Assembly: GCF_007970665.1 (NCBI RefSeq)
Contig: NZ_CP042430.1
Coordinates: forward strand, 2,108,001-2,172,000
Source: Baekduia soli
Lineage (GTDB): Bacteria; Actinomycetota; Thermoleophilia; Solirubrobacterales; Solirubrobacteraceae
DNA: 64,000 nucleotides
Reading direction: 5' to 3'
Under the pieces are notes generated by a model. That model saw only the letters and a list, made by a program, of their open reading frames with translations, had not been told where the DNA came from and did no database searches. Below, in pieces: positions 1 to 64,000 of this stretch; positions within the stretch are counted from its first letter, which is position 1, and every line of letters begins with the position of its first letter. A program made the position numbers and the translations under genes.

Positions 1-70
1 CGAGCTGCTCGCGAAGCCGCTCGCGCTCGGTGAGCGGCCCGGACTTGTTGGTGCTCTTGACGGCGGCCAT
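1..70 (-). CDS. Partial small protein of the mobile element, N-terminus only
   Basis: Only the first 23 codons are present; the gene runs off the left edge. It begins MAAVKSTNKSG and continues into a charged, Arg/Glu-rich stretch that looks helical. The ATG lies 3 nt downstream of the stop of the preceding minus-strand gene (74-388), so the two are probably co-translated. No function can be assigned from this fragment. Confidence 0.5.
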   Translation of the reverse strand, partial: MAAVKSTNKSGPLTERERLREQL

Positions 71-73
71 GCC

Positions 74-388
74 TCAGCGCACCTTGGACAGGTCGATGTC
101 GCCGCGATCGGCAGCGGCGTTGAACCCCCGCGGATCGCGGCGGGCAAAGTCGGCGATCGCCTCGCGGGTGTTGGGACCGCGCGGCAGCTCGCGCGGCGTG
201 CCGCCGTCGAAGCCGTCGGCGGGGTTCGGTGGGGCCGCGGGGCTGACCGTGACGGCAGCGAGCCGCTCGGCGTGCGCCGACATGTCCGCGGCGGTATCGC
301 CCACGAGCAGGTCGGCGAGTGCGGGGGCGAGGCCGTGGGAGGCGCCGACGGCGCGCCTCAGGTCGCTGGGGGTGACGGGATCGTGCAT
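74..388 (-). CDS. Hypothetical protein, 104 aa, mobile element
   Basis: A 104-residue soluble protein starting MHDPVTPSDLRRAVGASHG. The N-terminal half is helical and the C-terminal half Pro/Gly-rich with charged residues; no membrane segment is seen. The start is supported by an AAGGAG ribosome site 9 nt upstream. It precedes a short co-oriented gene and belongs to the string of small genes in the element. Its size and position suggest an accessory phage or plasmid protein, but I recognise no family. Confidence 0.6.
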   Translation of the reverse strand: MHDPVTPSDLRRAVGASHGLAPALADLLVGDTAADMSAHAERLAAVTVSPAAPPNPADGFDGGTPRELPRGPNTREAIADFARRDPRGFNAAADRGDIDLSKVR

Positions 389-446
389 GGTTGTTGTACT
401 CCTTGGGCGGGGATGTAGGTGCGGGTGGGGTGGTGGCGCTGGGGTG

Positions 447-581
447 CTACGCGGGCCGCGAGCGCGGCCGGGGCACGACGAGCCCGCGGGCCGCGAGGAG
501 CTGCAAGCAGCTCGACGACTGCACGCGAGGGTCGAGCGCGCGGAGCAAGTCCAGCTCGCGGCGCTCGGCGCGGGTGGTCAC
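447..581 (-). CDS. Possible 44-aa protein translationally coupled to its upstream gene
   Basis: A short frame with GTG start overlapping the stop of the upstream gene in a GTGA arrangement. It encodes VTTRAERRELDLLRALDPR and then a basic tail of about 25 residues. The overlap is typical of coupled genes in this genome, and the N-terminal half is a plausible amphipathic helix. It is short, and in such GC-rich DNA chance frames are common, so the call rests mainly on the overlap. Confidence 0.35.
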   Translation of the reverse strand: MTTRAERRELDLLRALDPRVQSSSCLQLLAARGLVVPRPRSRPA

Positions 582-802
582 GAGGCGCGGGCCTCGACGC
601 GAGCCTCGACGCGAGCGACTCGCGCCAGCTCGCGACGGATCAGGCGGCGCAGATTGGCCGACATGCCACCCGCCGGGGACGCGGCCATCAGCGCGTCGCA
701 GTCAGCGGCCGTGACGACGCATCCGATCGTGACGGCGGTATCGGGTTCGGTGACGCGGGTCCGCGGACGGCCCATGCTGCTTCCGGTCGTCTCGTTGTGC
801 AT
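578..802 (-). CDS. Small hypothetical protein, 74 aa, mobile element
   Basis: A 74-residue protein starting MHNETTGSSMGRPRTRVTEP and ending in an Arg/Glu-rich helix with the repeat ARVEARVEARAS. The start is supported by GGGAGG located 8 nt upstream. The N-terminal GRPR patch followed by a compact hydrophobic stretch and a basic helix resembles small DNA-binding proteins of mobile elements, but there is no clear HTH or ribbon-helix-helix match. Function unknown. Confidence 0.55.
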   Translation of the reverse strand: MHNETTGSSMGRPRTRVTEPDTAVTIGCVVTAADCDALMAASPAGGMSANLRRLIRRELARVARVEARVEARAS

Positions 803-872
803 GTGTTTGACCTCCCGGTCTGGTGGGGGGCGGCCCGGGAGGTCGGGACGCGCGAAACGATGGGTGGGGGCT

Positions 873-1154
873 TCAGCGGCGCGGCAGGCTCGCGGCCCGC
901 TCGGGGCCGGGCGGCCTCGACGAGTACGCCGACCGGATCGGCTCCAGGCCGTGGGTCGCGCGGAGGCGCTCGCGGTGGAACGCCAGGAGCGGCGCGCCGT
1001 CGGCGTCGAGGCACAGCGTCCCGGCGTCCGCGAGGCAGTTGCGGCACGGCACGTAGAACGGTGACATGCCCTCTACGCAGGCGGCGGCGGCGATATGGGC
1101 GGCGGCGATCTGCTCGCGGGCCGCGGCGCGGCGGCGGTCGTTCCTGGACTTCAT
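873..1154 (-). CDS. Zinc-finger protein of the mobile-element type, 93 aa
   Basis: The middle of this 93-residue protein carries C-x2-C-x6-C followed about 15 residues later by HRERL. This is the zinc-binding pattern (CPxC..G..C...H..R) common in small proteins of actinobacterial phages and conjugative elements. The N-terminus is basic (MKSRNDRRRAAAREQ) and the C-terminus is Pro/Arg-rich and probably disordered. A purine-rich GGGAGTGG precedes the start. These proteins are thought to bind nucleic acid, but the exact role is not known. Confidence 0.65.
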   Translation of the reverse strand: MKSRNDRRRAAAREQIAAAHIAAAACVEGMSPFYVPCRNCLADAGTLCLDADGAPLLAFHRERLRATHGLEPIRSAYSSRPPGPERAASLPRR

Positions 1155-1278
1155 TCGAGACCACTCCCTCAGGCTGGCGGGTGGCGCCCGGGCTTTGGGG
1201 GCCTGGGTGCGCTTCCGGTCTGGCTATGTCGTGCAGCGGGGGGAATGCGGTCTCGTACTCAACAGTGAATCGAAAGCC

Positions 1279-1293
1279 GCGGACAGGAATCCG
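1279..1293. repeat. 15-bp direct repeat, copy 1
   Basis: The sequence GCGGACAGGAATCCG occurs here and again at 1673-1687 in the same orientation. Each copy contains CGGA and TCCG as short inverted ends, so each could also be a protein-binding half-palindrome. Both lie in the gene-free part of the element. Confidence 0.6.
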
Positions 1294-1316
1294 ACGCCGT
1301 GTCTGAGAATCTGCTG

Positions 1317-1330
1317 CGGGCCGTTTACAC
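1317..1330. repeat. 14-bp inverted repeat, left arm
   Basis: CGGGCCGTTTACAC here is matched by its exact reverse complement at 1996-2009. The two arms bracket most of the gene-free region, about 665 bp apart. The AT-containing GTTTACAC core stands out from the GC-rich surroundings. Confidence 0.6.
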
Positions 1331-1400
1331 GCCCAGGCCGCAAGGTCCCCCGCTCGGGCTCGACGCGGGGAGGCCGGGCTCAGACGACGGCGACGGCGAC

Positions 1401-1421
1401 GGGGGGCGGGAGGGCGAGGGG
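1401..1421 (+). other. G-quadruplex-type run
   Basis: Four G-tracts in 21 nt: G6, C, G3, A, G3, CGA, G4. This satisfies the usual G3+N1-7 quadruplex pattern on the plus strand. In a GC-rich genome such runs also arise by chance, so the functional weight is low. Confidence 0.4.
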
Positions 1422-1610
1422 CTACTCACAGCTCGGGCCGGTCGGCAGTTCGACGGCGGCGGTGCTCGATTCGTTCGGCGCTCGCGAGGTCTTCTTCTAT
1501 TTATTCTTGTAGTTGTTCTTCTTCTACTCCTAGCCCTCTGGTAGTCGTATACCTACTCAGTACGAAGGTTCTCTTACACCTACGAACTGAGGTCGAAGAC
1601 CGAAGGAGGA

Positions 1611-1631
1611 CAGACCTTCTACGAAGGTCTG
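1611..1631. other. Perfect 9-bp stem, 3-nt loop hairpin
   Basis: CAGACCTTC, loop TAC, GAAGGTCTG. The motif ACGAAGG also recurs just upstream (1562-1568), so the area is locally repetitive. There is no T-run, so it is not a standard intrinsic terminator; an operator or a structured RNA/ssDNA element are alternatives. Confidence 0.5.
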
Positions 1632-1672
1632 GGACGCGCGCGTGCACGCAGGCGCGCGAGTTAGCCGACCGA

Positions 1673-1687
1673 GCGGACAGGAATCCG
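1673..1687. repeat. 15-bp direct repeat, copy 2
   Basis: Second exact copy of GCGGACAGGAATCCG, 394 bp downstream of the first at 1279-1293. It sits about 40 bp after the 9-bp hairpin at 1611-1631. Confidence 0.6.
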
Positions 1688-1995
1688 TGAGACGGCGTGG
1701 CCTCGACGGCGGCGCGGGCTCGACGCCGGGCCCGAGGGGCGCCTCCGACGGCGGCGCGGGGCGCCCGAGGATGGACGCTCCGGCGGGCGTGACACTCGAG
1801 GAGACCGACGCGCCGACGCGGCCCGGGAGGCCCGTCCCGGCCCGCTGGGGACCATCTTGGGCCGTTTCTTGGGGCGGGGCGGGTAGGACCGCCACGGGCT
1901 GAGAACGGCTGAGAGGGCGTCAGACAGCCCAGCGCCCGTCGGCCTCCCCGGGGCCTCGGGCGCGTGTCAGCTCGGGCGGGCTGCGCGACACGCCT

Positions 1996-2009
1996 GTGTA
2001 AACGGCCCG
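1996..2009. repeat. 14-bp inverted repeat, right arm
   Basis: GTGTAAACGGCCCG, the exact reverse complement of 1317-1330. Together they enclose the hairpin, the G-run and both 15-bp direct repeat positions except copy 1. Confidence 0.6.
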
Positions 2010-2221
2010 GAGCGGATTTCGACATGTAGGAGTCGACGCAACACCTAGGTGCCGATCGGAGCGCCTGTATCTGCCTGGTTCGCGGGCGTCATCCGCGTGG
2101 CGGGCAGCTGTCGGTCAGGGGACACGAGGCCTGGGCCTCGGGGCTCGCTCAGGCCCTCCGCGCGGCTCGCGTCCGACCGACGGGCGCAGGGCGAGCGGAT
2201 CGGCCATCGAGTGCTTCTCTG

Positions 2222-2581
2222 TTAGCCAACTCCGCCGTGATGAGAGCAAGCCCCAGAGTTGCCACCGGCATGCGACCACACTCCGTCCGAACACCGGACG
2301 ATCGTGCCGGACCCGTCGTGGAAGCCGCTCACGCAGCTGTGCCGAGCGCAGAAGCCCGGCTTGGTCGGGGCGCCCGATGGAGTGCGCGCCCCGTCGACGA
2401 ACCCGGAGACTAACGAATAGCCCACAAAGACTGTCCCGCCGATCAGCAGGAGGCTGCCCCCGATCAGGACCACCCCAAGCACGGCGAAGTATGGCCCGGC
2501 GGTCAGCAAGCGCAACGGACGCGGGAGTCGGCGCCACGCAGCCAGGACACGATTGCCGAGCCCGCGCGGACGGTCCGTCAC
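2222..2581 (-). CDS. Small membrane protein with a DUF3761-like cysteine/histidine domain
   Basis: With the GTG at 2581 the protein has 119 residues: a basic N-terminus, two hydrophobic segments around residues 22-50, then a Cys-rich C-terminal domain ending GACSHHGGVG. The pattern C-x-DG-x-W-S, a glycine turn and CSHHGG matches the DUF3761 family, small exported or membrane domains of unknown function. The C-terminal domain holds four Cys and two adjacent His, suggesting disulfides or metal. The frame is open further upstream, but that part is low-complexity. A 19-codon frame overlaps the GTG. Confidence 0.6.
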   Translation of the reverse strand: MTDRPRGLGNRVLAAWRRLPRPLRLLTAGPYFAVLGVVLIGGSLLLIGGTVFVGYSLVSGFVDGARTPSGAPTKPGFCARHSCVSGFHDGSGTIVRCSDGVWSHAGGNSGACSHHGGVG

Positions 2582-2637
2582 GTCTGCTCGTCGAGTGTGT
2601 CGGCGGTCTGCGGGAGAGCGCAAGGCGACACCATCAT
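2578..2637 (-). CDS. Possible 19-aa leader peptide overlapping the DUF3761-like gene
   Basis: A short frame starts with a double ATG behind GGGAGCC and reads MMVSPCALPQTADTLDEQT. Its stop overlaps the downstream GTG as GTGA, so translation of the leader could feed ribosomes to the membrane-protein gene. It is too short to judge by composition. Confidence 0.3.
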   Translation of the reverse strand: MMVSPCALPQTADTLDEQT

Positions 2638-2691
2638 GGCTCCCACCACTTGACGTTCGATATTGATCAGCCGGAGCGTCACCGTCGGAGT

Positions 2692-2925
2692 CTATCCCCC
2701 GACACTCTGCCCGCGGGCCTCCGCGGCTGCGAGCACGCGGAGGGCCACCTCCTCGTCGACGATGCGGCGCAGCGTGGCGGCAGCGACGGGCGGCAGGGGA
2801 CGCGCGTCGGCGGCCAGTGCGGCGCGCAGGTGGAGAGCCTCGGCGAGCCGCTCGGGGTGCGGGTCCTCGACGCGGGAGGCCACTTCCAGGTCGACGAGGG
2901 CGATTAGGGCGGCGTGAGTGGTCAT
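2692..2925 (-). CDS. Small helical protein, 77 aa, near the integrase
   Basis: A 77-residue protein, almost entirely predicted helix and rich in Ala, Leu, Glu and Arg (for example LVDLEVASRVEDPH). It has no cysteine, signal peptide or membrane segment. It lies downstream of the integrase on the same strand, separated by a 208-nt gap that contains a 20-bp dyad at 2966-2985. In that position it could be a recombination directionality factor or a repressor, but it has no recognisable HTH, so function is unassigned. Confidence 0.5.
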   Translation of the reverse strand: MTTHAALIALVDLEVASRVEDPHPERLAEALHLRAALAADARPLPPVAAATLRRIVDEEVALRVLAAAEARGQSVGG

Positions 2926-2965
2926 GCCGCCGAGGATCGGGCACTACAACGCCTATAACAAGAGG

Positions 2966-2985
2966 CGACGCCGTCAACGGTGTCG
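2966..2985. promoter_or_regulatory. 20-bp dyad upstream of the 77-aa gene
   Basis: CGAC-g-CCGT-ca-ACGG-t-GTCG, with 16 of 20 positions in perfect inverted symmetry, centred about 50 nt upstream of the ATG at 2925. It is suited to a dimeric repressor or recombinase. The minus strand here also carries a TATAG stretch nearby that could be a -10 element. Confidence 0.4.
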
Positions 2986-3133
2986 AAGTCCTGTCGGGTT
3001 CCTGTCGGCGGCGACGAGGCTGGCGCGTTACTGCTCGGCCCGCGCCGTAGGAATCCTTGCCGCGGCCGCTGGTTCACTGTCGGCCATGACGCCCCCGACG
3101 ACCACCTCGCACCTGGCGAGCGCAGCGGTCGAG

Positions 3134-4651
3134 CTACAGCGCATCCTCGCGCGCCGCAGCCCGCAGCACTCCTGGAGCGTCGACGTCCGGGAGCACGATC
3201 GGCACGATCCCGCCAGCCTGCTCGCCGCGGCGACTCCCCGCCACCGGGAGCGGAGTGCCATGCGCGAGCACCCGCACCCTCTCGTCGAGCGGCGTCCTGC
3301 TTCCCCGTCCCGAGCGCCGCACGATCACGGTCGCGAGGAGAGCGCGCAGCAGCGCGTTCCGCTCCGTCGTGCCGAGCGTCGGCCAGACCTCGGCACCGGT
3401 GCCCGCCGCGGGCATGAGCGGCAGGCGGGCACGCTGAACGCGTAGCTCGTCGGCGGCGAGGTCTCGCGCAGCCCGCAGCTCCGCAAGTTGCGCGACGGCT
3501 GACGGCTCGTCCGCAAGGTCGGCGGCCAGGACGGTGCGCGTCGCCCGGTCGAGCCGAGCCTGAGCATCGCGCAGGACGCCCTCGGCGGCGCCTAGGACGT
3601 CCCCCTGTGTCGCCGCGACCCCGAGGCGTGCCAGCTCGCCGAGAGCGATCGCCTCGACGTGTTCGTCGAGGCGGACGGTCGTCACAGCCGCCGGGGCGGG
3701 GCAGCGCTCGCCGGAGTGATGCTCCGGGCACCGATAGGTGTGCCGACCGCCCGACGCGGCCCGGGTCATCACGTGCCCGCACCCCGAGCAGCGCACGATC
3801 CCGGCGAGCAGAGCGGGACCGTCCAGCTTGCCCGAGCGCGCGGGCCTAGGGTTGCGCGCGAGAGCTTCCTGGACGGCGTCGAATGTCTCGACGTCAAGGA
3901 TTGGCGCGTGCGCCTCCGGGTTCACGTTGGGGCCGTCGCGCAGCTCGCCGAGATAGACCCTGTTGCGCGCGAGCGCCCGCACGCCCGAGGGCGTCATCCC
4001 GAGGCGCCGAGCGATCCGCGAGATGGGCACCCCGGCAAGGATGTCGGCGGCGACCTCGCGGACCTCGTCCGCCTGCGGCCCGGGCTTCAGGCGGCGCGCC
4101 TTCCCGAAGTAGCGCCCGTCGACCTCGGGGCCGGTGAACACGTAGCCGCGAGGGAGCTGCCGCTGGCGCCACATGCCAGCTTCGACGGTGGCGGCGCGTC
4201 GCTTGGCGTGACGCTCGGAGTGCTCCTCGCGCTCGCGGACAGCGTCGGCGAGGAAGATGTCGCGCATGAACCGGCCGTTCGGTGTGCTCGTGTCGATCTG
4301 CTCGGCCGCGGTGTGGACGTGGCCTCCGGCGCCCTCGACGCGATCCCAGATTTCGAGCCCGGAGCGCGAGCGCGTGAGGCGCTTCAGGTTCGCCGTCACG
4401 ATGCCGGAGTAGATGCCCGCCTCGACGCCCTCGATGGCGGCGCGCAGCGACGGTCGCTCGGCGATCGGCTTGCCGCCGGACACGTCCAGCTCGGGCGGCA
4501 GCAGCTCGAACGTGAGGCGCCGCGCCTTGCAGTAGCGGGCGACCTCGGCGTGCTGGTCCTCGTCGCCGTGATAGGTCCCTTCGCGCTGGCGCTCGGCGAC
4601 ACGGTCGGACGAGCGGATGATCGCCGCGAGCGGCGGGCACTTGGCGGGCAT
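3134..4651 (-). CDS. Large serine recombinase (integrase)
   Basis: A 505-residue site-specific recombinase. The N-terminal resolvase domain has Arg13-Ser-Ser15 as the catalytic stretch, with Ser15 the likely nucleophile, and NLKRLTRS as the usual helix motif. It is followed by a recombinase domain (about 150-260, LPRGYVF) and a zinc ribbon with CSGCGHVM and a second Cys pair near residues 305-335. A helical C-terminal coiled-coil region follows. Length and domain order fit phage and ICE serine integrases. Its 5' end faces the element boundary, as is usual next to an attachment site. TATAGT lies 8 nt before the ATG, suggesting a leaderless or near-leaderless mRNA. Confidence 0.92.
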   Translation of the reverse strand: MPAKCPPLAAIIRSSDRVAERQREGTYHGDEDQHAEVARYCKARRLTFELLPPELDVSGGKPIAERPSLRAAIEGVEAGIYSGIVTANLKRLTRSRSGLEIWDRVEGAGGHVHTAAEQIDTSTPNGRFMRDIFLADAVREREEHSERHAKRRAATVEAGMWRQRQLPRGYVFTGPEVDGRYFGKARRLKPGPQADEVREVAADILAGVPISRIARRLGMTPSGVRALARNRVYLGELRDGPNVNPEAHAPILDVETFDAVQEALARNPRPARSGKLDGPALLAGIVRCSGCGHVMTRAASGGRHTYRCPEHHSGERCPAPAAVTTVRLDEHVEAIALGELARLGVAATQGDVLGAAEGVLRDAQARLDRATRTVLAADLADEPSAVAQLAELRAARDLAADELRVQRARLPLMPAAGTGAEVWPTLGTTERNALLRALLATVIVRRSGRGSRTPLDERVRVLAHGTPLPVAGSRRGEQAGGIVPIVLPDVDAPGVLRAAAREDAL

Positions 4652-4680
4652 AGGCGGAGACTATATAGCGCTATGGAGTC
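4652..4680 (-). promoter_or_regulatory. Integrase promoter region with a 10-bp palindrome
   Basis: This AT-rich strip upstream of the integrase ATG holds TATAGT on the minus strand as a likely -10, and the perfect palindrome ATAGCGCTAT at 4665-4674. The palindrome overlaps the promoter core and could be an operator. Confidence 0.45.
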
Positions 4681-4694
4681 CCGTAGCACTACGG
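4681..4694. other. Candidate attachment site (attR) with a CA centre
   Basis: CCGTAG-CA-CTACGG: two perfect 6-bp arms around a central CA dinucleotide, between the integrase start and the truncated host gene. Serine integrases act on imperfect inverted sites with a 2-bp crossover core, so both form and position fit. The partner attL is outside the window, so the core cannot be confirmed. Confidence 0.5.
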
Positions 4695-5196
4695 CTTCGT
4701 GCGGGCGGCGGGCTCGCGCAGCGTCGGGTTCGGTCCGGGCGACGGGCGCGGTGCCCTGCCGGCGTTCGTGCCCGAGCCGTGGGCCCCGGCGATCAGCCGG
4801 GCCGCCCAGCACTGGAACGTCGGCGCGGCGCTGCTGGCCGCCCAGCTCATGCAGGAGTCGGGGTTCAACCCGTTCGCCCGCTCGCCGGCCGGGGCGCTGG
4901 GCATCGCGCAGTTCATGCCGGGCACCGCGCGCGCCTACGGGCTGGGCGACCCGTTCGACGCGCCGGCGGCCATCGACGCCCAGGCGCACCTCATGCACGA
5001 CCTGCTGCGCCAGTTCGGCTCCGTGCCGCTGGCGCTGGCGGCCTACAACGCCGGGCCCGTGCCGGTCCAGGCGTGCGGGTGCGTGCCGCCGATCCCCGAG
5101 ACCGTGGCCTACGTGGCGGCGATCCTCGCCCTGCTCGGCGGGGCCGGCGACGACGCCGCCGCCGGCACCGGGCTGAAGGTGCGGCTCGTGGCGTGA
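4687..5196 (+). pseudogene. Lytic transglycosylase, 5' end lost at the element junction
   Basis: The frame encodes an SLT-type lytic transglycosylase domain: catalytic Glu in QESGFNP, then ARSPAGALGIAQFMPGTA and AYNAGP, all typical of peptidoglycan-cleaving muramidases of the MltC/Slt fold. The protein normally has a signal peptide and leader, but here the frame opens directly from a TAG beside the candidate attachment site. A GTG at 4699 could still give about 165 residues without a signal. The likeliest reading is that element insertion removed the 5' part. The C-terminus ends normally. Confidence 0.7.
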
Positions 5197-5244
5197 GCAG
5201 GGCGTGCGGGTCAGGCCGCGGCGCGGGCCGCGACGCCATCGTCG

Positions 5245-5640
5245 ACAGGGCCCCAGGAGCAGCAGGTAGGCGATCGCCGCGCTGGCGAACGTGGCCCACA
5301 GCCACGCGTGGCGCCGGACGAGCCGCCACCCCACCACGAGGTCGGCGAACCACGAGGCGCCGGCATCCGTCCCGGCGGCCGCGCCCACCGCGCCGGGCCC
5401 GGCCTGCCGCCGCGCCCGCGCCGCCCCCGGCGCGGGGGGCGTGGAACGCCGATCCCACCCCGTAGAGCGAGGCGAGGGCCACGACGTGCCAGACGGCCAG
5501 CAGGCCGCCGAAGCCCAGGCCGGCCAGCAGGGCGACGGCCAGCGCCCGCAGCGCGTCGGCGGCCACGAGGATCCAGCGGCGCTCCAGGCGGTCGCTGGCC
5601 ACCCCGCCGACCATGAGGAACACGATCGCGGCACCGTCAT
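5245..5640 (-). pseudogene. MFS transporter remnant with internal deletion and frameshift
   Basis: Two frames together encode pieces of an MFS_3 (EntS-like) efflux pump. The upstream piece has the motif-A loop GGVASDRLERR followed by ALRALAVALLAGLG and SLYGVGSAFHAP. The downstream piece, in another frame, reads GASWFADLVVGWRLVRRHAW and LLLLGP. About 80 residues expected between them are missing, and both ends of the protein are absent, so this is a decayed gene rather than a sequencing slip. Confidence 0.65.
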
Positions 5641-5888
5641 CGCGATGTCGGCCGGCGGCATCCCGCCGGGGCATCGGGAGAGCCCCGCTGCGCCGAACCG
5701 GCCTGGACGGGTCACCGTCCCCGGACGGTCCGTGCGGCGCCGCACGGCGTTCGTCGTCCGCCGGCGGACGTGTGAAGCCGGGATGGCTGGGTACGGTCAC
5801 CGACACGGCGGGCGGCGCTGCAGGGGCGCCGGGGTCCCGCTCAGGCGGGCTTCACGTGCCGCTCAGCGACGTTGTCCACGGTCTGCAG

Positions 5889-7097
5889 ATGCCCTCGGCC
5901 GACATCCGACCCGACGCTTCGCCGCGTGCGCGCCTCGGCGCGCTCGATGGCCTCCGCGGCCTCGCCGCGCTGGGCGTCGTCGTGCTGCACGTGTGGATGT
6001 TCAGCTATGGCGACCTCGGCCGGCCGCCCAAGGACGCGCTGGACCTGTTCATGGGCGAGCTGCGCCTAGGGGTGCAGGTCTTCTTCGTCCTGTCGGGCTT
6101 CCTCATCTTCCGGCCGTTCGTGGCCGCGGCGCTGGACGGCGGTGCGCGACCCGGCCTGGGCCGCTACGCGCTGCGGCGGGCCGCGCGGATCCTGCCGGGC
6201 TACTGGGCGGTGCTGCTCGCGTCGTTCGTGCTGCTGCGCCGGCTGGACCACCCGATGCAGGTCGACGGCAGCCTGCTGCCGGTCTTCCTCCTGTTCGCCC
6301 AGAACCACTTCGACACCACGATCGGGCACCTCGACCCGCCGATGTGGACGCTGGCCATCGAGGTCTCGTTCTACATCGTGCTGCCGCTGGGCGGGGCGCT
6401 GGCGCTGGCGATCGGCGCCCACCGCCGCCGGCTGGCGCTGCTGTGCGCCGCGATCGTGGGCGGCGGTATCGCGTGCACGGTGCTCAGCGTGCAGCAGCGC
6501 TGGCCCGAGACCCTCAGCACCTCACTGCTGCTGCACCTGGTCGAGTTCGGATCGGGCATGGCGGTCGCCGTGCTGGCCCACCGCCGCCGCCTGGGCGTGC
6601 GGTCGGCGGCGCCGCTGGCGCTCGCCGGCCTGGCGCTCGTCGTGGCCAACTCGGTCTGGCACGCGCTGGGCCTGGGCCCGCAGCAGGTGCGCGACCTGGT
6701 CGGCGACGTCCCCGGGATCGTCGGCATGGCGCTCGTGCTCGGCGCCCTGGTCACCTCGGGCCGCCGTGCGCGGCTGCTGTCGGCCGGGCCCGCCGCGTGG
6801 CTGGGGACCGTGTCCTACGGCCTGTACCTCGTGCACTTCCCGGTGATCATCGCGCTGCGCGGCACCGACCACTGGCCCGCGACGCTCGAGCGCCAGCTCC
6901 TGGCGGTGGTGGGCATCAGCCTCGTGCTCGCCACGGCGCTGTGGTTCTGCGTCGAGCGCCCGGCGATCCGGTGGGCGCAGCGGGTCACGCGCCGGCCGCG
7001 TCCGGCACGGGCACCGGCACCGGTCCCGGCGCCGCGGGCCCCGCGCCGGCGCCCGGCCGAGCGCCCGGTGCTCGTGCCCCGGCGCGCGGAGCGCTGA
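5889..7097 (+). CDS. Membrane acyltransferase, acyltransferase-3 (OafA/YrhL) family
   Basis: A 402-residue polytopic membrane protein of the acyltransferase-3 family, which transfers acyl groups to exopolysaccharide, peptidoglycan or lipid glycans at the inner membrane. The conserved opening LGALDGLRGLAALGVVVLH with the active His of this family is present, followed by FFVLSGFLIFRPF, a late YGLYLVHFPV and about ten hydrophobic segments. The C-terminus is a Pro/Arg-rich cytosolic tail. The ATG at 5889 places the family motif at about residue 20; the frame is open upstream but has no family signal there. It ends at a strong shared hairpin with the convergent MFS gene. Confidence 0.85.
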   Translation: MPSADIRPDASPRARLGALDGLRGLAALGVVVLHVWMFSYGDLGRPPKDALDLFMGELRLGVQVFFVLSGFLIFRPFVAAALDGGARPGLGRYALRRAARILPGYWAVLLASFVLLRRLDHPMQVDGSLLPVFLLFAQNHFDTTIGHLDPPMWTLAIEVSFYIVLPLGGALALAIGAHRRRLALLCAAIVGGGIACTVLSVQQRWPETLSTSLLLHLVEFGSGMAVAVLAHRRRLGVRSAAPLALAGLALVVANSVWHALGLGPQQVRDLVGDVPGIVGMALVLGALVTSGRRARLLSAGPAAWLGTVSYGLYLVHFPVIIALRGTDHWPATLERQLLAVVGISLVLATALWFCVERPAIRWAQRVTRRPRPARAPAPVPAPRAPRRRPAERPVLVPRRAER

Positions 7098-7100
7098 GAC

Positions 7101-7145
7101 CCCGGGCGCCTCCACCGGGGATCTCCCACGGTGAAGGCGCCCGGG
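7101..7145. terminator. Bidirectional hairpin between convergent genes
   Basis: Two 16-nt arms (7101-7116 and 7130-7145) pair with a single mismatch around a 13-nt loop; the stem begins CCCGGGCGCC. It lies between the stop codons of the acyltransferase and the MFS exporter. There is no T-run, as is common in GC-rich actinobacteria. Confidence 0.7.
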
Positions 7146-7161
7146 ATCGTCGCGCCGGCGG

Positions 7162-8601
7162 TCAGGCGGCCTCGAGGACCCGCGCGCCGGCGATCGCCGG
7201 CTCGACGTCGGCGATCACGTCGCCGGCGGACGCCGTGCTCGGGCGGCGCAGGAGCAGCCAGCACGCCGCGGCGCCCGCGACGCACAGGCCGGCGCCGACC
7301 CACAGGGCGTCGTGCAGGCCCGAGACGTAGGCGGCAGGGTCGCCCTGGCCGAGCGCGGCGCCCGCGGGGATCAGCGCGCCGAGCGCGGCGACGCCGACCG
7401 CGATGCCCGCCTGGCGGAACGTGTCGCTGACGCCGGCCGCCAGGCCGCTCTGGCGCTCGGGCACCGACCCGAGCGCGACGCCGCTGATCGCCGGGTTGAA
7501 CAGCCCGGTGCCGATCATGGCCACGATCGAGCCCGGCAGGCCGATGGCCCACGACGAGTCGACCTGGGCCAGCGTCATGAGCCCGAGTCCGACGGCGACC
7601 AGGACCAGGCCGCCGCTGACCATCGCCCGCGGCGAGACGCGGTCGCCGAGCGTCGACGTCGCGGCCGAGACGAAGAACATGATCACGGTCCCCGGCAGGT
7701 ACACGAGGCCGGCCTCGATCGCCGAGAGGCCCAGGATCTGCTGGAGGTACAGCGTCACGTACAGGAACACGGCGAAGAAGGACGCGGAGATCGCGAACGC
7801 CCCCGCCTGGGCGCCGGTGAACGCACCGTTGCGGAACAGCCCGAGCGGCAGCATGGGCTCGGCGACCCGCACCTCGACGGCCAGGAAGGCGCCCAGCAGC
7901 GCGGCCGCGCCGCCCAGCTCGGCCAGGATCGCCGCGCTGCCCCAGCCCTCCTCGTTGCCGCGCAGCAGCGCGAGGATGAGCAGGAACAGGCCGCCCGAGA
8001 GCGTCAGCAGGCCGGCGAGGTCGACGCGGCGCGCCAGCGCGTCACGCGACTCGACGACGCGCGTGCGGGTGATCGCCAGGCAGGCCAGGCCGAGCGGCAG
8101 GTTGAGCAGGAAGATCCAGCGCCAGCCCAGGCCGCTGGTCAGCGCGCCGCCGACGAGCGGCCCGACGGCGAACGACGCGCCGATCGTCGCGCCGTAGGCG
8201 GCGAGGGCGCCGATCCGCTCGCGCGGGTCCGGGAACGCGTTGGCCAGCAGCGCGAGCGAGACGGCGAACATGATCGCCGCGCCGATGCCCTGAACGGCGC
8301 GTGCCGTGTTGAGGAACGTGATGTCGCCGGCCAGCGCGCACAGCAGCGACGCGCCCGTGAACAGCGCCAGACCGGCGGTGAACAGCCGCCGGCGGCCGAA
8401 GCGGTCGGCCAGCGAGCCGGCCGTCAGCACGGTGGAGGCCAGCGCGAGGGTGTAGGCGTCGACGACCCACTGCAGGCCGTGCAGGCCCGTGTGCAGGTCG
8501 GAGGCGATCTTGGAGAGCGCCGTGTTGACCACGGCGATGTCGAGCATGAGCATGGCCGTGGCCGCACAGACCACGACGAGCGTCCAGCGCTGCGTTCGCA
8601 T
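7162..8601 (-). CDS. MFS efflux transporter, DHA2 (EmrB/QacA) family, 14 TM
   Basis: A 479-residue drug/proton antiporter. It has the 14-helix layout of the DHA2 group, with motif D1 LDIAVVNTAL in helix 1, motif A GSLADRFGRRRLF after helix 2 and motif C VGPLVGGAL followed by WRWIFLLNLP in helix 5. Such pumps export lipophilic drugs or cell metabolites. No regulator is adjacent. The upstream region (8602-8776) carries a 14-bp palindrome at 8679-8692 that may be an operator. Substrate cannot be predicted. Confidence 0.88.
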   Translation of the reverse strand: MRTQRWTLVVVCAATAMLMLDIAVVNTALSKIASDLHTGLHGLQWVVDAYTLALASTVLTAGSLADRFGRRRLFTAGLALFTGASLLCALAGDITFLNTARAVQGIGAAIMFAVSLALLANAFPDPRERIGALAAYGATIGASFAVGPLVGGALTSGLGWRWIFLLNLPLGLACLAITRTRVVESRDALARRVDLAGLLTLSGGLFLLILALLRGNEEGWGSAAILAELGGAAALLGAFLAVEVRVAEPMLPLGLFRNGAFTGAQAGAFAISASFFAVFLYVTLYLQQILGLSAIEAGLVYLPGTVIMFFVSAATSTLGDRVSPRAMVSGGLVLVAVGLGLMTLAQVDSSWAIGLPGSIVAMIGTGLFNPAISGVALGSVPERQSGLAAGVSDTFRQAGIAVGVAALGALIPAGAALGQGDPAAYVSGLHDALWVGAGLCVAGAAACWLLLRRPSTASAGDVIADVEPAIAGARVLEAA

Positions 8602-8678
8602 TCGGGGAACAGCTCCTGGGGAGGGAGGGGGATGAGGGTCGTGACGTCAGCCTGCACCCCCGGCGACCCGGAGGGAAT

Positions 8679-8692
8679 TGGGGAGATCCCCA
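8679..8692. promoter_or_regulatory. 14-bp palindrome upstream of the MFS exporter
   Basis: TGGGGA-GA-TCCCCA, perfect 6-bp arms around GA, about 80 nt upstream of the MFS start and 85 nt from the end of the neighbouring oxidoreductase. It could be a regulator operator or a short terminator for a transcript crossing the gap. Confidence 0.4.
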
Positions 8693-8776
8693 GTCCGCCT
8701 CCCCGAGACGGTTGCCCGCATGGCCCGGGTGCGGGTACCCGCCCGCCGCGGGCCGGATCGGGCGCGCGGGCGACGC

Positions 8777-11016
8777 TCAGCCGGCCGCGGCGACGGCCTG
8801 CGGGCTGCGCACCGGCGCGACCTGCACCGGGATCCCGTTGAGCACCGCGGTCCCCGTCAGCGGCTCGACGAGCTCGTCGTCGGTCAGCACGTTGGAGTTG
8901 ACCCCGGCGTGGGCGCCGGCCACCGTGAGGTCGGTCCCCTCGAGGTCGTGGCCCCAGCCGTGCGGCAGCGAGACGACCCCGGGGCGGATGTCGGTCGTGA
9001 CCTCCACGGGCACGTCGACCGCCCCGACGCGCGAGCGGACCGTCGCCTGCCCGCCGTCGACCAGGCCGGTGCGCTGCGCGTCGTCGGGGTGCACGTGCAG
9101 CGTGCACCGCTGCGGCCCGCGCACGAGCATCGGCAGGTTGTGCATCCACGAGTTGTTGGACCGCAGGTCGCGGCGGCCGATGAGCACGAGCTCGGGGGCC
9201 CGGGCCGCCAGCGCCTCGTGCAGGCGCGCGACGTCGGCCAGCAGCGCGGGCGGCGCGAGCTCGATCGTGCCCGACGGCGTGCGCAGGACGCCGGGCAGGC
9301 GCGGCGCCAGCGGGCCGAGGTCGATGCCGTGGGGCGCCGCCTGCAGCGCGTCGAGCGTCAGCCCGTAGGGACCCGTGCGCAGCAGCAGGTCGACCATGCG
9401 CGCCGGCCCCATGCGGGGCGCCAGGTCGGCGAGCGCCTCCTCGGCGTCGCGCCCGTGCCACGGTGAGTGCGTGTCGCCCGTCTCGCGCCCGATCGCCGTC
9501 CGGACGATGAACTCGTCGATCGCCGCGATGTCGGCGTCCGGGCCCTGCCCCGTGACCACGCCGAGCAGGCGCAGCAGGGTCTCCCACTCGTCGGGCATGC
9601 CCTCCGGGCGCGGCAGCACCGGGGGCGACCACTTCGCCGTGTTGCGTACGGCGAAGCCCTGGAAGATGAGGTCGAAGTGCGCCTTCTCCAGCGGCGAGGG
9701 CGAGGGGAGGATGACGTCGGCGTGGCGCGTCGTCTCGTTGACGTACAGGTCGACGCTGACCATGAAGTCCAGCTCGTCCAGCGCGGCCGCCAGCCGCTCG
9801 CTGTTGGGCGTCGACAGCACCGGGTTGCCGGCGACGGTGATCAGTGCGCGCACCTGGCCCTCCCCGGGCGTCTGGATCTCCTCGGCCAGGCACGCGACGG
9901 GCAGCTCGCCGAAGACCTCGCCCAGGCCGCGCACGCGGGACGCCCAGCGGCCGAACCGCACGCCGCGGCCGCGCCCGGGCTCGCCCTTGGCGTTGGCGAG
10001 CCCCGTGGAGGGCAGCGGGAACATGGCGCCGCCGGGGCGGTCGAGGTTGCCCGTGACGACGTTGAGCACGTCGATGAGCCAGCTCGACGTCGTGCCGAAC
10101 GCCTGCGTCGTGGTGCCGATGCGGCCGTAGACGGCGGCGCTGGGCGCGGCGGCCAGCTCGCGGGCGTTGCGGCGGATTGCCCCGGGGTCCAGGCCGTGGC
10201 CTCCGCGACGGCCTCCGGCGTGAACTCCCCGGCCACGGCGCGCAGCTCGTCCAGGCCGGCGACCAGGCCCTCGGCGGCGCCCAGCGTGTCCAGGCCCTCG
10301 GCGAGGATGACCTGCAGCAGCGCCATGAGCAGCAGGGCGTCGGTGCCCGGGCGGATCGCCAGATGCTCGTCGGCCTCCTGCACCGTGCGGCTGCGACGCG
10401 GGTCGACGACGACGATGCGCCCGCCCCGCGCGCGGATGGCGCGCAGCCGCCCGCGCACGTCGGGCGCGGTCATGAGCGACCCGTTGGAGGCCATGGGGTT
10501 GGCGCCCAGGATGAGCAGGTGGTCCGTGCGGTCCAGGTCGGGGATCGCGATCGTCGTCCCGGACCCGAACATGAGCCCGGCCGCGGCCTGCTTGGGGTAC
10601 TGGTCGACGGTGCTGGCCGTGAACAGGTTCTTCGTGCCCAGCCCCTTGAGCAGCGCCCGGCCATAGACCAGGAACGCGAGCGAGTGCGAGGACGGGTTGC
10701 CGATGTAGGCGGCCACCGCGTCGCGTCCGCCCTCGCGTAGGACCGGCGTCAGCCGCCGGTCGATCTCGGCGAAGGCCTCGTCCCAGGAGGCGGTCGCGAA
10801 CGTGCCGTCGGGACGGCGGACGAGCGGCGTGCGCACGCGATCGGGGTCGTCGTGCAGCTCCTTGATCGCGACGCCCTTGGGGCAGATGAACCCGTGGCTG
10901 AAGACGTCGTCGACGTCGCCGCGCACGCGCGTGACGGTGTGGGCGGCCTCATCGACGTCGAACGCCAGCCCGCACGTCGCCTCGCACAGCGGACAGGTCC
11001 TCGACGCGACGGCCAT
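8777..11016 (-). CDS. Molybdopterin-dependent oxidoreductase, one frameshift near 10194
   Basis: Two overlapping frames encode one protein of about 746 residues. The N-terminus has the Fe4S4 ligands CPLCEATCGL and a fourth Cys in FICPKG, then molybdopterin-binding blocks such as GANPMASNGS and VVVDPRRSRT. The C-terminal frame has the MopB dinucleotide-binding domain with RRDLRSNNSWMHN. It belongs to the FdhF/NarB-like DMSO reductase superfamily; substrate unknown. Restoring one C in the GGCC at about 10192-10195 joins the frames and restores GLDPGAIRRNARE, and the whole span is one base short of a multiple of three. TAGATT lies 6 nt before the ATG. No partner subunit is adjacent. Confidence 0.8.
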
Positions 11017-11022
11017 CGGGCG

Positions 11023-11028
11023 AATCTA
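11023..11028 (-). promoter_or_regulatory. -10 element for leaderless transcription of the oxidoreductase
   Basis: TAGATT on the minus strand with exactly 6 nt to the ATG at 11016, so transcription would start at or beside the start codon. No ribosome site is visible. Confidence 0.5.
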
Positions 11029-11099
11029 CTCCGACGTCCGTCCACCCACCACGTCGCGCGGCTCAACGCGGACGGCCCGCGGCCGATCCCCGGAGGGCC

Positions 11100-12509
11100 A
11101 TGGAGGCCAAGCACGCAACGGACTGCGCGCCCTGGAAGGACAGCATCGACCCGGTCGCTGCTCGTTCCGTCGCCGGGGCCATCGACGAACTGGCGGAGTT
11201 CCCCGTCCTGGACGCGACGGTGCTCCGGGTCATCGCGCTCTGCGACGACCAGGACTCCAGCGCCGCCGACCTGGTCGAGGCGCTCGAGCAGGACGCGACG
11301 TTCGCGGCCAACCTGCTCCGGTTCTCCAACTCGGCGGCCCGCGCCCACCCGATCCGGGCCAAGACGATCCGCCAGGCCGTGATGCTCGTCGGCCGGCGCG
11401 CCCTGCGCCGCCTTGCGCTCGAGGCCGCCACCTACCGCTTCCTGGAGCGCGCCAAGGGCAACGGCCGCGCCTCCTGCGGCCAGCTCCACCTGCACGCCAT
11501 CTCCGTCGCGCTCGGCTCCGCCGCCGCCGCCGACGAGGGCCAGGTCTCGGCCGACACCGCGCACCTCGCCGGCCTGCTGCACGACGTCGGCAAGCTCGTC
11601 CTGCCCGCCGTCTTCGGCGAGGAGGAGTGCGACGCGCTCAGCCGCGAGAACCCCAGCGGCGCCGACCGCGTCCTGGCCGAGCGCGAGCGCTTCGGCATCG
11701 ACCACGCCCAGTGCGGCGCGCTGCTGGCCGAGAGCTGGGGCCTGCCCGACGAGGTCGCCTCGATCATCGCCTGGCACCACGGCGGCCCGACCGGGGTCGG
11801 CGCGCCCAACGGCGCCGTCGCCTGCGTCCAGCTGGCCGACATCGTCGCCGGGATGCTCAACGGCACCGAGGCCGACCACGCCCTGCTGGAGGTCTGCCTC
11901 GACCGCCTCGGCCTGACCGCCGACGTGCTGGACGTCCTGGCCCACCAGGTCACCCAGACCGAGAAGCGCGACGAGACCGGCGCGCTGGCGCGCCGCGTCG
12001 CCGAGCTCGAGCGCCTGTCGCAGACCGACGACCTGACCGGGCTGGCCAACCGCCGCCACTGGCTGCAGACCACGCGGGCCGCCCTGCAGGACAACGGCGG
12101 GGGCGCGATCCTCATCGTCGACGTCGACCACTTCAAGGCGGTCAACGAGCGCCACGGCTTCGCCGCCGGCGACCTCGTCCTGACCGAGCTGGCGCGGATC
12201 ATCGGCCGCCACGGCCACGCCGGGCGCCTGGGCGGCGACGAGTTCGCCCTGCTCGTGCCGGGCAACCTCGAGGAGGCCGCGCAGGCCGCGCAGCGGATCA
12301 TGGCCCAGGTCTCGGAGGTCTTCGAGGCCGGCAGCGGGCCGAAGATCGACCTGTCCATGGGCTGCGCCGCGGCGCCGACCCACGGCGACGAGCTGGCCGA
12401 CCTGCTGGAGGCGGCCGACGTGGCCCTGCTGGACGCCAAGCGCGCGGGACGCAGCCGCGCGATGATCGCCGGCGCGGAGTTCCGCGCCGACGACATCGCG
12501 GCCGCCTGA
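11100..12509 (+). CDS. HDOD-GGDEF signalling protein
   Basis: A 469-residue cytosolic protein. Residues about 25-280 form an HDOD domain with an intact HD site (GLLHDVGKLVLP) and a second histidine pair WHH. Residues about 300-455 form a GGDEF domain with the start SQTDDLTGLANRRHW and the active-site loop GGDEF, so cyclic-di-GMP synthesis is expected. HDOD domains usually relay signals without hydrolysis; the retained HD leaves a phosphohydrolase role possible. A short linker with ARRVAELERL looks like the usual signalling helix. GGAGGGCC precedes the ATG. It is a single-gene unit. Confidence 0.87.
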   Translation: MEAKHATDCAPWKDSIDPVAARSVAGAIDELAEFPVLDATVLRVIALCDDQDSSAADLVEALEQDATFAANLLRFSNSAARAHPIRAKTIRQAVMLVGRRALRRLALEAATYRFLERAKGNGRASCGQLHLHAISVALGSAAAADEGQVSADTAHLAGLLHDVGKLVLPAVFGEEECDALSRENPSGADRVLAERERFGIDHAQCGALLAESWGLPDEVASIIAWHHGGPTGVGAPNGAVACVQLADIVAGMLNGTEADHALLEVCLDRLGLTADVLDVLAHQVTQTEKRDETGALARRVAELERLSQTDDLTGLANRRHWLQTTRAALQDNGGGAILIVDVDHFKAVNERHGFAAGDLVLTELARIIGRHGHAGRLGGDEFALLVPGNLEEAAQAAQRIMAQVSEVFEAGSGPKIDLSMGCAAAPTHGDELADLLEAADVALLDAKRAGRSRAMIAGAEFRADDIAAA

Positions 12510-12548
12510 GCCTGTCCCGGCGCCCCGGTTGGGGCGAGACTGCGGGGC

Positions 12549-12827
12549 ATGCCGTCCATCGAGCGCGCCGACTGGTACGCCATCCGGCGCGCGCAGAGCA
12601 CGAGGCCGTCCACCTACACGTGCCCGCTGTGCGGGCGCCTGCTGCCGGCGATGAGCGAGCACGTGCTCATCACGCCGCTGGGCGACGGGCGCCGGCGCCG
12701 CCACGCGCACACCGCGTGCGCCGCGCGGGCCCGCCGCGCCGGGCGGCTCCCCAGCCGGGACGAGTGGCGCGCCGCGCAACCACGATCTCCCGGAATCCTG
12801 GCGCGCCTGAAAGGATGGCGGCCATGA
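12549..12827 (+). CDS. Small zinc-ribbon-like protein, 92 aa
   Basis: The central part has TYTCPLCGRLLP followed by SEHVLITPLGDG and RRRHAHTACAARAR, giving C-x2-C and H-x-H-x3-C that could coordinate zinc. The ends are basic. Its stop overlaps the ATG of the next gene (ATGA), so the two are coupled. I recognise it only as the sort of conserved small protein seen in related actinobacteria; no function is known to me. Confidence 0.65.
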   Translation: MPSIERADWYAIRRAQSTRPSTYTCPLCGRLLPAMSEHVLITPLGDGRRRRHAHTACAARARRAGRLPSRDEWRAAQPRSPGILARLKGWRP

Positions 12828-13456
12828 GCACACGGCTGTCGCTCCACACCCTGGCCCAGGCGGTCCTCAGCCCGGTGCGCACGCAGGCCACCGGCAACGA
12901 GATCTCGCTGCAGGCCCGCCCCGGCGGCTTCGGCACCCCGAAGCTCCCGCGCGGCGGGTGGGCGGCGGTCGACGGGACCGACCTCGTGCGCGTCGAGCCC
13001 GACGGCGGCGAGCGGCGCGTCCCCATCACCAGCCTGCGCGAGGCCGGCGAGTTCTTCGGGCTGGCCACGGCCGGGACGCTGCCCGAGGACCAGCTCGAGC
13101 TCGATCCCGGCGAGGCGGCCGAGATCGCCGCGGCGTTCGCGCACGGCGACGCCGCGCTGCGGATCCTGACGGCCGACGCCGGGCCGGGTGACGACGTGTC
13201 GCAGATCCAGCTGTGGCCCGAGCACTTCGACATCGCGATCGAGCTCGGCGCGGAGGGCACGCGGGCGACCTACGGGGTCTCGCCGGGCGACGAGCACCAC
13301 GACGCGCCGTACGCCTACGTCGCGCCGTGGACGCCGCACCCGCCCGACCCCGCGTGGAACGCCGACGGCTTCTTCGGCGCCCAGGCGCCGGCGGTCGACA
13401 CCGACGCGATCGTCGCCTTCTGGCGCGACCGGCGCGCCGCCCTGCTGCACACCTGA
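12824..13456 (+). CDS. Conserved-looking hypothetical protein, 210 aa
   Basis: A soluble 210-residue protein without signal peptide, starting MSTRLSLHTLAQAVLSPVR. It is acidic, rich in Asp/Ala/Pro, with a central region GEAAEIAAAFAHGDAALRIL and a C-terminal tryptophan cluster (PDPAWNADGFFG, AFWRDRRAALL). The start overlaps the stop of the zinc-ribbon gene by 4 nt, so both are probably made together. No catalytic motif or known fold is evident. Confidence 0.65.
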   Translation: MSTRLSLHTLAQAVLSPVRTQATGNEISLQARPGGFGTPKLPRGGWAAVDGTDLVRVEPDGGERRVPITSLREAGEFFGLATAGTLPEDQLELDPGEAAEIAAAFAHGDAALRILTADAGPGDDVSQIQLWPEHFDIAIELGAEGTRATYGVSPGDEHHDAPYAYVAPWTPHPPDPAWNADGFFGAQAPAVDTDAIVAFWRDRRAALLHT

Positions 13457-13476
13457 GCCAGGCCGGCGCCGGCTCA
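13454..13476. terminator. Short hairpin containing both convergent stop codons
   Basis: TGAGCC...GGCTCA arms enclose a GCCGGCGCCGGC-type core between the plus-strand hypothetical gene and the minus-strand helicase. Both TGA stops form part of the stem ends. Confidence 0.45.
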
Positions 13477-15106
13477 GCCGTCTTCCTCGGGCACGAGCAG
13501 CCCGCGCTGCAGGACGATCTCCGTCGACAGCGTGCGGTAGCCCACGCGGTCGAACACGACGGTGACCATGCCGTCCTGGAGGCGCTGCACGGTCCCCTCG
13601 CCGAAGTCGGGGTGCGCGACGCGCTCGCCGACCTCGAACGCCCCGTCGTCGGCGGCGGCGACCGCGCCGCGGCCGGCGTCGCAGACGTCGCAGTTGCCGC
13701 ACGGCGGCGTGAACGCCTCGCCGAAGTAGCCCAGCAGATAGGCGCGCCGGCAGCCGTCGTGCTCGGCGTAGCCGCGCATCATCTCCACGCGCGAGCGCTC
13801 GAAGGCCTCGCGGTCGGACTCCAGATCGCCGGCCGCGCGCAGCCCCGCGTCGACGTCGGCGCCCGCGACGGGCACGACCAGGCCGTCGTCGCCGACGTGC
13901 AGGACCCCGGCGTCGTCGAGGCGGTGCAGCGCCGTCGCCAGCCGGGAGCGCGGCAGCTCCAGGACGTCGAGCAGCTCGGCGGCGTCGACGCCCTCGGGCG
14001 CGGTGCCGACGACCCGTGCGACCCGCTCGAGCAGCGCGGGGTCGATCCGGCCCGAGGCCATGAACCGCCGCCGGCCGAGGTCCTGGGGGCGGTAGAGCAG
14101 CAGGGCGCGGGCGGGCTCGCCGTCGCGCCCGGCGCGTCCCATCTCCTGGAAGTACTCGTCCAGCGAGCCGCTGACGTCCAGGTGCGCGACCAGGCGCACG
14201 TCGGGCTTGTCGACGCCCATCCCGAAGGCGATCGTCGCGACCATGACGTCGACGTCGCCGCCGTCGGCCATGAACCCCTCCTGGGCGGCCTCGCGCTCGC
14301 GGCGGCGCATGCCGCCGTGGTAGGCGGCGGCGTGCACGCCGTGGGCGACGAGGTCGGCGGCGATCCGCTCGGCGCGCTTCTGGGTCGCGACGTAGACGAT
14401 CGCCGCGCCGTCGGTCGCGGCGACGTTCTCCAGCAGCGCCTGCTCCTTGTCGTCCTCCTCGCGGAACGTGCGCACCCCGAGCCAGATGTTGGGGCGGTCG
14501 AAGCCCTTGACGATGATCTCGGGATCGCGGAGCTCAAGGCGCTGGACGATCTCCTCGCGCACCGGCGGCGCGGCCGTCGCGGTCAGCGCGAGGATCGGCG
14601 GCCGGCCGAGGGCCTCGGCGGCGGCGGCCAGCTCGAGGTAGTCCGGGCGGAAGTCGTGGCCCCACTGGCTGACGCAGTGGGCCTCGTCGACGACGAAGAG
14701 CGACGGGTGCAGGGCGCGCAGCCGCTCGCGGGTCTCGTGGGAGGCCAGCTGCTCGGGGCCAGGAGGACGAACTCGGTCTCGCCGGCCTCCAGCGCGCGGA
14801 GCACCTCCTCACGGCGGGCGTGCGTCAGCGTTGAGTTCAGCTCGGCGGCCTCGCCCCCTCGGCCTGCTGGACCTGGTCGCGCTGCAGCGCGATGAGCGGG
14901 GAGACGACGACGGTCGGCCCCGGCAGGAACCAGCCCGCGAGCTGGTAGATCGCCGACTTGCCCGAGCCCGTCGCCATGACGACCAGCGCGTCGCGGGGAT
15001 GAGCGGGGTCGGTGACGGCCAGGACGCCCTCGAGCTGGCCCGGGCGCAGCTCGTCGTGCCCGAGCTGCTCGCGGGCGGCGGCCCGGATCTGGTCGGCGCT
15101 GGGCAC
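13474..15106 (-). CDS. RecQ-family DNA helicase, two single-base frameshifts
   Basis: Three frames add up to one superfamily-2 helicase of about 545 residues. The first (GTG 15106) has the Q-motif area, motif I ATGSGKSAIYQL and SPLIALQRDQ. The middle one has AELNSTLTHARREEVL. The last has DEAHCVSQWGHDFRPDY, TATAAPPVREEI, FDRPNIWLG, GMGVDKPDVR, EMGRAGRDG and the RQC zinc cysteines CGNCDVC. One extra C in the C5 run at 14854-14858 and one extra G in the G4 run at 14755-14758 restore a continuous protein. Unusually for RecQ, no HRDC domain follows. TAGGGT lies 11 nt before the GTG. Confidence 0.8.
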
Positions 15107-15169
15107 GGGTGCGCCATACCCTAGACCGGGCGCGCGCAACGCCCGCGGGCGCGCCTATCCTCGGAGCCG

Positions 15170-17068
15170 GTGTCGACGACATCGTCATCGGAGGACCGCC
15201 GCAGCCGCCTGGCCGAGCAGCGCCGCAACCTGCCCGACGGGCCGGGCGTCTACCTGTTCCGCGACGAGCGCCAGAAGGTGATCTACGTCGGCAAGGCCAA
15301 GTCGATCAAGAAGCGCGTGGCCAGCCACTTCTCCAACCCGGTGACGCGCGGCGCGTTCCAGATGGTCGACGCCATCGACGGCGTCGAGTTCATCCTGGTC
15401 TCCTCCGAGACCGAGGCCCTGCTGGTCGAGCAGAACTTCATCAAGCAGTACCAGCCGCAGTTCAACATCCGGCTGCGCGACGACAAGTCCTATCCCTACA
15501 TCGCGATCTCGATGGACGAGCCGTTCCCGCGCGTCTACTTCACGCGCGAGCGCCACCGCAAGACGCGGCTCTACTTCGGGCCCTACTCGAGCGCGAAGCG
15601 GACGCGGTCGACGCTGGAGACGCTGGGCAAGGTCTTCCAGTACCGCTCGTGCAACGGGGCCGAGCCCGGCCGGCGGTCGGGCTCGCCGTGCCTGGACTAC
15701 TACATCAAGCGCTGCGGGGCGCCCTGCGTCGACTACGGCGTCGACCGCGCGCAGTACATGGAGTCCATCGACGGCGTCCGCGCGTTCCTGTCGGGGCGCT
15801 ACCGCGAGATCGAGCGCGACCTCGAGGTACGGATGAAGTCCGCCGCCGCCGCGCAGGAGTTCGAGCAGGCGGCGCTGGAGCGCAACCGGCTGGCCGCGGT
15901 GCGGTCGCTGCTGCAGAAGCAGCGCGTGGCCAGCGAGTCGCACGGCTCGGCCGACGTCGTCGCGGTCGCCGCCGACGGCACCGACGCCAACGCCCAGGTC
16001 TTCCAGCTGCGCGACGGGGTCCTCTCCGACCGCCAGTCGTTCTACCTCGACAACATCCAGGAGGGCGGGATCGGCGAGGTCGCCCAGGAGTTCCTGTTGC
16101 AGTACTACGGCGAGGCCACCGTCATCCCGCCCCAGGTCATCGTCCAGCCCGAGGTCGAGGACCTGGAGCCGCTGGCCGAGCTGCTGACCGAGCGCCGGGG
16201 GGCGGGCGTCGAGGTGCGCACGGCCGAGCGCGGCGACAAGCGCCGGCTCCTGGACCTCGCCGAGCGCAACGCCCGCCTCGCGCTCGACCAGGAGCGGCTG
16301 AAGGCCGAGCGGTCGCGCCAGCAGCGCGTGGTCGCGCTCGACGACCTCCAGGAGGTCCTCGGGCTCGACGCGCTGCCGCTGCGGGTCGAGTGCTTCGACA
16401 TCTCCAACCTCATGGGGACGCACACCGTCGCGTCGATGGTCGTCTTCGAGGGCGGCGCGCCGAAGAAGGCCGACTACCGGCGCTTCACGATCCGGGGTGG
16501 GGAGGAGGGCGTCCCCGACGACTTCGCCTCCATGTCGGAGGTGCTGTCGCGGCGGCTGGCCAACTGGGAGCGCCAGCAGGACCTCTCGCCGCACGACCCC
16601 GACCGCAACGAGTCGTTCGCGACGCTGCCCAACCTCATCGTCATCGACGGCGGCAAGGGCCAGCTCTCCGCCGGCGTGGAGGCGCTGCGCGGGTTCCTGG
16701 ACCGCGGGGTCGCGGTCGTGTCGCTGGCCAAGCGCATCGAGGAGGTCTTCGTCCCCGGCCGCGCCGACCCGATCGTGCTGGGGCACGACACGCCGGCGCT
16801 CCAGCTCCTGCAGCGCGTGCGCGACGAGGCGCACCGGTTCGCGATCACCCACCACCGCACCCGGCGCGACCGTGCCATGACGACGTCGGTCCTCGACGAC
16901 CTGCCGGGCATCGGCGAGGCGCGCAAGCGCACGCTGCTGCACCACTTCGGCTCGCCCGACGCCGTGCTGGAGGCGACGCGCGAGCAGCTCGAGGCCGTCC
17001 CGGGCCTCCCGGGCAAGACGGCCCGCGACCTCTACACGTTCCTGCACCGGACGCGGACGGGGCGGTAG
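15170..17068 (+). CDS. uvrC: UvrABC system protein C (excinuclease subunit)
   Basis: A 632-residue nucleotide-excision-repair nuclease that makes the 3' and 5' incisions with UvrB. It contains the GIY-YIG domain (GPGVYLFRDE, IYVGKAKSIKKRV; about 20-100), a UVR helix pair (about 205-240), the RNase H-like 5' nuclease with FDISNLMGTHTV and VIDGGKGQLSAG, and C-terminal HhH motifs (DLPGIGEARKRTLL). Length is normal. TATCCT lies 8 nt before the GTG, so the mRNA is probably leaderless. The gene is followed by a gap of 336 nt. Confidence 0.95.
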   Translation: MSTTSSSEDRRSRLAEQRRNLPDGPGVYLFRDERQKVIYVGKAKSIKKRVASHFSNPVTRGAFQMVDAIDGVEFILVSSETEALLVEQNFIKQYQPQFNIRLRDDKSYPYIAISMDEPFPRVYFTRERHRKTRLYFGPYSSAKRTRSTLETLGKVFQYRSCNGAEPGRRSGSPCLDYYIKRCGAPCVDYGVDRAQYMESIDGVRAFLSGRYREIERDLEVRMKSAAAAQEFEQAALERNRLAAVRSLLQKQRVASESHGSADVVAVAADGTDANAQVFQLRDGVLSDRQSFYLDNIQEGGIGEVAQEFLLQYYGEATVIPPQVIVQPEVEDLEPLAELLTERRGAGVEVRTAERGDKRRLLDLAERNARLALDQERLKAERSRQQRVVALDDLQEVLGLDALPLRVECFDISNLMGTHTVASMVVFEGGAPKKADYRRFTIRGGEEGVPDDFASMSEVLSRRLANWERQQDLSPHDPDRNESFATLPNLIVIDGGKGQLSAGVEALRGFLDRGVAVVSLAKRIEEVFVPGRADPIVLGHDTPALQLLQRVRDEAHRFAITHHRTRRDRAMTTSVLDDLPGIGEARKRTLLHHFGSPDAVLEATREQLEAVPGLPGKTARDLYTFLHRTRTGR

Positions 17069-17404
17069 GCGGGGGCCGAGGCGCGCCGCGCGGCGCGTCG
17101 GGCCCGGGCGTCCGCGGTCGTCCGCCGACGTGGCCGGGGGCCGATGGCGCGTTGGCGGGGCATGACCCCACCTTCGCGCCATCGGATCGTCCGGTGAGCG
17201 CCGACGTGCCACGACGACCTCCGCGGACGACCGGCGGCGGCGGGGCGCCGCGGCTCGGCGTCGTCGTCGACGGCGGCATCGTGCCGCTCGGGCGCTGGGG
17301 CGCCGGGGCCGGGCTGCCGCCGGGCTTCGCCCCGCCGGGCCGCTGAGCCGACGCGGGCGCGCGTGACCGCGGCGGCGCGCCCGCGCACGGCACAATGGCG
17401 GCCA
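17069..17404. other. Intergenic stretch, no supported gene
   Basis: 336 nt between uvrC and the pyrophosphatase. A Pro/Gly-rich frame at 17193-17346 exists but has no ribosome site or family feature. CACAAT 8 nt before the GTG at 17405 is a weak -10 candidate for the pyrophosphatase. Confidence 0.5.
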
Positions 17405-19024
17405 GTGTCGATCATCCACGTCACCGGCCACCGCAACCCCGACACGGACTCGATCGCCGCCGCGATCGGCTACGCCGAGCTGCAGGGACGGCTGGACCCC
17501 GACAACACCTACGTGCCGGTGCGCCTCGGCGACCTCAACGCCCAGACGCGCTGGGTGCTCGGCCAGGCCGGGGCGGCCGAGCCGGCGTTCCTGGCGCACG
17601 TGATGCTCCGGGTGCGCGACGTGATGCAGGAGGAGTTCTACGCCGCGGGCGTCGACGATCCTGTCCGCGAGGTCGGCCTCACGATGGCCCAGGACCGCCT
17701 CGACATCGTGCCGATCGTCGACCACGACGGCCGCCTGGCCGGCGTGATGACCGAGCGCGCGCTGGCCCGCCGCTACATCCGCGAGTCGCGCGCGGCCTCG
17801 ACGCTCGTCGACACCCCGACGCGCGTCGCGGCCATCGCCGCCTCGGTCAGCGGCCGCCAGGTCGCCGGCGAGGACGGGCCCGTGGCCGGCCGCGTGTGGG
17901 TCTTCGCGATGGACGCGGGCTGGGCCCAGAGCGGCATCAGCGCCGGCGATGTGGTCGTCGTCGGCAACCGCACCGACGCGCAGCGGCTGGCGATCGAGCG
18001 CGACGTCGCGCTCCTGGTCGTCTCCAACGGCGTGGCGCCCGACGACGACACCCTGCGCCTCGCGCGCGAGCGCGGCACCGCGGTCGTGCTGTCACCGCTG
18101 GACAGCTACGTCTGCGGCCGCATGACGACCCTGGCCGCGCCGTGCAGCGCGCTCATGGATGCCGATCCGCTGACCGTCCGTGGCAACGACGTCCTCGACG
18201 ACGTCAGCGAGCTCATCAAGGACGTGCACTACCGGGCCGCGGTCGTCGTGGACCGCGACGGGCGCCCGACCGGCCTGCTGCGCCGCTCGCACCTCGTCAA
18301 CCCCGAGCGCCGCCACGTCCTGCTCGTCGACCACGCCGAGCAGGCCCAGAGCGTGCCGGGGATCGAGAAGGCGCACATCGTCGAGATCCTCGACCACCAT
18401 CACATCGGCTCGATCGAGACGCGGGTCCCCGTCCGGGCGACGTTCGACCCGGTCGGCTCGACGTCGACGCTCGTCGTCGAGCGCTTCCGCCAGGCCCAGG
18501 TCGAGCCGACGCGGCCGACCGCGGTCGTCCTGCTCGGCGCGATCCTGTCGGACACCGTCATCCTCAACTCGCCCACGACGACCGAGCGCGACCGCCTCGC
18601 CGTCGGCCATCTCGCCGGGAGGCTCGGCCTCGACCCCGAGCGCTTCGGGCGCGAGATGTTCGAGAGCGGCTCCGACGCGGCCGACGCGCCGATCGAGGAG
18701 CTCCTCAACCGCGACCACAAGGAGTACGAGACGGGGGAGGGCCTGGTGAGCATCGCCCAGGTCGAGACCGCCGGCGAGGTGCTCGTGGACCGCATCAGCG
18801 AGCTGCGCGACGGCCTGCGCGTCCAGCACGATCGCAACGGCCACCTGCTCAGCGCGCTCATGGTCACCGACATCCTGGCCAAGCACACGCAGCTGCTGGT
18901 GGCGGGCGACGTGGCCGCCGCCGAGCGCGCCTTCGGCACCGAGGCCGACGAGGGCATCATCGACCTGCCCGGCGTCATGAGCCGCAAGAAGCAGGTCGCG
19001 CCGCAGCTCATGGGCGCGTTCTAG
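17405..19024 (+). CDS. Manganese-dependent inorganic pyrophosphatase with CBS and DRTGG domains
   Basis: A 539-residue family II pyrophosphatase that hydrolyses PPi in the cytosol. The DHH phosphoesterase signature appears as HRNPDTDSIAAA at the N-terminus and ILDHHHIGSIE in the middle, and the DHHA2 C-terminus has NRDHKEYETGEG and SRKKQVAPQL. Between the DHH halves sit a CBS pair (about 65-120 and 235-295) and a DRTGG-like module (GNRTDAQRLAIERDVALL), the layout of CBS-PPases that are inhibited by AMP/ADP and activated by diadenosine polyphosphates. Length fits that subclass. The gene ends at a strong hairpin. Confidence 0.9.
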   Translation: MSIIHVTGHRNPDTDSIAAAIGYAELQGRLDPDNTYVPVRLGDLNAQTRWVLGQAGAAEPAFLAHVMLRVRDVMQEEFYAAGVDDPVREVGLTMAQDRLDIVPIVDHDGRLAGVMTERALARRYIRESRAASTLVDTPTRVAAIAASVSGRQVAGEDGPVAGRVWVFAMDAGWAQSGISAGDVVVVGNRTDAQRLAIERDVALLVVSNGVAPDDDTLRLARERGTAVVLSPLDSYVCGRMTTLAAPCSALMDADPLTVRGNDVLDDVSELIKDVHYRAAVVVDRDGRPTGLLRRSHLVNPERRHVLLVDHAEQAQSVPGIEKAHIVEILDHHHIGSIETRVPVRATFDPVGSTSTLVVERFRQAQVEPTRPTAVVLLGAILSDTVILNSPTTTERDRLAVGHLAGRLGLDPERFGREMFESGSDAADAPIEELLNRDHKEYETGEGLVSIAQVETAGEVLVDRISELRDGLRVQHDRNGHLLSALMVTDILAKHTQLLVAGDVAAAERAFGTEADEGIIDLPGVMSRKKQVAPQLMGAF

Positions 19025-19047
19025 TCACCGGCGTCCGGCGTGGCTGC

Positions 19048-19072
19048 GGGGTTCGCCCTCTGGGCGAACCCC
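19048..19072. terminator. Perfect 11-bp hairpin between convergent genes
   Basis: GGGGTTCGCCC, loop TCT, GGGCGAACCCC. It lies between the pyrophosphatase stop and the minus-strand DUF2127 gene and probably terminates both. No T-run. Confidence 0.65.
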
Positions 19073-19106
19073 CGCGGAAGGAACCTCGCCCCCGGGCGAG
19101 CGCTCC

Positions 19107-19958
19107 TCAGGGTCCCGCGGCCGGCGTCGCCGCCTCGAGCGCCGGCCAGCCGACGTCGCGCTCGCGCAGCGCCTCGTCGGCGGCGGCGCCGCCGCGGATG
19201 CCGAACAGGCGCTTGGCGTAGAGCAGGTAGGCGACGACGGCGACGTTGACGACGAAGGCCACGATCTTGAACGCGGTCACGTGCTGGCTGAGCTCGTAGA
19301 CCTCCAGCGGCAGCAGCGAGGCGGTCACGACGAGCGTGAGGTACTCCGCCCAGCGCCTGCCCCACCACAGCCCCACGGCCTCCAGCCCTTCCACCGAGGC
19401 GTACACGAGCGCGATCGCGGCGAAGAGGTGCAGGCGGCTCGAGCGGAGGCTGAAGAGCTGGTCGACGCGGTGGCGCAGCCCGTGCTGGGCGGCGCTGGCG
19501 CTCGAGGACTCGCCGCTGACGTCGGTGACCACGCGCAGGACCACGTCGCGCAGGTCGGCGCGGTTGGCGCTGAAGAGCAGGATCGCCATGCCGAGCAGCC
19601 CGAGCCCGAGGAAGTGCAGCGCGCGGTTGAGGGCGATGAGCCGCAGGACCACGCGGTCGCGCAGCGGGCGCCCGCGCAGCGGGAGCTCGATCTCCTCGCG
19701 CTCGGGCGGGTGGTCGCGCGCGGGCTGCTCGGGCGGCGCCAGCGGCAGCCACGAGTCGCAGCGCAGGCACCGGTGCCAGCGCACGCCGTCGACGTCGCGG
19801 GCCACGACGGCGTCGGACGGGCGCAGCCGCCGCGCGTCGGTGCCCACGAGCTCGTGGCCCCCCAGCCCGCACACCAGCAGCTCCCAGTGGAAGCGCGGGA
19901 CGAACCGGCTCGGGTGCTCCCGCACGCCGGGGACGACATGGTGGCGATGGGCGCTCAC
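19107..19958 (-). CDS. DUF2127 family membrane protein
   Basis: A 283-residue protein with a soluble N-terminal region containing HRCLRCDSWLP, a possible zinc knuckle, then four hydrophobic segments. The segments include LNRALHFLGLGLLGMAILLF and LHLFAAIALVYASVEGLEAV with GLWWGRRWAEYLT, the signature of DUF2127. The function of this family is unknown. The GTG at 19958 is chosen because TAGGGT lies 7 nt before it, consistent with leaderless transcription. It is divergent from rapZ across about 37 nt, so the promoters overlap. Confidence 0.8.
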   Translation of the reverse strand: MSAHRHHVVPGVREHPSRFVPRFHWELLVCGLGGHELVGTDARRLRPSDAVVARDVDGVRWHRCLRCDSWLPLAPPEQPARDHPPEREEIELPLRGRPLRDRVVLRLIALNRALHFLGLGLLGMAILLFSANRADLRDVVLRVVTDVSGESSSASAAQHGLRHRVDQLFSLRSSRLHLFAAIALVYASVEGLEAVGLWWGRRWAEYLTLVVTASLLPLEVYELSQHVTAFKIVAFVVNVAVVAYLLYAKRLFGIRGGAAADEALRERDVGWPALEAATPAAGP

Positions 19959-19995
19959 GCCCGCGACCCTACCCGGCCGGTCCGCGGCGCCCGTC

Positions 19996-20919
19996 ATGAT
20001 GTGCGACATGGAGGACACGGCGGAGAACGGGCGCCCCGGAGCCGACACGCGGCTCGAGGACCTCGTCGTGATCTCGGGGTACTCGGGCGCGGGCAAGTCG
20101 ACCGCGATGGCCGTCTTCGAGGACGCCGGCTACTTCTGCGTCGACAACCTGCCGCCCGAGATGATCCGCTCGCTCGTCGAGCTGTTCACGCACGAGGGCT
20201 CCAAGGTCGAGCGGGCGGCCGTGGTCTCCGACGTGCGCGGCGGCGAGTTCTTCGAGCCGCTGGAGGGCGTCATCGAGGATCTCCAGGCGCGCGGCCTGCC
20301 CAGCCGCGTCCTGTTCCTCGACGCCGACGACCTCACCCTCATGGACCGCTACAAGGAGACGCGGCGCCGCCACCCGCTGTCGCCCGAGGGCAGCATCGCC
20401 GCGGGCATCGCGGCTGAGCGCACGATGCTCGGCCCGATCAAGGACCACGCGGACTTCATCATCGACTCGTCGGGCCTGAAGGCCTCGCACCTGCGCCGGC
20501 GCATCGCCGACGAGCTGCTGCCGCGCAGCTCGCGTGGGCGGCTGGCCGTCACGTTCCAGAGCTTCGGCTTCAAGCACGGGCCGCCGCGCGACGCCGACCT
20601 GGTCTTCGACGTCCGCTTCCTGCCCAACCCCCACTACGTGCCCGAGCTGCGGCCGCTGACCGGGCTGGACCCGCGGATCGTCGAGTACGTCGGGCGCGAG
20701 GGCAAGCTCGAGCAGCTGTACCTGCACCTCGTCCCGCTGCTGGAGTTCCTCGTGCCCCAGTACGAGGAGGAGGGCAAGTCGCACCTCTCGCTCGCGGTGG
20801 GCTGCACGGGCGGCCGCCACCGCTCCGTGGCCATCATCGAGCACCTCGCCCGGCATTTCGGAGGGCGCGACGACGTCGTCGTCGAGGTCGAGCACCGCGA
20901 CGTAGGCCGGAAGGCCTAG
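19996..20919 (+). CDS. rapZ: RNase adapter / nucleotide-binding protein RapZ
   Basis: A P-loop protein of the RapZ (YvcJ) family, about 307 residues. It has Walker A GYSGAGKST, VDNLPPEMIRSL, FLDADDLTLMDRYKETRRRHPL and the C-terminal GCTGGRHRSVAI motif. In enterobacteria RapZ controls GlmS-regulating small RNAs; in Gram-positives it binds nucleotides and its role is less clear. Starts at 19996, 19999 and 20008 are all in frame and none has a good ribosome site. In many Gram-positives rapZ is followed by yvcK and whiA; here a VOC gene follows after 2 nt and then gap. Confidence 0.92.
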   Translation: MMCDMEDTAENGRPGADTRLEDLVVISGYSGAGKSTAMAVFEDAGYFCVDNLPPEMIRSLVELFTHEGSKVERAAVVSDVRGGEFFEPLEGVIEDLQARGLPSRVLFLDADDLTLMDRYKETRRRHPLSPEGSIAAGIAAERTMLGPIKDHADFIIDSSGLKASHLRRRIADELLPRSSRGRLAVTFQSFGFKHGPPRDADLVFDVRFLPNPHYVPELRPLTGLDPRIVEYVGREGKLEQLYLHLVPLLEFLVPQYEEEGKSHLSLAVGCTGGRHRSVAIIEHLARHFGGRDDVVVEVEHRDVGRKA

Positions 20920-20921
20920 GC

Positions 20922-21296
20922 GTGCTGGACCACGTGGGGCTCGAGGTCTCCGACCTCGCGCGATCGGCCCGCTTCTACGACGCGGTCTTCGCCCGCCTCG
21001 GGCTGCGCCGCGTCCACGACGCCCCCTCGGCGGTCGCCTACGGCCGGCACGAGCCGCGCTTCTGGATCGTGCAGCGCGGGCGGCCGCCGGCACCGGGCTT
21101 CGGCCACGTCGCGGTGAGCGCCAGCGGCCGGGCGGCGGTCGACGCCGCCTACGCCGCCGCGGTGGAGGCCGGCGGCCGGCCCGACGGCCCCGGCGGCATC
21201 CCCGCGCCGCGGCCCGAGTACGGGCCGCGCTACTACGCGGCCTACCTGCTCGACCCGGACGGCCTGCGCCTCGAGGTCGTCGCGGGCGGACACTGA
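20922..21296 (+). CDS. VOC (glyoxalase/bleomycin-resistance fold) family protein
   Basis: A 124-residue single-domain VOC protein: LDHVGLEVSDLARSARFYDA at the start, GFGHVAVSASG in the middle and GPRYYAAYLLDPDGLRLEVV at the end. His in LDHVGLEV and Glu in LEVVAGG are the usual metal ligands. Substrate is unknown. It begins 2 nt after rapZ with a GTG and lies in the rapZ-gap interval, so it is co-transcribed with rapZ. Confidence 0.8.
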   Translation: MLDHVGLEVSDLARSARFYDAVFARLGLRRVHDAPSAVAYGRHEPRFWIVQRGRPPAPGFGHVAVSASGRAAVDAAYAAAVEAGGRPDGPGGIPAPRPEYGPRYYAAYLLDPDGLRLEVVAGGH

Positions 21297-21309
21297 CCGC
21301 GGGGGTCGA

Positions 21310-23489
<2,180 letters not shown>

Positions 23490-23493
<4 letters not shown>

Positions 23494-24248
23494 GGACACC
23501 GCTGATCGCGGGCAACTGGAAGATGCACGGCACGGTCGCCGAGACGGACGAGCGCATCGCCGCGCTGCTGCCGCGGCTGTCGACCGTCGACCACGCCGAC
23601 GTCGCGATCTGCGTGCCGTTCACGGCGCTGCAGGCCGCCGTGGACTCCACGCGCGGCTCGCAGCTGGGGGTGTTCGCGCAGAACATGCACCATGAGCCGC
23701 AGGGCGCCTTCACCGGCGAGGTGTCGGCCCCGATGCTCGCCGAGCTCGAGGTCGGCGGCGTCGTCCTCGGGCACTCCGAGCGGCGCACGTACTTCGGCGA
23801 GACCGACAGGGCGCTGCAGCTCAAGGTGCCCGCGGCGCTGGAGGCAGGCCTGCAGGTCATCCTCTGCGTCGGCGAGACCGAGGAGGAGCGCGAGAAGGGC
23901 GACACGGAGCGCCGGCTGCGCCACCAGGTCCAGGAGGGCCTGGAGAAGGTGCCGTCCGACCGGCTCGGCGACGTCATCCTGGCCTACGAGCCCGTCTGGG
24001 CCATCGGCACCGGTCACGTCGCCACACTCGAGCAGGCCCAGGACGCGCTGGCGTTCGTCCGCGCCCTGGTCGCCGACCGCGACAAGGAGCAGTCCAAGCG
24101 GTCGCGCATCCTCTACGGCGGCTCGATGAAGCCCGACAACGCCGCCGACCTGCTTGCGCTGCCCGACTGCGACGGCGGCCTCATCGGCGGCGCGTCGCTG
24201 GACGTCTCGCAGTTCACCGCCATCGTCGAGGCCGTGCCGCGCTCATGA
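23490..24248 (+). CDS. tpiA: Triosephosphate isomerase
   Basis: A 252-residue TIM barrel interconverting DHAP and G3P. It has AGNWKMHGT with the catalytic Lys, LGHSERRTYFGE with the catalytic His, AYEPVWAIGTG with the catalytic Glu, and the phosphate-binding YGGSMKPDN and GLIGGASLD. The ATG overlaps the pgk stop (ATGA). Confidence 0.96.
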
Positions 24249-25735
24249 GCGGCCTCGTCGACCGGGTCGTGCTCGTGGTCCTCGACGGCTGGGGCATCGC
24301 CGAGCCCGGGCCCGGCAACGCCGTCGATCTCGCCGACACGCCGGTCTTCGACGACCTCTGGGCGCGCTACCCGCACACCACGCTGGCCGCGGGCGGCCTG
24401 GCCGTGGGGCTGCCCGAGGGCCAGATGGGCAACAGCGAGGTCGGCCATCTCAACCTCGGCGCCGGCGCCGTCGTCAAGCAGGACCTCACGCGGATCGACG
24501 AGGCCGTCACCGACGGCACGCTGGGCGACAACGCGGCGCTGGCCGCCGCGATGGACGGCTTCGAGCGCGTCCACCTCATCGGCCTGGTCAGCGACGGCGG
24601 CGTGCACTCGGGCTGGACGCACCTGGAGGCGCTCATCCGCCTGGCCGGCGAGCGCGGCGTCCCCGACATCGTCGTCCACGCGTTCACCGACGGGCGCGAC
24701 ACGTCGCCCAGCGGCGGCGTGGCGTTCGTCGAGCAGGTCCAGGCCTGGTGCGACGCGGTCCCCGCGCCCGCCCGCGCGCGCATCGGCTCGGTCATCGGCC
24801 GCTACTACGCCATGGACCGCGACAAGCGCGAGGAGCGCACCAAGGCGGCGCTGGACCTCCTGCTCGACGGCGTCTCCGAGCACCACAGCCCCGAGGCGGT
24901 GCAGGCCGTGCGCGACGCCTACGAGCGCGACCCGCGCGGCGACGAGTTCATCGCTGCGACGACGGTCGACGGCGAGGCGCGCATCCGCCCGCAGGACTCG
25001 GTCATCGCCTTCAACTTCCGTCCCGACCGCATGCGCCAGCTCACCGAGGCCCTCGGCCCGAAGGTCGCCCTCCACACGACGCTGACCGAGTACGAGGAGG
25101 GCTGGCCGTGGCCGGTGGCCTTCCCGCCGCACCGGCCCGAGACGACGCTGACGAAGGTCATCGCCGCGGCCGGGCGCAAGCAGCTGCACGTGGCCGAGAC
25201 CGAGAAGTACCCGCACGTGACGTACTTCTTCGGCGGCGGCGAGGAGCAGCCCGAGGCCGGCGAGCGCCGTGAGCTCGTGGCCTCGCCGCGCGACGTGCCG
25301 ACCTACGACTTCAAGCCCGAGATGAGCGCCCGCGAGGCCGCCGACGCGTTCATCGCCGCCTGGCGCGAGGACGGTCCGACCTTCGGGATCATCAACTTCG
25401 CCAATGCCGACATGGTCGGCCACACCGGCGTCATCCCGGCCGTGATCACCGCCGTGGAGACCGTCGACGCCTGCCTCGGCGCCGTCGTCGCGGCCGTCCA
25501 GGAGACCGGCGGGGCACTCGTCATCACCGCCGACCACGGCAACGCGGACGAGATGCTCGAGGACGACGGGTCGCCCGACACGGCGCACTCGCTGAACCCC
25601 GTGCCCCTCATCGTGACGCAGACCGCCGTATCCCTGCGCGACGGCGGCGTGCTGGCCGATGTGGCGCCCACGGTGCTGGCACTCCTGGGCGAGGACCAGC
25701 CCGCGGCGATGACCGGTCGCTCGCTGCTGGCGTAG
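24245..25735 (+). CDS. gpmI: Cofactor-independent phosphoglycerate mutase
   Basis: A 496-residue Mn-dependent alkaline-phosphatase-fold enzyme converting 3-PGA to 2-PGA. Metal and catalytic sites are intact: VLDGWGIAE, the phospho-Ser loop [39 protein letters not shown] and [11 protein letters not shown]. It overlaps the tpiA stop by 4 nt and completes the operon. Many actinobacteria use the unrelated cofactor-dependent GpmA, so the iPGM here gives the operon a Firmicutes-like composition. No terminator hairpin is obvious. Confidence 0.95.
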
Positions 25736-25788
25736 TCCGCAGACCGACGCTGGAGCAGCGCTGAGCGCTCTAGACTCCGGTGCGGCTG

Positions 25789-28431
25789 ATGGGCAAGGGG
25801 GCCGACCAACGGCGCCTGATCCGCCCGACGCTGGGCGCGTTCGCCCTCGTCGTGGTGATCATGGGTGCGATCTTCGCCGTGCTCCTCACGGCGCTGGCCG
25901 ACGTGCGCGACGACTCGCGCAAGGCGCGCGACACCGAGCGCACCGTCGTGCTCATCTCGCGCTACAACCGGCTCGTCGTCGACCTCGAGACCGGCGTCCG
26001 GGGGCGGCTGCTCACCGGCCAGGACCGCTTCCTCGCGCCCTACGTCGCGGCCGACCGCGCGATGCCGGCGCTGGAGGCCCGGCTGCGGGCGGCGCTCACC
26101 GACCCGGGCCAGCGGGCCCGCCTGGCCGACGTCGTCGCCCGCGTCGAGCGCTACCGCACCGGCTACGCGCGGCCGGCCGCAGCGACGCCGGTGGGCGCCG
26201 ACCGGGCCGCCGTCGTCGCGATGACCGCGGAGGGCAAGCGGCTCGTCGACGATCTGCGCGGCCGCTTCGACGCGCTGCGCACGGGCGAACTGGCGCTGAG
26301 CGACCGCCGCGGCGCCGCGGCCGACCATTCCGCCTCCCGCGCCATCGTGATCGCCGTGGCGGGCCTGGCGCTGTCGATCGCGCTGCTGGCCGCGCTCGCG
26401 CTGTTCACCGTGCGCCGCATCCGCCGCGAGGCCGACTCGGCCGAGGCGCGCACCAGGGCCGAGGAGGCCTCGCGCATGAAGTCCTCGTTCCTGGCCAACA
26501 TGAGCCACGAGATCCGGACGCCCCTCAACGGCGTCATCGGGATGAACGAGCTGCTGCTCGACACGCCGCTGGACGCCGAGCAGCACGAGTACGCCTCGAC
26601 GGCCCGCGCCTCGGGCGAGCAGCTGCTGGCCGTGATCAACGACATCCTGGACATCTCGAAGATCGAGGCCGGCCACCTCGAGCTCGAGCAGCGCGACTTC
26701 GACCTGCCCGAGCTCGTCGAGACGACCTGCGACGTCGTCGCCGCCACGGCCCACGCCAAGGGCCTGGAGCTTGCGGTCCTCATCCATGACGACGTGCCGC
26801 ACGCCGTGCGCGGGGACCGCGGGCGGCTGGCGCAGATCCTGACCAACCTGCTGTCCAACGCCGTCAAGTTCACGCCCGGCGGCGAGGTGGCCGTCGAGGT
26901 GCGCCGCGAGCCGGGGCCGGCCGCCGACCGCGACGCCGCGATCCGCGTGCGCTTCACGGTGCGCGACACGGGGATCGGCATCCGCGAGAAGGACCTCGAG
27001 CGCCTGTTCGAGTCCTTCCAGCAGGCCGACGCGTCGACCACGCGGCGCTTCGGCGGCACGGGCCTGGGGTTGAGCATCAGCCGCCAGCTCGTGGAGATCA
27101 TGGGCGGCCGGCTCGACGTGGCCAGCACGCCCGGCCGGGGCAGCACGTTCGGCTTTGCGATCGCGTTCCCGCCCGCCAGCGCCGAGCCCACGGCGATCGC
27201 GCCGCAGGTCGAGCTGCGCGGGCTGAAGGTCATCGCGGTCGACGACACCGCCACGAACCTGCGCGTGCTCGAGGCCTACCTGGGGTCCTGGGGCATGCGC
27301 GTGATGACGTGCGCCGACGGCGAGTCGGCGCTGGCGCGGCTGGGGGAGGCCGCCGACCGCGGCGAGCCGTTCGACGTCGCCGTCCTGGACTACAACATGC
27401 CCGGGATGGACGGCGTGCAGCTCGCCCGGCGGATCGTGGACGACCCGCCCCTGCGCCACACCCGCATGGTCATGCTCACCTCCTCGGGCACGGGCCAGGC
27501 CGCGGCGCGCGAGGCCGGCGTGACCGAGTTCCTGACCAAGCCGGTGCGCCAGTCGCGGCTTTACGACGCGATCGCCTCGGCCATGCACCAGGCGCCCCTG
27601 GCTCGCCGCCCGGCGGCCGCCCGGCGCCGCGACGAGGAAGGGCCCGACATGCACGAGCAGCGCGACCGCGCGCGGATCCTCATCGCCGAGGACCATGACG
27701 TCAACCGGATCCTCATGGAGAAGCTCCTCGAGCGCCGCGGTCACCGCACGGTCGCGGCGGCGACCGGGACCGACGCGGTCCGGAAGGCCGGCGCCGACGA
27801 CATCGACCTGGTGTTCATGGACTGCCAGATGCCCGAGCTCGACGGCTACGAGGCCACCCGGCGCATCCGGGCGGCCGAGGGCGACGGCGGGCGCCACGTC
27901 CCCGTCATCGCGATGACCGCCCACGCGATGGCCGGCGACCGCGAGCGCTGCCTGGCCGCCGGCATGGACGACTACCTCGCCAAGCCGCTGCGGCCCGACG
28001 AGCTCGACGTCGTCCTCGAGCGCTGGCTGCACCCGCGCGCCGACGACGGGGCGCAGGGGGCCGGCGCGCACGTGTCGCGGGCGCTCGACGAGGACCGCTT
28101 CGGCGACCTGCACCGCGACTTCCCGCCCGAGGTCGTCCGCGACGTCGTGCACGCGTTCCTGGACTCCACCCCGGAGATCGTCGAGCGCCTCGTGCTGGCC
28201 GCCGAGGGCGTCGACCACACCGAGGTCGCCCACGGCGCCCATCGGCTGCGGGGCGGCTGCCTGGCCGTCGGCGCGGGCCTGCTCAACGAGCTGGCCTCCG
28301 AGATGGAGGCCCTCGGCCGCGAGGGCGCCGACGGGACCCGGCTGCGGGACACCGCGGTGCGGCTGGAGTGCGCCTGGCACGCCACGCGCACCGCGCTGCG
28401 CGAGCGCGTCGACGGCGCCCGGCGCCCCTGA
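25789..28431 (+). CDS. Hybrid sensor histidine kinase: CHASE3, HisKA, HATPase, two REC, HPt
   Basis: An 880-residue membrane-bound multistep phosphorelay protein. TM1 is at about 14-38, a CHASE3-like sensor domain follows, TM2 at about 185-207, then HisKA with [12 protein letters not shown] and HATPase_c with [15 protein letters not shown] and [10 protein letters not shown]. Receiver 1 has [12 protein letters not shown] and TKPVR; receiver 2 has [19 protein letters not shown] and AKPLR; a C-terminal HPt has HGAHRLRGG. No HAMP is clear. The ATG is preferred over the GTG at 25780 because TAGACT (25771-25776) lies too close to the GTG. No response regulator is adjacent. Confidence 0.88.
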
Positions 28432-28450
28432 GCCCGCACGGACGCGGGCT
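28431..28450 (+). terminator. 7-bp hairpin after the hybrid kinase
   Basis: AGCCCGC, loop ACGGAC, GCGGGCT. It starts at the last base of the kinase stop and its right arm runs into the TAGACT promoter of the next gene, so termination and initiation signals overlap. Confidence 0.45.
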
Positions 28451-28455
28451 AGACT
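28450..28455 (+). promoter_or_regulatory. -10 element for leaderless transcription of the DDN-type gene
   Basis: TAGACT with exactly 6 nt to the ATG at 28462; no ribosome site lies between. Spacing puts the transcript start at the A of ATG. Confidence 0.5.
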
Positions 28456-28461
28456 GCTGCC

Positions 28462-28863
28462 ATGCTGTTCGGACAGGAGCACATCGACCGCTACGAGGCC
28501 ACCGACGGGGCCGAGGGCCACGAGTGGCAGGGCACGCGTGCCCTCATCCTCACCACGACCGGGGCCAAGAGCGGCGAGGAGCGCAAGGCGCCGCTGATCT
28601 ACGGCGAGCACGACGGCGATCTGCTGATCGTCGCCTCCAAGGGCGGGGCGCCCGAGCCGCCGGCCTGGTACGTCAACCTCAAGGCCAACCCCGAGGTCAC
28701 CGTCCAGGTCAAGGCCGACAAGTTCGCCGCGCTCGCGCGGGACGCCACCCCGGAGGAGAAGCCCGAGCTCTGGAAGATCATGACCGCCGAGTGGCCGGCC
28801 TACGACCAGTACCAGACCAAGACCGACCGCGAGATCCCCGTGGTCGTGCTCGAGCGCGCCTGA
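28462..28863 (+). CDS. F420H2-dependent nitroreductase/quinone reductase family (DDN-like)
   Basis: A 133-residue split-barrel protein of the deazaflavin-dependent nitroreductase family. Diagnostic segments are LILTTTGAKSGEERKAPLIY, LLIVASKGGAPEPPAWYVNL and NPEVTVQV, which form the F420 phosphate- and deazaflavin-binding face. Members reduce quinones or nitro compounds using F420H2; the physiological substrate is unknown. Presence implies the host makes F420. It is monocistronic or read through into the MarR gene 8 nt downstream. Confidence 0.87.
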   Translation: MLFGQEHIDRYEATDGAEGHEWQGTRALILTTTGAKSGEERKAPLIYGEHDGDLLIVASKGGAPEPPAWYVNLKANPEVTVQVKADKFAALARDATPEEKPELWKIMTAEWPAYDQYQTKTDREIPVVVLERA

Positions 28864-28871
28864 GCGCGCGG

Positions 28872-29405
28872 GTGGCGCGGAGCGGTTGTTCGTGCAACCA
28901 TGCGCGCATCTCGAGCCTGTCGAACGTCCCTGCCGCCGCCGGAGAGATCCTGGACGAGCGTGAGCTGAAGGCCTGGCGCGGCCTCATGCGCGTGCACGCC
29001 TCGCTGACCAAGGCCCTCGACACCGAGCTCGACACCCAGCACCGGCTCCCGCTGACGTCCTACGAGGTCCTGAAGTACCTCGCCGACGCCGAGGGCGAGA
29101 AGATGCGCATGTGCGACCTCGCGGCGTCGGTCGTGCTCAGCCGCAGCGGCCTGACGCGGCTCGTCGACCGCCTCGAGCGCGACGGCCTGCTCGTGCGCGA
29201 GTCCTGCGCCAGCGATGCCCGCGGCGCGTTCGCCAAGCTCACCAGCGAGGGCCACGAGAAGCTCGCCGCCGCGCGGGCGACGCACCTGGCCCTCGTCCGC
29301 GCGCTCTTCCTCGAGCACCTCACCGAGGGCGAGCTCGACGTGCTGGGCGACGTGTGGGCCCGGGTGCTGCCCGGCGCCACGGCCGCCGCCGACTGCGGCT
29401 GCTGA
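28872..29405 (+). CDS. MarR family transcriptional regulator
   Basis: About 177 residues with a winged-helix core: LPLTSYEVLKYLADAEGEKM, then MCDLAASVVLSRSGLTRLVD as the recognition helix, LERDGLLVRESCASDARGAF as the wing, and C-terminal dimer helices ending TAAADCGC. The cysteines at MCDL, ESCAS and the CGC tail might sense oxidants. GTG 28872 is the only plausible start, but it means that a 16-bp dyad (28884-28899) lies inside the coding start. It probably controls the adjacent F420-type reductase or itself. Confidence 0.8.
   Translation: MARSGCSCNHARISSLSNVPAAAGEILDERELKAWRGLMRVHASLTKALDTELDTQHRLPLTSYEVLKYLADAEGEKMRMCDLAASVVLSRSGLTRLVDRLERDGLLVRESCASDARGAFAKLTSEGHEKLAAARATHLALVRALFLEHLTEGELDVLGDVWARVLPGATAAADCGC
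28884..28899. promoter_or_regulatory. Dyad GGTTG-N6-CAACC at the start of the MarR gene
   Basis: GGTTG-ttcgtg-CAACC. The TTG/CAA half-sites resemble MarR operators, and similar CAACC/GGTTG elements precede two other MarR genes in this window. It lies within the first codons of the gene. Confidence 0.4.
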
Positions 29406-29450
29406 CCGGAGGACCCGCCCGCCACCTGGCGGCCGCTCTAGAGTGCTGGC

Positions 29451-30188
29451 GTGCCTGTCGTCCCACGTGCACCGCGCCTCTCGCCGTGGGGACGCGTCGT
29501 GGCCGTGTCGGGCGCGATCGTGGGGGTCGTCGTCGTGGGGATGGTCGCCTGGAGCGTGGCCGCCGCGCACGAACGGCGGGTCTCCTACAGCGTCTCGGGC
29601 GCCCTCGAGGGCCTGAGCCTGGACCTCGGCAACGCCGACCTGGTCGTCGTCGGCGCCGGGCGGTCGGCCTCCGTGGCCGTGTCGCACGTCGACCACTACG
29701 GCTTCGGGCACGGCCCGGAGGTGCGCCGCACCGTCACGGGCGGGGTCTTCACCGTGCGCTCGCGCTGCCCGAAGACCGTGCTGCACGCCTGCACGGTGCG
29801 CTACCGCGTCGCGGTGCCCGACAATCTCGCGCTCGACATCCGCACGAGCGGGGGCTCGGTCGACCTGCGCGGCTACCGCGGCTCGGCGCGGATCACGACC
29901 CGCGACGGCGACATCGACGTCGACGGCTTCTGCGGCTTCCTCCTCCAGGCCCAGGCCGAGGGCTCCGGCGACGTCGCCGCCCGCACCGCCTGCGCGCCCC
30001 AGCGCCTGGCGCTGCGCTCGACGACGGGCGCCGTGCGGGCCCAGGTGCCGGGCGGCCGCTATCGCGTCGACGCGTCGACCTCCGGGACCGGGCCGATCGT
30101 GCGCGGCATCGTCAACGCCGCCGACGCGCCGTTCGCCATCCAGGCCCTCAGCTCGTCGGGGACCGTGGTCGTGGAGCGCGTCCCGTGA
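29451..30188 (+). CDS. Membrane-anchored DUF4097-like beta-repeat protein
   Basis: A 245-residue protein with one N-terminal membrane anchor (VAVSGAIVGVVVVGMVAWSV) and an extracytoplasmic domain of short beta-repeats. The repeats have the pattern DIRTSGGSVDLRGY, DGDIDVDG, STTGAVRAQVPGG, SSSGTVVVE, as in DUF4097 adhesin-like sheets. Two Cys pairs (RCPKTVLHAC, TACAP) may form disulfides. TAGAGT lies 6 nt before the GTG, so it is probably leaderless. The stop overlaps the kinase start (GTGA), suggesting that it is an accessory sensor for that kinase. Confidence 0.75.
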   Translation: MPVVPRAPRLSPWGRVVAVSGAIVGVVVVGMVAWSVAAAHERRVSYSVSGALEGLSLDLGNADLVVVGAGRSASVAVSHVDHYGFGHGPEVRRTVTGGVFTVRSRCPKTVLHACTVRYRVAVPDNLALDIRTSGGSVDLRGYRGSARITTRDGDIDVDGFCGFLLQAQAEGSGDVAARTACAPQRLALRSTTGAVRAQVPGGRYRVDASTSGTGPIVRGIVNAADAPFAIQALSSSGTVVVERVP

Positions 30189-31716
30189 TCGCCGACCTCG
30201 CCCTCCGGCGCCGGCTGGGGCGTGCGGCGCAGGCGATCACCTACCTCGCCGCGAGCGTCCCGATCGTGGTGCTCGGGGTGCTCGCCGTGCTCGGCCTGGT
30301 CATCGGGGCCGCGCTGAGCGTGGCCGGGATCGGGCTGCCGCTGCTGCTGGGCTGCGCGGCGGCCTGCCGCCGCCTGGTGGGCCTGGACCGCCGGGCGGCC
30401 AACCGCCTGCTCGGGGCGCGGATCCCGCCGCTGCCGATGGGGGCGCCGTCGCCCGGCGGCGGCTGGCGGCGCACCCTGGACGTGCTGTCGGACCGCACCC
30501 TGTGGCGCGTGGTGAGCATCCTGGCCCTGCGGGCGCCGCTGACGCTCGCGCTGCTGCTCGTGGCCCTGGCGCCCGTGGTCGTCCTGGCCGCGCTGCTCCA
30601 GCTCGGGGTGCAGGCCGTCGGCGGCCTGGGCAGCGTCGACTACGTCGGGCCGTGGGCGATGGGGCCCGCGCTGGGGCTCGTGCTCTGGGCGCTGGCGCTG
30701 CCGGCGGCGGTCGTGACGCTCGCGGTCCTGGAGGCGGTGCAGGCGCTGCTGTCGACGACGAGCCGCGCGCTGCTGCTGCCGCGCGTGGCCACGGCGGCCC
30801 CGGTGCGCGAGCTGCTGGCCGAGAGCCTCGGCGACCACTCGGTCTCCATCGCCTACTGGCTGCCCGACCGCGCGATGTTCGTCGACGACGTGGGGCGCCG
30901 CGTCGAGCTGCCCGATCCGCAGTCGGGCCGGGCCTGGACGGCCGTCGAGCGCGATGGCATCCCCGTCGCCGCCATCGTCCACGACGCCGCGCTGGACACG
31001 TCGAGCGAGCTCGTGCAGGCCGCGGCCGCGGCGTCGTCGCTGGCCATCGACAACGAGCGCCTGAAGGCCGACCTGCGGGCGCGTCTGGAGGAGCTGCGCG
31101 AGTCGCGCCTGCGGATCGTGGAGGCCACCGACGGGGCGCGCCGGCGCATCGAGCGCGACCTGCACGACGGCGCCCAGCAGCAGCTCGTGGCGCTCGCGCT
31201 GGAGCTGCGCCTGCTGCGCGGGCGCATGGGCGACGACCCGGAGCTCTCGGCGATGGTCGACGGGCTGAGCGAGCGGCTCTCCAGCGCGCTGGCCGAGCTG
31301 CGCGAGCTGGCCCGCGGGATCCACCCGACGATCCTGACCGACCGTGGCCTCGCGCCGGCGGTGTCCTCGCTGGCCGAGCGCTCGCCCGTGCCGGTGTTCG
31401 CCGACGTCGCCGTCGACGGGCGCCTGCCCGAGCCCGTCGAGGCGGCCGCCTACTTCATCGTCGCCGAGGCGCTGACCAACGTCGCCAAGTACGCATCGGC
31501 GACCGAGGTCACCGTCGAGGTGCGCCACGAGCCCGGCGCGGTCTGGGTCGACGTGGCCGACGACGGCGTCGGCGGTGCGCGCGCGGACGGCGGCAGCGGG
31601 CTGCGCGGGCTCTACGACCGCGTCGCGGCGGTCGACGGGCGGCTGGACATCGAGAGCCCGCCGGGGGCGGCACCCGCCTGCGGGCGCGGATCCCGGTGGA
31701 GGAGGTCGGTTCATGA
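30185..31716 (+). CDS. NarL-type sensor histidine kinase, one frameshift near the 3' end
   Basis: About 510 residues: an N-terminal putative-sensor domain with five or six hydrophobic segments, a GAF-like central linker, HisKA_3 with RRIERDLHDGAQQQ and HATPase_c with EALTNVAKYA and VADDGVGGA. The main frame runs past GLRGLYDRVAAVDGRLDIES into non-homologous sequence. Adding one G to the G5 run at 31663-31667 gives GGGTRLRARIPVEEVGS and a TGA overlapping the next ATG, the expected end. It is coupled to DUF4097 upstream and to a binding lipoprotein downstream. No NarL-type response regulator is next to it. Confidence 0.82.
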
Positions 31717-32726
31717 GGCGTTGGGCGAGCACCGTCGTGGCGATCGCGCTGGGGCTTGGCGCCCTGGGCTGCGGCCAGACGACGACCGAGCGCGAGGCGC
31801 CGGTGACGATCAAGGGCACGCCGCCGGCGCGCGGCGAGGCCGGCACGGCGGCGCCCCGGGGCACGAACGTGCGGATCTGGGTCGTCACCCACGGGCAGGC
31901 CTCGAGCGCGTTCTGGGCCATCGTTCGCAACGGCGTCGACGCCGCCGCGCGGCAGGTCGACGCCGACGTGACCTACCGCGCGCCCGACGTCTACAGCCTG
32001 CAGACGATGGTCGCGCTCATCGACCAAGCCGTCGCGGCGCATCCCGACGGGCTCGTGGTCTCGCTGCCCGAGGCCGGGCTGGCGCCGACCATCCGCCGCG
32101 CGGTCGCCGCGGGCATCCCCGTGGTGACCATCAACTCGGGCAGCGACATGTACGCCAAGCTCGGCGTGCTGGCCCATGTCGGCCAGCCCGAGGACGTCGC
32201 GGGCTACAAGTCCGGCCGGCGGCTGGCCGCGGCCGGCGTGCGACGGGCCGTCTGCGTGAACCTCAAGATCGTCAACGTGGGGCTCGATGCGCGCTGCGCG
32301 GGCCTGGCGCGGGCGATGCGCGAGGCGGGCGGGCGCTCGACGATGATCCGCATCGACGACGTGGCCGCCACGGCGCCCGGACGCATCGCGCGCGCGGTGC
32401 GCGCCGCGCACGCCGACGGCGTGCTGGCCTGCAACGCGGTGAGCGGGCTGGCGACCGTGCAGGCGCTGCGCGGCACGCAGGGCGTCACCGCCGCGACGTT
32501 CGACCTGGGCCCCGACGTGCTCGCCGCCGTCAAGCGCGGCCGCCTGGCGTTCGCGGTCGACCAGCAGGGCTACCTCCAGGGCTACCTTCCCGTCGTGCTG
32601 CTGGCCGAGCGGGCGCGCTACGGGCTGTTCCCCGCCCAGGGCGAGGTCATCCCGACGGGGCCCAACTTCGTCACCGCCCGCACGGCGGGGCAGGCGATCG
32701 CGCTGGCCCGGCGCTCCATCCGCTGA
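31713..32726 (+). CDS. Periplasmic-binding-protein-like lipoprotein (PBP1 sugar type)
   Basis: A 337-residue exported lipoprotein: signal peptide with lipobox LGALGC, a short linker, then a type I periplasmic-binding fold with VWVTHGQ-like strand IWVVTHGQASSAFWAI, GVDAAARQVDADVTY, DGLVVSLPEAG, GIPVVTINSGSD and ADGVLACN. This resembles ribose/xylose/AI-2 binding proteins. No permease or ATPase is adjacent. The ATG overlaps the kinase stop, so it probably acts as ligand sensor for the kinase rather than in transport. Confidence 0.82.
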   Translation: MRRWASTVVAIALGLGALGCGQTTTEREAPVTIKGTPPARGEAGTAAPRGTNVRIWVVTHGQASSAFWAIVRNGVDAAARQVDADVTYRAPDVYSLQTMVALIDQAVAAHPDGLVVSLPEAGLAPTIRRAVAAGIPVVTINSGSDMYAKLGVLAHVGQPEDVAGYKSGRRLAAAGVRRAVCVNLKIVNVGLDARCAGLARAMREAGGRSTMIRIDDVAATAPGRIARAVRAAHADGVLACNAVSGLATVQALRGTQGVTAATFDLGPDVLAAVKRGRLAFAVDQQGYLQGYLPVVLLAERARYGLFPAQGEVIPTGPNFVTARTAGQAIALARRSIR

Positions 32727-32729
32727 CGC

Positions 32730-33617
32730 TCAGCAGGGCCCGAGGGCGCCGTCGCGGCCGTCGCGGGCCGTCACGCGCGGGCTGTCGGCCAGGATGCCGC
32801 GCCGCCGCAGCCCGCCGAGCGTGCCCTCGGTGCCGGCGAAGTCCACCAGGGTGGCCTGGTCGTCGCGCCATGCGATCCGCAGCGTGGCCGGCGCCGCGTC
32901 GCGGATCTGGCCGTCGGACTCCAGACGGGCGCCGCCCCAGCCGGGCTCGACGGTGATCGTCACGTCGTGCTCGGGGGCGACGACGATGGGCGGGCAGCAG
33001 CCGCCGTGGGGCGCCAGCGGGGTGAGGACGAGGTTGCGCGCCCCGGGGGCCAGGACCGGGCCACCCGCGGCCAGGGTGTAGGCGCTGGACCCCAGCGGGG
33101 TCGCGACGATGATGCCGTCGCCCGCGAAGCGCACGTAGAGCTCGTCGTCGACCTGGATGCCGACGGTGGCCTGGCTGGCGCCCCGGCGGACGACGACGAG
33201 GTCGTTGAGGGCGACGAACGGCCCGCCGTCGCCCGGCGTCACCGCGATGCCCGGCAGCCGCCGCGGCGTCCAGTCGCCGGCGCCGAGGGCCTGCAGCGCG
33301 ATGCCGAGGTCGGCGGCCGACGTCGCGGTCAGCGCGCCGAGGCTGCCGCAGGCGACGCCGAGCACGGGCCGCCCCGCCGCGGCCGCGGCGTGCAGCGCGG
33401 CCAGCGTGGTGCCGTCGCCGCCCAGGGCGACGAGCAGGTCGCAGGACCCGGCGTCGCCGTGCTCGGCGACCACCCGGTCCTGGCCGTCGATGGGCACCTG
33501 CACGACCGCCGCGCCGCGGGCCTGCGCCCAGGCGCGCAGCGTGTCGATCGCGCGGTCCAGCGGGCGGTTGGGGTGGACGACGAGGCCGATCCGGTCCAGC
33601 GTGATCCGGGTGCTCAT
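32730..33617 (-). CDS. nadK: NAD kinase
   Basis: A 295-residue NAD/poly(P) kinase producing NADP. It contains the catalytic LVALGGDGTTLAAL, LGVACGSLGALT, the NDLVVVRRGASQ loop and GDGIIVATPLGSSAYTLAAGG, with the beta-sandwich C-terminus. The Gly-Asp catalytic pair is intact. It is convergent with the binding-lipoprotein gene (3 nt between stops) and lies 13 nt downstream of the aldo/keto reductase, perhaps linking NADPH supply with an NADPH-using enzyme. Confidence 0.88.
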   Translation of the reverse strand: MSTRITLDRIGLVVHPNRPLDRAIDTLRAWAQARGAAVVQVPIDGQDRVVAEHGDAGSCDLLVALGGDGTTLAALHAAAAAGRPVLGVACGSLGALTATSAADLGIALQALGAGDWTPRRLPGIAVTPGDGGPFVALNDLVVVRRGASQATVGIQVDDELYVRFAGDGIIVATPLGSSAYTLAAGGPVLAPGARNLVLTPLAPHGGCCPPIVVAPEHDVTITVEPGWGGARLESDGQIRDAAPATLRIAWRDDQATLVDFAGTEGTLGGLRRRGILADSPRVTARDGRDGALGPC

Positions 33618-33630
33618 CGCGCGGGCGGGC

Positions 33631-34560
33631 TCAGGCCGAGGCGTCCGTCAGGCGCGCGACCTGCGCGTCGGTGAGGGTCAGGTCCTGAGCCGGCAGGAGG
33701 TCGGCGAGCTGCTCGAGGTTGCGCGCGCTGGCGACCGGGCAGACGACCGTGGGCTGGGCCGCCAGCCACGCCAGGGCCACGGCGGGCACCGTCGTGTCCT
33801 GCTCCCGCGCGACCTCGTCGAGCGCCTCGAGCACGGGGACCCCGCGGTCCAGGTAGACCGAGGCGGCCGGTGCCCGCGGGCTGTCGACCTCCGGCCCGCC
33901 GGGCCGGTACTTGCCGGTCAGGAAGCCCTTGGCCAGCGCCCAGTGGGGCAGCGTGCCGAGTCCGTGGGCGGCGACGACCTCCGCGAGGTCGTCCTCGTAG
34001 CCGCGCTCGACCAGGTTGTAGTGGGTCTGTAGCGCGACGTAGCGCGGCAGGCCCTCGCGCTCGGCCACCGCGAGGGCCTCGGCCAGGCGCGGCGCGGTGT
34101 AGTTCGACGCGGCGACGTGGCGGACCATGCCGGCCGCGACGAGCTCGCCGAACGCGCCGAGCGTCTCGGCCAGCGGCGTGTCCTCGTCGTCGGCGTGGGC
34201 GTAGTAGACGTCGATGCGGTCGGTCTGCAGCCGCTGCAGGGAGGCCTCGGCCGCCCGGCGGATCGTCTGTGCCGACAGGCCCTCCGAGCCGGGCATCTTG
34301 CCGACCTTGGTGGCGATGACGACGTCATCGCGGTTGCCGCGCGCGGCCAGCCAGCGGCCGATGACGGCCTCGGACTCGCCGCCCGTGTGGCCCGGGGCCC
34401 ACGAGGAGTACGTGTCGGCCGTGTCGATGAAGTTGCCCCCCGCCGCGACGTAGGCGTCCAGGACGGCGAACGAGGCGTCCTCGTCCGCGGTCCACCCGAA
34501 GACGTTGCCCCCGAGGCAGAGGGGGCTGACGTCGAGATCGCTGGTTCCGAGGCGGCGCAT
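33631..34560 (-). CDS. Aldo/keto reductase
   Basis: A 309-residue NADPH-dependent (alpha/beta)8-barrel oxidoreductase. Catalytic tetrad pieces are visible: Asp-Thr-Ala-Asp-Thr-Tyr (NFIDTADTYSSW), Lys in ATKVGKM, and the His position near DVYYAHADDED. The cofactor end has VCPVASARNLEQL. It resembles the YghZ/Kv-beta-like AKR group. TAGGGT lies exactly 6 nt before the ATG (34567-34572), suggesting leaderless expression. Substrate unknown. Confidence 0.88.
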   Translation of the reverse strand: MRRLGTSDLDVSPLCLGGNVFGWTADEDASFAVLDAYVAAGGNFIDTADTYSSWAPGHTGGESEAVIGRWLAARGNRDDVVIATKVGKMPGSEGLSAQTIRRAAEASLQRLQTDRIDVYYAHADDEDTPLAETLGAFGELVAAGMVRHVAASNYTAPRLAEALAVAEREGLPRYVALQTHYNLVERGYEDDLAEVVAAHGLGTLPHWALAKGFLTGKYRPGGPEVDSPRAPAASVYLDRGVPVLEALDEVAREQDTTVPAVALAWLAAQPTVVCPVASARNLEQLADLLPAQDLTLTDAQVARLTDASA

Positions 34561-34609
34561 GGCCCCACCCTACGACGCCGGACCGCTGCGGGTCGGAACG
34601 TCTGCGGAC

Positions 34610-34638
34610 TTGACATGAACAGACTGAGATTTCATACT
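34610..34638 (+). promoter_or_regulatory. Housekeeping-type promoter of the Hsp20 gene
   Basis: TTGACA at 34610-34615, a 17-nt spacer, and CATACT at 34633-34638. The -35 is a perfect consensus, rare in this GC-rich window. The spacer region is AT-rich. An AGGAGG ribosome site at 34668-34673 serves the ATG at 34681, so this mRNA has a leader of about 36 nt. No CIRCE or HAIR repeat is obvious. Confidence 0.65.
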
Positions 34639-34680
34639 GCGTAGCCAGCAACGTACCGTGATCCACCAGGAGGCAACACC

Positions 34681-35187
34681 ATGGCACTCATCCGCTGGGA
34701 GCCCGCGCGCGAGCTCAACGCCCTGCAGGGCGAGATGAACCGCCTGTTCAGCACGTTCTTCGACGCCCCCGCCGCCGGCACGCCCGACGGCCCCGGCGCC
34801 CCGCGCCGGTGGATCCCGGCGATGGACCTCGTGGAGACCGACGACCACTTCGTGCTGCGCGCCGACCTCCCCGGCGTGGCCGAGACCGACGTCGAGCTCT
34901 CGCTCGAGGAGAACGTGCTCACGGTCTCCGGCGAGCGCCACGCCGAGCAGGAGGTCCGCCGCGACGGCTTCCACCGCATCGAGCGCGCGTCGGGCACCTT
35001 CCGCCGCTCGCTGACCCTGCCCGAGGGCGTCGACGGCGACGCGATCAGCGCATCGTTCGACCGCGGGGTCCTCGAGGTCCGCATCCCCAAGCCCGCCGAG
35101 CGCAAGCCGCGCCGGCTGCAGATCCAGGTCGGCGACGCGCCGACCCCGATCGAGGGCCGCGCGGCCGAGCAGGCCGCCACCTCCTGA
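34681..35187 (+). CDS. Small heat-shock protein, Hsp20/alpha-crystallin family
   Basis: A 168-residue ATP-independent chaperone. The N-terminus LIRWEPARELNALQGEMNRL is the typical start, and the alpha-crystallin domain has MDLVETDDHFVLRADLPGV, LTVSGERHAE and FDRGVLEVRIPK. The C-terminal extension lacks the common I-x-I motif in its usual form, having IPKPAERKPRRLQIQ instead. It forms its own transcription unit with a near-consensus promoter. Confidence 0.93.
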   Translation: MALIRWEPARELNALQGEMNRLFSTFFDAPAAGTPDGPGAPRRWIPAMDLVETDDHFVLRADLPGVAETDVELSLEENVLTVSGERHAEQEVRRDGFHRIERASGTFRRSLTLPEGVDGDAISASFDRGVLEVRIPKPAERKPRRLQIQVGDAPTPIEGRAAEQAATS

Positions 35188-35243
35188 GGCACGGCCCGCG
35201 CCTCGGGGCGCCCGGCGCCCGGTCCGCCTAGGATCGGGCGCCG

Positions 35244-36443
35244 ATGCCCGCCCCCCTGCAGATCCTCGCGCGCGACCCCGGCTCCCGAGCGCGCGCCGGG
35301 ATCCTGAGCACCGGCCACGGCGACGTCCGCACGCCGGCGTTCGTCCCGCTGGCCACGAAGGCCACGGTCAAGGGTCTCGTCCCGGCCGAGGTCCGCGACC
35401 TCGGCTACGACATGGTGCTCGGCAACACCTATCACCTGTTCCTGGACCCCGGCCACGACCGCATCGAGCGCTTTGGCGGCCTGCACGAGTTCATGCGCTG
35501 GGACCAGCCGATCATCACCGACTCCGGCGGCTTCCAGGTCTTCTCCATGGGCCACGGGACCGTCGCCGACGAGATCAAGGGCCGTGCCGCCCACGGCGGG
35601 CAGCGCCACGGCAAAACGCTGGAGATCACCGAGGACGGCGTGCGCTTCCGGTCGCACATCGACGGCTCGCAGCGCTTCCTGGCGCCGGAGACCTCCATGG
35701 AGATCCAGGCCTCGCTGAGGTCCGACATCGCGCTGGTCTTCGATGAGTGCACGCCGTTCAACGTGACCCGCGACTACACGGCGCGCTCCACGGAGCGCAC
35801 CCACCGCTGGCTGCAGCGCTGCCTGGACTGGCACGGGCGCCACGGGCCGGAGGGCCAGCTCGTCTACGGGATCGTCCAGGGCGGGGTGCACGAGGACCTG
35901 CGCAAGGCCTCGGCGGAGACGATCGCCGCCTCGGGCGCCGACGGCATCGCCATCGGCGGCTCGCTGGGCGCCGACAAGCCCCAGATGTACGAGGTCGTCG
36001 ACTGGGCGACGTCGGTGCTGGGCGGGGCGGCCGAGACCGCGCCGCGCCACCTGCTGGGCATCGGCGACATCGACGACCTCATCCGCGGCGTCGAGCTGGG
36101 CATCGACACGTTCGACTGCGCGATGCCCACCCGGCTCGGCCGCCACGGCGTGGCGCTCATCCCCGCGCCGGACCGCCGCTGGCGCGTGGACCTGACCGCC
36201 TCGCGCTGGCGCGACAGCGACGAGCCGATCTTCGACGGCTGCCCGTGCCCGACGTGCGCGGCGGGCAACACCCGCGGCTACCTGCGCTACCTCGTCGCCA
36301 ACCGCGAGCTGACGGGGCTGCGGCTGCTCGTCGTGCACAACCTCGCGTTCGTACGCCGCCTCATGACGCGCCTGCGCGACGCGGTCCTCGAGGGCCGGCT
36401 GGCCGAGGAGGCCGCGGCCCTGCGCGGGGGCGCCGCGCCCTGA
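35244..36443 (+). CDS. tgt: Queuine/preQ1 tRNA-ribosyltransferase
   Basis: A 399-residue TIM-barrel enzyme that exchanges guanine-34 of GUN anticodons for a queuosine precursor. It has TPAFVPLATKATVKG, LGNTYHLFLDPG, ITDSGGFQVFSMG with the active Asp, GIVQGG, GIGDIDDLIRGV, FDCAMPTRLGRHG with the nucleophilic Asp, and the zinc site CPCPTC with the His of HN near the end. Length is slightly above the bacterial average. TAGGAT lies 9 nt before the ATG. Confidence 0.93.
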   Translation: MPAPLQILARDPGSRARAGILSTGHGDVRTPAFVPLATKATVKGLVPAEVRDLGYDMVLGNTYHLFLDPGHDRIERFGGLHEFMRWDQPIITDSGGFQVFSMGHGTVADEIKGRAAHGGQRHGKTLEITEDGVRFRSHIDGSQRFLAPETSMEIQASLRSDIALVFDECTPFNVTRDYTARSTERTHRWLQRCLDWHGRHGPEGQLVYGIVQGGVHEDLRKASAETIAASGADGIAIGGSLGADKPQMYEVVDWATSVLGGAAETAPRHLLGIGDIDDLIRGVELGIDTFDCAMPTRLGRHGVALIPAPDRRWRVDLTASRWRDSDEPIFDGCPCPTCAAGNTRGYLRYLVANRELTGLRLLVVHNLAFVRRLMTRLRDAVLEGRLAEEAAALRGGAAP

Positions 36444-36668
36444 GGGTCACGCGCCGACGCGCGGCGTCGGTGACGTCGGCGCCCTCGGGCCATGGCGCGG
36501 TCGCCGAGCTCGGCGGCGCGGGCGCGCAGCTCGGCGGGCTCGAGGCCGAGCAGCACTGACGCGGGCGCCCCGCGCAGTCAGGTGCCGGGCGGCCTCCAGG
36601 CCGATCCGGCGGGCCGCGCCGGTGACGAGCACCACCCGCCGTCGACGTCGTGGCTCTCGCGGGCCATG
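36440..36668 (-). pseudogene. Short-chain dehydrogenase remnant
   Basis: Minus-strand frames together read an SDR N-terminus: VLVTGAARRIGLEAARHL in one frame, then LLGLEPAELRARAAELGDRA in another and EGADVTDAA in a third. Only about 70 residues of a family normally 250 long remain, with at least two frame changes and no catalytic Tyr-Lys, so it is a genuine fragment. It lies between tgt and the kinase operon. Confidence 0.6.
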
Positions 36669-36707
36669 GCCGCAGCCTGGACCGTCCCCCGTGCACCGCG
36701 GCGGCGG

Positions 36708-37937
36708 TCAGCGCGTGTTGTCGTCGATGAGCTGCGTGAGGTCCTGGACGATCTGGTCGGCCTTGTCGGAGACCACGTTGCGCAGGCGCACGGACTCCTG
36801 GCCGGTGTTCGTCGCCAGGTAGGCGGCCACCGCGGCGCCCGCCAGGACGGCCAGCAGCAGGATCGTCGTCACCAACCGCCGGAACGCGCCGCGGCGCCGG
36901 CGCGGCGTGGGGGCCGGCGCCCGGCGGGCGGCGGGCGCCTGCGTGGCGCCCGTCGCGTAGGGGTCGACGGGGACCGGCGCCGGGCGGCGCGGCGCGCGCG
37001 GCGAGCGCGGGACGACGACGGGGCCCGTGCCCGGCTCGCCGGCGAAGACGGAGGTCGCCGAGGTCGGGTCGCCGGGGGCGATCCGCGTGGCGTCGCCGTC
37101 GGGGCCGATGCCCTTCGCGCCGTCCAGGACGGCCTGGCGCATCTCCTCGGCGCTCGCGTAGCGGCGCCGCGGGTCCAGAGCCAGCGCGCGCTCGACAGCG
37201 ACGCCCAGCGCGGCGGGGATCGCGGGGTCGAGGTGGTGCAGCGGCTGGGGGACCTCGCGCTGCTGCTTGAGCGCCAGCTCGGTCAGCGAGGAGGCCTCGT
37301 AGGGCAGGCGGCCCGACAGCAGCTGGTAGGCCACGACGCCCAGCCCGTAGATGTCGGCGGCCGGGCCGGCCTCCTCGCCGGCGGCCTGCTCGGGCGCCAG
37401 GTAGGCGGCGGTCCCCAGCACGGAGCCGACCTGGGTGATCGAGGACTCGTCGCTCGTGGTCTTGGCGATGCCGAAGTCGGCGAGCTTGATCGTGCCGTCG
37501 CCCTCGGAGAGCAGCAGGTTGCCGGGCTTGACGTCGCGGTGCACCAGGCCGTGGCGGTGGGCGTAGTCCAGGCCGCGGCAGGCCTGCGCGATCCAGGTCA
37601 CCGCCTCGTCGACGCCCAGGTGACCGCGTTCGCGCAGGATCTGGGCGCCCGAGGGCCCGACGATGCGCTCCATGACGATGTAGTGGCGGCCGGTGCCCTC
37701 GTCGAGGCCGAAGTCGAAGACCTGGACGATGTTGGGGTGCACCAGGCGCGCCGCCGCGAGCGCCTCGCGCCGGAAGCGCGCCACGAACTGGGGGTCGTCG
37801 GCGAGGTGCTCGGCCAGCAGCTTGACCGCGACGTAGCGCTCCAGGCGGGTGTCGAAGGCGACGTTGACCGTCGACATGCCGCCCAGGCCGAGGCGGTCGC
37901 CCAGCTCGTAGCGCCCCGCGATGACGGCCCCGGCCAT
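36708..37937 (-). CDS. Serine/threonine protein kinase, PknB-like, with one TM
   Basis: A 409-residue Hanks-type kinase. Kinase domain (about 8-265): glycine loop GLGGMSTVNVA, VAVKLL, HRDVKPGNLLL, LADFGIAK and GTAAYLAPEQ, with the activation segment rich in Ser/Thr. A Pro-rich juxtamembrane region follows, then one membrane helix (LVTTILLLAVLAGAAVAAYL) and a short outer tail of about 35 residues; there are no PASTA repeats. The ATG overlaps the stop of the upstream lipoprotein gene (TGATG), so kinase and lipoprotein are coupled. Confidence 0.9.
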   Translation of the reverse strand: MAGAVIAGRYELGDRLGLGGMSTVNVAFDTRLERYVAVKLLAEHLADDPQFVARFRREALAAARLVHPNIVQVFDFGLDEGTGRHYIVMERIVGPSGAQILRERGHLGVDEAVTWIAQACRGLDYAHRHGLVHRDVKPGNLLLSEGDGTIKLADFGIAKTTSDESSITQVGSVLGTAAYLAPEQAAGEEAGPAADIYGLGVVAYQLLSGRLPYEASSLTELALKQQREVPQPLHHLDPAIPAALGVAVERALALDPRRRYASAEEMRQAVLDGAKGIGPDGDATRIAPGDPTSATSVFAGEPGTGPVVVPRSPRAPRRPAPVPVDPYATGATQAPAARRAPAPTPRRRRGAFRRLVTTILLLAVLAGAAVAAYLATNTGQESVRLRNVVSDKADQIVQDLTQLIDDNTR

Positions 37938-38449
37938 CACGGCTGCGGGGCCTCCGGGGTGCCGCCGTTGCCCGGCGTGGTGCCGCTGGGGGTCGTGACC
38001 GTCGGCGTGGTCTGGGTGACGGTCGGGGTGGTGACCGTCGGGGTGGTCTGGGTGACGGTGGGCGTCGTGTCCGTCGGGGTCGTCGCGGTGACGGTCGGCG
38101 TCGTCTCGGTCGTCGTCGGCGTCGTCTGCGTCTCGGTCTGAGTCCTGGCCGCCGCGCAGTCGGTGGGCACGGTGTCCTGGAGCGCCTTGATGCCCTGGTT
38201 GATGCGCTGGCGCAGCCGCCGGTCGACTCCCGCGGGCAGCCCGAGGGCCGTAGCGCGGGCCTGCCTGAGCGCGTCGGCGGCGGCGGCGCAGTCGCCGGCG
38301 TCGACGGCCTGCCGGATGTCGGCGAGCTGGTTCTTGAGGCTCGCGGCGTCGGAGGAGGGCACCAGGTTGGACCGGTCGCCGCACCCGACGGTGAGGGCCG
38401 CCGCCACGCCGCAGGCCAGCGCGGTGAGGTGGGGGAGGGCGCGGCGCAC
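37937..38449 (-). CDS. Lipoprotein with a Thr/Pro repeat tail
   Basis: A 170-residue exported protein: signal peptide with lipobox LTVGC, a helical domain of about 75 residues (LKNQLADIRQAVDAGDCAAA), and a C-terminal tail of repeated TPTVT/TQTT units, which is probably surface-exposed, disordered and a candidate for O-glycosylation or phosphorylation. It starts 2 nt after the metallophosphoesterase gene and overlaps the kinase start, so it may present a signal to the kinase. No family recognised. Confidence 0.75.
   Translation of the reverse strand: MRRALPHLTALACGVAAALTVGCGDRSNLVPSSDAASLKNQLADIRQAVDAGDCAAAADALRQARATALGLPAGVDRRLRQRINQGIKALQDTVPTDCAAARTQTETQTTPTTTETTPTVTATTPTDTTPTVTQTTPTVTTPTVTQTTPTVTTPSGTTPGNGGTPEAPQP
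37990..38140. repeat. Imperfect tandem repeats encoding the Thr/Pro tail
   Basis: Units of about 12-24 nt built on GGTGACGGTCGG and GTCGGGGTGGTC repeat through this stretch. They encode TPTVT-type units of the lipoprotein and could vary in copy number. Confidence 0.6.
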
Positions 38450-38451
38450 GC

Positions 38452-39183
38452 CTACTGACCGTACTCCAGGCGCTCGGCCAGCGACCCCGGCAGCCGGGCC
38501 GCGCGGATCGCCGCCTGCGCGCCCGCGATGTCATAGCCCGTGCGCCGCCACTGCGCGCGCCAGAGGTCGAGGTCCAGCAGCAGCCAGGCCGCGCGCGAGT
38601 CTCCGTCGCGGGGCTGGCCGACGCTGCCCGGGTTCAGGATCCATTCGCCGGTGGAGAGGTCGACGGCGTCGCCGCCGCGGCGCGGCTCGCCCGTGGCCGC
38701 CTCGCCTTCGGGCCGCACGAACGACAGGGCCACGTGGGAGTGGCCGACCAGCGCGATGCGCTGGCGCATCGCGTCGAAGCAGAGCTCGGCCAGCAGGGAG
38801 CTCAGGACGTACTCCCAGACCGGGTCCCGCGGGCTGCCGTGGTAGAGCCCGAGGCCGCGGGCCTCTCCCGTGGGCTCGCAGGAGCGCAGCCACGCGGCGT
38901 GCTCGGGGCGCAGCACCTCCTGCGTCCAGCGGGCCGCGATCGCGGCGCCGCGCGAGAACTCGTCGAGCGACAGCTCGCCGGTGACGGCCATGTCGTGGTT
39001 GCCGGCCAGCACGACGTCGGCCTGCTGGCGGACGCGCGCGCAGCAGTCGTTGGGGTCGGCGCCATAGCCCACGACGTCGCCCAGGCACCAGATCTCGTGC
39101 ACGTCCTCGCGCTCCACGTCGGCGAGGACCGCGTCGAGGGCGTGGAGGTTTCCGTGGATGTCGGAGAGGACGGCGATGCGCAT
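38452..39183 (-). CDS. Metallophosphoesterase (YfcE/ApaH-like)
   Basis: A 243-residue calcineurin-fold phosphoesterase. All metal motifs are present: LSDIHGN, CLGDVVGYG, AGNHDMAV, LYHGSPRD and GHSHVALSF, with NPGSVGQPRDGD near the end, typical of the YfcE-like/diadenosine-polyphosphatase-like group. Its substrate is uncertain; a phosphoprotein phosphatase role is conceivable because it is upstream of a Ser/Thr kinase in the same minus-strand run. Confidence 0.85.
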   Translation of the reverse strand: MRIAVLSDIHGNLHALDAVLADVEREDVHEIWCLGDVVGYGADPNDCCARVRQQADVVLAGNHDMAVTGELSLDEFSRGAAIAARWTQEVLRPEHAAWLRSCEPTGEARGLGLYHGSPRDPVWEYVLSSLLAELCFDAMRQRIALVGHSHVALSFVRPEGEAATGEPRRGGDAVDLSTGEWILNPGSVGQPRDGDSRAAWLLLDLDLWRAQWRRTGYDIAGAQAAIRAARLPGSLAERLEYGQ

Positions 39184-39211
39184 GGCCGGTGGCGCGCCGC
39201 AGGCTACCCCC

Positions 39212-39550
39212 TCAGCCGGGCCCGCTCGGCCCCGGCGTGCCCGGCTCCTCGCCGGGAGGGCCGCCGTACTCGGGCAGGTTCTTGATGCCCTCGCGGGTCT
39301 GCCACTTGGAGAAGTTGTCCTCCATGGCGTCGATGAGCTCGCGCATGAACTTCGGAGAGAGGTTGACGCGGGTCGTCACGACCCCGGGGACCTCCTCGTC
39401 CTCGACCTCGTGGTCGACGCGCGCGAACGTGATCGTGAACTCGTAGTCGGAGTGGCTGACGTTGGCGAAGTTGGCGTAGTGGCCCGCCATGTCCTTCGGG
39501 TCGAAGTGGATGTTGATGTGGCGCTCGGGCTCGTGGTGCTCATCGGCCAT
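39212..39550 (-). CDS. DUF3467 domain protein
   Basis: A 112-residue cytosolic protein matching DUF3467: INIHFDPKDMAGHYANFANV, SHSDYEFTITFARVD, VTTRVNLSPKFMRELIDAM. The family is widespread but uncharacterised. The C-terminal tail is Gly/Pro-rich. It is the first gene of the minus-strand set running to the kinase and is divergent from rlmH with only about 20 nt between starts. Confidence 0.85.
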   Translation of the reverse strand: MADEHHEPERHINIHFDPKDMAGHYANFANVSHSDYEFTITFARVDHEVEDEEVPGVVTTRVNLSPKFMRELIDAMEDNFSKWQTREGIKNLPEYGGPPGEEPGTPGPSGPG

Positions 39551-39571
39551 GCGTGCGAGTATCGCAACCGG

Positions 39572-39982
39572 ATGAAGATCGTCGTTCTGGCCGTCGGGCG
39601 CCTCCGCCCGCCCTACGTGGACGACGTCCAGCACTACCGCAAGCTCCTGGCGGGGGTCGCGCGGGTCGAGCTGCTCGAGGAGCGCGAGGACGAGCGGGTC
39701 GCCCGGCGCATCCCCGAGCGGGCGTTCGTCAGCCTGCTCGACAGTGGTGGCGAGACCATGGACTCCGTCGCGTTCAGCCGCTGGACCGAGCAGCGGCGCA
39801 TGGAGGGCCGCGACGTCTGGTTCGTGATCGGCGGGGCGTTCGGGGGCGTCGAGCTGCCGCGCGTGGACCACCGTCTGTCCTTCGGCCCCATGACCCTGCC
39901 CCACCAGCTCGCGCGCGTCGTGCTGCTGGAGCAGATCTACCGCGCCCACAAGATCCTGGCCGGAGAGCCCTACCACTACTGA
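39572..39982 (+). CDS. rlmH: 23S rRNA (pseudouridine-1915-N3)-methyltransferase RlmH
   Basis: A 136-residue SPOUT methyltransferase that modifies the ribosomal A-site helix 69. The family signature is clear: MKIVVLAVGR, DVWFVIGGAFGG, LSFGPMTLPHQLARVVLLEQ and YRAHKILAGEPYHY at the C-terminus. It is about 20 residues shorter than usual because of a contracted middle region. TATCGC lies 6 nt before the ATG. The stop overlaps the next ATG by one base. Confidence 0.92.
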   Translation: MKIVVLAVGRLRPPYVDDVQHYRKLLAGVARVELLEEREDERVARRIPERAFVSLLDSGGETMDSVAFSRWTEQRRMEGRDVWFVIGGAFGGVELPRVDHRLSFGPMTLPHQLARVVLLEQIYRAHKILAGEPYHY

Positions 39983-41019
39983 TGCCCGAGCCGCTCGCCG
40001 ACATCCGCACCCCCGCCGACCGCGAGCTGACCTCGTTCCTGCGCCGGCTGGCGGCGCTCGGCGTGGCGATCGCCGGCCTGGTCGTCGCCGGGGCGGTCGC
40101 CCTGTCGCTGACGGAGGGCGTCGACCTGTGGACGGGCTTCCTGCACGCGCTCGACATCGTCGCGACCACCGGCGCCTACCCGGTCCCCGCCGACGTCGGC
40201 GTCGAGATCGTGCGGGTCCTGCTCACGGTGCTCGGCGTCGGCACGCTGTTCTACGGCCTGGTCTCGGTGACCGAGTTCCTCGTGGCCGGCCACGTGGCCG
40301 AGCTGCTGGCGGCTCGTAGGATGCAGAGGATGATCGACGGCACCTCCGACCACTTCATCATCTGCGGCTACGGCCGCGTGGGGCGGCAGGTGGCACGCGA
40401 TCTGCGCGGGGCCGGCGCGCGCTACGTCGTCATCGACGGCGACCCGGCCAACCGCGAGTTCGCCACCGGCGTGGGTGTCCGGTTCATCGAGGCCCAGCCC
40501 TCCGACGACCTCGCGCTGCGCCAGGCGGGCATCGAGCGCGCGCGGGCGGTCATCGCCTGCGTGGACTCCGACGCCGAGAACGTCTTCATCGCGCTCACCG
40601 CGCGCGAGCTGAACCCCGACATCGCCATCGTCGCGCGGGCCTCCCAGGAGGACTCCGAGCGCAAGCTCATGCGCGCCGGCGCGACGCGCGTCATCTCCCC
40701 GTACAAGGCGTCGGGCGCCGAGATGGCGCGCCTGGCCCTGCACCCGCAGGTCTCGGGCATCGTCGACGTCGACGCCGAGTACCGGATGGAGGAGATCGAG
40801 GTCATCGACGGCTGCGCGGGCGCCGGGCAGCGCATCGGCGACATCCGCGGCGGCGCCTACATCGTCGGGCTGCGCCGCGCCGGCGGCGGGTTCGCGCCGC
40901 AGCCGCCGTCGGAGACCGTCCTGCAGCCCGGGGACGTCATCATGGCCATGGGAACGCCGCGCACCATGGACCGCCTCGAGACCCTCTTCGCCCCGACGCA
41001 CGCCGGAGCCCCCCGGTGA
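39982..41019 (+). CDS. Two-TM potassium-channel-like protein with RCK (TrkA) domains
   Basis: A 345-residue protein with two membrane helices (about 21-45 and 72-100) around a pore loop, then an RCK-N Rossmann domain (HFIICGYGRVGRQVARDL, ACVDSDAENV) and an RCK-C domain. This is the MthK-like plan for ligand-gated K+ channels. The pore loop reads DIVATTGAYPVP instead of the usual TVGYGD, so selectivity or conduction may be altered. Met115 in the linker could be an internal start for a free RCK ring. It overlaps rlmH and argS at its ends. Confidence 0.85.
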   Translation: MPEPLADIRTPADRELTSFLRRLAALGVAIAGLVVAGAVALSLTEGVDLWTGFLHALDIVATTGAYPVPADVGVEIVRVLLTVLGVGTLFYGLVSVTEFLVAGHVAELLAARRMQRMIDGTSDHFIICGYGRVGRQVARDLRGAGARYVVIDGDPANREFATGVGVRFIEAQPSDDLALRQAGIERARAVIACVDSDAENVFIALTARELNPDIAIVARASQEDSERKLMRAGATRVISPYKASGAEMARLALHPQVSGIVDVDAEYRMEEIEVIDGCAGAGQRIGDIRGGAYIVGLRRAGGGFAPQPPSETVLQPGDVIMAMGTPRTMDRLETLFAPTHAGAPR

Positions 41020-42674
41020 GCCACCCTGTCGACGACCTGCGGGCCGGCGTGGAGCGGGCCGCCTCCGCCGTGGCCGGGGCCGACGCGCCGGCGCCCAAGA
41101 GCCGCCCGACGCTCGAGCGCCCGCGCCAGGCCGACCACGGCGACTACGCCACGAACGCCGCGATGCTGCTCGCCCCGGTGCTCAAGTCCCCGCCGCGCGA
41201 CGTGGCCGGCCGGCTGGCCGAGGCGCTGCGCGAGGGCCTCGGGCCCGCCGTCGAGCGCGTCGAGGTCGCCGGGCCGGGCTTCCTGAACCTCTTCCTCGCC
41301 GACGCCTGGTACACCGATGCGCTGGCCCACGTCCTGGCGGCCGGGCAGCGCTTCGGGTCCGGCGGGGCCGTGCGCTCCGAGAACGCCAACGTCGAGTTCG
41401 TCAGCGCGAACCCCACGGGCCCGCTGCACGTCGGCCACGCGCGCAACGCAGCCTTCGGCGATGCCCTGGCGCGCCTGCTGTCGTTCGCCGGGCACGTCGT
41501 GACGCGCGAGTTCTACATCAACGACTTCGGTTCCCAGGTCGTCAACTTCGGCCGCTCGGTGCAGGCCCGCGCGCGCGGCGAGGAGGTCGGCGAGGACGGC
41601 TACGTCGGCGAGTACGTCGCGACGCTGGCCCTCGAGATCCCCGGCGCGGCGACGCGGCCCGTCGAGGAGGTCGGGGCCGAGGCCGTGGCGATGATGGTGG
41701 AGCGCGCCAAGGCGTCGCTGCACGCCTTCGGGGTCGAGTTCGACGTCTGGTTCAGCGAGCGCACGCTGCACGAGCCCGACGGCCCCGGCCGGGTCAGCGG
41801 CGTCGCCCACGGCTTCGAGGTGCTCGAGCGGCGCGGGCACACCTTCCGCTCCGAGGGCGCGCTGTGGCTGCGCACGACCGACTTCGGCGACGACAAGGAC
41901 CGGGTGCTCGAGCGCTCCACGGGCGAGCACACGTACTTCGCCTCGGACATCGCCTACGCCCAGAACAAGTTCGAGCGCGGCTTCGACCGCATGATCTACG
42001 TGCTCGGCGCCGACCACCACGGCTACATCGGGCGGATGAAGGCCGCCTACGAGGCGCTCGGCGGCGATCCCGACACGCTCGACCTGCTCATCATGCAGTT
42101 CGTCCACCTCGTCCGCGAGGGCGAGAAGGTGTCGATGAGCAAGCGCGCCGGCGAGTTCGTCACCCTCGACGACCTCGTCGAGGAGATCGGAGTCGACGCG
42201 GCGCGGTGGTTCCTGCTCAACCGCTCGCACGACACGACGATCGAGCTCGACCTGGCGCTGGCCACGAGCGAGAGCTCGGAGAACCCCGTCTACTACGTCC
42301 AGTACGCGCACGCGCGGATCGCCGCGGTGCTGCGCAAGGCCGGCGAGGCGGGGGTGCAGGCCGCGCTGAAGGCGGTGGGCACCGGCGCCGCCGGCGGCCT
42401 GGAGCTGCACCCGTCCGAGCGCGCGCTGATCCAGAAGCTGCTGTCCTGGCCGCAGGAGGCCGCCGACGCGGCGCAGCGGCGCGCGGTCCACCGCGTCGCG
42501 GGCTACGCGCTGGAGCTCGCCCAGGCCTTCACCGCGTTCTACCGCGACTGCCAGGTCGTCGGGGCCCAGCCCGAGACGTTGGAGTCCTTCCGCATCGCGC
42601 TGGCCGTCGTGGCCCAGCGGACGATCGCCCAGGCGCTGGACCTGCTCGGGGTCAGCGCACCCGACGAGATGTAG
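41016..42674 (+). CDS. argS: Arginyl-tRNA synthetase
   Basis: A 552-residue class I synthetase charging tRNA-Arg. It shows the N-terminal Add-1 domain, the HIGH-type motif PTGPLHVGHARNAAFGD, a KMSKS-type GEKVSMSKRAGEFVT and the C-terminal DALR anticodon-binding domain ending ALDLLGVSAPDEM. The KMSKS lysine is preserved. GTG start overlaps the channel stop (GTGA), an unusual coupling of rlmH, channel and argS. Confidence 0.95.
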   Translation: MSHPVDDLRAGVERAASAVAGADAPAPKSRPTLERPRQADHGDYATNAAMLLAPVLKSPPRDVAGRLAEALREGLGPAVERVEVAGPGFLNLFLADAWYTDALAHVLAAGQRFGSGGAVRSENANVEFVSANPTGPLHVGHARNAAFGDALARLLSFAGHVVTREFYINDFGSQVVNFGRSVQARARGEEVGEDGYVGEYVATLALEIPGAATRPVEEVGAEAVAMMVERAKASLHAFGVEFDVWFSERTLHEPDGPGRVSGVAHGFEVLERRGHTFRSEGALWLRTTDFGDDKDRVLERSTGEHTYFASDIAYAQNKFERGFDRMIYVLGADHHGYIGRMKAAYEALGGDPDTLDLLIMQFVHLVREGEKVSMSKRAGEFVTLDDLVEEIGVDAARWFLLNRSHDTTIELDLALATSESSENPVYYVQYAHARIAAVLRKAGEAGVQAALKAVGTGAAGGLELHPSERALIQKLLSWPQEAADAAQRRAVHRVAGYALELAQAFTAFYRDCQVVGAQPETLESFRIALAVVAQRTIAQALDLLGVSAPDEM

Positions 42675-42686
42675 GCGAGCGCTCGC
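42675..42686. terminator. 12-bp palindrome between convergent argS and ccdA
   Basis: GCGAGCGCTCGC directly follows the argS stop; further GCGAG/CTCGT elements follow to 42720. It is a plausible weak bidirectional terminator. Confidence 0.4.
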
Positions 42687-42739
42687 TCTGGGGGCGAGGG
42701 CTCGTACCCCAGGCGCGCGGTCCCGTCGGACCCGCAGTC

Positions 42740-43504
42740 CTACAAGTTGTAGAGGAAGTCCAGCCCGAGGTTGGACAGCACGTGCTGGGCCTTGCTGTTG
42801 AGCACCGTCAGCTCGCCCGTGAGGATGAGCACGCCCATGATGATCAGCACCGCGCCGGAGATCGCGGTGACGAGCACGTGGCGGTCGCGCAGCCAGCGGA
42901 AGGCGGTCGTCGCGCGGTCGAAGGCCACGGCCGTGATGAGGAACGGGATGGCCAGGCCCAGCGAGTAGCAGGCCAGCAGCAGACCGCCCTTGCCGGCGGT
43001 GCCCGACGTCGCGGCGGCCGCCAGGATGGAGGCCAGCGTGGGGCCGACGCACGGCGTCCAGGCCACGGCAAAGGCCAGGCCCGCGACGACCGGCCCGCCC
43101 GAGCCGGCGCGCTCGATGAGCGCGGTGGGACGGAACTCGCGATTGAAGCGCGGCACGAACAGGGTGCTCACGAAGAACACGCCGAGCACGACGATGAGCC
43201 AGCCCGCGATGCGGTTCAGCGTGTCCTGGTGGTCGCGCAGCGTCGACCCGATGCCCGTCGCCGTCATGCCCAGCGCGACGAACATGATGGTGAACGACAG
43301 GCAGAAGATGATCGCGGGCCCGAGGACCTTGCCGATCTGGCGCTCCTCGCCGCGCATCTCCTCGATGGAGACGCCCGAGACGGCCGACAGGTAGCCGGGC
43401 ACGAGCGGCAGGACGCAGGGCGAGATGAACGACACGAACCCCACCGCGAAGGCGGCGAAGACGGTCGTGTCGACCGAGGTGCCCGTCGTCGCGGCGAGAA
43501 TCAC
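42740..43504 (-). CDS. ccdA: Cytochrome c biogenesis / thiol-disulfide carrier CcdA
   Basis: A 254-residue six-helix membrane protein that carries electrons from cytosolic thioredoxin across the membrane. The two redox cysteines lie in FISPCVLPLVPGYLSAVSG (TM1) and AWTPCVGPTLASIL (TM4). Length is normal. Downstream neighbours CcmH and TlpA are its usual partners. TACGCT lies 6 nt before the GTG, again leaderless-like, so ccdA probably has its own promoter even though ccmH and tlpA are upstream on the same strand. Confidence 0.9.
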   Translation of the reverse strand: MILAATTGTSVDTTVFAAFAVGFVSFISPCVLPLVPGYLSAVSGVSIEEMRGEERQIGKVLGPAIIFCLSFTIMFVALGMTATGIGSTLRDHQDTLNRIAGWLIVVLGVFFVSTLFVPRFNREFRPTALIERAGSGGPVVAGLAFAVAWTPCVGPTLASILAAAATSGTAGKGGLLLACYSLGLAIPFLITAVAFDRATTAFRWLRDRHVLVTAISGAVLIIMGVLILTGELTVLNSKAQHVLSNLGLDFLYNL

Positions 43505-43522
43505 GGGTGCAGCGTAGACACG

Positions 43523-44008
43523 TCAGACGTCATAGCGCGCCAGGTCCTCGTCGAGCCGGGCGGCGTCGACGGCCGAGAGCGACGGCTGCGACGAGCCGTT
43601 GGAGGAGGCGTGGGCACCGGCCTGCGCCGTCCGGGCGCGGCGCCAGCGCGGCAGGTAGACCGCGAGGCCGGCGAGCGCGGCCAGCACGAGCGCGAGCGGC
43701 ACGAGCCACGCGGCCAGGCCGATGCCGTGCTTGGGCGGCTCGGCGATGACCTGCGGGCCCAGCTCGTTGACGAGCTCGGCCTTGATCTGGGCCTTCGTGA
43801 GCCCGCGGTCCACGAGGCTCTGGATAAGCGCGCGCTCGCGATCGGCCTGGGGCGACTCGGCGATGTTCAGCGGCACGCCGCAGGTGACGCACATGACCTC
43901 GTCCTCGACGTCGTTGAGCGACGTGCGGGGCGTGGCGGCCGAGGCCGTCCCGGCGGCGGCCAGCACGAGGAGCAGGACGGCCAGCGCGGTGGCGGCGCGC
44001 CGGATCAC
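43523..44008 (-). CDS. ccmH: Cytochrome c maturation protein CcmH/CycL
   Basis: A 161-residue secreted, membrane-anchored protein: signal peptide (LAVLLLVLAAAGTASA), a thiol domain with VMCVTCGVPLNIAESPQADR in place of the usual RCxxC motif, the three-helix bundle ALIQSLVDRGLTKAQIKAEL, a membrane helix (AAWLVPLALVLAALAGLAV) and a cytosolic tail. It delivers reduced apocytochrome c for heme ligation. The GTG overlaps the stop of tlpA. Confidence 0.85.
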   Translation of the reverse strand: MIRRAATALAVLLLVLAAAGTASAATPRTSLNDVEDEVMCVTCGVPLNIAESPQADRERALIQSLVDRGLTKAQIKAELVNELGPQVIAEPPKHGIGLAAWLVPLALVLAALAGLAVYLPRWRRARTAQAGAHASSNGSSQPSLSAVDAARLDEDLARYDV

Positions 44009-44574
44009 GAGGCACCGCCGGACTGCCGGGCGCGGGCGATCGCGGCATCCAGGAACTTCTGGTTGATCTGCCCGCGCGAGATGGCGACGATCTTGCCCGC
44101 GCGGTCCAGCACGAAGGTCTCGGGCAGCGCGCGCGTGCCGTACTTCTGCGCGAGGTCGGTGCCGACGTCGCGCACGGACGGGTAGGTCACCTTGTGCGAG
44201 CGGTAGAAGCGCTCGGAGTCGGCGATCGCGTCGTTGTAGGTCGCGCCCAGCACCGTCCCGACATGGTCGGCGACGAGCTGCTTCTGCGTGCGCTCGAGCA
44301 CCGGCGCCTCCGCGGCGCAGGGGCCGCACCAGGAGGCCCAGAAGTTCAGGACGACGACCTGGCCCTTGTAGTCGGCCAGCGAGCGGCTGCCGCTGCCGTC
44401 CAGCAGCGGCCGCTGCAGCGTCAGGCCCGGGGCGCTCGGGCGCTTGCCGGACTTGACCGCGTCGTCGAGGGTCGAGTGCTCCCCGCCGCGCACGACGCCG
44501 TAGACCAGCAGCCCGACGAGGGCCAGGGCGAGCACCCCGACGACGACGGGCAGGACGGGACGGCGGCGGGTCAC
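44005..44574 (-). CDS. TlpA/ResA-like thiol-disulfide oxidoreductase
   Basis: A 189-residue membrane-anchored thioredoxin-fold protein (TM LPVVVGVLALALVGLLVYGV) with active site NFWASWCGPCAAEAP and the cis-Pro region GTRALPETFVLDRAGKI. It reduces apocytochrome cysteines and receives electrons from CcdA. TACCCT lies exactly 6 nt before the GTG, so transcription is probably leaderless and starts the tlpA-ccmH unit. The proximity to tRNA-Gly on the other strand is noteworthy but not functionally linked. Confidence 0.9.
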   Translation of the reverse strand: MTRRRPVLPVVVGVLALALVGLLVYGVVRGGEHSTLDDAVKSGKRPSAPGLTLQRPLLDGSGSRSLADYKGQVVVLNFWASWCGPCAAEAPVLERTQKQLVADHVGTVLGATYNDAIADSERFYRSHKVTYPSVRDVGTDLAQKYGTRALPETFVLDRAGKIVAISRGQINQKFLDAAIARARQSGGAS

Positions 44575-44678
44575 GGCTACAGGGTAGAGCCGGACCGCCT
44601 CCGGCGGCCCGGTCGCACCGCCTCCGGCGGCCCGACCGCGGCACCCGGGCGCAGGACCGCTAAGATCCGCCGACCCGC

Positions 44679-44751
44679 GCGGGTGTAGCTCAGTTGGTAG
44701 AGCGTCGGCTTCCCAAGCCGAAGGTCGCGGGTTCGACCCCCGTCGCCCGCT
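44679..44751 (+). tRNA. tRNA-Gly (anticodon CCC)
   Basis: A full cloverleaf can be drawn: acceptor GCGGGTG / CGCCCGC, D-arm with AGCTCAGTTGGTAGAGC, anticodon stem CGGCT / AGCCG with loop TTCCCAA, and T-arm GCGGGTTCGACCCCCGT. The anticodon is CCC, reading GGG. No CCA is encoded. Its 3' half from the anticodon loop onward is the integration site of the island that follows, and the gene stays intact. Confidence 0.95.
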
Positions 44752-44755
44752 TCGG
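44710..44755 (+). repeat. attL: 46-nt att repeat inside tRNA-Gly
   Basis: From TTCCCAAGCCG in the anticodon loop to CCGCTTCGG just past the tRNA end. Identical to 49850-49895. Confidence 0.9.
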
Positions 44756-44843
44756 ATTCCCCCAGCAAATGGGGGACATCCGGGATTCGATCGCCTCTTG
44801 GAGCAGGGACTTTGTCCCAACTTTGTCCCGAGAGGAGCATCGA

Positions 44844-46031
44844 GTGTCCCGATTCGGAGAGCCCAGCGGCCACGTCTTCCGGCGCGATGGCGTCCAGTCC
44901 GGACCGGTCTGGTACGCCAAGTACCGGTTGCCCGACGGCCGGCAGTTCCAGCGGCGCATCGGTCCGGCCTGGACGCAGCGCGGACGCCCGGGCACGGGCT
45001 ACTTCACCAAGCGGACCGCGGAGGCCTGGCTGCGCGCGGTCATGGACGCGGCGCGCGCCGGGACCTTGCCCGGCATGGTCGTCACCAACGCGACGGTCGC
45101 CGACGCCTGCGCCGAGTGGCTGCGATGGTCGGAAGAGGAGCGCGGGTGCTCGCCCGGGACGATGCGCGGGCGGCGGTCCAGCGTGCGCGCCTACTTCGTG
45201 CCCGCCTTCGGCGACCGGCCGGTCGAGGCCGTCACGACCGAGGACATCGAGCGCTGGCGCTCGTGCCTGCCGGCCACGCTCTCCGTCCGGACCAAGAACA
45301 AGATGTTGACCGAGCTGCACGGTGTGTTCCGGCGGGCGGTGAAGGTCTGGCGCCTGCCGGCCAACCCGGTGGCCGAGGTCGAGCAGCTGCGTGAGCGGCG
45401 CATCGTCGACCTCGAGGTCTACTCGCCGGAGGAGGTCATGGCCCTGGTGCGGGCCGCGGCCTCGGAGCAGGACGCAGCGATGTTCCTCACCGCGGCGTTC
45501 ACCGGCCTGCGCCGCGGGGAGCTGATCGGCCTGCGGTGGCGCGACGTTGACTTTCCGGCGTCGCTGATCCGGGTGCACCGCTCCTACTCCTACGGTGCGC
45601 TGACCGTGCCGAAGTCGGGCAAGGTGCGTGCCGTGCCCCTGGCGCCTGAGGTCGCTGGGGTGCTGGCGCGCCTGGGCCAGCGCGGGCTGTTCACGGGGGA
45701 GGAGGACCTGGTCTTCCCGGGCGAGCTCGGCGGCTTCCTGGACGGCTCGGCGCTGCGGCGGCGCTATCTCGACGCCCAGGCGGCGGCCGGCGTCAAGCGC
45801 CTGCGCTTTCACGACCTGCGCCACACCTTCGGCACGCGGATGATCGCGGTGGCCGACATCGTGCGCGTGAAGGAGTGGATGGGCCACGCCGACATCGAGA
45901 CCACGATGCGCTACCTGCACTTCGCGCCGAGGCCCGAGGACGCGGCACTCGTCGCCAAGGCCTTCAAGTCGGCTGACGGCGATGGCCACGACTTCGGCTG
46001 GTCGGCCGAGCATGCGCTGCAGCCGCGCTGA
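44844..46031 (+). CDS. int: Tyrosine recombinase (phage-type integrase)
   Basis: A 395-residue integrase. N-terminal arm-binding region begins SRFGEPSGHVFRRDG and VWYAKYRLPDGRQF; a SAM-like core-binding domain follows; the catalytic domain has Arg in TGLRRGELIGL, Lys in PKSGKVRAVPL, HDLRHTFGT, GHADIETTM and the nucleophile Tyr in MRYLHFAP. The GTG at 44844 is preferred over the ATG at 44769 because GAGGAG lies 6 nt upstream. It lies about 90 nt past the tRNA, the usual place. Fragments of its N-terminus recur at 48242 and 62877. Confidence 0.93.
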   Translation: MSRFGEPSGHVFRRDGVQSGPVWYAKYRLPDGRQFQRRIGPAWTQRGRPGTGYFTKRTAEAWLRAVMDAARAGTLPGMVVTNATVADACAEWLRWSEEERGCSPGTMRGRRSSVRAYFVPAFGDRPVEAVTTEDIERWRSCLPATLSVRTKNKMLTELHGVFRRAVKVWRLPANPVAEVEQLRERRIVDLEVYSPEEVMALVRAAASEQDAAMFLTAAFTGLRRGELIGLRWRDVDFPASLIRVHRSYSYGALTVPKSGKVRAVPLAPEVAGVLARLGQRGLFTGEEDLVFPGELGGFLDGSALRRRYLDAQAAAGVKRLRFHDLRHTFGTRMIAVADIVRVKEWMGHADIETTMRYLHFAPRPEDAALVAKAFKSADGDGHDFGWSAEHALQPR

Positions 46032-46036
46032 ACCGA

Positions 46037-46261
46037 TCACGTCCGCAGGGAGGCCAGCCAGCCGGCGACGTCGCTGCGGTAGAAGCGGCGGTGGCGGCCG
46101 ACGCCGATCGAGGGCAGCGGGTTGTGCAGCCGGCGCGCGTACTCGTAGACGCTCGAGCGCGGCACGGAGAGCAGACGGGCGACCTGGGCGGCGGTCAGCA
46201 ACGGCTCGGTGAGATCGACGGAGACAGCGATCGTCTCGTCCAGGTTGGTGCGGTTGGTCAT
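46037..46261 (-). CDS. Excisionase-like helix-turn-helix protein
   Basis: With the ATG at 46261 it has 74 residues and the MerR/excisionase HTH pattern: LLTAAQVARLLSVPRSSVYE, then IGVGRHRRFYRSDVAGWLAS. Such proteins bend DNA to direct integrase to excision, or control integrase expression. It is convergent with int with only 5 nt between stops. Its upstream region contains the iteron array at 46321-46356, the likely binding target. Confidence 0.8.
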   Translation of the reverse strand: MTNRTNLDETIAVSVDLTEPLLTAAQVARLLSVPRSSVYEYARRLHNPLPSIGVGRHRRFYRSDVAGWLASLRT

Positions 46262-46320
46262 GCTCACTAGGGCGACGCACGACCACCCATCCCGCACGCA
46301 CGCCGAACCGCTGTAGCCCG

Positions 46321-46356
46321 CTAGCTATTTCGCTAGCTGTCTACCTAGCTTGTATA
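46321..46356. repeat. Three 12-bp iterons starting CTAGCT
   Basis: CTAGCTATTTCG, CTAGCTGTCTAC, CTAGCTTGTATA, at 46321, 46333 and 46345, exactly 12 bp apart. They are AT-rich compared with surroundings and lie about 60-95 nt upstream of the excisionase ATG. They could bind the excisionase, integrase arms or a replication protein. Confidence 0.65.
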
Positions 46357-47010
46357 GGCCACCACCTTGATCGGCCATCGCCCTCCCCCGCCGGTTCCAC
46401 GCCATCAACGTCGCCGGTTTGCTTCCAATTTCACGCGTCTCGCCAAGCCCGCCACTTCTACCTTGATCGGTCCCGGCTCTTGTTGTCCGCCCCTCTCCGT
46501 CCGCGTCCCCGTGCCCGCCCTCTCTCGATGATCTGTCTCTTGTCTTCTGCTGTGTTTCGTCTGACCCGTTCCCCGTCCTGACACCCCGGCCCACCACCGC
46601 CAGCCCATGTCCTCGGTTCCTTGTCCTGGGAGGGAGTCCGACCACCCGAGCCCGCTCTCCTCTGTTCTCATGGAGGGCGCGGGTGGTCGGGGTCACGACC
46701 AGGCCCGAATTCCGCATTGCCATCGGGCGTTTGGCGGTGGTGGGCCCACTGTCAGACGGACGGGGTCAACGAACGGATAGAACCCGGCTGTCGTCATGCA
46801 AAGAAGGCAGCGAGGAGGGCGGTAACGGGGCCGCGCGCTGAGCCGGTCGCGCGTGCAGCCACCGGTCGCGATCAAAGCCGGGAGCTCGGCTACGAATGAC
46901 GCAGAGTCGCAGCGTCGCGACGCCCGCTTGTCGTACGTTGCGGGCCCGGGCAACGCGCGTCCGCTCAGCAGGGTGGCGTCTGTCAGGATCGCCGCTTCGG
47001 TGGCCTGGAC
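46357..47010. other. Lower-GC island stretch without a supported gene
   Basis: About 650 nt between the iterons and the oxidoreductase. Composition is visibly less GC-rich, with pyrimidine tracts near 46490-46560, unlike the chromosome. Minus-strand frames of 88-132 codons exist (46405-46671, 46325-46723) but have no ribosome site or family feature. Confidence 0.45.
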
Positions 47011-47022
47011 CGGAGGGAGCAG

Positions 47023-48024
47023 ATGTTCGCCCACATGATCTACGGGTTCACCGGCCCGGAGGATGTGCAGTGGATCGAGGTGCCGGAGCCGGTGGCCGGT
47101 GGCGGGGTGCTGGTCGACGTGGTGGCCGCCGGTGTGTCGTTTGCCGACCTGTTGCAGACGCGGGGTCTGTACCAGATGCAGGTGCCCGTCCCGTACACGC
47201 CGGGCATGGAGGCCGCCGGCCTCGTGCGATCTGACCGGCCCGATCTCGGCCTTGCCGCCGGACAGCGCGTCGCGGTGCTCGTGTCGCACGGCTGCTGGCA
47301 GGAGGTTCTCAGCGCGCCGCCTGAGCGGGTTCTTCGGCTGCCCGACGAGATGAGCCTTGAGGCAGGCGCAGCCGCCCCTCTGAACGGCTTGACCGTCCTG
47401 TTGGCCTTGGAGACGCGCGCGCAGGCCCGGCCTGGCGAGACCTTGCTGGTCCACGGTGCGGCGGGAGGCGTCGGCACCGCCGCGATCCAACTCGGACGCG
47501 CGCTTGGGCTGCGTACGATCGCAGTTGTCAGTGATGAGGCCAAGCGAGCGGTCGCGCTGCGGTCCGGGGCAGAGCACGCCGTGCTGGACGACGGCTGGCT
47601 TGCTGCGGTGCGCGAGCTGATCGGCGACCGTGCCGTCGACATCGTGCTCGACCCAGTCGGGGGCGACCGCATGACCGACAGCCTGCGCTCGCTGGCGCCG
47701 CAAGGTCGGGTGCTGGTTGTCGGGTTCAGCGCCGGTGAGATCCCGACCGTCAAGGTCAACCGGCTGCTGCTCGCCAACACGACCGTCATCGGCGCCGCCT
47801 CGCGCGAGTACTTCGAGCACCACCCCGAGAGCGTGGCCAACCTCTGGGCGCGCTTGACTGAGCTGCGACAGACAGCGCAGCTGCCCGATCCCCCCGTCCG
47901 GCCCTACCCCTTCGCCGACGCTCAGGGCGCACTGCGCGCGATCGTCGAACGCGAGGCAACAGGCAAGGTCGTCCTGAGCAGGCAGCTGTCGAACGGTCAG
48001 CCACGACACCCGCCCGGGGCCTGA
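47023..48024 (+). CDS. NADPH:quinone oxidoreductase, MDR zeta-crystallin-like
   Basis: A 333-residue zinc-independent medium-chain oxidoreductase. It has the GroES-like N-domain (VVAAGVSFADLLQTRGLYQ, VPYTPGMEAAGLV) and the nucleotide-binding domain with LLVHGAAGGVGTAAIQLGRA and VDIVLDPVGGD. Such enzymes reduce quinones or enones with NADPH. GGAGGGAGC lies just upstream of the ATG. As cargo of the island it is followed by a MarR/cupin cassette that may control it. Confidence 0.88.
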   Translation: MFAHMIYGFTGPEDVQWIEVPEPVAGGGVLVDVVAAGVSFADLLQTRGLYQMQVPVPYTPGMEAAGLVRSDRPDLGLAAGQRVAVLVSHGCWQEVLSAPPERVLRLPDEMSLEAGAAAPLNGLTVLLALETRAQARPGETLLVHGAAGGVGTAAIQLGRALGLRTIAVVSDEAKRAVALRSGAEHAVLDDGWLAAVRELIGDRAVDIVLDPVGGDRMTDSLRSLAPQGRVLVVGFSAGEIPTVKVNRLLLANTTVIGAASREYFEHHPESVANLWARLTELRQTAQLPDPPVRPYPFADAQGALRAIVEREATGKVVLSRQLSNGQPRHPPGA

Positions 48025-48516
48025 CCGTCAAGCCACAGTCAAGGCCCGGCGGTGGAAGGCTCCCGCTCGCCATGGCAAGCCATGAGCGGCCAAGCGTCGC
48101 TGTCTGATGTGACGGCGACATCCATCGGCAGTCGCTCACGGACGAGCTCGGCCAGCTCGCGGGCTCGCGCCCGTTCCCCTACAAGACGATCTCGGCCGTT
48201 GTGGGGTCTCGTCGCCCACGGCGCCGACCGTATGCCGGCCGCCCGATGGCCGGCAGCTCCAGCCGCGCATTCGTTCGTCCTGGACGCAACGGGGTCGCCC
48301 GGCCTGCGCATCATTCCTGCGGTGATTGCCGCGGTGCTGATCGCCACCGCGGGTAGCCCGTCGGCGTCGCTCGTCGAGCTGGTGGAGAGTCGACGTACGC
48401 GGCCGGGGGACTCCCCTGCGGGTCCCCCGGACCGGTCTGCGAGCTCCAGAGCTGCATCGGAGGACCGACGACCTCGGTCCCACGTAGGCGTTGCTGCGCC
48501 CGGACCTCCTCGACGC
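48025..48516. other. Decayed stretch between the oxidoreductase and the cupin cassette
   Basis: About 490 nt with no convincing gene. It includes the integrase fragment at 48242-48302 and otherwise shows frames of low-complexity character, consistent with junk left by earlier recombination. Confidence 0.45.
48242..48302 (+). pseudogene. Fragment of a related tyrosine integrase
   Basis: About 61 nt aligns with int 44931-44991 at roughly 84 percent identity by eye, beginning CCCGATGGCCGGCAG against CCCGACGGCCGGCAG and ending GTCGCCCGG against GACGCCCGG. It is in the same orientation. Only the segment encoding PDGRQFQRRIG and a little more is left. Confidence 0.6.
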
Positions 48517-48804
48517 TCAATGGCAGGGCGTCGGGGCCGGGGATGCGCCCACCCTGAGCGCACGACCGTCCAAGTCGAAGGACAGCAGGCCCGATTCGAC
48601 GAGGAAGAGTTCGTCCTCGCGGCTGTGCACGTGCCGCGCCGGGCTGAAGCCCGCGGGCATGGTGGAACGGAACGCGGTGATGCGGCCGTCCGTGGCGCGG
48701 GCCGGAACCGGGAACTCGAACAGCGCATCGCCGAACCACCAAGCCTCGGCCTCCTGGGCGAGGGAGGGTGCGGCCGACGCCTGCTCTGCGGTCAACGTGC
48801 TCAT
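48517..48804 (-). CDS. Truncated cupin-domain protein, island copy
   Basis: A 95-residue protein starting MSTLTAEQASAAPSLAQEAE. The cupin core has FSPARHVHSREDELFLVESG, a typical H-x-H...E metal site, then SFDLDGRALRVG, after which it runs into unrelated ASPAPTPCH and stops. The second half of the beta-barrel is missing, so it may be non-functional. It begins 5 nt downstream of the full-length cupin and shares its transcript. A shorter sister copy is at 50888-51109. Confidence 0.6.
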   Translation of the reverse strand: MSTLTAEQASAAPSLAQEAEAWWFGDALFEFPVPARATDGRITAFRSTMPAGFSPARHVHSREDELFLVESGLLSFDLDGRALRVGASPAPTPCH

Positions 48805-48809
48805 CGGGG

Positions 48810-49181
48810 CTACACCGCCCAGGGGAGCGGCACGCCGTCCTGCTGCGCGGTGCTGGCTCGGACGCCGGACCGGCTGGAGACCAGCGTCACGGCCGGCGAG
48901 TCGGCGCGGTTGACGAGCTGGCGCTGGTCGCCGGCCGGCAGGACGGCGGACGCGCCCGCGCGCAGCGTGCGGGTCTCGCCTCGGAGCGTCAGTTCCAGCT
49001 CGCCGTCGATCACGACGATGACCTGCTCGCCGTCGACGACGTGCACCGGGCCGGTCGCGCCGGCCTCCATCTCGACGCTCCACACCGCGAGCTCGGTGCC
49101 CGTCAGCGCCCGGCTCGCGTACGTGTGCATCACCGCGTTCGGCGTCTCGTGGCGCCGGGGGACCTGCGCGATGTCGCTCAT
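48810..49181 (-). CDS. Cupin-domain protein, island copy
   Basis: A 123-residue small cupin. The barrel motif GPVHVVDGEQVIVVIDG keeps one His and the Glu but replaces the second metal His with Val; motif 2 has LPAGDQRQLVN. AAGGAGG lies 6 nt before the ATG. Nearly identical (about 6 of 123 residues differ) to the copy at 51114-51485. It is divergent from a MarR gene with shared CAACC/GGTTG palindromes, so the MarR protein probably represses both. Confidence 0.82.
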   Translation of the reverse strand: MSDIAQVPRRHETPNAVMHTYASRALTGTELAVWSVEMEAGATGPVHVVDGEQVIVVIDGELELTLRGETRTLRAGASAVLPAGDQRQLVNRADSPAVTLVSSRSGVRASTAQQDGVPLPWAV

Positions 49182-49201
49182 GGCGACCTCCTTGGATTCG
49201 A

Positions 49202-49240
49202 CAACCATGTTGGCTAGTTTGCCAGAGGTCAACCAGGTTG
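49202..49240. promoter_or_regulatory. Twin MarR-type operators, island copy
   Basis: CAACCATGTTG at 49202-49212 and the perfect palindrome CAACCAGGTTG at 49230-49240, in the divergent gap between the cupin and MarR genes, centres 28 bp apart. The wider sequence also pairs GACAACC with GGTTGTC. Conserved in the second cassette. Confidence 0.65.
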
Positions 49241-49254
49241 TCTAGTCTGTGGGT

Positions 49255-49713
49255 ATGGCTCCTGCGGATCCGCTGCCCCTCGCCCGGCTGTTGAGCGCCG
49301 CGACCCAGATGGCCGTGCGCGCCCTGAACGCCACGCTCGCCGAGCGCGGCTACCCGGATCTACGACCTGCCGACGGCTATGCCCTGCTCGCCCTGGGCGA
49401 GCGCGGCGCCACCGCCTCCCAACTCGGGGCGCGGCTCGGCATCACCAAGCAGGCCGCGGCGAAGATCGCCGCCCGCCTGCAAGAGGCCGACTACCTCGTT
49501 CGTGCCGACCACCCGCACGACGGACGAGCCCGGCTTCTGCAGCGATCGCCGCGCGGCGAGGCGCTGTTGCAGGACGCCGCCGAAGTCCAACGCCACATAG
49601 AACGTGACTGGGCTCGAACGATCGGCGCGGCGCACATGGCCGATCTGCGATCCGCGCTGGAGGCCGTGCTGGAACGCTCTGGCGAGGACCGTCCGCTCGC
49701 TGGGCTCTGGTGA
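49255..49713 (+). CDS. MarR family regulator, island copy
   Basis: A 152-residue winged-helix regulator. The HTH is TASQLGARLGITKQAAAKIA, the wing VRADHPHDGRARLLQRS, and the dimer helices flank it. Domain order and length are normal. About 6 of 152 residues differ from the copy at 51559-52017. It is divergent from the cupin and probably autoregulated through the palindromes at 49202-49240. Confidence 0.87.
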   Translation: MAPADPLPLARLLSAATQMAVRALNATLAERGYPDLRPADGYALLALGERGATASQLGARLGITKQAAAKIAARLQEADYLVRADHPHDGRARLLQRSPRGEALLQDAAEVQRHIERDWARTIGAAHMADLRSALEAVLERSGEDRPLAGLW

Positions 49714-49849
49714 GCTGGTCGCCCACCACGGGGGTCTTGGTGCCTCGTCCCCATCCGCGTCCCACACCCTGCAGAACTGACCCCTGACAACCGCTCCAGC
49801 GTGACGTAAACTCCGCGTCACCAAGCCAAAAAGCCCTGCTCAGGAGCCG

Positions 49850-49895
49850 TTCCCAAGCCGAAGGTCGCGGGTTCGACCCCCGTCGCCCGCTTCGG
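49850..49895 (+). repeat. attR: 46-nt att repeat, tRNA-Gly 3' half
   Basis: Exact copy of 44710-44755. It contains the T-arm and 3' acceptor strand but no 5' half, so it is not a tRNA gene. It marks the right boundary of the island. Confidence 0.9.
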
Positions 49896-50145
49896 TCTGT
49901 AGGTCCTGCAAATCGCAGGATTTGCGGACGAGCCATTCCAAGAATCCTTGGAATAGCGCGTCACGGTAGCGTCACGAGCGCTCGCCTAGCCCTCCTGCGC
50001 CGCGCGGTCGCGCTGCGCATCGAGTGCGCCCGGAGCGCCCGCGAGGCTCTCCATCGCGCCTTCCCGGGGCCGCGCGGTGCTCCCGCCCACAGCGGCTCCC
50101 CGGAGTGGCCCATCCAGTGCTCCGGGGGCCTCTGCGGGAGTAGGG
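49896..50145. other. Intergenic stretch outside the island, no gene seen
   Basis: Contains a short AT-rich palindromic area near 49905-49950 (GCAAATC/GATTTGC, and TTCCAAGAATCCTTGGAA) and then GC-rich sequence without a supported frame. Confidence 0.4.
49936..49953. other. 18-bp palindrome beside attR
   Basis: TTCCAAGAATCCTTGGAA pairs TTCCAAG with CTTGGAA around AATC, a 7-bp stem with a 4-nt loop. It is markedly AT-rich and may be a protein-binding site or short terminator. Immediately upstream, GCAAATC and GATTTGC form another small dyad. Confidence 0.45.
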
Positions 50146-50403
50146 CTAGGACTTGCTGGGCTTGCGCTTGAGCTTGGGTCGGCGGAGCGCCTGCCGACAG
50201 CGGTCCGAGCACGTCTTCGCGTCCGCTCGCACGGGCGTGAACGCCTCGCCGCAGTGCGCGCAGGGCTTGAGCTCGGGCCGGACACGGCGCTGCGCCTTGC
50301 CGACCTCGGGTCGACCTCATCCGTCGCAGATGAGTAGTGCCTGTAGATGGTCGTGGCGGTGATGCTGAGCGCGCGCGAGCCCGTCCCGGCCCAGGCCCGG
50401 CCG
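50146..50403 (-). pseudogene. Small zinc-finger protein gene with a frameshift
   Basis: The C-terminal frame reads RPELKPCAHCGEAFTPVRAD and KTCSDRCRQALRRPK, a CxxC...C-x3-C finger seen in mobile-element and phage proteins. The likely upstream part, SITATTIYRHYSSATDEVDP, is an HTH-like segment in another frame; one extra base in the GGG at 50308-50310 joins them. A start codon is not clear. It could be a decayed gene or a sequencing error. Confidence 0.5.
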
Positions 50404-50670
50404 CTAGGCGTGCGCGACGACCTCTCCAACGCCCACGCTCTCGATCGTGACGGCCTTCGGTGCGACCGACCGCACGATGCCGGCCATGGAGTTGGCCGCC
50501 TCCTCGGACTCGAAGACCACCACGGAGTGGCCGTGGCCCTCGCCGCGCTGGATCCAGAACCCCGCGACGAAGCCCGGGGCCTGAGCCACGCCAGGGACCG
50601 TGCGCTCGCGCAACTCGCTCCTCGCCTCGTCAGCATCCTTGATCGAGACGTCGACGATCACCGCGTGCAT
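50404..50670 (-). CDS. Antibiotic-biosynthesis-monooxygenase-like (dimeric alpha/beta barrel) protein
   Basis: An 88-residue ferredoxin-like-fold protein: MHAVIVDVSIKDADEARSEL, a conserved VPGVAQAPGFVAGFWIQ middle, and a C-terminal HSVVVFESEEAANSMAGIVR strand-helix. This pattern matches small ABM/EthD-type proteins, which act as monooxygenases, isomerases or sensors. AGGAG precedes the ATG. It lies beside the external cupin/MarR cassette in the same relative place as the quinone oxidoreductase in the island. Confidence 0.7.
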   Translation of the reverse strand: MHAVIVDVSIKDADEARSELRERTVPGVAQAPGFVAGFWIQRGEGHGHSVVVFESEEAANSMAGIVRSVAPKAVTIESVGVGEVVAHA

Positions 50671-50887
50671 GCTTGACTCCTCTCGGGTGGCTCGGGCTTT
50701 CGATCGTCCGCCGTCATCCGACTGGAGTCAAGGCCGAACCCGGCGGTCGTAGGTCCGGGGTGCAGCGATCCGCGACGGTGGCCACTTGGCCAACGGCGAT
50801 GCGCCGACGGACCGGAGAGCGGAGCGACAGACCCCTGTGCTCGAGTGTTCTTATATGGCAAGACCCAAGGTGTAGGGCTTGCGCGCG

Positions 50888-51109
50888 TCACCGTGGCGAT
50901 CCAACGAGGAGGAGCTCGTCCTCGCGGCTGTGCATGTGCCGCGCTGGGCTGAAGCCCGCGGGCATGCTGGAACGGAACGCGGCGATGCGGCCGTCCGTGG
51001 CGTGGGCCGGAACGAGGAACTCGAGCAGCGCATCGCCGAACCACCAAGCCTCGGTCTCCTGGGCGAGGGAGGGTGCGGCCGACGCCTGCACTGCGGTCAA
51101 CGTGCTCAT
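50888..51109 (-). CDS. Truncated cupin-domain protein, external copy
   Basis: A 73-residue version of the protein at 48517-48804: MSTLTAVQASAAPSLAQETE, then FSPARHMHSREDELLLVGSPR and stop. It is cut about 20 residues earlier than the island copy, at the left edge of the duplication. Both are thus fragments of a cupin whose C-terminal half is missing from this window. Confidence 0.5.
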   Translation of the reverse strand: MSTLTAVQASAAPSLAQETEAWWFGDALLEFLVPAHATDGRIAAFRSSMPAGFSPARHMHSREDELLLVGSPR

Positions 51110-51113
51110 CGGG

Positions 51114-51485
51114 CTACACCGCCCAGGGGAGCGGAACGCCGTCCTGCTGCGCGGTACTGGCTCGGACGCCGGACCGGCTGGAGACGAGCGTCATGGCCGG
51201 AGAGTCGGCGCGGTTGACGAGCTGGCGCCTGTCGCCGGCCGGCAGGACGGCGGACGCGCCCGCGCGCAGCGTGCGGGTCTCGCCTCGGAGCGTGAGTTCC
51301 AGCTCGCCGTCGATCACGACGATGACCTGCTCGCCGTCGACGACGTGCACCGGGCCGGTCGCGCCAGGCTCCATCTCGACGCTCCACACCGCGAGCACGG
51401 TGCCCGTCAGGGCCCGGCTCGCGTACGTGTGCATCACCGCGTTCGGCGTCTCGTGGCGCCGCGGGACCTGCGTGACGTCGCTCAT
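51114..51485 (-). CDS. Cupin-domain protein, external copy
   Basis: A 123-residue cupin nearly identical to the one at 48810-49181. The changes are conservative (for example PGATGPVHVV for AGATGPVHVV, and AGDRRQLVN for AGDQRQLVN). AAGGAGG precedes the ATG. It is divergent from its own MarR gene, with both palindromes preserved. Metal-site Glu and one His are kept. Function unknown; small cupins paired with MarR often belong to oxidative or aromatic-stress responses. Confidence 0.82.
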   Translation of the reverse strand: MSDVTQVPRRHETPNAVMHTYASRALTGTVLAVWSVEMEPGATGPVHVVDGEQVIVVIDGELELTLRGETRTLRAGASAVLPAGDRRQLVNRADSPAMTLVSSRSGVRASTAQQDGVPLPWAV

Positions 51486-51505
51486 GGCGACCTCCTTGGA
51501 TTCGA

Positions 51506-51544
51506 CAACCATGTTGCCTAGCTTGGCAGAGGTCAACCAGGTTG
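51506..51544. promoter_or_regulatory. Twin MarR-type operators, external copy
   Basis: CAACCATGTTG at 51506-51516 and CAACCAGGTTG at 51534-51544, the same spacing as in the island cassette; the intervening bases differ at a few positions, which supports selection on the palindromes. Confidence 0.65.
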
Positions 51545-51558
51545 TCTAGTCTGTGGGC

Positions 51559-52017
51559 ATGGCTCCTGCGGATCCACTGCCCCTCGCCCGGCTCTTGAGC
51601 GCCGCGACCCAGATGGCCGTGCGCGGCCTGAACGCCACGCTCGCCGAGCGCGGCTACCCGGATCTGCGACCCGCCGACGGCTATGCCCTGCTCGCCCTCG
51701 GCGAGGGCGGCGCCACCGCCTCCCAACTCGGGGCGCGGCTCGGCATCACCAAGCAGGCCGCGGCGAAGATCGCCGCCCGCCTGGAAGAGGCCGGCTACCT
51801 GGTTCGTGCCGACCACCCGCACGACGGACGAGCCCGGCTCCTGCAGCGATCGCCGCGCGGCGAGGCGCTGTTGCAGGACGCCGCCGAGGTCCAACGCCAC
51901 ATCGAACGTGACTGGGCTCGAACGATCGGCGCCGCGCACATGGCCGATCTGCGAGTCGCGCTGGAGGCCGTGCTGGAGAGCTCTGGCGAGGACCGTCCGC
52001 TTGCTGGGCTCTGGTGA
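51559..52017 (+). CDS. MarR family regulator, external copy
   Basis: A 152-residue winged-helix protein almost identical to that at 49255-49713, with the same recognition helix (GITKQAAAKIA). It should bind the same operators, so the two cassettes are expected to cross-regulate. Upstream of it lies the shared divergent promoter with the cupin. Confidence 0.87.
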   Translation: MAPADPLPLARLLSAATQMAVRGLNATLAERGYPDLRPADGYALLALGEGGATASQLGARLGITKQAAAKIAARLEEAGYLVRADHPHDGRARLLQRSPRGEALLQDAAEVQRHIERDWARTIGAAHMADLRVALEAVLESSGEDRPLAGLW

Positions 52018-52034
52018 GCCGGTCGCCCACCACG

Positions 52035-52349
52035 GAGAGCAGCCGTCACGGCCGCTTTCGGACGAGGACCGGCACTGATGCGGCGTCGCCGGTGGCAGTC
52101 CTGGTGCCTCGCCCCACACATTCTCTGGCTTGCTGACGCTCAGTTCACGGGAGGCTCGTGCGGTTGCGCGACCGGCCGGGACGCGTCGCGGCCGGGGGCG
52201 GGATGGGGTCGAAGCGGTAACGCGCAGACGGCCTCCACGATGGGTCCGGGGGGCGGCCGACGGGCATGCCGCGAGGACGTCAGCAGGACGACGCCCGCCC
52301 GGGTCACGGCCGCGCATGGACGCCGCGCCGGGGCGGGTATCGCGCCGGC
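52035..52349. other. Intergenic stretch, no gene seen
   Basis: About 315 nt after the second MarR gene. It contains GGTGCCTCG, like the sequence after copy 1, but no plausible frame, tRNA or hairpin of note. Confidence 0.4.
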
Positions 52350-52613
52350 ATGGCATCCACCAAGCAGCGCGAGGCGGCCAGGAAGAACGTCAAGAAGGCA
52401 CAGGCCGCGGCTCGCGATCAGCACACGCTCCAGAACCTGCCGAAGTCCACGCGCAGCGCGCTGGGAAGGGAGGCCAACGCGGTCCGCCGCGGTGACGCAC
52501 CGAGCCGTCGCGAGCTGGAGCAGCAGGCCCGGCAGCTGGACATCAAGGGCCGCTCCAAGATGGGCAAGGACGAGCTCAAGCGCGCCGTCGCGCAGGCCAA
52601 GCGCGGGTCCTGA
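52350..52613 (+). CDS. Small basic protein with Rho-N/SAP-like motif
   Basis: An 87-residue basic protein: MASTKQREAARKNVKKAQAA, a middle LPKSTRSALGREANAVRRG and a C-terminal SRRELEQQARQLDIKGRSKM-GKDELKRAV. The last part matches the Rho N-terminal/SAP-type helix-extended-helix that binds nucleic acid. Similar proteins are common in soil actinobacteria and proteobacteria, often near stress genes. No good ribosome site is visible before the ATG. Function uncertain. Confidence 0.7.
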   Translation: MASTKQREAARKNVKKAQAAARDQHTLQNLPKSTRSALGREANAVRRGDAPSRRELEQQARQLDIKGRSKMGKDELKRAVAQAKRGS

Positions 52614-52649
52614 GCCGGCTCCGAGGTGTGCGGTTCGCGGCCGCCTCGG

Positions 52650-52945
52650 AGATCTTCGCGCGCATGTTGTACTGGATGCAGTGCTCGGTGACCTGGCCGG
52701 CGAGGACGAGCTGGTCGCCGTCCTGCTGTCGCAGCAGGCACTCCACTTGGGTGGCGTAGAACGGCGAGCCTGACCAGGAACGGCACGTCCTTGGCCGGGG
52801 CGATCGGCTCGGCCAGGGACGGCTCGGCGCCGGCCAGGGCCCAGCGTGTCAGTCCCCCACGCCCGGGGATCCAGTCGCCGTGGTCGTCGTCGACGTATCC
52901 GCCCGGCGCGGGGGTCGACGCTCGCTGCGGCGCCAGCTTGCCGGT
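52650..52945 (-). pseudogene. Isochorismatase-family hydrolase remnant
   Basis: The upstream frame has GYVDDDHGDWIPGRGGLTRW and GAEPSLAEPIAPAKDVPFLV, and the downstream frame has YATQVECLLRQQDGDQLVL and AGQVTEHC, both typical of isochorismatase-like cysteine hydrolases (TEHC has the nucleophile Cys). The frames are joined by a shift at about 52757. The N-terminus with the catalytic Asp and the C-terminus are missing, so the gene is decayed. Confidence 0.6.
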
Positions 52946-52947
52946 CG

Positions 52948-53154
52948 TCAATCGCGGAGGTGGCTGCCTCGCTGCGACGCCGAGGCGCCGTCGTCGCGGA
53001 CGGTGGCATGCGTCGGGCGAGGCTGCTCGCGCTGACGGGAACGTCGGGCGCGGTAGGCCGCGAGCCCGCCCGACGAGCCGCCGAACACGAAGGCCAACCC
53101 CAGACCGACCACGAGGGCCACCAACAACAAGAGGATCGCAATTCCGCCTTCCAT
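52948..53154 (-). CDS. Small single-pass membrane protein, 68 aa
   Basis: Starts MEGGIAILLLLVALVVGLGL and continues through FVFGGSSGG to a basic tail of about 40 residues. One N-terminal membrane helix with Gly-rich exit and cytosolic Arg/Gln-rich tail, resembling the small hydrophobic proteins common near actinobacterial stress genes. A TTG 33 nt upstream would add 11 residues. No family assigned. Confidence 0.5.
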   Translation of the reverse strand: MEGGIAILLLLVALVVGLGLAFVFGGSSGGLAAYRARRSRQREQPRPTHATVRDDGASASQRGSHLRD

Positions 53155-53232
53155 GTCCTGGGGGTAACCGTCGTCTCGGCGCGACAATCCCCGTCTCCCG
53201 CCTGCACGAGCACGACGTCTACACGCAGACGT

Positions 53233-53433
53233 CTATGACGCGGGTCCGTCTCCCGTGGGGTCGGTCACCGGCCGCACCACGGGCAGCGCGAAACGGTGAT
53301 TGATGATTCGCTCGCTGAGGCGCGACCGGTCATCGTCGTCGCGGGTCATTCCGTCGCCGTCCTCGCGCGCGTCCTCGTCAGGGTGCGCCGGGCCGAGGTG
53401 CCTTGTGCCTTCGTGTCGTCTGCTCACCACCGG
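53233..53433 (-). CDS. Small hydrophilic protein, about 66 aa
   Basis: A double GTG at 53433/53430 lies 5 nt behind a strong GGAGG. The product is highly charged (EDAREDGDGMTRDDDDRSRL) and ends RPVTDPTGDGPAS. The good ribosome site argues for a real gene, but there is no recognisable domain. Confidence 0.45.
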   Translation of the reverse strand, partial: PVVSRRHEGTRHLGPAHPDEDAREDGDGMTRDDDDRSRLSERIINHRFALPVVRPVTDPTGDGPAS

Positions 53434-53434
53434 T

Positions 53435-53734
53435 ACCTCCGAGTCGGGACCATCGGACCAGGAATCCGAAGGAGTGTCGGGACCGCCGACCTCGCAGGTC
53501 GACGGTGCCGACGGTGTCCCGTCTGCAAGCCCTCTCGGCGGATATGAGGCCGGAGGACGACGGGGACTGGGAGGGGGCCCCAGCAGGAGGCCCGATGGTG
53601 TCGACGACCGTCCTCACCGCGAGGCTCGGACGACATGCGCCGATGCATCGGGCGCGTCACGCTCCTGACGGGCGGGCACCGATCGCGGTCGGTTGTTGGA
53701 GGTCCTGGTCGGCGTACGCGGGTGCCGGCCCGGC
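53435..53734. other. Intergenic stretch before the stress module, no gene seen
   Basis: About 300 nt between the small protein and the phosphatase stop. I see no frame with a ribosome site and no clear hairpin. Confidence 0.4.
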
Positions 53735-55183
53735 TCAGCCTGTGTTGTCGGTCTCGGAGACCGCGGGGTTGGGGACGAGGACCACGAGGGTGCTGTCGTC
53801 GGACAGGGGGTCGTGGATGGCCTCGCGCACGGCGTCCTCGACGGCCCGCAGGGTCCCGGCGGCGGAGGCCATCGGCGCCTTGGCCACGGCCGCGCGCACG
53901 CCCTCCAGGCCGAGCGTGCCCCCGGCGGCCAGCGGGCGGTCGACGATCGCGTCCGAGAGCAGCAGCAGCCGGTCGCCGTCCCGCAGCCGGCGGCTCTGGA
54001 CCTCCGGGTCTCGTGGCATCCGCGCTGCGCCGATCTGGGGCAGGACCCCGTCGCCGAGCACCTCCAGCTCGCCGGCGGCGTCGATCAGGACCGGCGCGTG
54101 CTCGCCGCAGGTGAGCCAGCGCACCGTCGATGTCGGTCCGCTCCAGGTCGCGATGGTGACGTGGGCCTTGGACCGGCCGCGCGAGACCTCGCGGAGGATC
54201 TCGTGCATGGCGCGGACGACGCGGGCCGGGTCGTCGGTGTCGTGGCGGGTGGCGCGGAACGCGCCGAGGATCACCGCCCCGAGGCCCGCCGCCCGGGGAC
54301 CCATGCCCTCCGTGTCGGCGATCCCGATCCACGCGCAGTCGCGGTTCTCGGCGTAGTCGAACCAGTCGCCTCCGATGTCATAGCCCGGCAGGACGTTGCC
54401 GGCGACCCGCGCACCGCCGATCCGCAGGATCCGGGGCGGCAGCAGGTTCTGCTGGATCTCGGCCGCCGGGCTGGTCGGGCGGACCCGGCGTGCGCTGCCG
54501 ATGGCGTCGGTGTACTCGTCGGCCAGGGCCAGGACGGCGGCGGCCTCGGCGGCCAGGTCGCGCAGGGCGTCGTCGGCGGCGCCCATCGCCATGAGCACGC
54601 CGGTCGCGCGACCGCGCAGGTACATCGGCGCCACGACGATCCCGGGCAGTGCCTCCTCGATGCTCGCGCGCAGCGGCTCGACGCCCTCGCGCGGGATCTC
54701 GGGACCCACCGCCATGGGCACGGGCAGCGTGCGCGGGAATCCGCCGCCTCCGGACATCCGCTGCAGGGTCGTGCCGTCCAGGTCGCAGAGGTAGATCGCC
54801 GCGGCGCTGACGCCGGACAGCCGCTGCGCCTCGGCGACGATCTGGTCGCCAAGCTGGAACGGGGGCACCTTGTTGAGGACCTCGGTGACCGACAGCGGCG
54901 TCGGGGCCCGGTGGGCCAGCTCCCCCGCCGGGCGCACGAACTCGAGCTCGTTGGCCTCGGCGTCGTCGCGCTCCTGGCGCCGGACCGCGTCGATCAGGGC
55001 TTCGCGGTTCTCGAAGTGCCGGTAGAGCGTCGGGCGCCCCAGCCCCGCCGCCGCGGCGACCGCCGCCATGCTGGCTCCCGGCTCGTCGGCCAGGAGGTGG
55101 CGGGCGGCCTCCACGATCTTCGTTCGGTTCAATGCCGCGTCGCTGCGCCGGCGCCGACGCCGCTGGGGGCTCTCCTCGGTCAT
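53735..55183 (-). CDS. TetR-type HTH / GAF / SpoIIE-type PP2C phosphatase fusion
   Basis: A 482-residue fusion. Residues about 18-66 are a TetR N-terminal HTH (RTKIVEAARHLLADE, LGRPTLYRHFENREALIDAV). Residues about 96-230 look like a GAF domain (VSAAAIYLCDLDGTTLQRMS, GVLMAMGA). Residues about 240-475 are a SpoIIE/PP2C phosphatase: AEIQQNLLPP linker, GGDWFD at 271-276, IADTEGMG at 288-295, LLLLSDAIVDR and SDDSTLVVL. Metal Asp residues are kept; the usual GDVxGHG is changed to ADTEGMG. Instead of a TetR ligand domain it has a sensor plus phosphatase, so DNA binding may be tied to partner switching. Divergent from a STAS gene across an AGACA-TGT-TGTCT palindrome. Confidence 0.85.
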   Translation of the reverse strand: MTEESPQRRRRRRSDAALNRTKIVEAARHLLADEPGASMAAVAAAAGLGRPTLYRHFENREALIDAVRRQERDDAEANELEFVRPAGELAHRAPTPLSVTEVLNKVPPFQLGDQIVAEAQRLSGVSAAAIYLCDLDGTTLQRMSGGGGFPRTLPVPMAVGPEIPREGVEPLRASIEEALPGIVVAPMYLRGRATGVLMAMGAADDALRDLAAEAAAVLALADEYTDAIGSARRVRPTSPAAEIQQNLLPPRILRIGGARVAGNVLPGYDIGGDWFDYAENRDCAWIGIADTEGMGPRAAGLGAVILGAFRATRHDTDDPARVVRAMHEILREVSRGRSKAHVTIATWSGPTSTVRWLTCGEHAPVLIDAAGELEVLGDGVLPQIGAARMPRDPEVQSRRLRDGDRLLLLSDAIVDRPLAAGGTLGLEGVRAAVAKAPMASAAGTLRAVEDAVREAIHDPLSDDSTLVVLVPNPAVSETDNTG

Positions 55184-55206
55184 CCCGTGATCCTACCGCT
55201 GAAACA

Positions 55207-55219
55207 AGACATGTTGTCT
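55207..55219. promoter_or_regulatory. Operator palindrome of the TetR-SpoIIE fusion
   Basis: AGACA-TGT-TGTCT in the 110-nt gap between the divergent fusion and STAS genes, 24 nt from the fusion start. The 11-bp core GACATGTTGTC is repeated exactly at 58262-58272. Likely autoregulatory site. Confidence 0.6.
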
Positions 55220-55293
55220 CGTCTAAGTGTGTCCCGTTTCGGGGCTCGGCGCCCCGGGCACGCACGTGCCAAGCACCGCTGCCGGGAGAGCAC

Positions 55294-55695
55294 ATGAACG
55301 ATGATCGCGACGACCGCGCCGTCCGACGCGCTCGATGGACCGCGCACCAGGTTCGACGTCGTCGAGCCGACTCGGTCCAGGCGGACACGTTCCGCATACG
55401 GGTCGACGACGACGCCGAAGTCCCGCGCCTGGTCCTGGCCGGCGACGTTGACATCGGTGCTCTTCCCCGGGTGCGCGCTGCGCTGAGGTCCGTCCTGGCG
55501 GCGGCGCCCGAGGCGGTCGACGTCGACTTCAGCGAGGTCGAGCTCCTCGAGACGACTGCTGCCGCGGTCCTGGCGCGGACGCAGGCGGCGGCATCCGAGC
55601 AGGGCGTCTCGCTGCGAATGACCGGCGCGCGAGGCGTCCCGGCGCGCCTGCTCAAGCTGGCCGGCGCGCGGGGAGTCGGGATCGAGTCCGAGTGA
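55294..55695 (+). CDS. STAS-domain (anti-sigma-factor antagonist-like) protein
   Basis: A 133-residue protein with a basic N-terminal extension of about 30 residues and a STAS domain: FRIRVDDDAEVPRLVLAGDV, VDVDFSEVELLETTAAAVLA and LLKLAGARGVGIE. In typical antagonists the phosphorylated Ser sits in D-S-x-G; here the loop is LETTAAA, so phospho-control would need a Thr or is lost. As in partner switching, the SpoIIE-type phosphatase next door could act on it. GGGAGAG precedes the ATG. No anti-sigma kinase is adjacent. Confidence 0.8.
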   Translation: MNDDRDDRAVRRARWTAHQVRRRRADSVQADTFRIRVDDDAEVPRLVLAGDVDIGALPRVRAALRSVLAAAPEAVDVDFSEVELLETTAAAVLARTQAAASEQGVSLRMTGARGVPARLLKLAGARGVGIESE

Positions 55696-55724
55696 CCGGA
55701 CGATTTCCGTCGCGCCGGTGCGTT

Positions 55725-55743
55725 GTCGCTGATTGTCAGCGAC
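55725..55743. terminator. Perfect 8-bp hairpin after the STAS gene
   Basis: GTCGCTGA, loop TTG, TCAGCGAC. It may end the STAS transcript and separate it from the following genes. Confidence 0.5.
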
Positions 55744-55765
55744 GGCGCCGGATGTCTCGGTTGTC

Positions 55766-55791
55766 GTTTGCGCCGCCAGGCGTCCGGGGAT
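55766..55791 (+). promoter_or_regulatory. SigB/SigF-like promoter candidate
   Basis: GTTT at 55766-55769, 16-nt spacer, GGGGAT at 55786-55791, close to the GTTT-N14-16-GGGTAT promoters read by SigB/SigF-class factors. It lies about 43 nt before the ATG at 55834, and a sigma factor of that class is encoded at the end of the same gene run. Confidence 0.45.
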
Positions 55792-55833
55792 CGCTGCGCC
55801 CACAGCAAGTTCCTCGAGTCCTCAGGAGGACCG

Positions 55834-56421
55834 ATGACGCAGATGGACGCCGGGACCGGCGAGCAGGTCAGGGAGAAGGCGGGCGCGGTTGCGGGCCAGG
55901 CGCAGGAGAAGGCCCAGCAGGCGGCGGGCCGGCTCGGTGATCAGGCACGTGCCCAGATCGACGAGCGGTCGACCGATGTCGGACGGAGGGTGGGCGAGCA
56001 GGCCGCCGACCTGCGGGCGGTGGGCGATCAGCTACGGCAGCAGGGCAAGGATCGCCCGGCGCGGCTGGTCGATGAGGCGGCGCATCACGTCGAGCGCGCG
56101 GGGGGTTGGCTGCAGGAGTCTGACGCCGACGCGATCCTGGATGACGTCGAGGACGCGGCGCGCAAGAACCCGTGGGCCGTGGTGGCCGGCGGCGTGGTGC
56201 TGGGCCTCGCGGCGTCGCGGTTCCTGAAGGCTTCCAGCGGCGACCGGTACCGCACCCGCGGCCTGGGTGCCGACGTGCGTCGGGGCGCGCTGCCCGCACC
56301 CGCGGCGGCGGGTCCCGATCAGCGCTTCACCCGTGCGGCGGCCCCGGCCGCTCCCACGATGGCCGATCCGCCCGCCGACAGCCCGCAGGTCCCGCCGCCG
56401 ACGGGTTCGGGGGCGCTGTAG
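55834..56421 (+). CDS. Coiled-coil stress protein with C-terminal membrane helix
   Basis: A 195-residue protein with an AGGAGG ribosome site. Residues about 10-110 are helical and rich in Ala/Gln/Arg (REKAGAVAGQAQEKAQQAAG), similar to YqjD/CsbD-like tethering proteins. NPWAVVAGGVVLGLAASRFL forms a membrane helix near residue 120-140. The C-terminus is Pro-rich. Proteins of this type with DUF883/DUF1469/DUF3618 partners are induced in stationary phase or stress in other bacteria, but I infer function only by analogy. Confidence 0.7.
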   Translation: MTQMDAGTGEQVREKAGAVAGQAQEKAQQAAGRLGDQARAQIDERSTDVGRRVGEQAADLRAVGDQLRQQGKDRPARLVDEAAHHVERAGGWLQESDADAILDDVEDAARKNPWAVVAGGVVLGLAASRFLKASSGDRYRTRGLGADVRRGALPAPAAAGPDQRFTRAAAPAAPTMADPPADSPQVPPPTGSGAL

Positions 56422-56826
56422 ATGGCGGCCCAGGGAGATGCGACGGATCTGCGCGAGCGGTCCGTCGGCGAGCTGCTCAGGCAGCTTTCGGAGGAGACCT
56501 CGACGCTGGTGGGCCAGGAGCTGGCGCTGGCCCGTGCCGAGCTCGAGCAGCAGGGCAAGCGCGCCGGCATGGGCGCGGGCATGCTCGGTGGGGCCGGTGT
56601 AGCCGGCCTGCTCACGCTGGGCGCGCTGACGGCCACCGTGGTCGCGGTGCTGGACAGCGCCATGGCGCTCTGGCTGGCCGCGCTGATCGTGACCGTGCTG
56701 TGGGCGGCGGTCGCTGGAGTCCTGGGCCTGCAGGGCCGCAACAAGATCAAGCAGGCCACGCCGCCTGCGCCGCAAACCGTCGAGACCGTGAAGGAGGACG
56801 TGCGATGGGCCAAGACCCGGACATGA
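56422..56826 (+). CDS. Phage-holin-like (DUF1469, Actinobacteriota holin family) membrane protein
   Basis: A 134-residue protein with the family opening SVGELLRQLSEETSTLVGQE and LARAELEQQGKRAG, then two membrane helices (GAGVAGLLTLGALTATVVAV and ALWLAALIVTVLWAAVAGVL). It starts directly after the stop of the coiled-coil gene. Despite the name the family is not known to lyse cells; it is found with DUF3618 and stress genes. Confidence 0.82.
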   Translation: MAAQGDATDLRERSVGELLRQLSEETSTLVGQELALARAELEQQGKRAGMGAGMLGGAGVAGLLTLGALTATVVAVLDSAMALWLAALIVTVLWAAVAGVLGLQGRNKIKQATPPAPQTVETVKEDVRWAKTRT

Positions 56827-57338
56827 TCCGCAGGGACATCGAGAACACGCGCGAGCGCATGGGCGACACCGTCGATGCGCTGGGCTACAAGACCGACGTC
56901 AAGGCTCGCGCCAGGGACTCGGTGACCGACAGGGTCGGCTCGGTCAAGGAGCGCCTGGTCGGCGTCCGCGACGCCGCCGATGACGCGACGCCCGGTGTCG
57001 CCGACGTCAAGCAGGGCACCCGGCGCGCTGTCGGCGTGGCCCAGGAGAACCCGCTCGGTCTCGCCATCGGCGCCGTCGCGGTGGGCTTCCTGGCGGGGAT
57101 GCTGCTCCCGGGCACCGGGGTCGAGAACGACCGCCTGGGCCCCATGGCCGACCAGGTCAAGGAGCAGCTCAAGGACAGCGGCCAGGAGGCGCTGGAGCAC
57201 GGCAAGGCCGTGGTCTCTGAGACCGCCTCGACGGCGGTGCACGCCGCCAGCCAGACCGCGCAGGAGCACGGCGCCGAGCTGCGCCACAGCGCGCAGGACA
57301 ACGCGCAGACCGCACGCGAGGGCATCAGCAGCCGCTGA
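56805..57338 (+). CDS. DUF3618 family protein
   Basis: A 177-residue protein: the diagnostic IRRDIENTRERMGDTVDALG near the start, a membrane segment NPLGLAIGAVAVGFLAGMLL at about residue 85-105 and a helical Gln/Ala/His-rich C-terminus. AGGAGG lies just before the ATG, which overlaps the end of the preceding gene by 22 nt, so these two are coupled. Function of the family is unknown; the constant company of DUF1469 suggests a membrane complex. Confidence 0.83.
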   Translation: MGQDPDMIRRDIENTRERMGDTVDALGYKTDVKARARDSVTDRVGSVKERLVGVRDAADDATPGVADVKQGTRRAVGVAQENPLGLAIGAVAVGFLAGMLLPGTGVENDRLGPMADQVKEQLKDSGQEALEHGKAVVSETASTAVHAASQTAQEHGAELRHSAQDNAQTAREGISSR

Positions 57339-57343
57339 TCCCC

Positions 57344-57372
57344 GGCGGGGCGCGACCCGGTCGCGCCCCGCC
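57344..57372 (+). terminator. Perfect 13-bp hairpin before the sigma factor
   Basis: GGCGGGGCGCGAC, loop CCG, GTCGCGCCCCGCC. It is the strongest hairpin in the window and lies 6 nt after the DUF3618 stop. It either ends the stress-protein transcript or attenuates expression of the sigma gene 40 nt downstream. Confidence 0.65.
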
Positions 57373-57411
57373 CTCGGCCCCGGCCGCGTGCGCCGGCACC
57401 CACTGCGTCCC

Positions 57412-58201
57412 ATGCACCCCACGACACGATCGGATCGCCGGACAGACCCTGCGGCCAGGAGGACGGACGACGTCCTGCTCCGCCGGTTCGCGGCGACACG
57501 AGATCCGGCGATCCGAGAGCGCCTCATCCACCGCTACCTCCGGCTGGCGCGGTACGCCGCCGCGATGTACGCGCAGGGCTCCGAGCCCTTCGACGACCTG
57601 GTGCAGGTCGCGTGCGTCGGTCTCGTCAAGGCCTTGGACCGCTTTGACCCGGACCGCGGCGCGGCGTTCAGCAGCTACGCGCTTCCGACGATGTCGGGCG
57701 AGCTGCGCCGCCACTTCCGCGACCACAGCTGGGCCGTGCGACCGCCGCGTGATCTCCAGGAGCAATCGCTGCGCGTCGAGCGCGCCCAGGAGGACCTCAG
57801 CCGCGAGCTCGGCCATTCACCGACCGTCGACGAGGTCGCGCGCCGCTGCGGCCTGTCGGACGAACTTGTGCTGGAGGCGCGTCAGGCACTCGCGGCCCGC
57901 CGGTTCACCTCGCTCTCGGCCCCCCCCGGCGGGCGCCGGCGACGCTGACGGCGGCCTCGAGATCGTACTCGGAGCCGAGGACTCCAACTTCACCGTCGCC
58001 GAGGACCGCGCCACGATCGCCTCGCTGATCCGCAGGCTCACGCCACGGGAGCGCGAGATCGTGCGCTTGCGCTTCGAGGAAGACCTGACTCAGGCCGAGA
58101 TCGGCGAGATCGTCGGGCTGTCGCAGATGCACGTCTCGCGGGTGCTGCGCACCGCCGTGGAGAAGCTCCGCGGCGTCGCGGAGGCCGGTTCCGTCCACTG
58201 A
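57412..58201 (+). CDS. SigB/SigF-class RNA polymerase sigma factor, shifted at a C8 tract
   Basis: Regions 2.1-2.4 are in the first frame (YLRLARYAAAMYAQG, FDDLVQVACVGLVKALDRFD, FSSYALPTMSGELRRHFRD), and region 3 (GHSPTVDEVARRCGLSDELV) follows. At C8 (57920-57927) the frame ends in GGRRRR; region 4 (LTPREREIVRLRFEEDLTQA, VGLSQMHVSRVLRTA) is in another frame. Removing one C, or adding two, gives one protein of about 262 residues. Class assignment rests on the QMHVSR motif and length. A general-stress role is inferred from the neighbouring SpoIIE/STAS proteins. Confidence 0.83.
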
Positions 58202-58561
58202 CGGCTCGCGCGGGAACCCGTTGTGTGACGAGCCCTGGGCGAGCACGAAACGGCGAGAGCGGACATGTTGTCGCACGACGCGAAGCGTTCGCGATCCACG
58301 CTCGCATCCGGGCGCGCTGCCGGCACGTGGTCGGGGACATCGGGTGGGGGGGCCGCGCCAGGACGCTGTCGGCACGCCGGCGGTTGCGACGGTGCCACAG
58401 CCTGGGAGACCCCGGTTGGGATCATGGTCTCACCAGGCGGTCCGGGACGATGTCCTGCTCTGAGAAGGGCGAGGTGTCGCCGGCGCGCATCAGTCGTCCC
58501 CGCCCCCTATCCCCGGGCGGGGACGCTGAGGTGGCGGAAGCGGCCGGGACCCGGCGCGCGT
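58202..58561. other. Stretch without a supported gene, with an operator copy
   Basis: About 360 nt between the sigma and glycosyltransferase genes. It contains the exact 11-bp palindrome core of the TetR-SpoIIE operator at 58262-58272 but no frame with a ribosome site or family signature. Confidence 0.45.
58262..58272. promoter_or_regulatory. Second GACATGTTGTC palindrome
   Basis: GACA-TGT-TGTC, identical to 55208-55218, about 60 nt after the sigma stop. Both copies are preceded at some distance by GAAAC (55201 region and 58247 region). It is a likely second binding site of the TetR-SpoIIE fusion. Confidence 0.5.
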
Positions 58562-59407
58562 TCATGGAGGCGTTGGTGATCGCCCCGCCTGACCGAGCCG
58601 CCATTGCTCGGCCGGCTCGAGTCCATCGGTGAGCCCCAGTTCGGTGAAGGCCTTCAGCCACCCGATCATCGGCCACCACCCCCACCGGCGATGGAAGGTG
58701 GCCGCGTTCCGCAGGATGTCGTCGAGGTGGTGGACGGGCGGATCCTGGGTCGGGTGGAACTGGTGGTAGGCCCACGCCCCGCCGACCCAGCAGAGGTCGA
58801 CGCCGGCCCGGGCGGCCAACTGGCCGAAGTCCGTGTCCTCGCCCCCATAGCCGACGTAGTCCTCGCAGAAGCCGCCGACCGCGCGCCAGGTCTCCGCCGT
58901 GACGGCGAAGGACAGCGTCCCGAAGAGCTCGTGGTCCCGGGTGTGCACCAGAGCGTCCTCAGCCGGCACCGGGCGGGCGGGATGAGGCCGTGCGAGTTCC
59001 TCCAGATCCTCGTCGCGGTAGCCCTCGCGGCCCGGCGGGGGCAGGCAGGCGACGGGCCCGCAGAGCAACGACGTCGGCGCCGACGCAGCGGCGGTCTGAT
59101 AGCGCTCGAGCAGACGCGGCCCGGGCAGGCAGTCCACATCGAGGAAGACCAGCAGCTCTGCGCCCCGGGCGATCGCATGAAGCGCGCCCGCGTTGCGCGC
59201 ATGCGCCAGCGGGAGACCCTGAAGACCGACGTCGACGGCGATGACGTCAGCTTCAGGTCCACACGCCTGGCGACAGCAGGCCGTCGCGCCGTCGCCCATC
59301 GCCACGACGACGTAGCGTCCGGGCGCGCAGAAGGACCCAAGGCTTGCGCGCTGCCGGGCGAGGTGCCGCTCGCGACCGGCCGCGATGGTGATCACCGCTA
59401 CGCGCAT
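58562..59407 (-). CDS. Glycosyltransferase, GT2/GT7-C-like
   Basis: A 281-residue GT-A enzyme. N-terminal VAVITIAAGRERHLARQRAS, the metal-binding FLDVDCLPGPRLLERY and the C-terminal CEDYVGYGGEDTDFG acceptor motif (like galactosyltransferase GT7-C) are present. It transfers a sugar to a glycan acceptor; donor unknown. The ATG overlaps the 3' end of the upstream MurG-like gene by 10 nt. It is the last gene of the four-transferase unit. Confidence 0.85.
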   Translation of the reverse strand: MRVAVITIAAGRERHLARQRASLGSFCAPGRYVVVAMGDGATACCRQACGPEADVIAVDVGLQGLPLAHARNAGALHAIARGAELLVFLDVDCLPGPRLLERYQTAAASAPTSLLCGPVACLPPPGREGYRDEDLEELARPHPARPVPAEDALVHTRDHELFGTLSFAVTAETWRAVGGFCEDYVGYGGEDTDFGQLAARAGVDLCWVGGAWAYHQFHPTQDPPVHHLDDILRNAATFHRRWGWWPMIGWLKAFTELGLTDGLEPAEQWRLGQAGRSPTPP

Positions 59408-60435
59408 GCGGCATCCGCCGAGGCGTGTGCCGGTAGGCCTGCTCCTCGGATCGCCGCCGCCGCACGACGTGCCCCTCGCCCCGAGGACCAACGCTCCCAC
59501 CGCATGCCACCGAGGCGGTCGGCGGCGGCCAGGAGCGCGGGCCACCGGTCGGGCTGAGCCCACACCGGCTCCACGATGGCCAGACCTGCGCGCTCGAGGA
59601 CCTGCGCCGTGGCGCGCTGCTCGTCGTGCGGACGCGGCTGGGGGATGACGATCGCCGGGCGGCGCGCAGCGGCGACGTCGGCGATGGCATTCTGGCCGGC
59701 GTGCGTGACGACCACGTCGGCAGCACAGAGCAGGGACCAAGGGTCGTCGATCCAGCGACCGCCCGGCGGCCCCAGGATCGTCCAGGCCCAATCCGGCGTG
59801 GCGCGCTGCGCCGCGGCGATGGCGGCGATGTCGAGTTGCGTCCCGCCCCGTCCTGAGAGGACGAGGACGCGGCGGCGACCGTCGGACGGGTCACACCGTC
59901 CGCGCGACACCGCCCGTTGGTCGAAGCGCGACATCGCTCCGACGGCGTGCGTCTTCGCCGTCCAGTCCTCGGCGCCGGTCATGGGATCGGCCCAGGCCGG
60001 CCATGGCGTGATGATGGCGCTCGCGATGCGGAACGCGAGTTGGTGAGGGGGGTCGTCGCGGGTGCCCGGCATGCCGACCACGACCACCGGGACGCCCATC
60101 GTACGTACGAGCAGGCAGACCTCGACGGAGACGTCGACCACGACCAGGCGTGGGCGATGGCGTTGCACCCAGCCGGCGATCCGAGCCATGCGCTCACGGA
60201 GCCCGTCGTGCCTCGTGGGCGCCCAGTGCAGTGCGCCGGACGCGGTGGGATCTGTCGCGGACGTCGCCGCAGGATCGTCGTCGGGGGCCAGCCGGATCCA
60301 CGGACCGATCCAGTCGGGTGGCCGCGGTCGGGAACTCAACCCGGTGACGGTCTCGTGACGGCTGAGCTCCAGGGCGACGGCCGTCGCCCGCGACACGTGC
60401 CCGTCACCCTGGTGATGGATGTAGTACCCGATCAC
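59398..60435 (-). CDS. Glycosyltransferase, MurG-like (GT28 C-terminal fold)
   Basis: A 345-residue GT-B protein. N-terminal GYYIHHQGDGHVSRATAVAL contains the G-x-GH motif, the middle has VVVDVSVEVCLLVRTMGVPV, and the donor-binding half has ILGPPGGRWI, VVTHAGQNAIADVAAARRPA, and PQPRPHDEQ. It resembles MurG/UGT-like enzymes but is not MurG itself. GTG at 60435 overlaps the stop of the upstream gene (GTGA). Coupled with the other transferases. Confidence 0.82.
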   Translation of the reverse strand: MIGYYIHHQGDGHVSRATAVALELSRHETVTGLSSRPRPPDWIGPWIRLAPDDDPAATSATDPTASGALHWAPTRHDGLRERMARIAGWVQRHRPRLVVVDVSVEVCLLVRTMGVPVVVVGMPGTRDDPPHQLAFRIASAIITPWPAWADPMTGAEDWTAKTHAVGAMSRFDQRAVSRGRCDPSDGRRRVLVLSGRGGTQLDIAAIAAAQRATPDWAWTILGPPGGRWIDDPWSLLCAADVVVTHAGQNAIADVAAARRPAIVIPQPRPHDEQRATAQVLERAGLAIVEPVWAQPDRWPALLAAADRLGGMRWERWSSGRGARRAAAAIRGAGLPAHASADAACA

Positions 60436-61514
60436 GCGGCCACGGACATGGTGAGCGATCCATAGAGCGCGCAGTACCGGTTGATCATCGTCTCCAACGA
60501 GCAATGGTCGACCGCATGGCGGCGGGCGGCGTCGCGCGACAGGGCGTCAGCGTCGAGCAGCGCGGCGGCCAGCCCGTGCACGTCGCCCGGGGCGACGAGG
60601 CGGCCGAACTCGTCGTCGATCAACTCGGGCAGTGCGCCCCGGGCGAACGCGCAGACCGCGGTGCCGCAGGCCAGCGCCTCGGCCACGACCAGGCCGTAGG
60701 GCTCGTCCCAGCAGGGGGTGACCACACTTGCCGCGGCCCGGCCGACGAGTTCGACCAGCGCGTCGTGCTCCAGGTGACCGCGGTACTCCACGCCGGGCTG
60801 AGCCAGGCGTGGCCGCACCTCGGCGTCGAAATACCGCCGGTCGGCGACGGGTCCGGCCAGGACCACGGGGCGCCCGGCCAGGACCGCCGCGTCGATCGCC
60901 TGATGCGCGCCCTTCTCGGGTGTCAAGCGCCCGAACCACACCAGCGGCCCGCCGCCCGGGCCGGCCCGCCAACGCCTCACGTCGACGCCGTTGTGCACCA
61001 CCTCGGCGGTGCGCAGCACGTGTGACCACGCGCCGGCCGTGTGACGGCTCACGGCGACGAAGGTGACCGGGCAGTCGTCGTGCACCTGGATCGCGGATTC
61101 CAGCCAGGGAGTCGGCGGCGTGTGCAGCGTCGAGATGATCGGGACCGGGACGGCGGAGGCCATCGCGATCGGGAGGTGATGGAGGCTGTGGTTGTGGACG
61201 ACGTCGAACTCCGCCGCGCCGGTGCGCGTGAGACGGATCATCAACTGGAGATAGGCGTGATGCTCGTCGAGCCAGGCCGGTGCGACCATGCTCGTGTCGC
61301 GCTGCGCCGCGTCGCTGATGCATGGTCGTCGCAGGTCCAGCAGCTCGACTCCGAGGCGTGAGTCGGAGCCCGGGCCGGCGAAGAGGGTCACGTGGTGACC
61401 GCGGCGGCGCAGGCCGTCGGCCAGCGACCAGACGTGTGCCTCCAGCCCGCCGGCGAACGGCTCGGCGACCGGGAACCCCGATGCCGCGATGAGCGCAACG
61501 CGGAGTGGGTTCAC
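60432..61514 (-). CDS. Glycosyltransferase family 4 protein
   Basis: A 360-residue GT-B enzyme. It has GGLEAHVWSLADGLRRRGHH at the N-terminus, FDVVHNHSLHHLPIA, WFGRLTPEKGAHQAIDAA, and CWDEPYGLVVAEALACGTAV with the E-x7-E donor-binding site. Retaining transferase, substrate unknown. GTG overlaps the upstream stop by 4 nt. Confidence 0.88.
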   Translation of the reverse strand: MNPLRVALIAASGFPVAEPFAGGLEAHVWSLADGLRRRGHHVTLFAGPGSDSRLGVELLDLRRPCISDAAQRDTSMVAPAWLDEHHAYLQLMIRLTRTGAAEFDVVHNHSLHHLPIAMASAVPVPIISTLHTPPTPWLESAIQVHDDCPVTFVAVSRHTAGAWSHVLRTAEVVHNGVDVRRWRAGPGGGPLVWFGRLTPEKGAHQAIDAAVLAGRPVVLAGPVADRRYFDAEVRPRLAQPGVEYRGHLEHDALVELVGRAAASVVTPCWDEPYGLVVAEALACGTAVCAFARGALPELIDDEFGRLVAPGDVHGLAAALLDADALSRDAARRHAVDHCSLETMINRYCALYGSLTMSVAA

Positions 61515-62626
61515 CCGAGCACCTCCTCGTACAGCGTCCGGTGCGCGTCGGCCAGTTGACGGCGCTGCCGGCGCCGCTGGTCGACATCGGCTCTCGGCGC
61601 CGGGCGGTGCTCGTAGGCGTGGCGGACGGCCGCGACCAGCGAGGCCGCGTCCAGCTCATGCTCGTCGTGCTGGTAGGTCGAGCACGGCTGCTGCTCGCCG
61701 TAGAAGCCGCACGTCGGCGCGACGACCGCGGTGCCGAGGTCGAAGCAGGCCTCGAGCCAGCCGGAGTGGGTACCGAAGCGATACGGCAGCACCGAGACGT
61801 CCAGACGGATCAAGTAGTCCCACAACTCGTCATCGGTGAAGTAGGCGTGACGGCACAACGTGACGGCATCGTTGTCCCGCGCGAGTCGTTCCAAGGCGCC
61901 TCCGACTTCAGGGGCGTAGAAGTGGTTGCCCGGCTCGTAGACCTCGTCGTGGACGTCGATCCGCAGCACGGCTCCGGGCAGCTGCCGCACGGCGTCGGCA
62001 ACCACCACCGCCACACTGGGCACATCCATGTTCGCTCTGAGGCTCTTGGCGTGGATGCCGACGACGAAATCAGCACGGCGGGGCCGTGGTCGTTGCATCG
62101 TCGTCCAGTCGACCACGTGCGGATGCGGCAGCACTCGTGCCGTCCGGCCCCAGCGCTCCATGATCACGCAGCGGGCGCCAGGGGTGAGCGTCACGACCTC
62201 GTGGGCGTGCTCGACCAACACCGAGAGCTGCTCCTCGTGCAGCCGCGTGTCGCTGTGATGGGGGTTGCGCAGATCGTGCACCGTGACGACCAGGGGCACG
62301 TGGGCGTGCTCAAGGGCCTGCACCACCGCGCGGAGCTCGTCAGGCGTCTTGGCGTCAAAGCCGAAGTGCACGTGGAAGACATCGAACGATGCGTGGTGCT
62401 CGGCGATCCACGCTGCGTCGAGCATCGCCGGTGGCCACCACCCGCCGGGCACCCGACGGCCGTCCGGCGGCGGGATGTCGCGTAGCCGCCGCACACCGTC
62501 CTCTCCGTCAGGGTGGGCGAGATGCCGGACGTAGACGTGGCCGGCGGGCACCGACGCAACACGCAGGGTGCCCGCCGGATGAGCGACCGGGTGATCTCGA
62601 GGACGGACGAGCGGTGGACGGAACAA
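61511..62626 (-). CDS. Glycosyltransferase family 4-like protein
   Basis: A 371-residue GT-B enzyme and first gene of the unit. It has HVYVRHLAHPDGEDGV, GGWWPPAMLDAAWIAEH, FDVFHVHFGFDAKTPDEL, PLVVTVHDLRNPHH, and the C-terminal SGWLEACFDLGTAVVAPTC. The start is uncertain: a TTG at 62626 follows GGAGG by 8 nt and puts the family motif near residue 30. The frame remains open upstream into the integrase-fragment area without family similarity. Confidence 0.8.
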   Translation of the reverse strand: MFRPPLVRPRDHPVAHPAGTLRVASVPAGHVYVRHLAHPDGEDGVRRLRDIPPPDGRRVPGGWWPPAMLDAAWIAEHHASFDVFHVHFGFDAKTPDELRAVVQALEHAHVPLVVTVHDLRNPHHSDTRLHEEQLSVLVEHAHEVVTLTPGARCVIMERWGRTARVLPHPHVVDWTTMQRPRPRRADFVVGIHAKSLRANMDVPSVAVVVADAVRQLPGAVLRIDVHDEVYEPGNHFYAPEVGGALERLARDNDAVTLCRHAYFTDDELWDYLIRLDVSVLPYRFGTHSGWLEACFDLGTAVVAPTCGFYGEQQPCSTYQHDEHELDAASLVAAVRHAYEHRPAPRADVDQRRRQRRQLADAHRTLYEEVLG

Positions 62627-62876
62627 CCCAGGGGCCTCCAACGGTGTACGTACGTGGTCGATTTCGACCTGCTCGGGACGCCCACTACGGCAAACATGGC
62701 TTCGGCAGGCCCGGCGCCCTGGTGTCCAGTCATCGAGAGCGCACCCGACCCATGGGTATCGACGCACGGTTCTGACGCCGCGCCCCAAGCGCCCCGCTTC
62801 CGCGACGCCGCGGATCACACGGGTGTTCGGTGTGCCGAGACCTCCGGCAACGCCACTCATATGTCTGCCACCTCGC
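62627..62876. other. Divergent region between the glycosyltransferase unit and the acyltransferase
   Basis: Contains TACGTACGT near 62647 and GC-rich sequence; no supported gene. It probably holds the promoter of the glycosyltransferase unit. Confidence 0.4.
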
Positions 62877-62947
62877 TTCGGAGAGCCCAGCGGCCACGTC
62901 TTCCGGCGTGGAGGTGGGTCCGGACGGGTCTGGTACGCCAAGTACCG
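62877..62947 (+). pseudogene. N-terminal fragment of a tRNA-Gly-island-type integrase
   Basis: About 71 nt almost identical to int 44854-44927: it encodes FGEPSGHVFRR, then a one-codon-shorter GGGSGR segment, and VWYAKYR. It starts abruptly at TTCGG and ends at AAGTACCG. It is in plus orientation, 17.9 kb from the intact gene, with no att repeat or other island gene nearby. Confidence 0.7.
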
Positions 62948-63079
62948 CTTCGGCGGTGTGACGCCGCCCGGGGCGCCGCCCTCACGGCGATCATCCGTAG
63001 TCGTCCACCCCGTGCAGAGGGGCGAAGACGGATGGCCGTCTCTGGCCACGGGCGTACCTTCCGGTGGAAGGAGGCTTTC

Positions 63080-64000
63080 ATGTCAGCGGCCACACCCTCG
63101 CGACAGCGTGCGCACACCGGCAACGGCGTGGTCGCACGGGCGGCGCCGCGGCGCCGCCCGTGGCTCATGCGCTGGGTCAACAGCCTTCCGGGCTCCGCCG
63201 CCGGGCTCGTCGAGGTCGCTCGCAGCGCCACCGCCGATGTCATGGGGGTCATCGACCCGCGCCACCATCCCGCCGGCGATCCGCTCGAGCTCCGCGATCC
63301 CGATTACATCCGCCGCACCCTTCCCGGCCTGCGGGCCATGTCGGAGTTCTACTTCCGTGCCGAGGTCCGCGGGCTCGACAACGTGCCGGCCGGCCCGGTC
63401 CTGCTCGTCGGCAACCACTCCGGCGGCTGGCTGATCGCCGACACCTTCGTGTTCAGCCAGGCCTTCTACGACCACTTCGGGCCGGAGCGCATGTTCCACC
63501 AGCTCACCCACGACCTCGTGTTCAAGATCCCGGGTCTCCGCGCGATCATCACGCCGTTCGGCGCCGTACCGGCGTGCCCGGAGAACATGCGCCGAGCGCT
63601 CGCGCGCGGCGCCACGGTGCTCGTGTATCCCGGCGGGGACCATGAGACCTACCGGGCGAGCTGGCACGAGGCCGAGATCGACTTCGCCCACCGGACCGGC
63701 TTCGCACGGCTCGCCCTGGAGCTCGGCATCCCGATCGTCCCGGTGGTCGCGATCGGCGGTCAGGAGACGGCGCTCTTCCTCGGCCAGGGTGAGCGCATCG
63801 CCCGGCTGCTGCACCTGCATGAGCTTCTGCGCATCGACGTCGCGCCCGTGCAGGTCGGCCCGCCCGTGGGGCTCACCGTCCTCGACCTGCCCGTGCGCGT
63901 CCCGCTGCCGTCGAAGATCACCATCGAGGTCCTCCCACCGATCCACCTGGCCGAGGAGCTCGGGCCCGACGCCGACGCCGAGCATGCCTACGACCTCGTC
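63080..64000 (+). CDS. Lysophospholipid/diacylglycerol acyltransferase-like protein, 3' end outside window
   Basis: At least 307 residues, cut by the right edge. The start is fixed by GGAAGGAGG 8 nt upstream of the ATG. It has a basic N-terminus and the LPLAT core: PVLLVGNHSGGWLIADTFVF (NHSGG-type active site), MFHQLTHDLVFKIPGLRAI, VLVYPGGDHETYR (the FPGG-like motif of MGAT/DGAT-type members) and IPIVPVVAIGGQE. Members esterify glycerolipids or wax-type alcohols. The catalytic His in NHSGG is intact. It is divergent from the glycosyltransferases. Confidence 0.85.
   Translation, partial: MSAATPSRQRAHTGNGVVARAAPRRRPWLMRWVNSLPGSAAGLVEVARSATADVMGVIDPRHHPAGDPLELRDPDYIRRTLPGLRAMSEFYFRAEVRGLDNVPAGPVLLVGNHSGGWLIADTFVFSQAFYDHFGPERMFHQLTHDLVFKIPGLRAIITPFGAVPACPENMRRALARGATVLVYPGGDHETYRASWHEAEIDFAHRTGFARLALELGIPIVPVVAIGGQETALFLGQGERIARLLHLHELLRIDVAPVQVGPPVGLTVLDLPVRVPLPSKITIEVLPPIHLAEELGPDADAEHAYDLV

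What the first reader, a model, noticed from the sequence alone, without database searches (positions are those of the whole stretch)
53735..58201. TetR-HTH/GAF/SpoIIE fusion heading a stress-sigma module without an anti-sigma kinase
Seen: one 482-residue protein joins a TetR DNA-binding head to a GAF-like sensor and a SpoIIE-type PP2C phosphatase with its metal Asp residues largely kept. It is divergent from a STAS protein and followed by a coiled-coil membrane protein, DUF1469, DUF3618 and a SigB/SigF-class sigma factor. Known: SpoIIE phosphatases usually dephosphorylate STAS antagonists phosphorylated by an RsbW-like kinase. Inference: DNA binding and partner switching may be combined in a single protein, so the phosphatase could also repress its own promoter in response to the GAF signal.
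Basis: partly seen in the sequence, partly recalled or inferred. Interest (0 to 1): 0.78.

Follow-up and report, generated by a model that had tools for sequence, protein, structure and literature searches.

The report
DNA-binding phosphatase fusion (TetR-GAF-SpoIIE)
A soil actinobacterium and its relatives carry one protein that joins a DNA-binding head, a sensor domain and a stress-signalling phosphatase, and a conserved DNA site in front of its own gene suggests that it controls its own gene as well as acting on the stress pathway.

Summary
The fusion is real. Window 53735-55183(-) is one 482-aa ORF with TetR_N (E 1.3e-10), a GAF fold and a SpoIIE-type PP2C (E 4e-23) that keeps its metal Asp residues. 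It is not a one-off: TetR-GAF-SpoIIE proteins occur in some 30 genomes of the same class, form one clade beside TetR-less GAF-SpoIIE paralogues, and were not seen outside the class in a 396-genome phylum sample. Upstream regions carry a palindrome, GRGACA-N3-TGTCYC. GACA-N3-TGTC ranks first of 2,304 palindromes tested; GRGACANNNTGTCYY occurs once in the 5.2-Mb genome, between the fusion and the divergent STAS gene. Relatives link the fusion to partner switching: fusion-STAS-RsbW-type kinase in a row, fusion-kinase, fusion-sigma, a divergent STAS. Best reading: an autoregulatory DNA-binding switch phosphatase of a SigB-type stress pathway, with its kinase encoded elsewhere in this genome. Corrections: the missing kinase is only a local gap, the STAS-sigma arrangement is not conserved, and the sigma gene is frame-broken here at a C8 run. 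No publication of this architecture was found. DNA binding, phosphatase activity and their coupling are untested.

The parts
53735..55183 (-). TetR-GAF-SpoIIE(PP2C) fusion gene, 482 aa
   Evidence: single ORF; Pfam TetR_N and SpoIIE; conserved family; AlphaFold model pLDDT 84.6
54983..55117 (-). TetR_N helix-turn-helix, residues 23-67
   Evidence: Pfam E 1.3e-10; R50, T52, R55 invariant in 25 homologues; dN/dS 0.10-0.53
54476..54892 (-). GAF-like domain, about residues 98-236
   Evidence: Pfam sub-threshold, 3 of 25 homologues hit; model pLDDT 88 matches GAF structures
53768..54466 (-). SpoIIE-type PP2C phosphatase domain, about residues 240-472
   Evidence: Pfam E 4.1e-23; metal Asp residues kept; Foldseek to RssB, Rv1364c RsbU part, SpoIIE
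55206..55220 (-). candidate operator GAGACAACATGTCTT (GRGACA-N3-TGTCYC) in the divergent promoter region
   Evidence: family-wide enrichment; strict form GRGACANNNTGTCYY once in the genome
55294..55695 (+). single-domain STAS protein, 133 aa, divergent from the fusion; acceptor region LLETTAAAVL
   Evidence: Pfam STAS_2 E 5e-12; NCBIfam ant_ant_sig superfamily below its cut-off; motif compared with 16 other STAS of the genome
55766..55790 (+). SigB-type promoter-like site GTTTGC-N14-GGGGA before the coiled-coil gene
   Evidence: same kind of site at the same place in L029 and L086; 0.013 expected per region
55834..56421 (+). coiled-coil protein with one apparent TM segment, 195 aa
   Evidence: no Pfam family over cut-off; homologues beside the fusion in 5 other loci
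56422..56826 (+). PF07332 (former DUF1469, holin-X) membrane protein
   Evidence: Pfam E 1.4e-36; recurs near the fusion
56805..57338 (+). DUF3618 protein
   Evidence: Pfam E 1.7e-14; recurs near the fusion
57412..57948 (+). SigB/F/G-type sigma factor, regions 2-3 (first part of a frame-broken gene)
   Evidence: Pfam and NCBIfam
57949..58201 (+). sigma region 4, continuing in another frame after the C8 run 57920-57927
   Evidence: Pfam Sigma70_r4 E 6e-18 in the ORF 57644-58201; full-length homologues in relatives

Best explanation
The protein is a cytoplasmic GAF-regulated switch phosphatase of a SigB-type partner-switching pathway that has gained a TetR DNA-binding head and binds its own promoter. 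Proposed mechanism: as a dimer it occupies the palindrome GAGACAACATGTCTT (55206-55220) between its gene and the STAS gene, and so limits transcription of itself and probably of the STAS antagonist. A signal sensed by the GAF domain changes the dimer, rotates the PP2C switch helices and activates dephosphorylation of a STAS anti-anti-sigma protein (this one and/or others). The freed STAS protein binds an RsbW-type kinase encoded elsewhere in the genome and releases a SigB-type sigma. Shown by computation: the fusion, its single origin and conservation, the kept catalytic residues, the conserved operator-like site, and genetic linkage to STAS, kinase and sigma in relatives. Inferred: actual DNA binding, repression rather than activation, the substrate, the GAF signal, and any coupling between DNA binding and catalysis.
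For: Fusion conserved at 39-82% identity and one clade on the tree. Every domain, the HTH included, is under purifying selection. Catalytic Asp residues kept; fold matches RsbU/RssB/SpoIIE phosphatases. GACA-N3-TGTC with at most 1 mismatch in 16 of 30 TetR-type upstream regions against 1.4-2.5 expected, 0 of 4 in TetR-less paralogues; 3 of 13 later-fetched loci perfect; first of 2,304 palindromes; strict form once in the genome, at this promoter. L180: fusion-STAS-HATPase_c_2 in a row; L184: fusion-HATPase_c_2; L179, L098: fusion-sigma; L046: divergent STAS.
Against: No binding or phosphatase data. The palindrome is strong in the window's subclade but missing upstream of many more distant homologues. 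STAS and sigma are not adjacent in the two nearest relatives. The window STAS has a degenerate acceptor motif (ETTA for DSSG). The sigma gene is frame-broken in this assembly.
Confidence: 0.62

Rival explanations
1. The protein is mainly a one-component transcription regulator. The TetR head binds the operator, GAF senses, and the PP2C part serves for dimerisation or as an adaptor with little phosphatase role, as in E. coli RssB.
For: TetR head and operator conserved; Gly of the SDG motif is Ala in the window protein and its two nearest relatives; good Foldseek matches to RssB.
Against: All metal-binding Asp positions are kept across the family, PP2C is under purifying selection, and STAS/kinase genes lie beside homologues.
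Confidence: 0.15
2. The protein is mainly a switch phosphatase. The TetR head no longer regulates genes but serves as a dimerisation or protein-docking module, and the palindrome is the site of another regulator.
For: TetR-less paralogues with the same GAF-PP2C core also lie next to STAS genes; the palindrome is absent upstream of many distant homologues; the head evolves somewhat faster than GAF and PP2C in several pairs.
Against: R50, T52 and R55 of the HTH are invariant, and the palindrome goes with the TetR-type genes, is absent from the four TetR-less ones tested and is unique in its strict form here.
Confidence: 0.17
3. The locus is a decaying stress module: sigma is a pseudogene and the STAS acceptor is lost, so the window arrangement is not functional although the family is.
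For: Frame change in sigma at a C8 run; ETTA acceptor in STAS; the arrangement differs from the nearest relatives.
Against: The fusion itself is intact and under purifying selection. A C8 run is a usual place for assembly error. Thr at the acceptor can be phosphorylated in principle, and another STAS of the genome has the same ETT motif.
Confidence: 0.06

Closest known systems
RsbU/RsbP-type PPM switch phosphatases of the general stress response (B. subtilis; PMC12143880)
   Same: N-terminal sensor plus C-terminal SpoIIE-type PP2C with conserved metal Asp residues; linkage to STAS and RsbW-type genes in relatives
   Different: Carries a TetR DNA-binding head and a candidate operator at its own promoter; in this genome no RsbW gene is adjacent
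RssB of Pseudomonas aeruginosa and RsbU part of M. tuberculosis Rv1364c
   Same: Best structural matches of the PP2C part; Rv1364c is also the best PDB sequence match
   Different: RssB has a receiver domain and Rv1364c a PAS and fused kinase/STAS parts (domain content from general knowledge); neither has a DNA-binding head
TetR-family autoregulatory repressors
   Same: TetR_N HTH and a palindromic site in a divergent promoter beside the regulator's own gene
   Different: The usual all-helical ligand domain is replaced by GAF and PP2C; one genus keeps a helical region plus PAS (L091, 723 aa)
TetR-less GAF-SpoIIE paralogues (own genome 4391464-4392573; L099-L101)
   Same: Same GAF-PP2C core, sister lineages on the tree, three of four beside a STAS gene
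   Different: No HTH head and no palindrome upstream

Membership tests
SpoIIE/RsbU-type PPM phosphatase | SpoIIE-family PP2C fold | tested here: met
   Pfam E 4.1e-23; Foldseek to RssB, Rv1364c, SpoIIE
SpoIIE/RsbU-type PPM phosphatase | conserved metal-binding Asp residues | tested here: met
   D273, D290, D411, D462, D463 kept
SpoIIE/RsbU-type PPM phosphatase | dephosphorylates a STAS protein | not testable with these tools
   needs an enzyme assay
TetR family regulator | TetR_N HTH | tested here: met
   Pfam E 1.3e-10, over cut-off; 25 of 25 homologues
TetR family regulator | C-terminal all-helical ligand/dimerisation domain | tested here: not met
   replaced by GAF and PP2C in sequence and model
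TetR family regulator | palindromic operator near its own gene | tested here: met
   enriched palindrome, strict form unique in the genome; binding itself untested
SigB-type partner-switching module | phosphatase, STAS antagonist, RsbW-type kinase and sigma encoded together | tested here: inconclusive
   window: phosphatase, STAS and a frame-broken sigma, no kinase; L180 phosphatase-STAS-kinase; L179, L098 phosphatase-sigma
SigB-type partner-switching module | phosphorylatable Ser/Thr in the DSSG/DSTG motif of STAS | tested here: inconclusive
   ETTA in the window STAS (Thr present, D and G changed); DSSG in L180

The most novel reading that the evidence does not exclude
A partner-switching phosphatase whose catalytic state and DNA occupancy are coupled in one dimer: operator binding and PP2C switch-helix engagement are alternative or mutually reinforcing states set by the GAF signal, so that one sensing event is reported both to a promoter and to the anti-sigma circuit.
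Probability: 0.3. Interest if true: 0.78.

Novelty: new variant of a known kind. Interest (0 to 1): 0.6.

Why it matters
Switch phosphatases are known with several kinds of sensor domain, but DNA-binding PP2Cs have hardly been reported: a 2025 census says there were few studies of them (PMC12088040). Here a whole clade has one, with a candidate operator that makes the claim directly testable. If true, one protein joins transcriptional and post-translational control of a stress sigma pathway, and it would help explain how Thermoleophilia wire their many SigB-type circuits.

Tried and rejected
Chance read-through fusion: rejected, since more than 40 homologues are fused. A conserved adjacent STAS partner as a general rule: rejected. 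A wide regulon for the operator: the strict form occurs once in the genome; the loose core GACAnnnTGTC occurs 61 times against 28 for the reversed control, so weak sites elsewhere are not excluded and were not followed. SigB-type promoter-like sites before the fusion, STAS or sigma gene: none. Counting palindromes with one mismatch over all words is dominated by GC-rich words and is not informative. Five literature searches found no TetR-SpoIIE description.
Full report
What is there. The ORF 53735-55183 on the minus strand encodes 482 residues without interruption. Pfam finds TetR_N at residues 23-67 (E 1.3e-10) and SpoIIE at 282-469 (E 4.1e-23), both over their cut-offs, and a sub-threshold GAF at 113-212. 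AlphaFold gives a confident model (mean pLDDT 84.6) with a helical head, a low-confidence linker at 78-94, an alpha/beta middle domain and a phosphatase domain. Foldseek matches the phosphatase part to P. aeruginosa RssB, the RsbU part of Rv1364c, SpoIIE, SiaA and RsbX. Folded alone, the middle domain (pLDDT 88) has GAF domains among its best matches (3ci6, 5w10 and others).

Active site. In an alignment of 30 homologues, D276 and D463 are invariant and D273, D290, D411 and D462 are at least 90% conserved. By motif position, D290, D411 and D462/D463 correspond to the SpoIIE metal ligands D628, D746 and D795 (PMC5468089; the correspondence is my reading of the motifs). The Gly of the SDG motif is Ala in the window protein and its two nearest relatives. 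The motif AAEIQQ-LLPPR that leads into the phosphatase is conserved too. An active enzyme is likely but not shown.

The family. Searches in related genomes find full-length TetR-GAF-SpoIIE proteins at 39-82% identity in Conexibacter, Solirubrobacter, Patulibacter and unnamed relatives. In a sample of 299 genomes of the class, 31 have a strong match, about 26 of them with the TetR head (23 in one continuous match, three of the longer kind described below). In a 396-genome sample of the phylum, all matches outside the class begin after the TetR part. On a tree of the GAF-PP2C core the TetR-bearing proteins form one group beside TetR-less GAF-SpoIIE paralogues (SH-aLRT 90). The two apparent exceptions inside it are L092, whose TetR head lies in another frame, and L182, whose head the motif search missed. 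One gain of the head is the simplest account. One genus has a longer version, TetR-helical region-PAS-GAF-SpoIIE (L091, 723 aa). All domains are under purifying selection (dN/dS 0.10-0.53 for the head), so the head is maintained.

A candidate operator. In the 110 bp between the fusion and STAS genes lies GAGACAACATGTCTT (55206-55220), 22 bp before the fusion's start codon. Upstream regions of homologues show the same imperfect palindrome, GRGACA-N3-TGTCYC. Allowing one mismatch in GACA-N3-TGTC, 16 of 30 TetR-type upstream regions have it against 1.4 (same loci) to 2.5 (shuffles) expected; 5 are perfect against about 0.1; 0 of 4 TetR-less paralogues have it; and spacer 3 stands out among spacers 0-12. 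In loci fetched afterwards, 3 of 13 scored were perfect and 5 of 13 had at most one mismatch. Among all 2,304 half-site/spacer combinations, GACA with spacer 3 ranks first for perfect matches (6 of 27 non-redundant upstream regions). Control upstreams reach 2%, some of which share the same intergenic region, and binomial P is 1.3e-5 before correction for the number of words, about 0.03 after it. In this genome the form GRGACANNNTGTCYY occurs exactly once, at this promoter. The 11-mer GACATGTTGTC occurs twice in the genome, here and at 58262, both inside this locus. Limits: the motif is strongest in the window's own subclade and missing near many more distant homologues. It was first seen by eye, so the unbiased ranking and the later loci carry the weight.

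Partner switching. The divergent gene 55294-55695 is a single STAS domain, but its acceptor region reads LLETTAAAVL where most STAS proteins of the genome read FMDSSGL or similar. No RsbW-like gene lies nearby; the genome has eight strong HATPase_c_2 loci elsewhere and 17 STAS domains. In relatives the link is clearer. L180 has fusion, STAS with an intact DSSG motif, and a HATPase_c_2 protein in a row on one strand. L184 has fusion then HATPase_c_2. L179 and L098 have fusion then a SigB-type sigma (L098's fusion is frame-broken). L046 has a divergent STAS. Three of four TetR-less paralogues lie beside a STAS gene. The phosphatase therefore very probably serves partner switching, with the kinase in trans in this genome.

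The neighbourhood. The coiled-coil, PF07332 and DUF3618 genes and a YihY-like gene recur beside the fusion, and a PRC-barrel-like gene is divergent from it in many relatives (the names YihY and PRC-barrel are from memory of the sequence type). In the two nearest relatives (L029, L086) the fusion is convergent with the coiled-coil/PF07332/DUF3618 operon, and neither STAS nor sigma is adjacent. The exact arrangement in the window is thus local. A SigB-type promoter-like site (GTTTGC-N14-GGGGA in the window) precedes the coiled-coil gene in the window and in both relatives, with an expected rate of 0.013 per region (consensus GTTTAA-N12-14-GGGWAW in PMC8346170). This suggests, but does not show, that the operon belongs to a SigB-type regulon.

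A caveat on sigma. The sigma gene is split between two frames at a run of eight C (57920-57927), while homologues in related genomes are full length. An assembly error is the simplest cause; a real frameshift cannot be excluded. The genome has several other SigB-type sigma genes.

Comparison with the literature. Searches of open papers found no TetR-SpoIIE fusion. A 2025 census of bacterial PP2C proteins remarks that few studies report DNA-binding PP2C phosphatases (PMC12088040). Activation of such phosphatases by ordered linkers and dimerisation is established (PMC12143880, PMC5468089) and offers a natural way to couple a dimeric TetR head, GAF and PP2C, but that coupling is inference. Subscription papers and preprints were not searched and no domain-architecture database was available, so 'undescribed' means not found here.

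Verdict. A real, conserved, clade-specific architecture that is a new variant of a known kind of signalling phosphatase, with good comparative evidence that its DNA-binding head acts on its own promoter. A role in stress signalling is well supported by linkage in relatives; the coupling mechanism is open.

Noticed in passing
window 48517-49713 and 50888-52017: Near-duplicate tandem copies of a three-gene cassette (two small cupin-like proteins and a MarR-type regulator; the MarR hit was checked by Pfam for one copy).
   Followed up: no
window 57920-57927: A C8 run at which the sigma gene changes frame; assembly error, pseudogene or slippage site not resolved.
   Followed up: partly
window 58262-58272: Second and only other genomic copy of GACATGTTGTC, 60 bp after the sigma stop and between convergent genes, with no obvious promoter role.
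   Followed up: partly
own genome 124571/124607, 1271733/1271784, 1961188/1961210: Pairs of GACAnnnTGTC sites 22-51 bp apart elsewhere in the genome; they may mark targets of this or another TetR regulator.
   Followed up: no
L091:7625-9793 (-): A 723-aa version, TetR with a helical region, PAS, GAF and SpoIIE, divergent from the coiled-coil/PF07332/DUF3618 operon.
   Followed up: partly
L040, upstream of 4249: Two strict palindromes in opposite forms (GGGACAGCGTGTCTC and GAGACACGCTGTCCC) 27 bp apart upstream of the fusion gene.
   Followed up: no
L036, L037, L039, L172 (Patulibacter group): Here the fusion is divergent from a gene that looks like DUF2294 (name from memory, not scanned), a consistent partner different from the window's STAS.
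   Followed up: no
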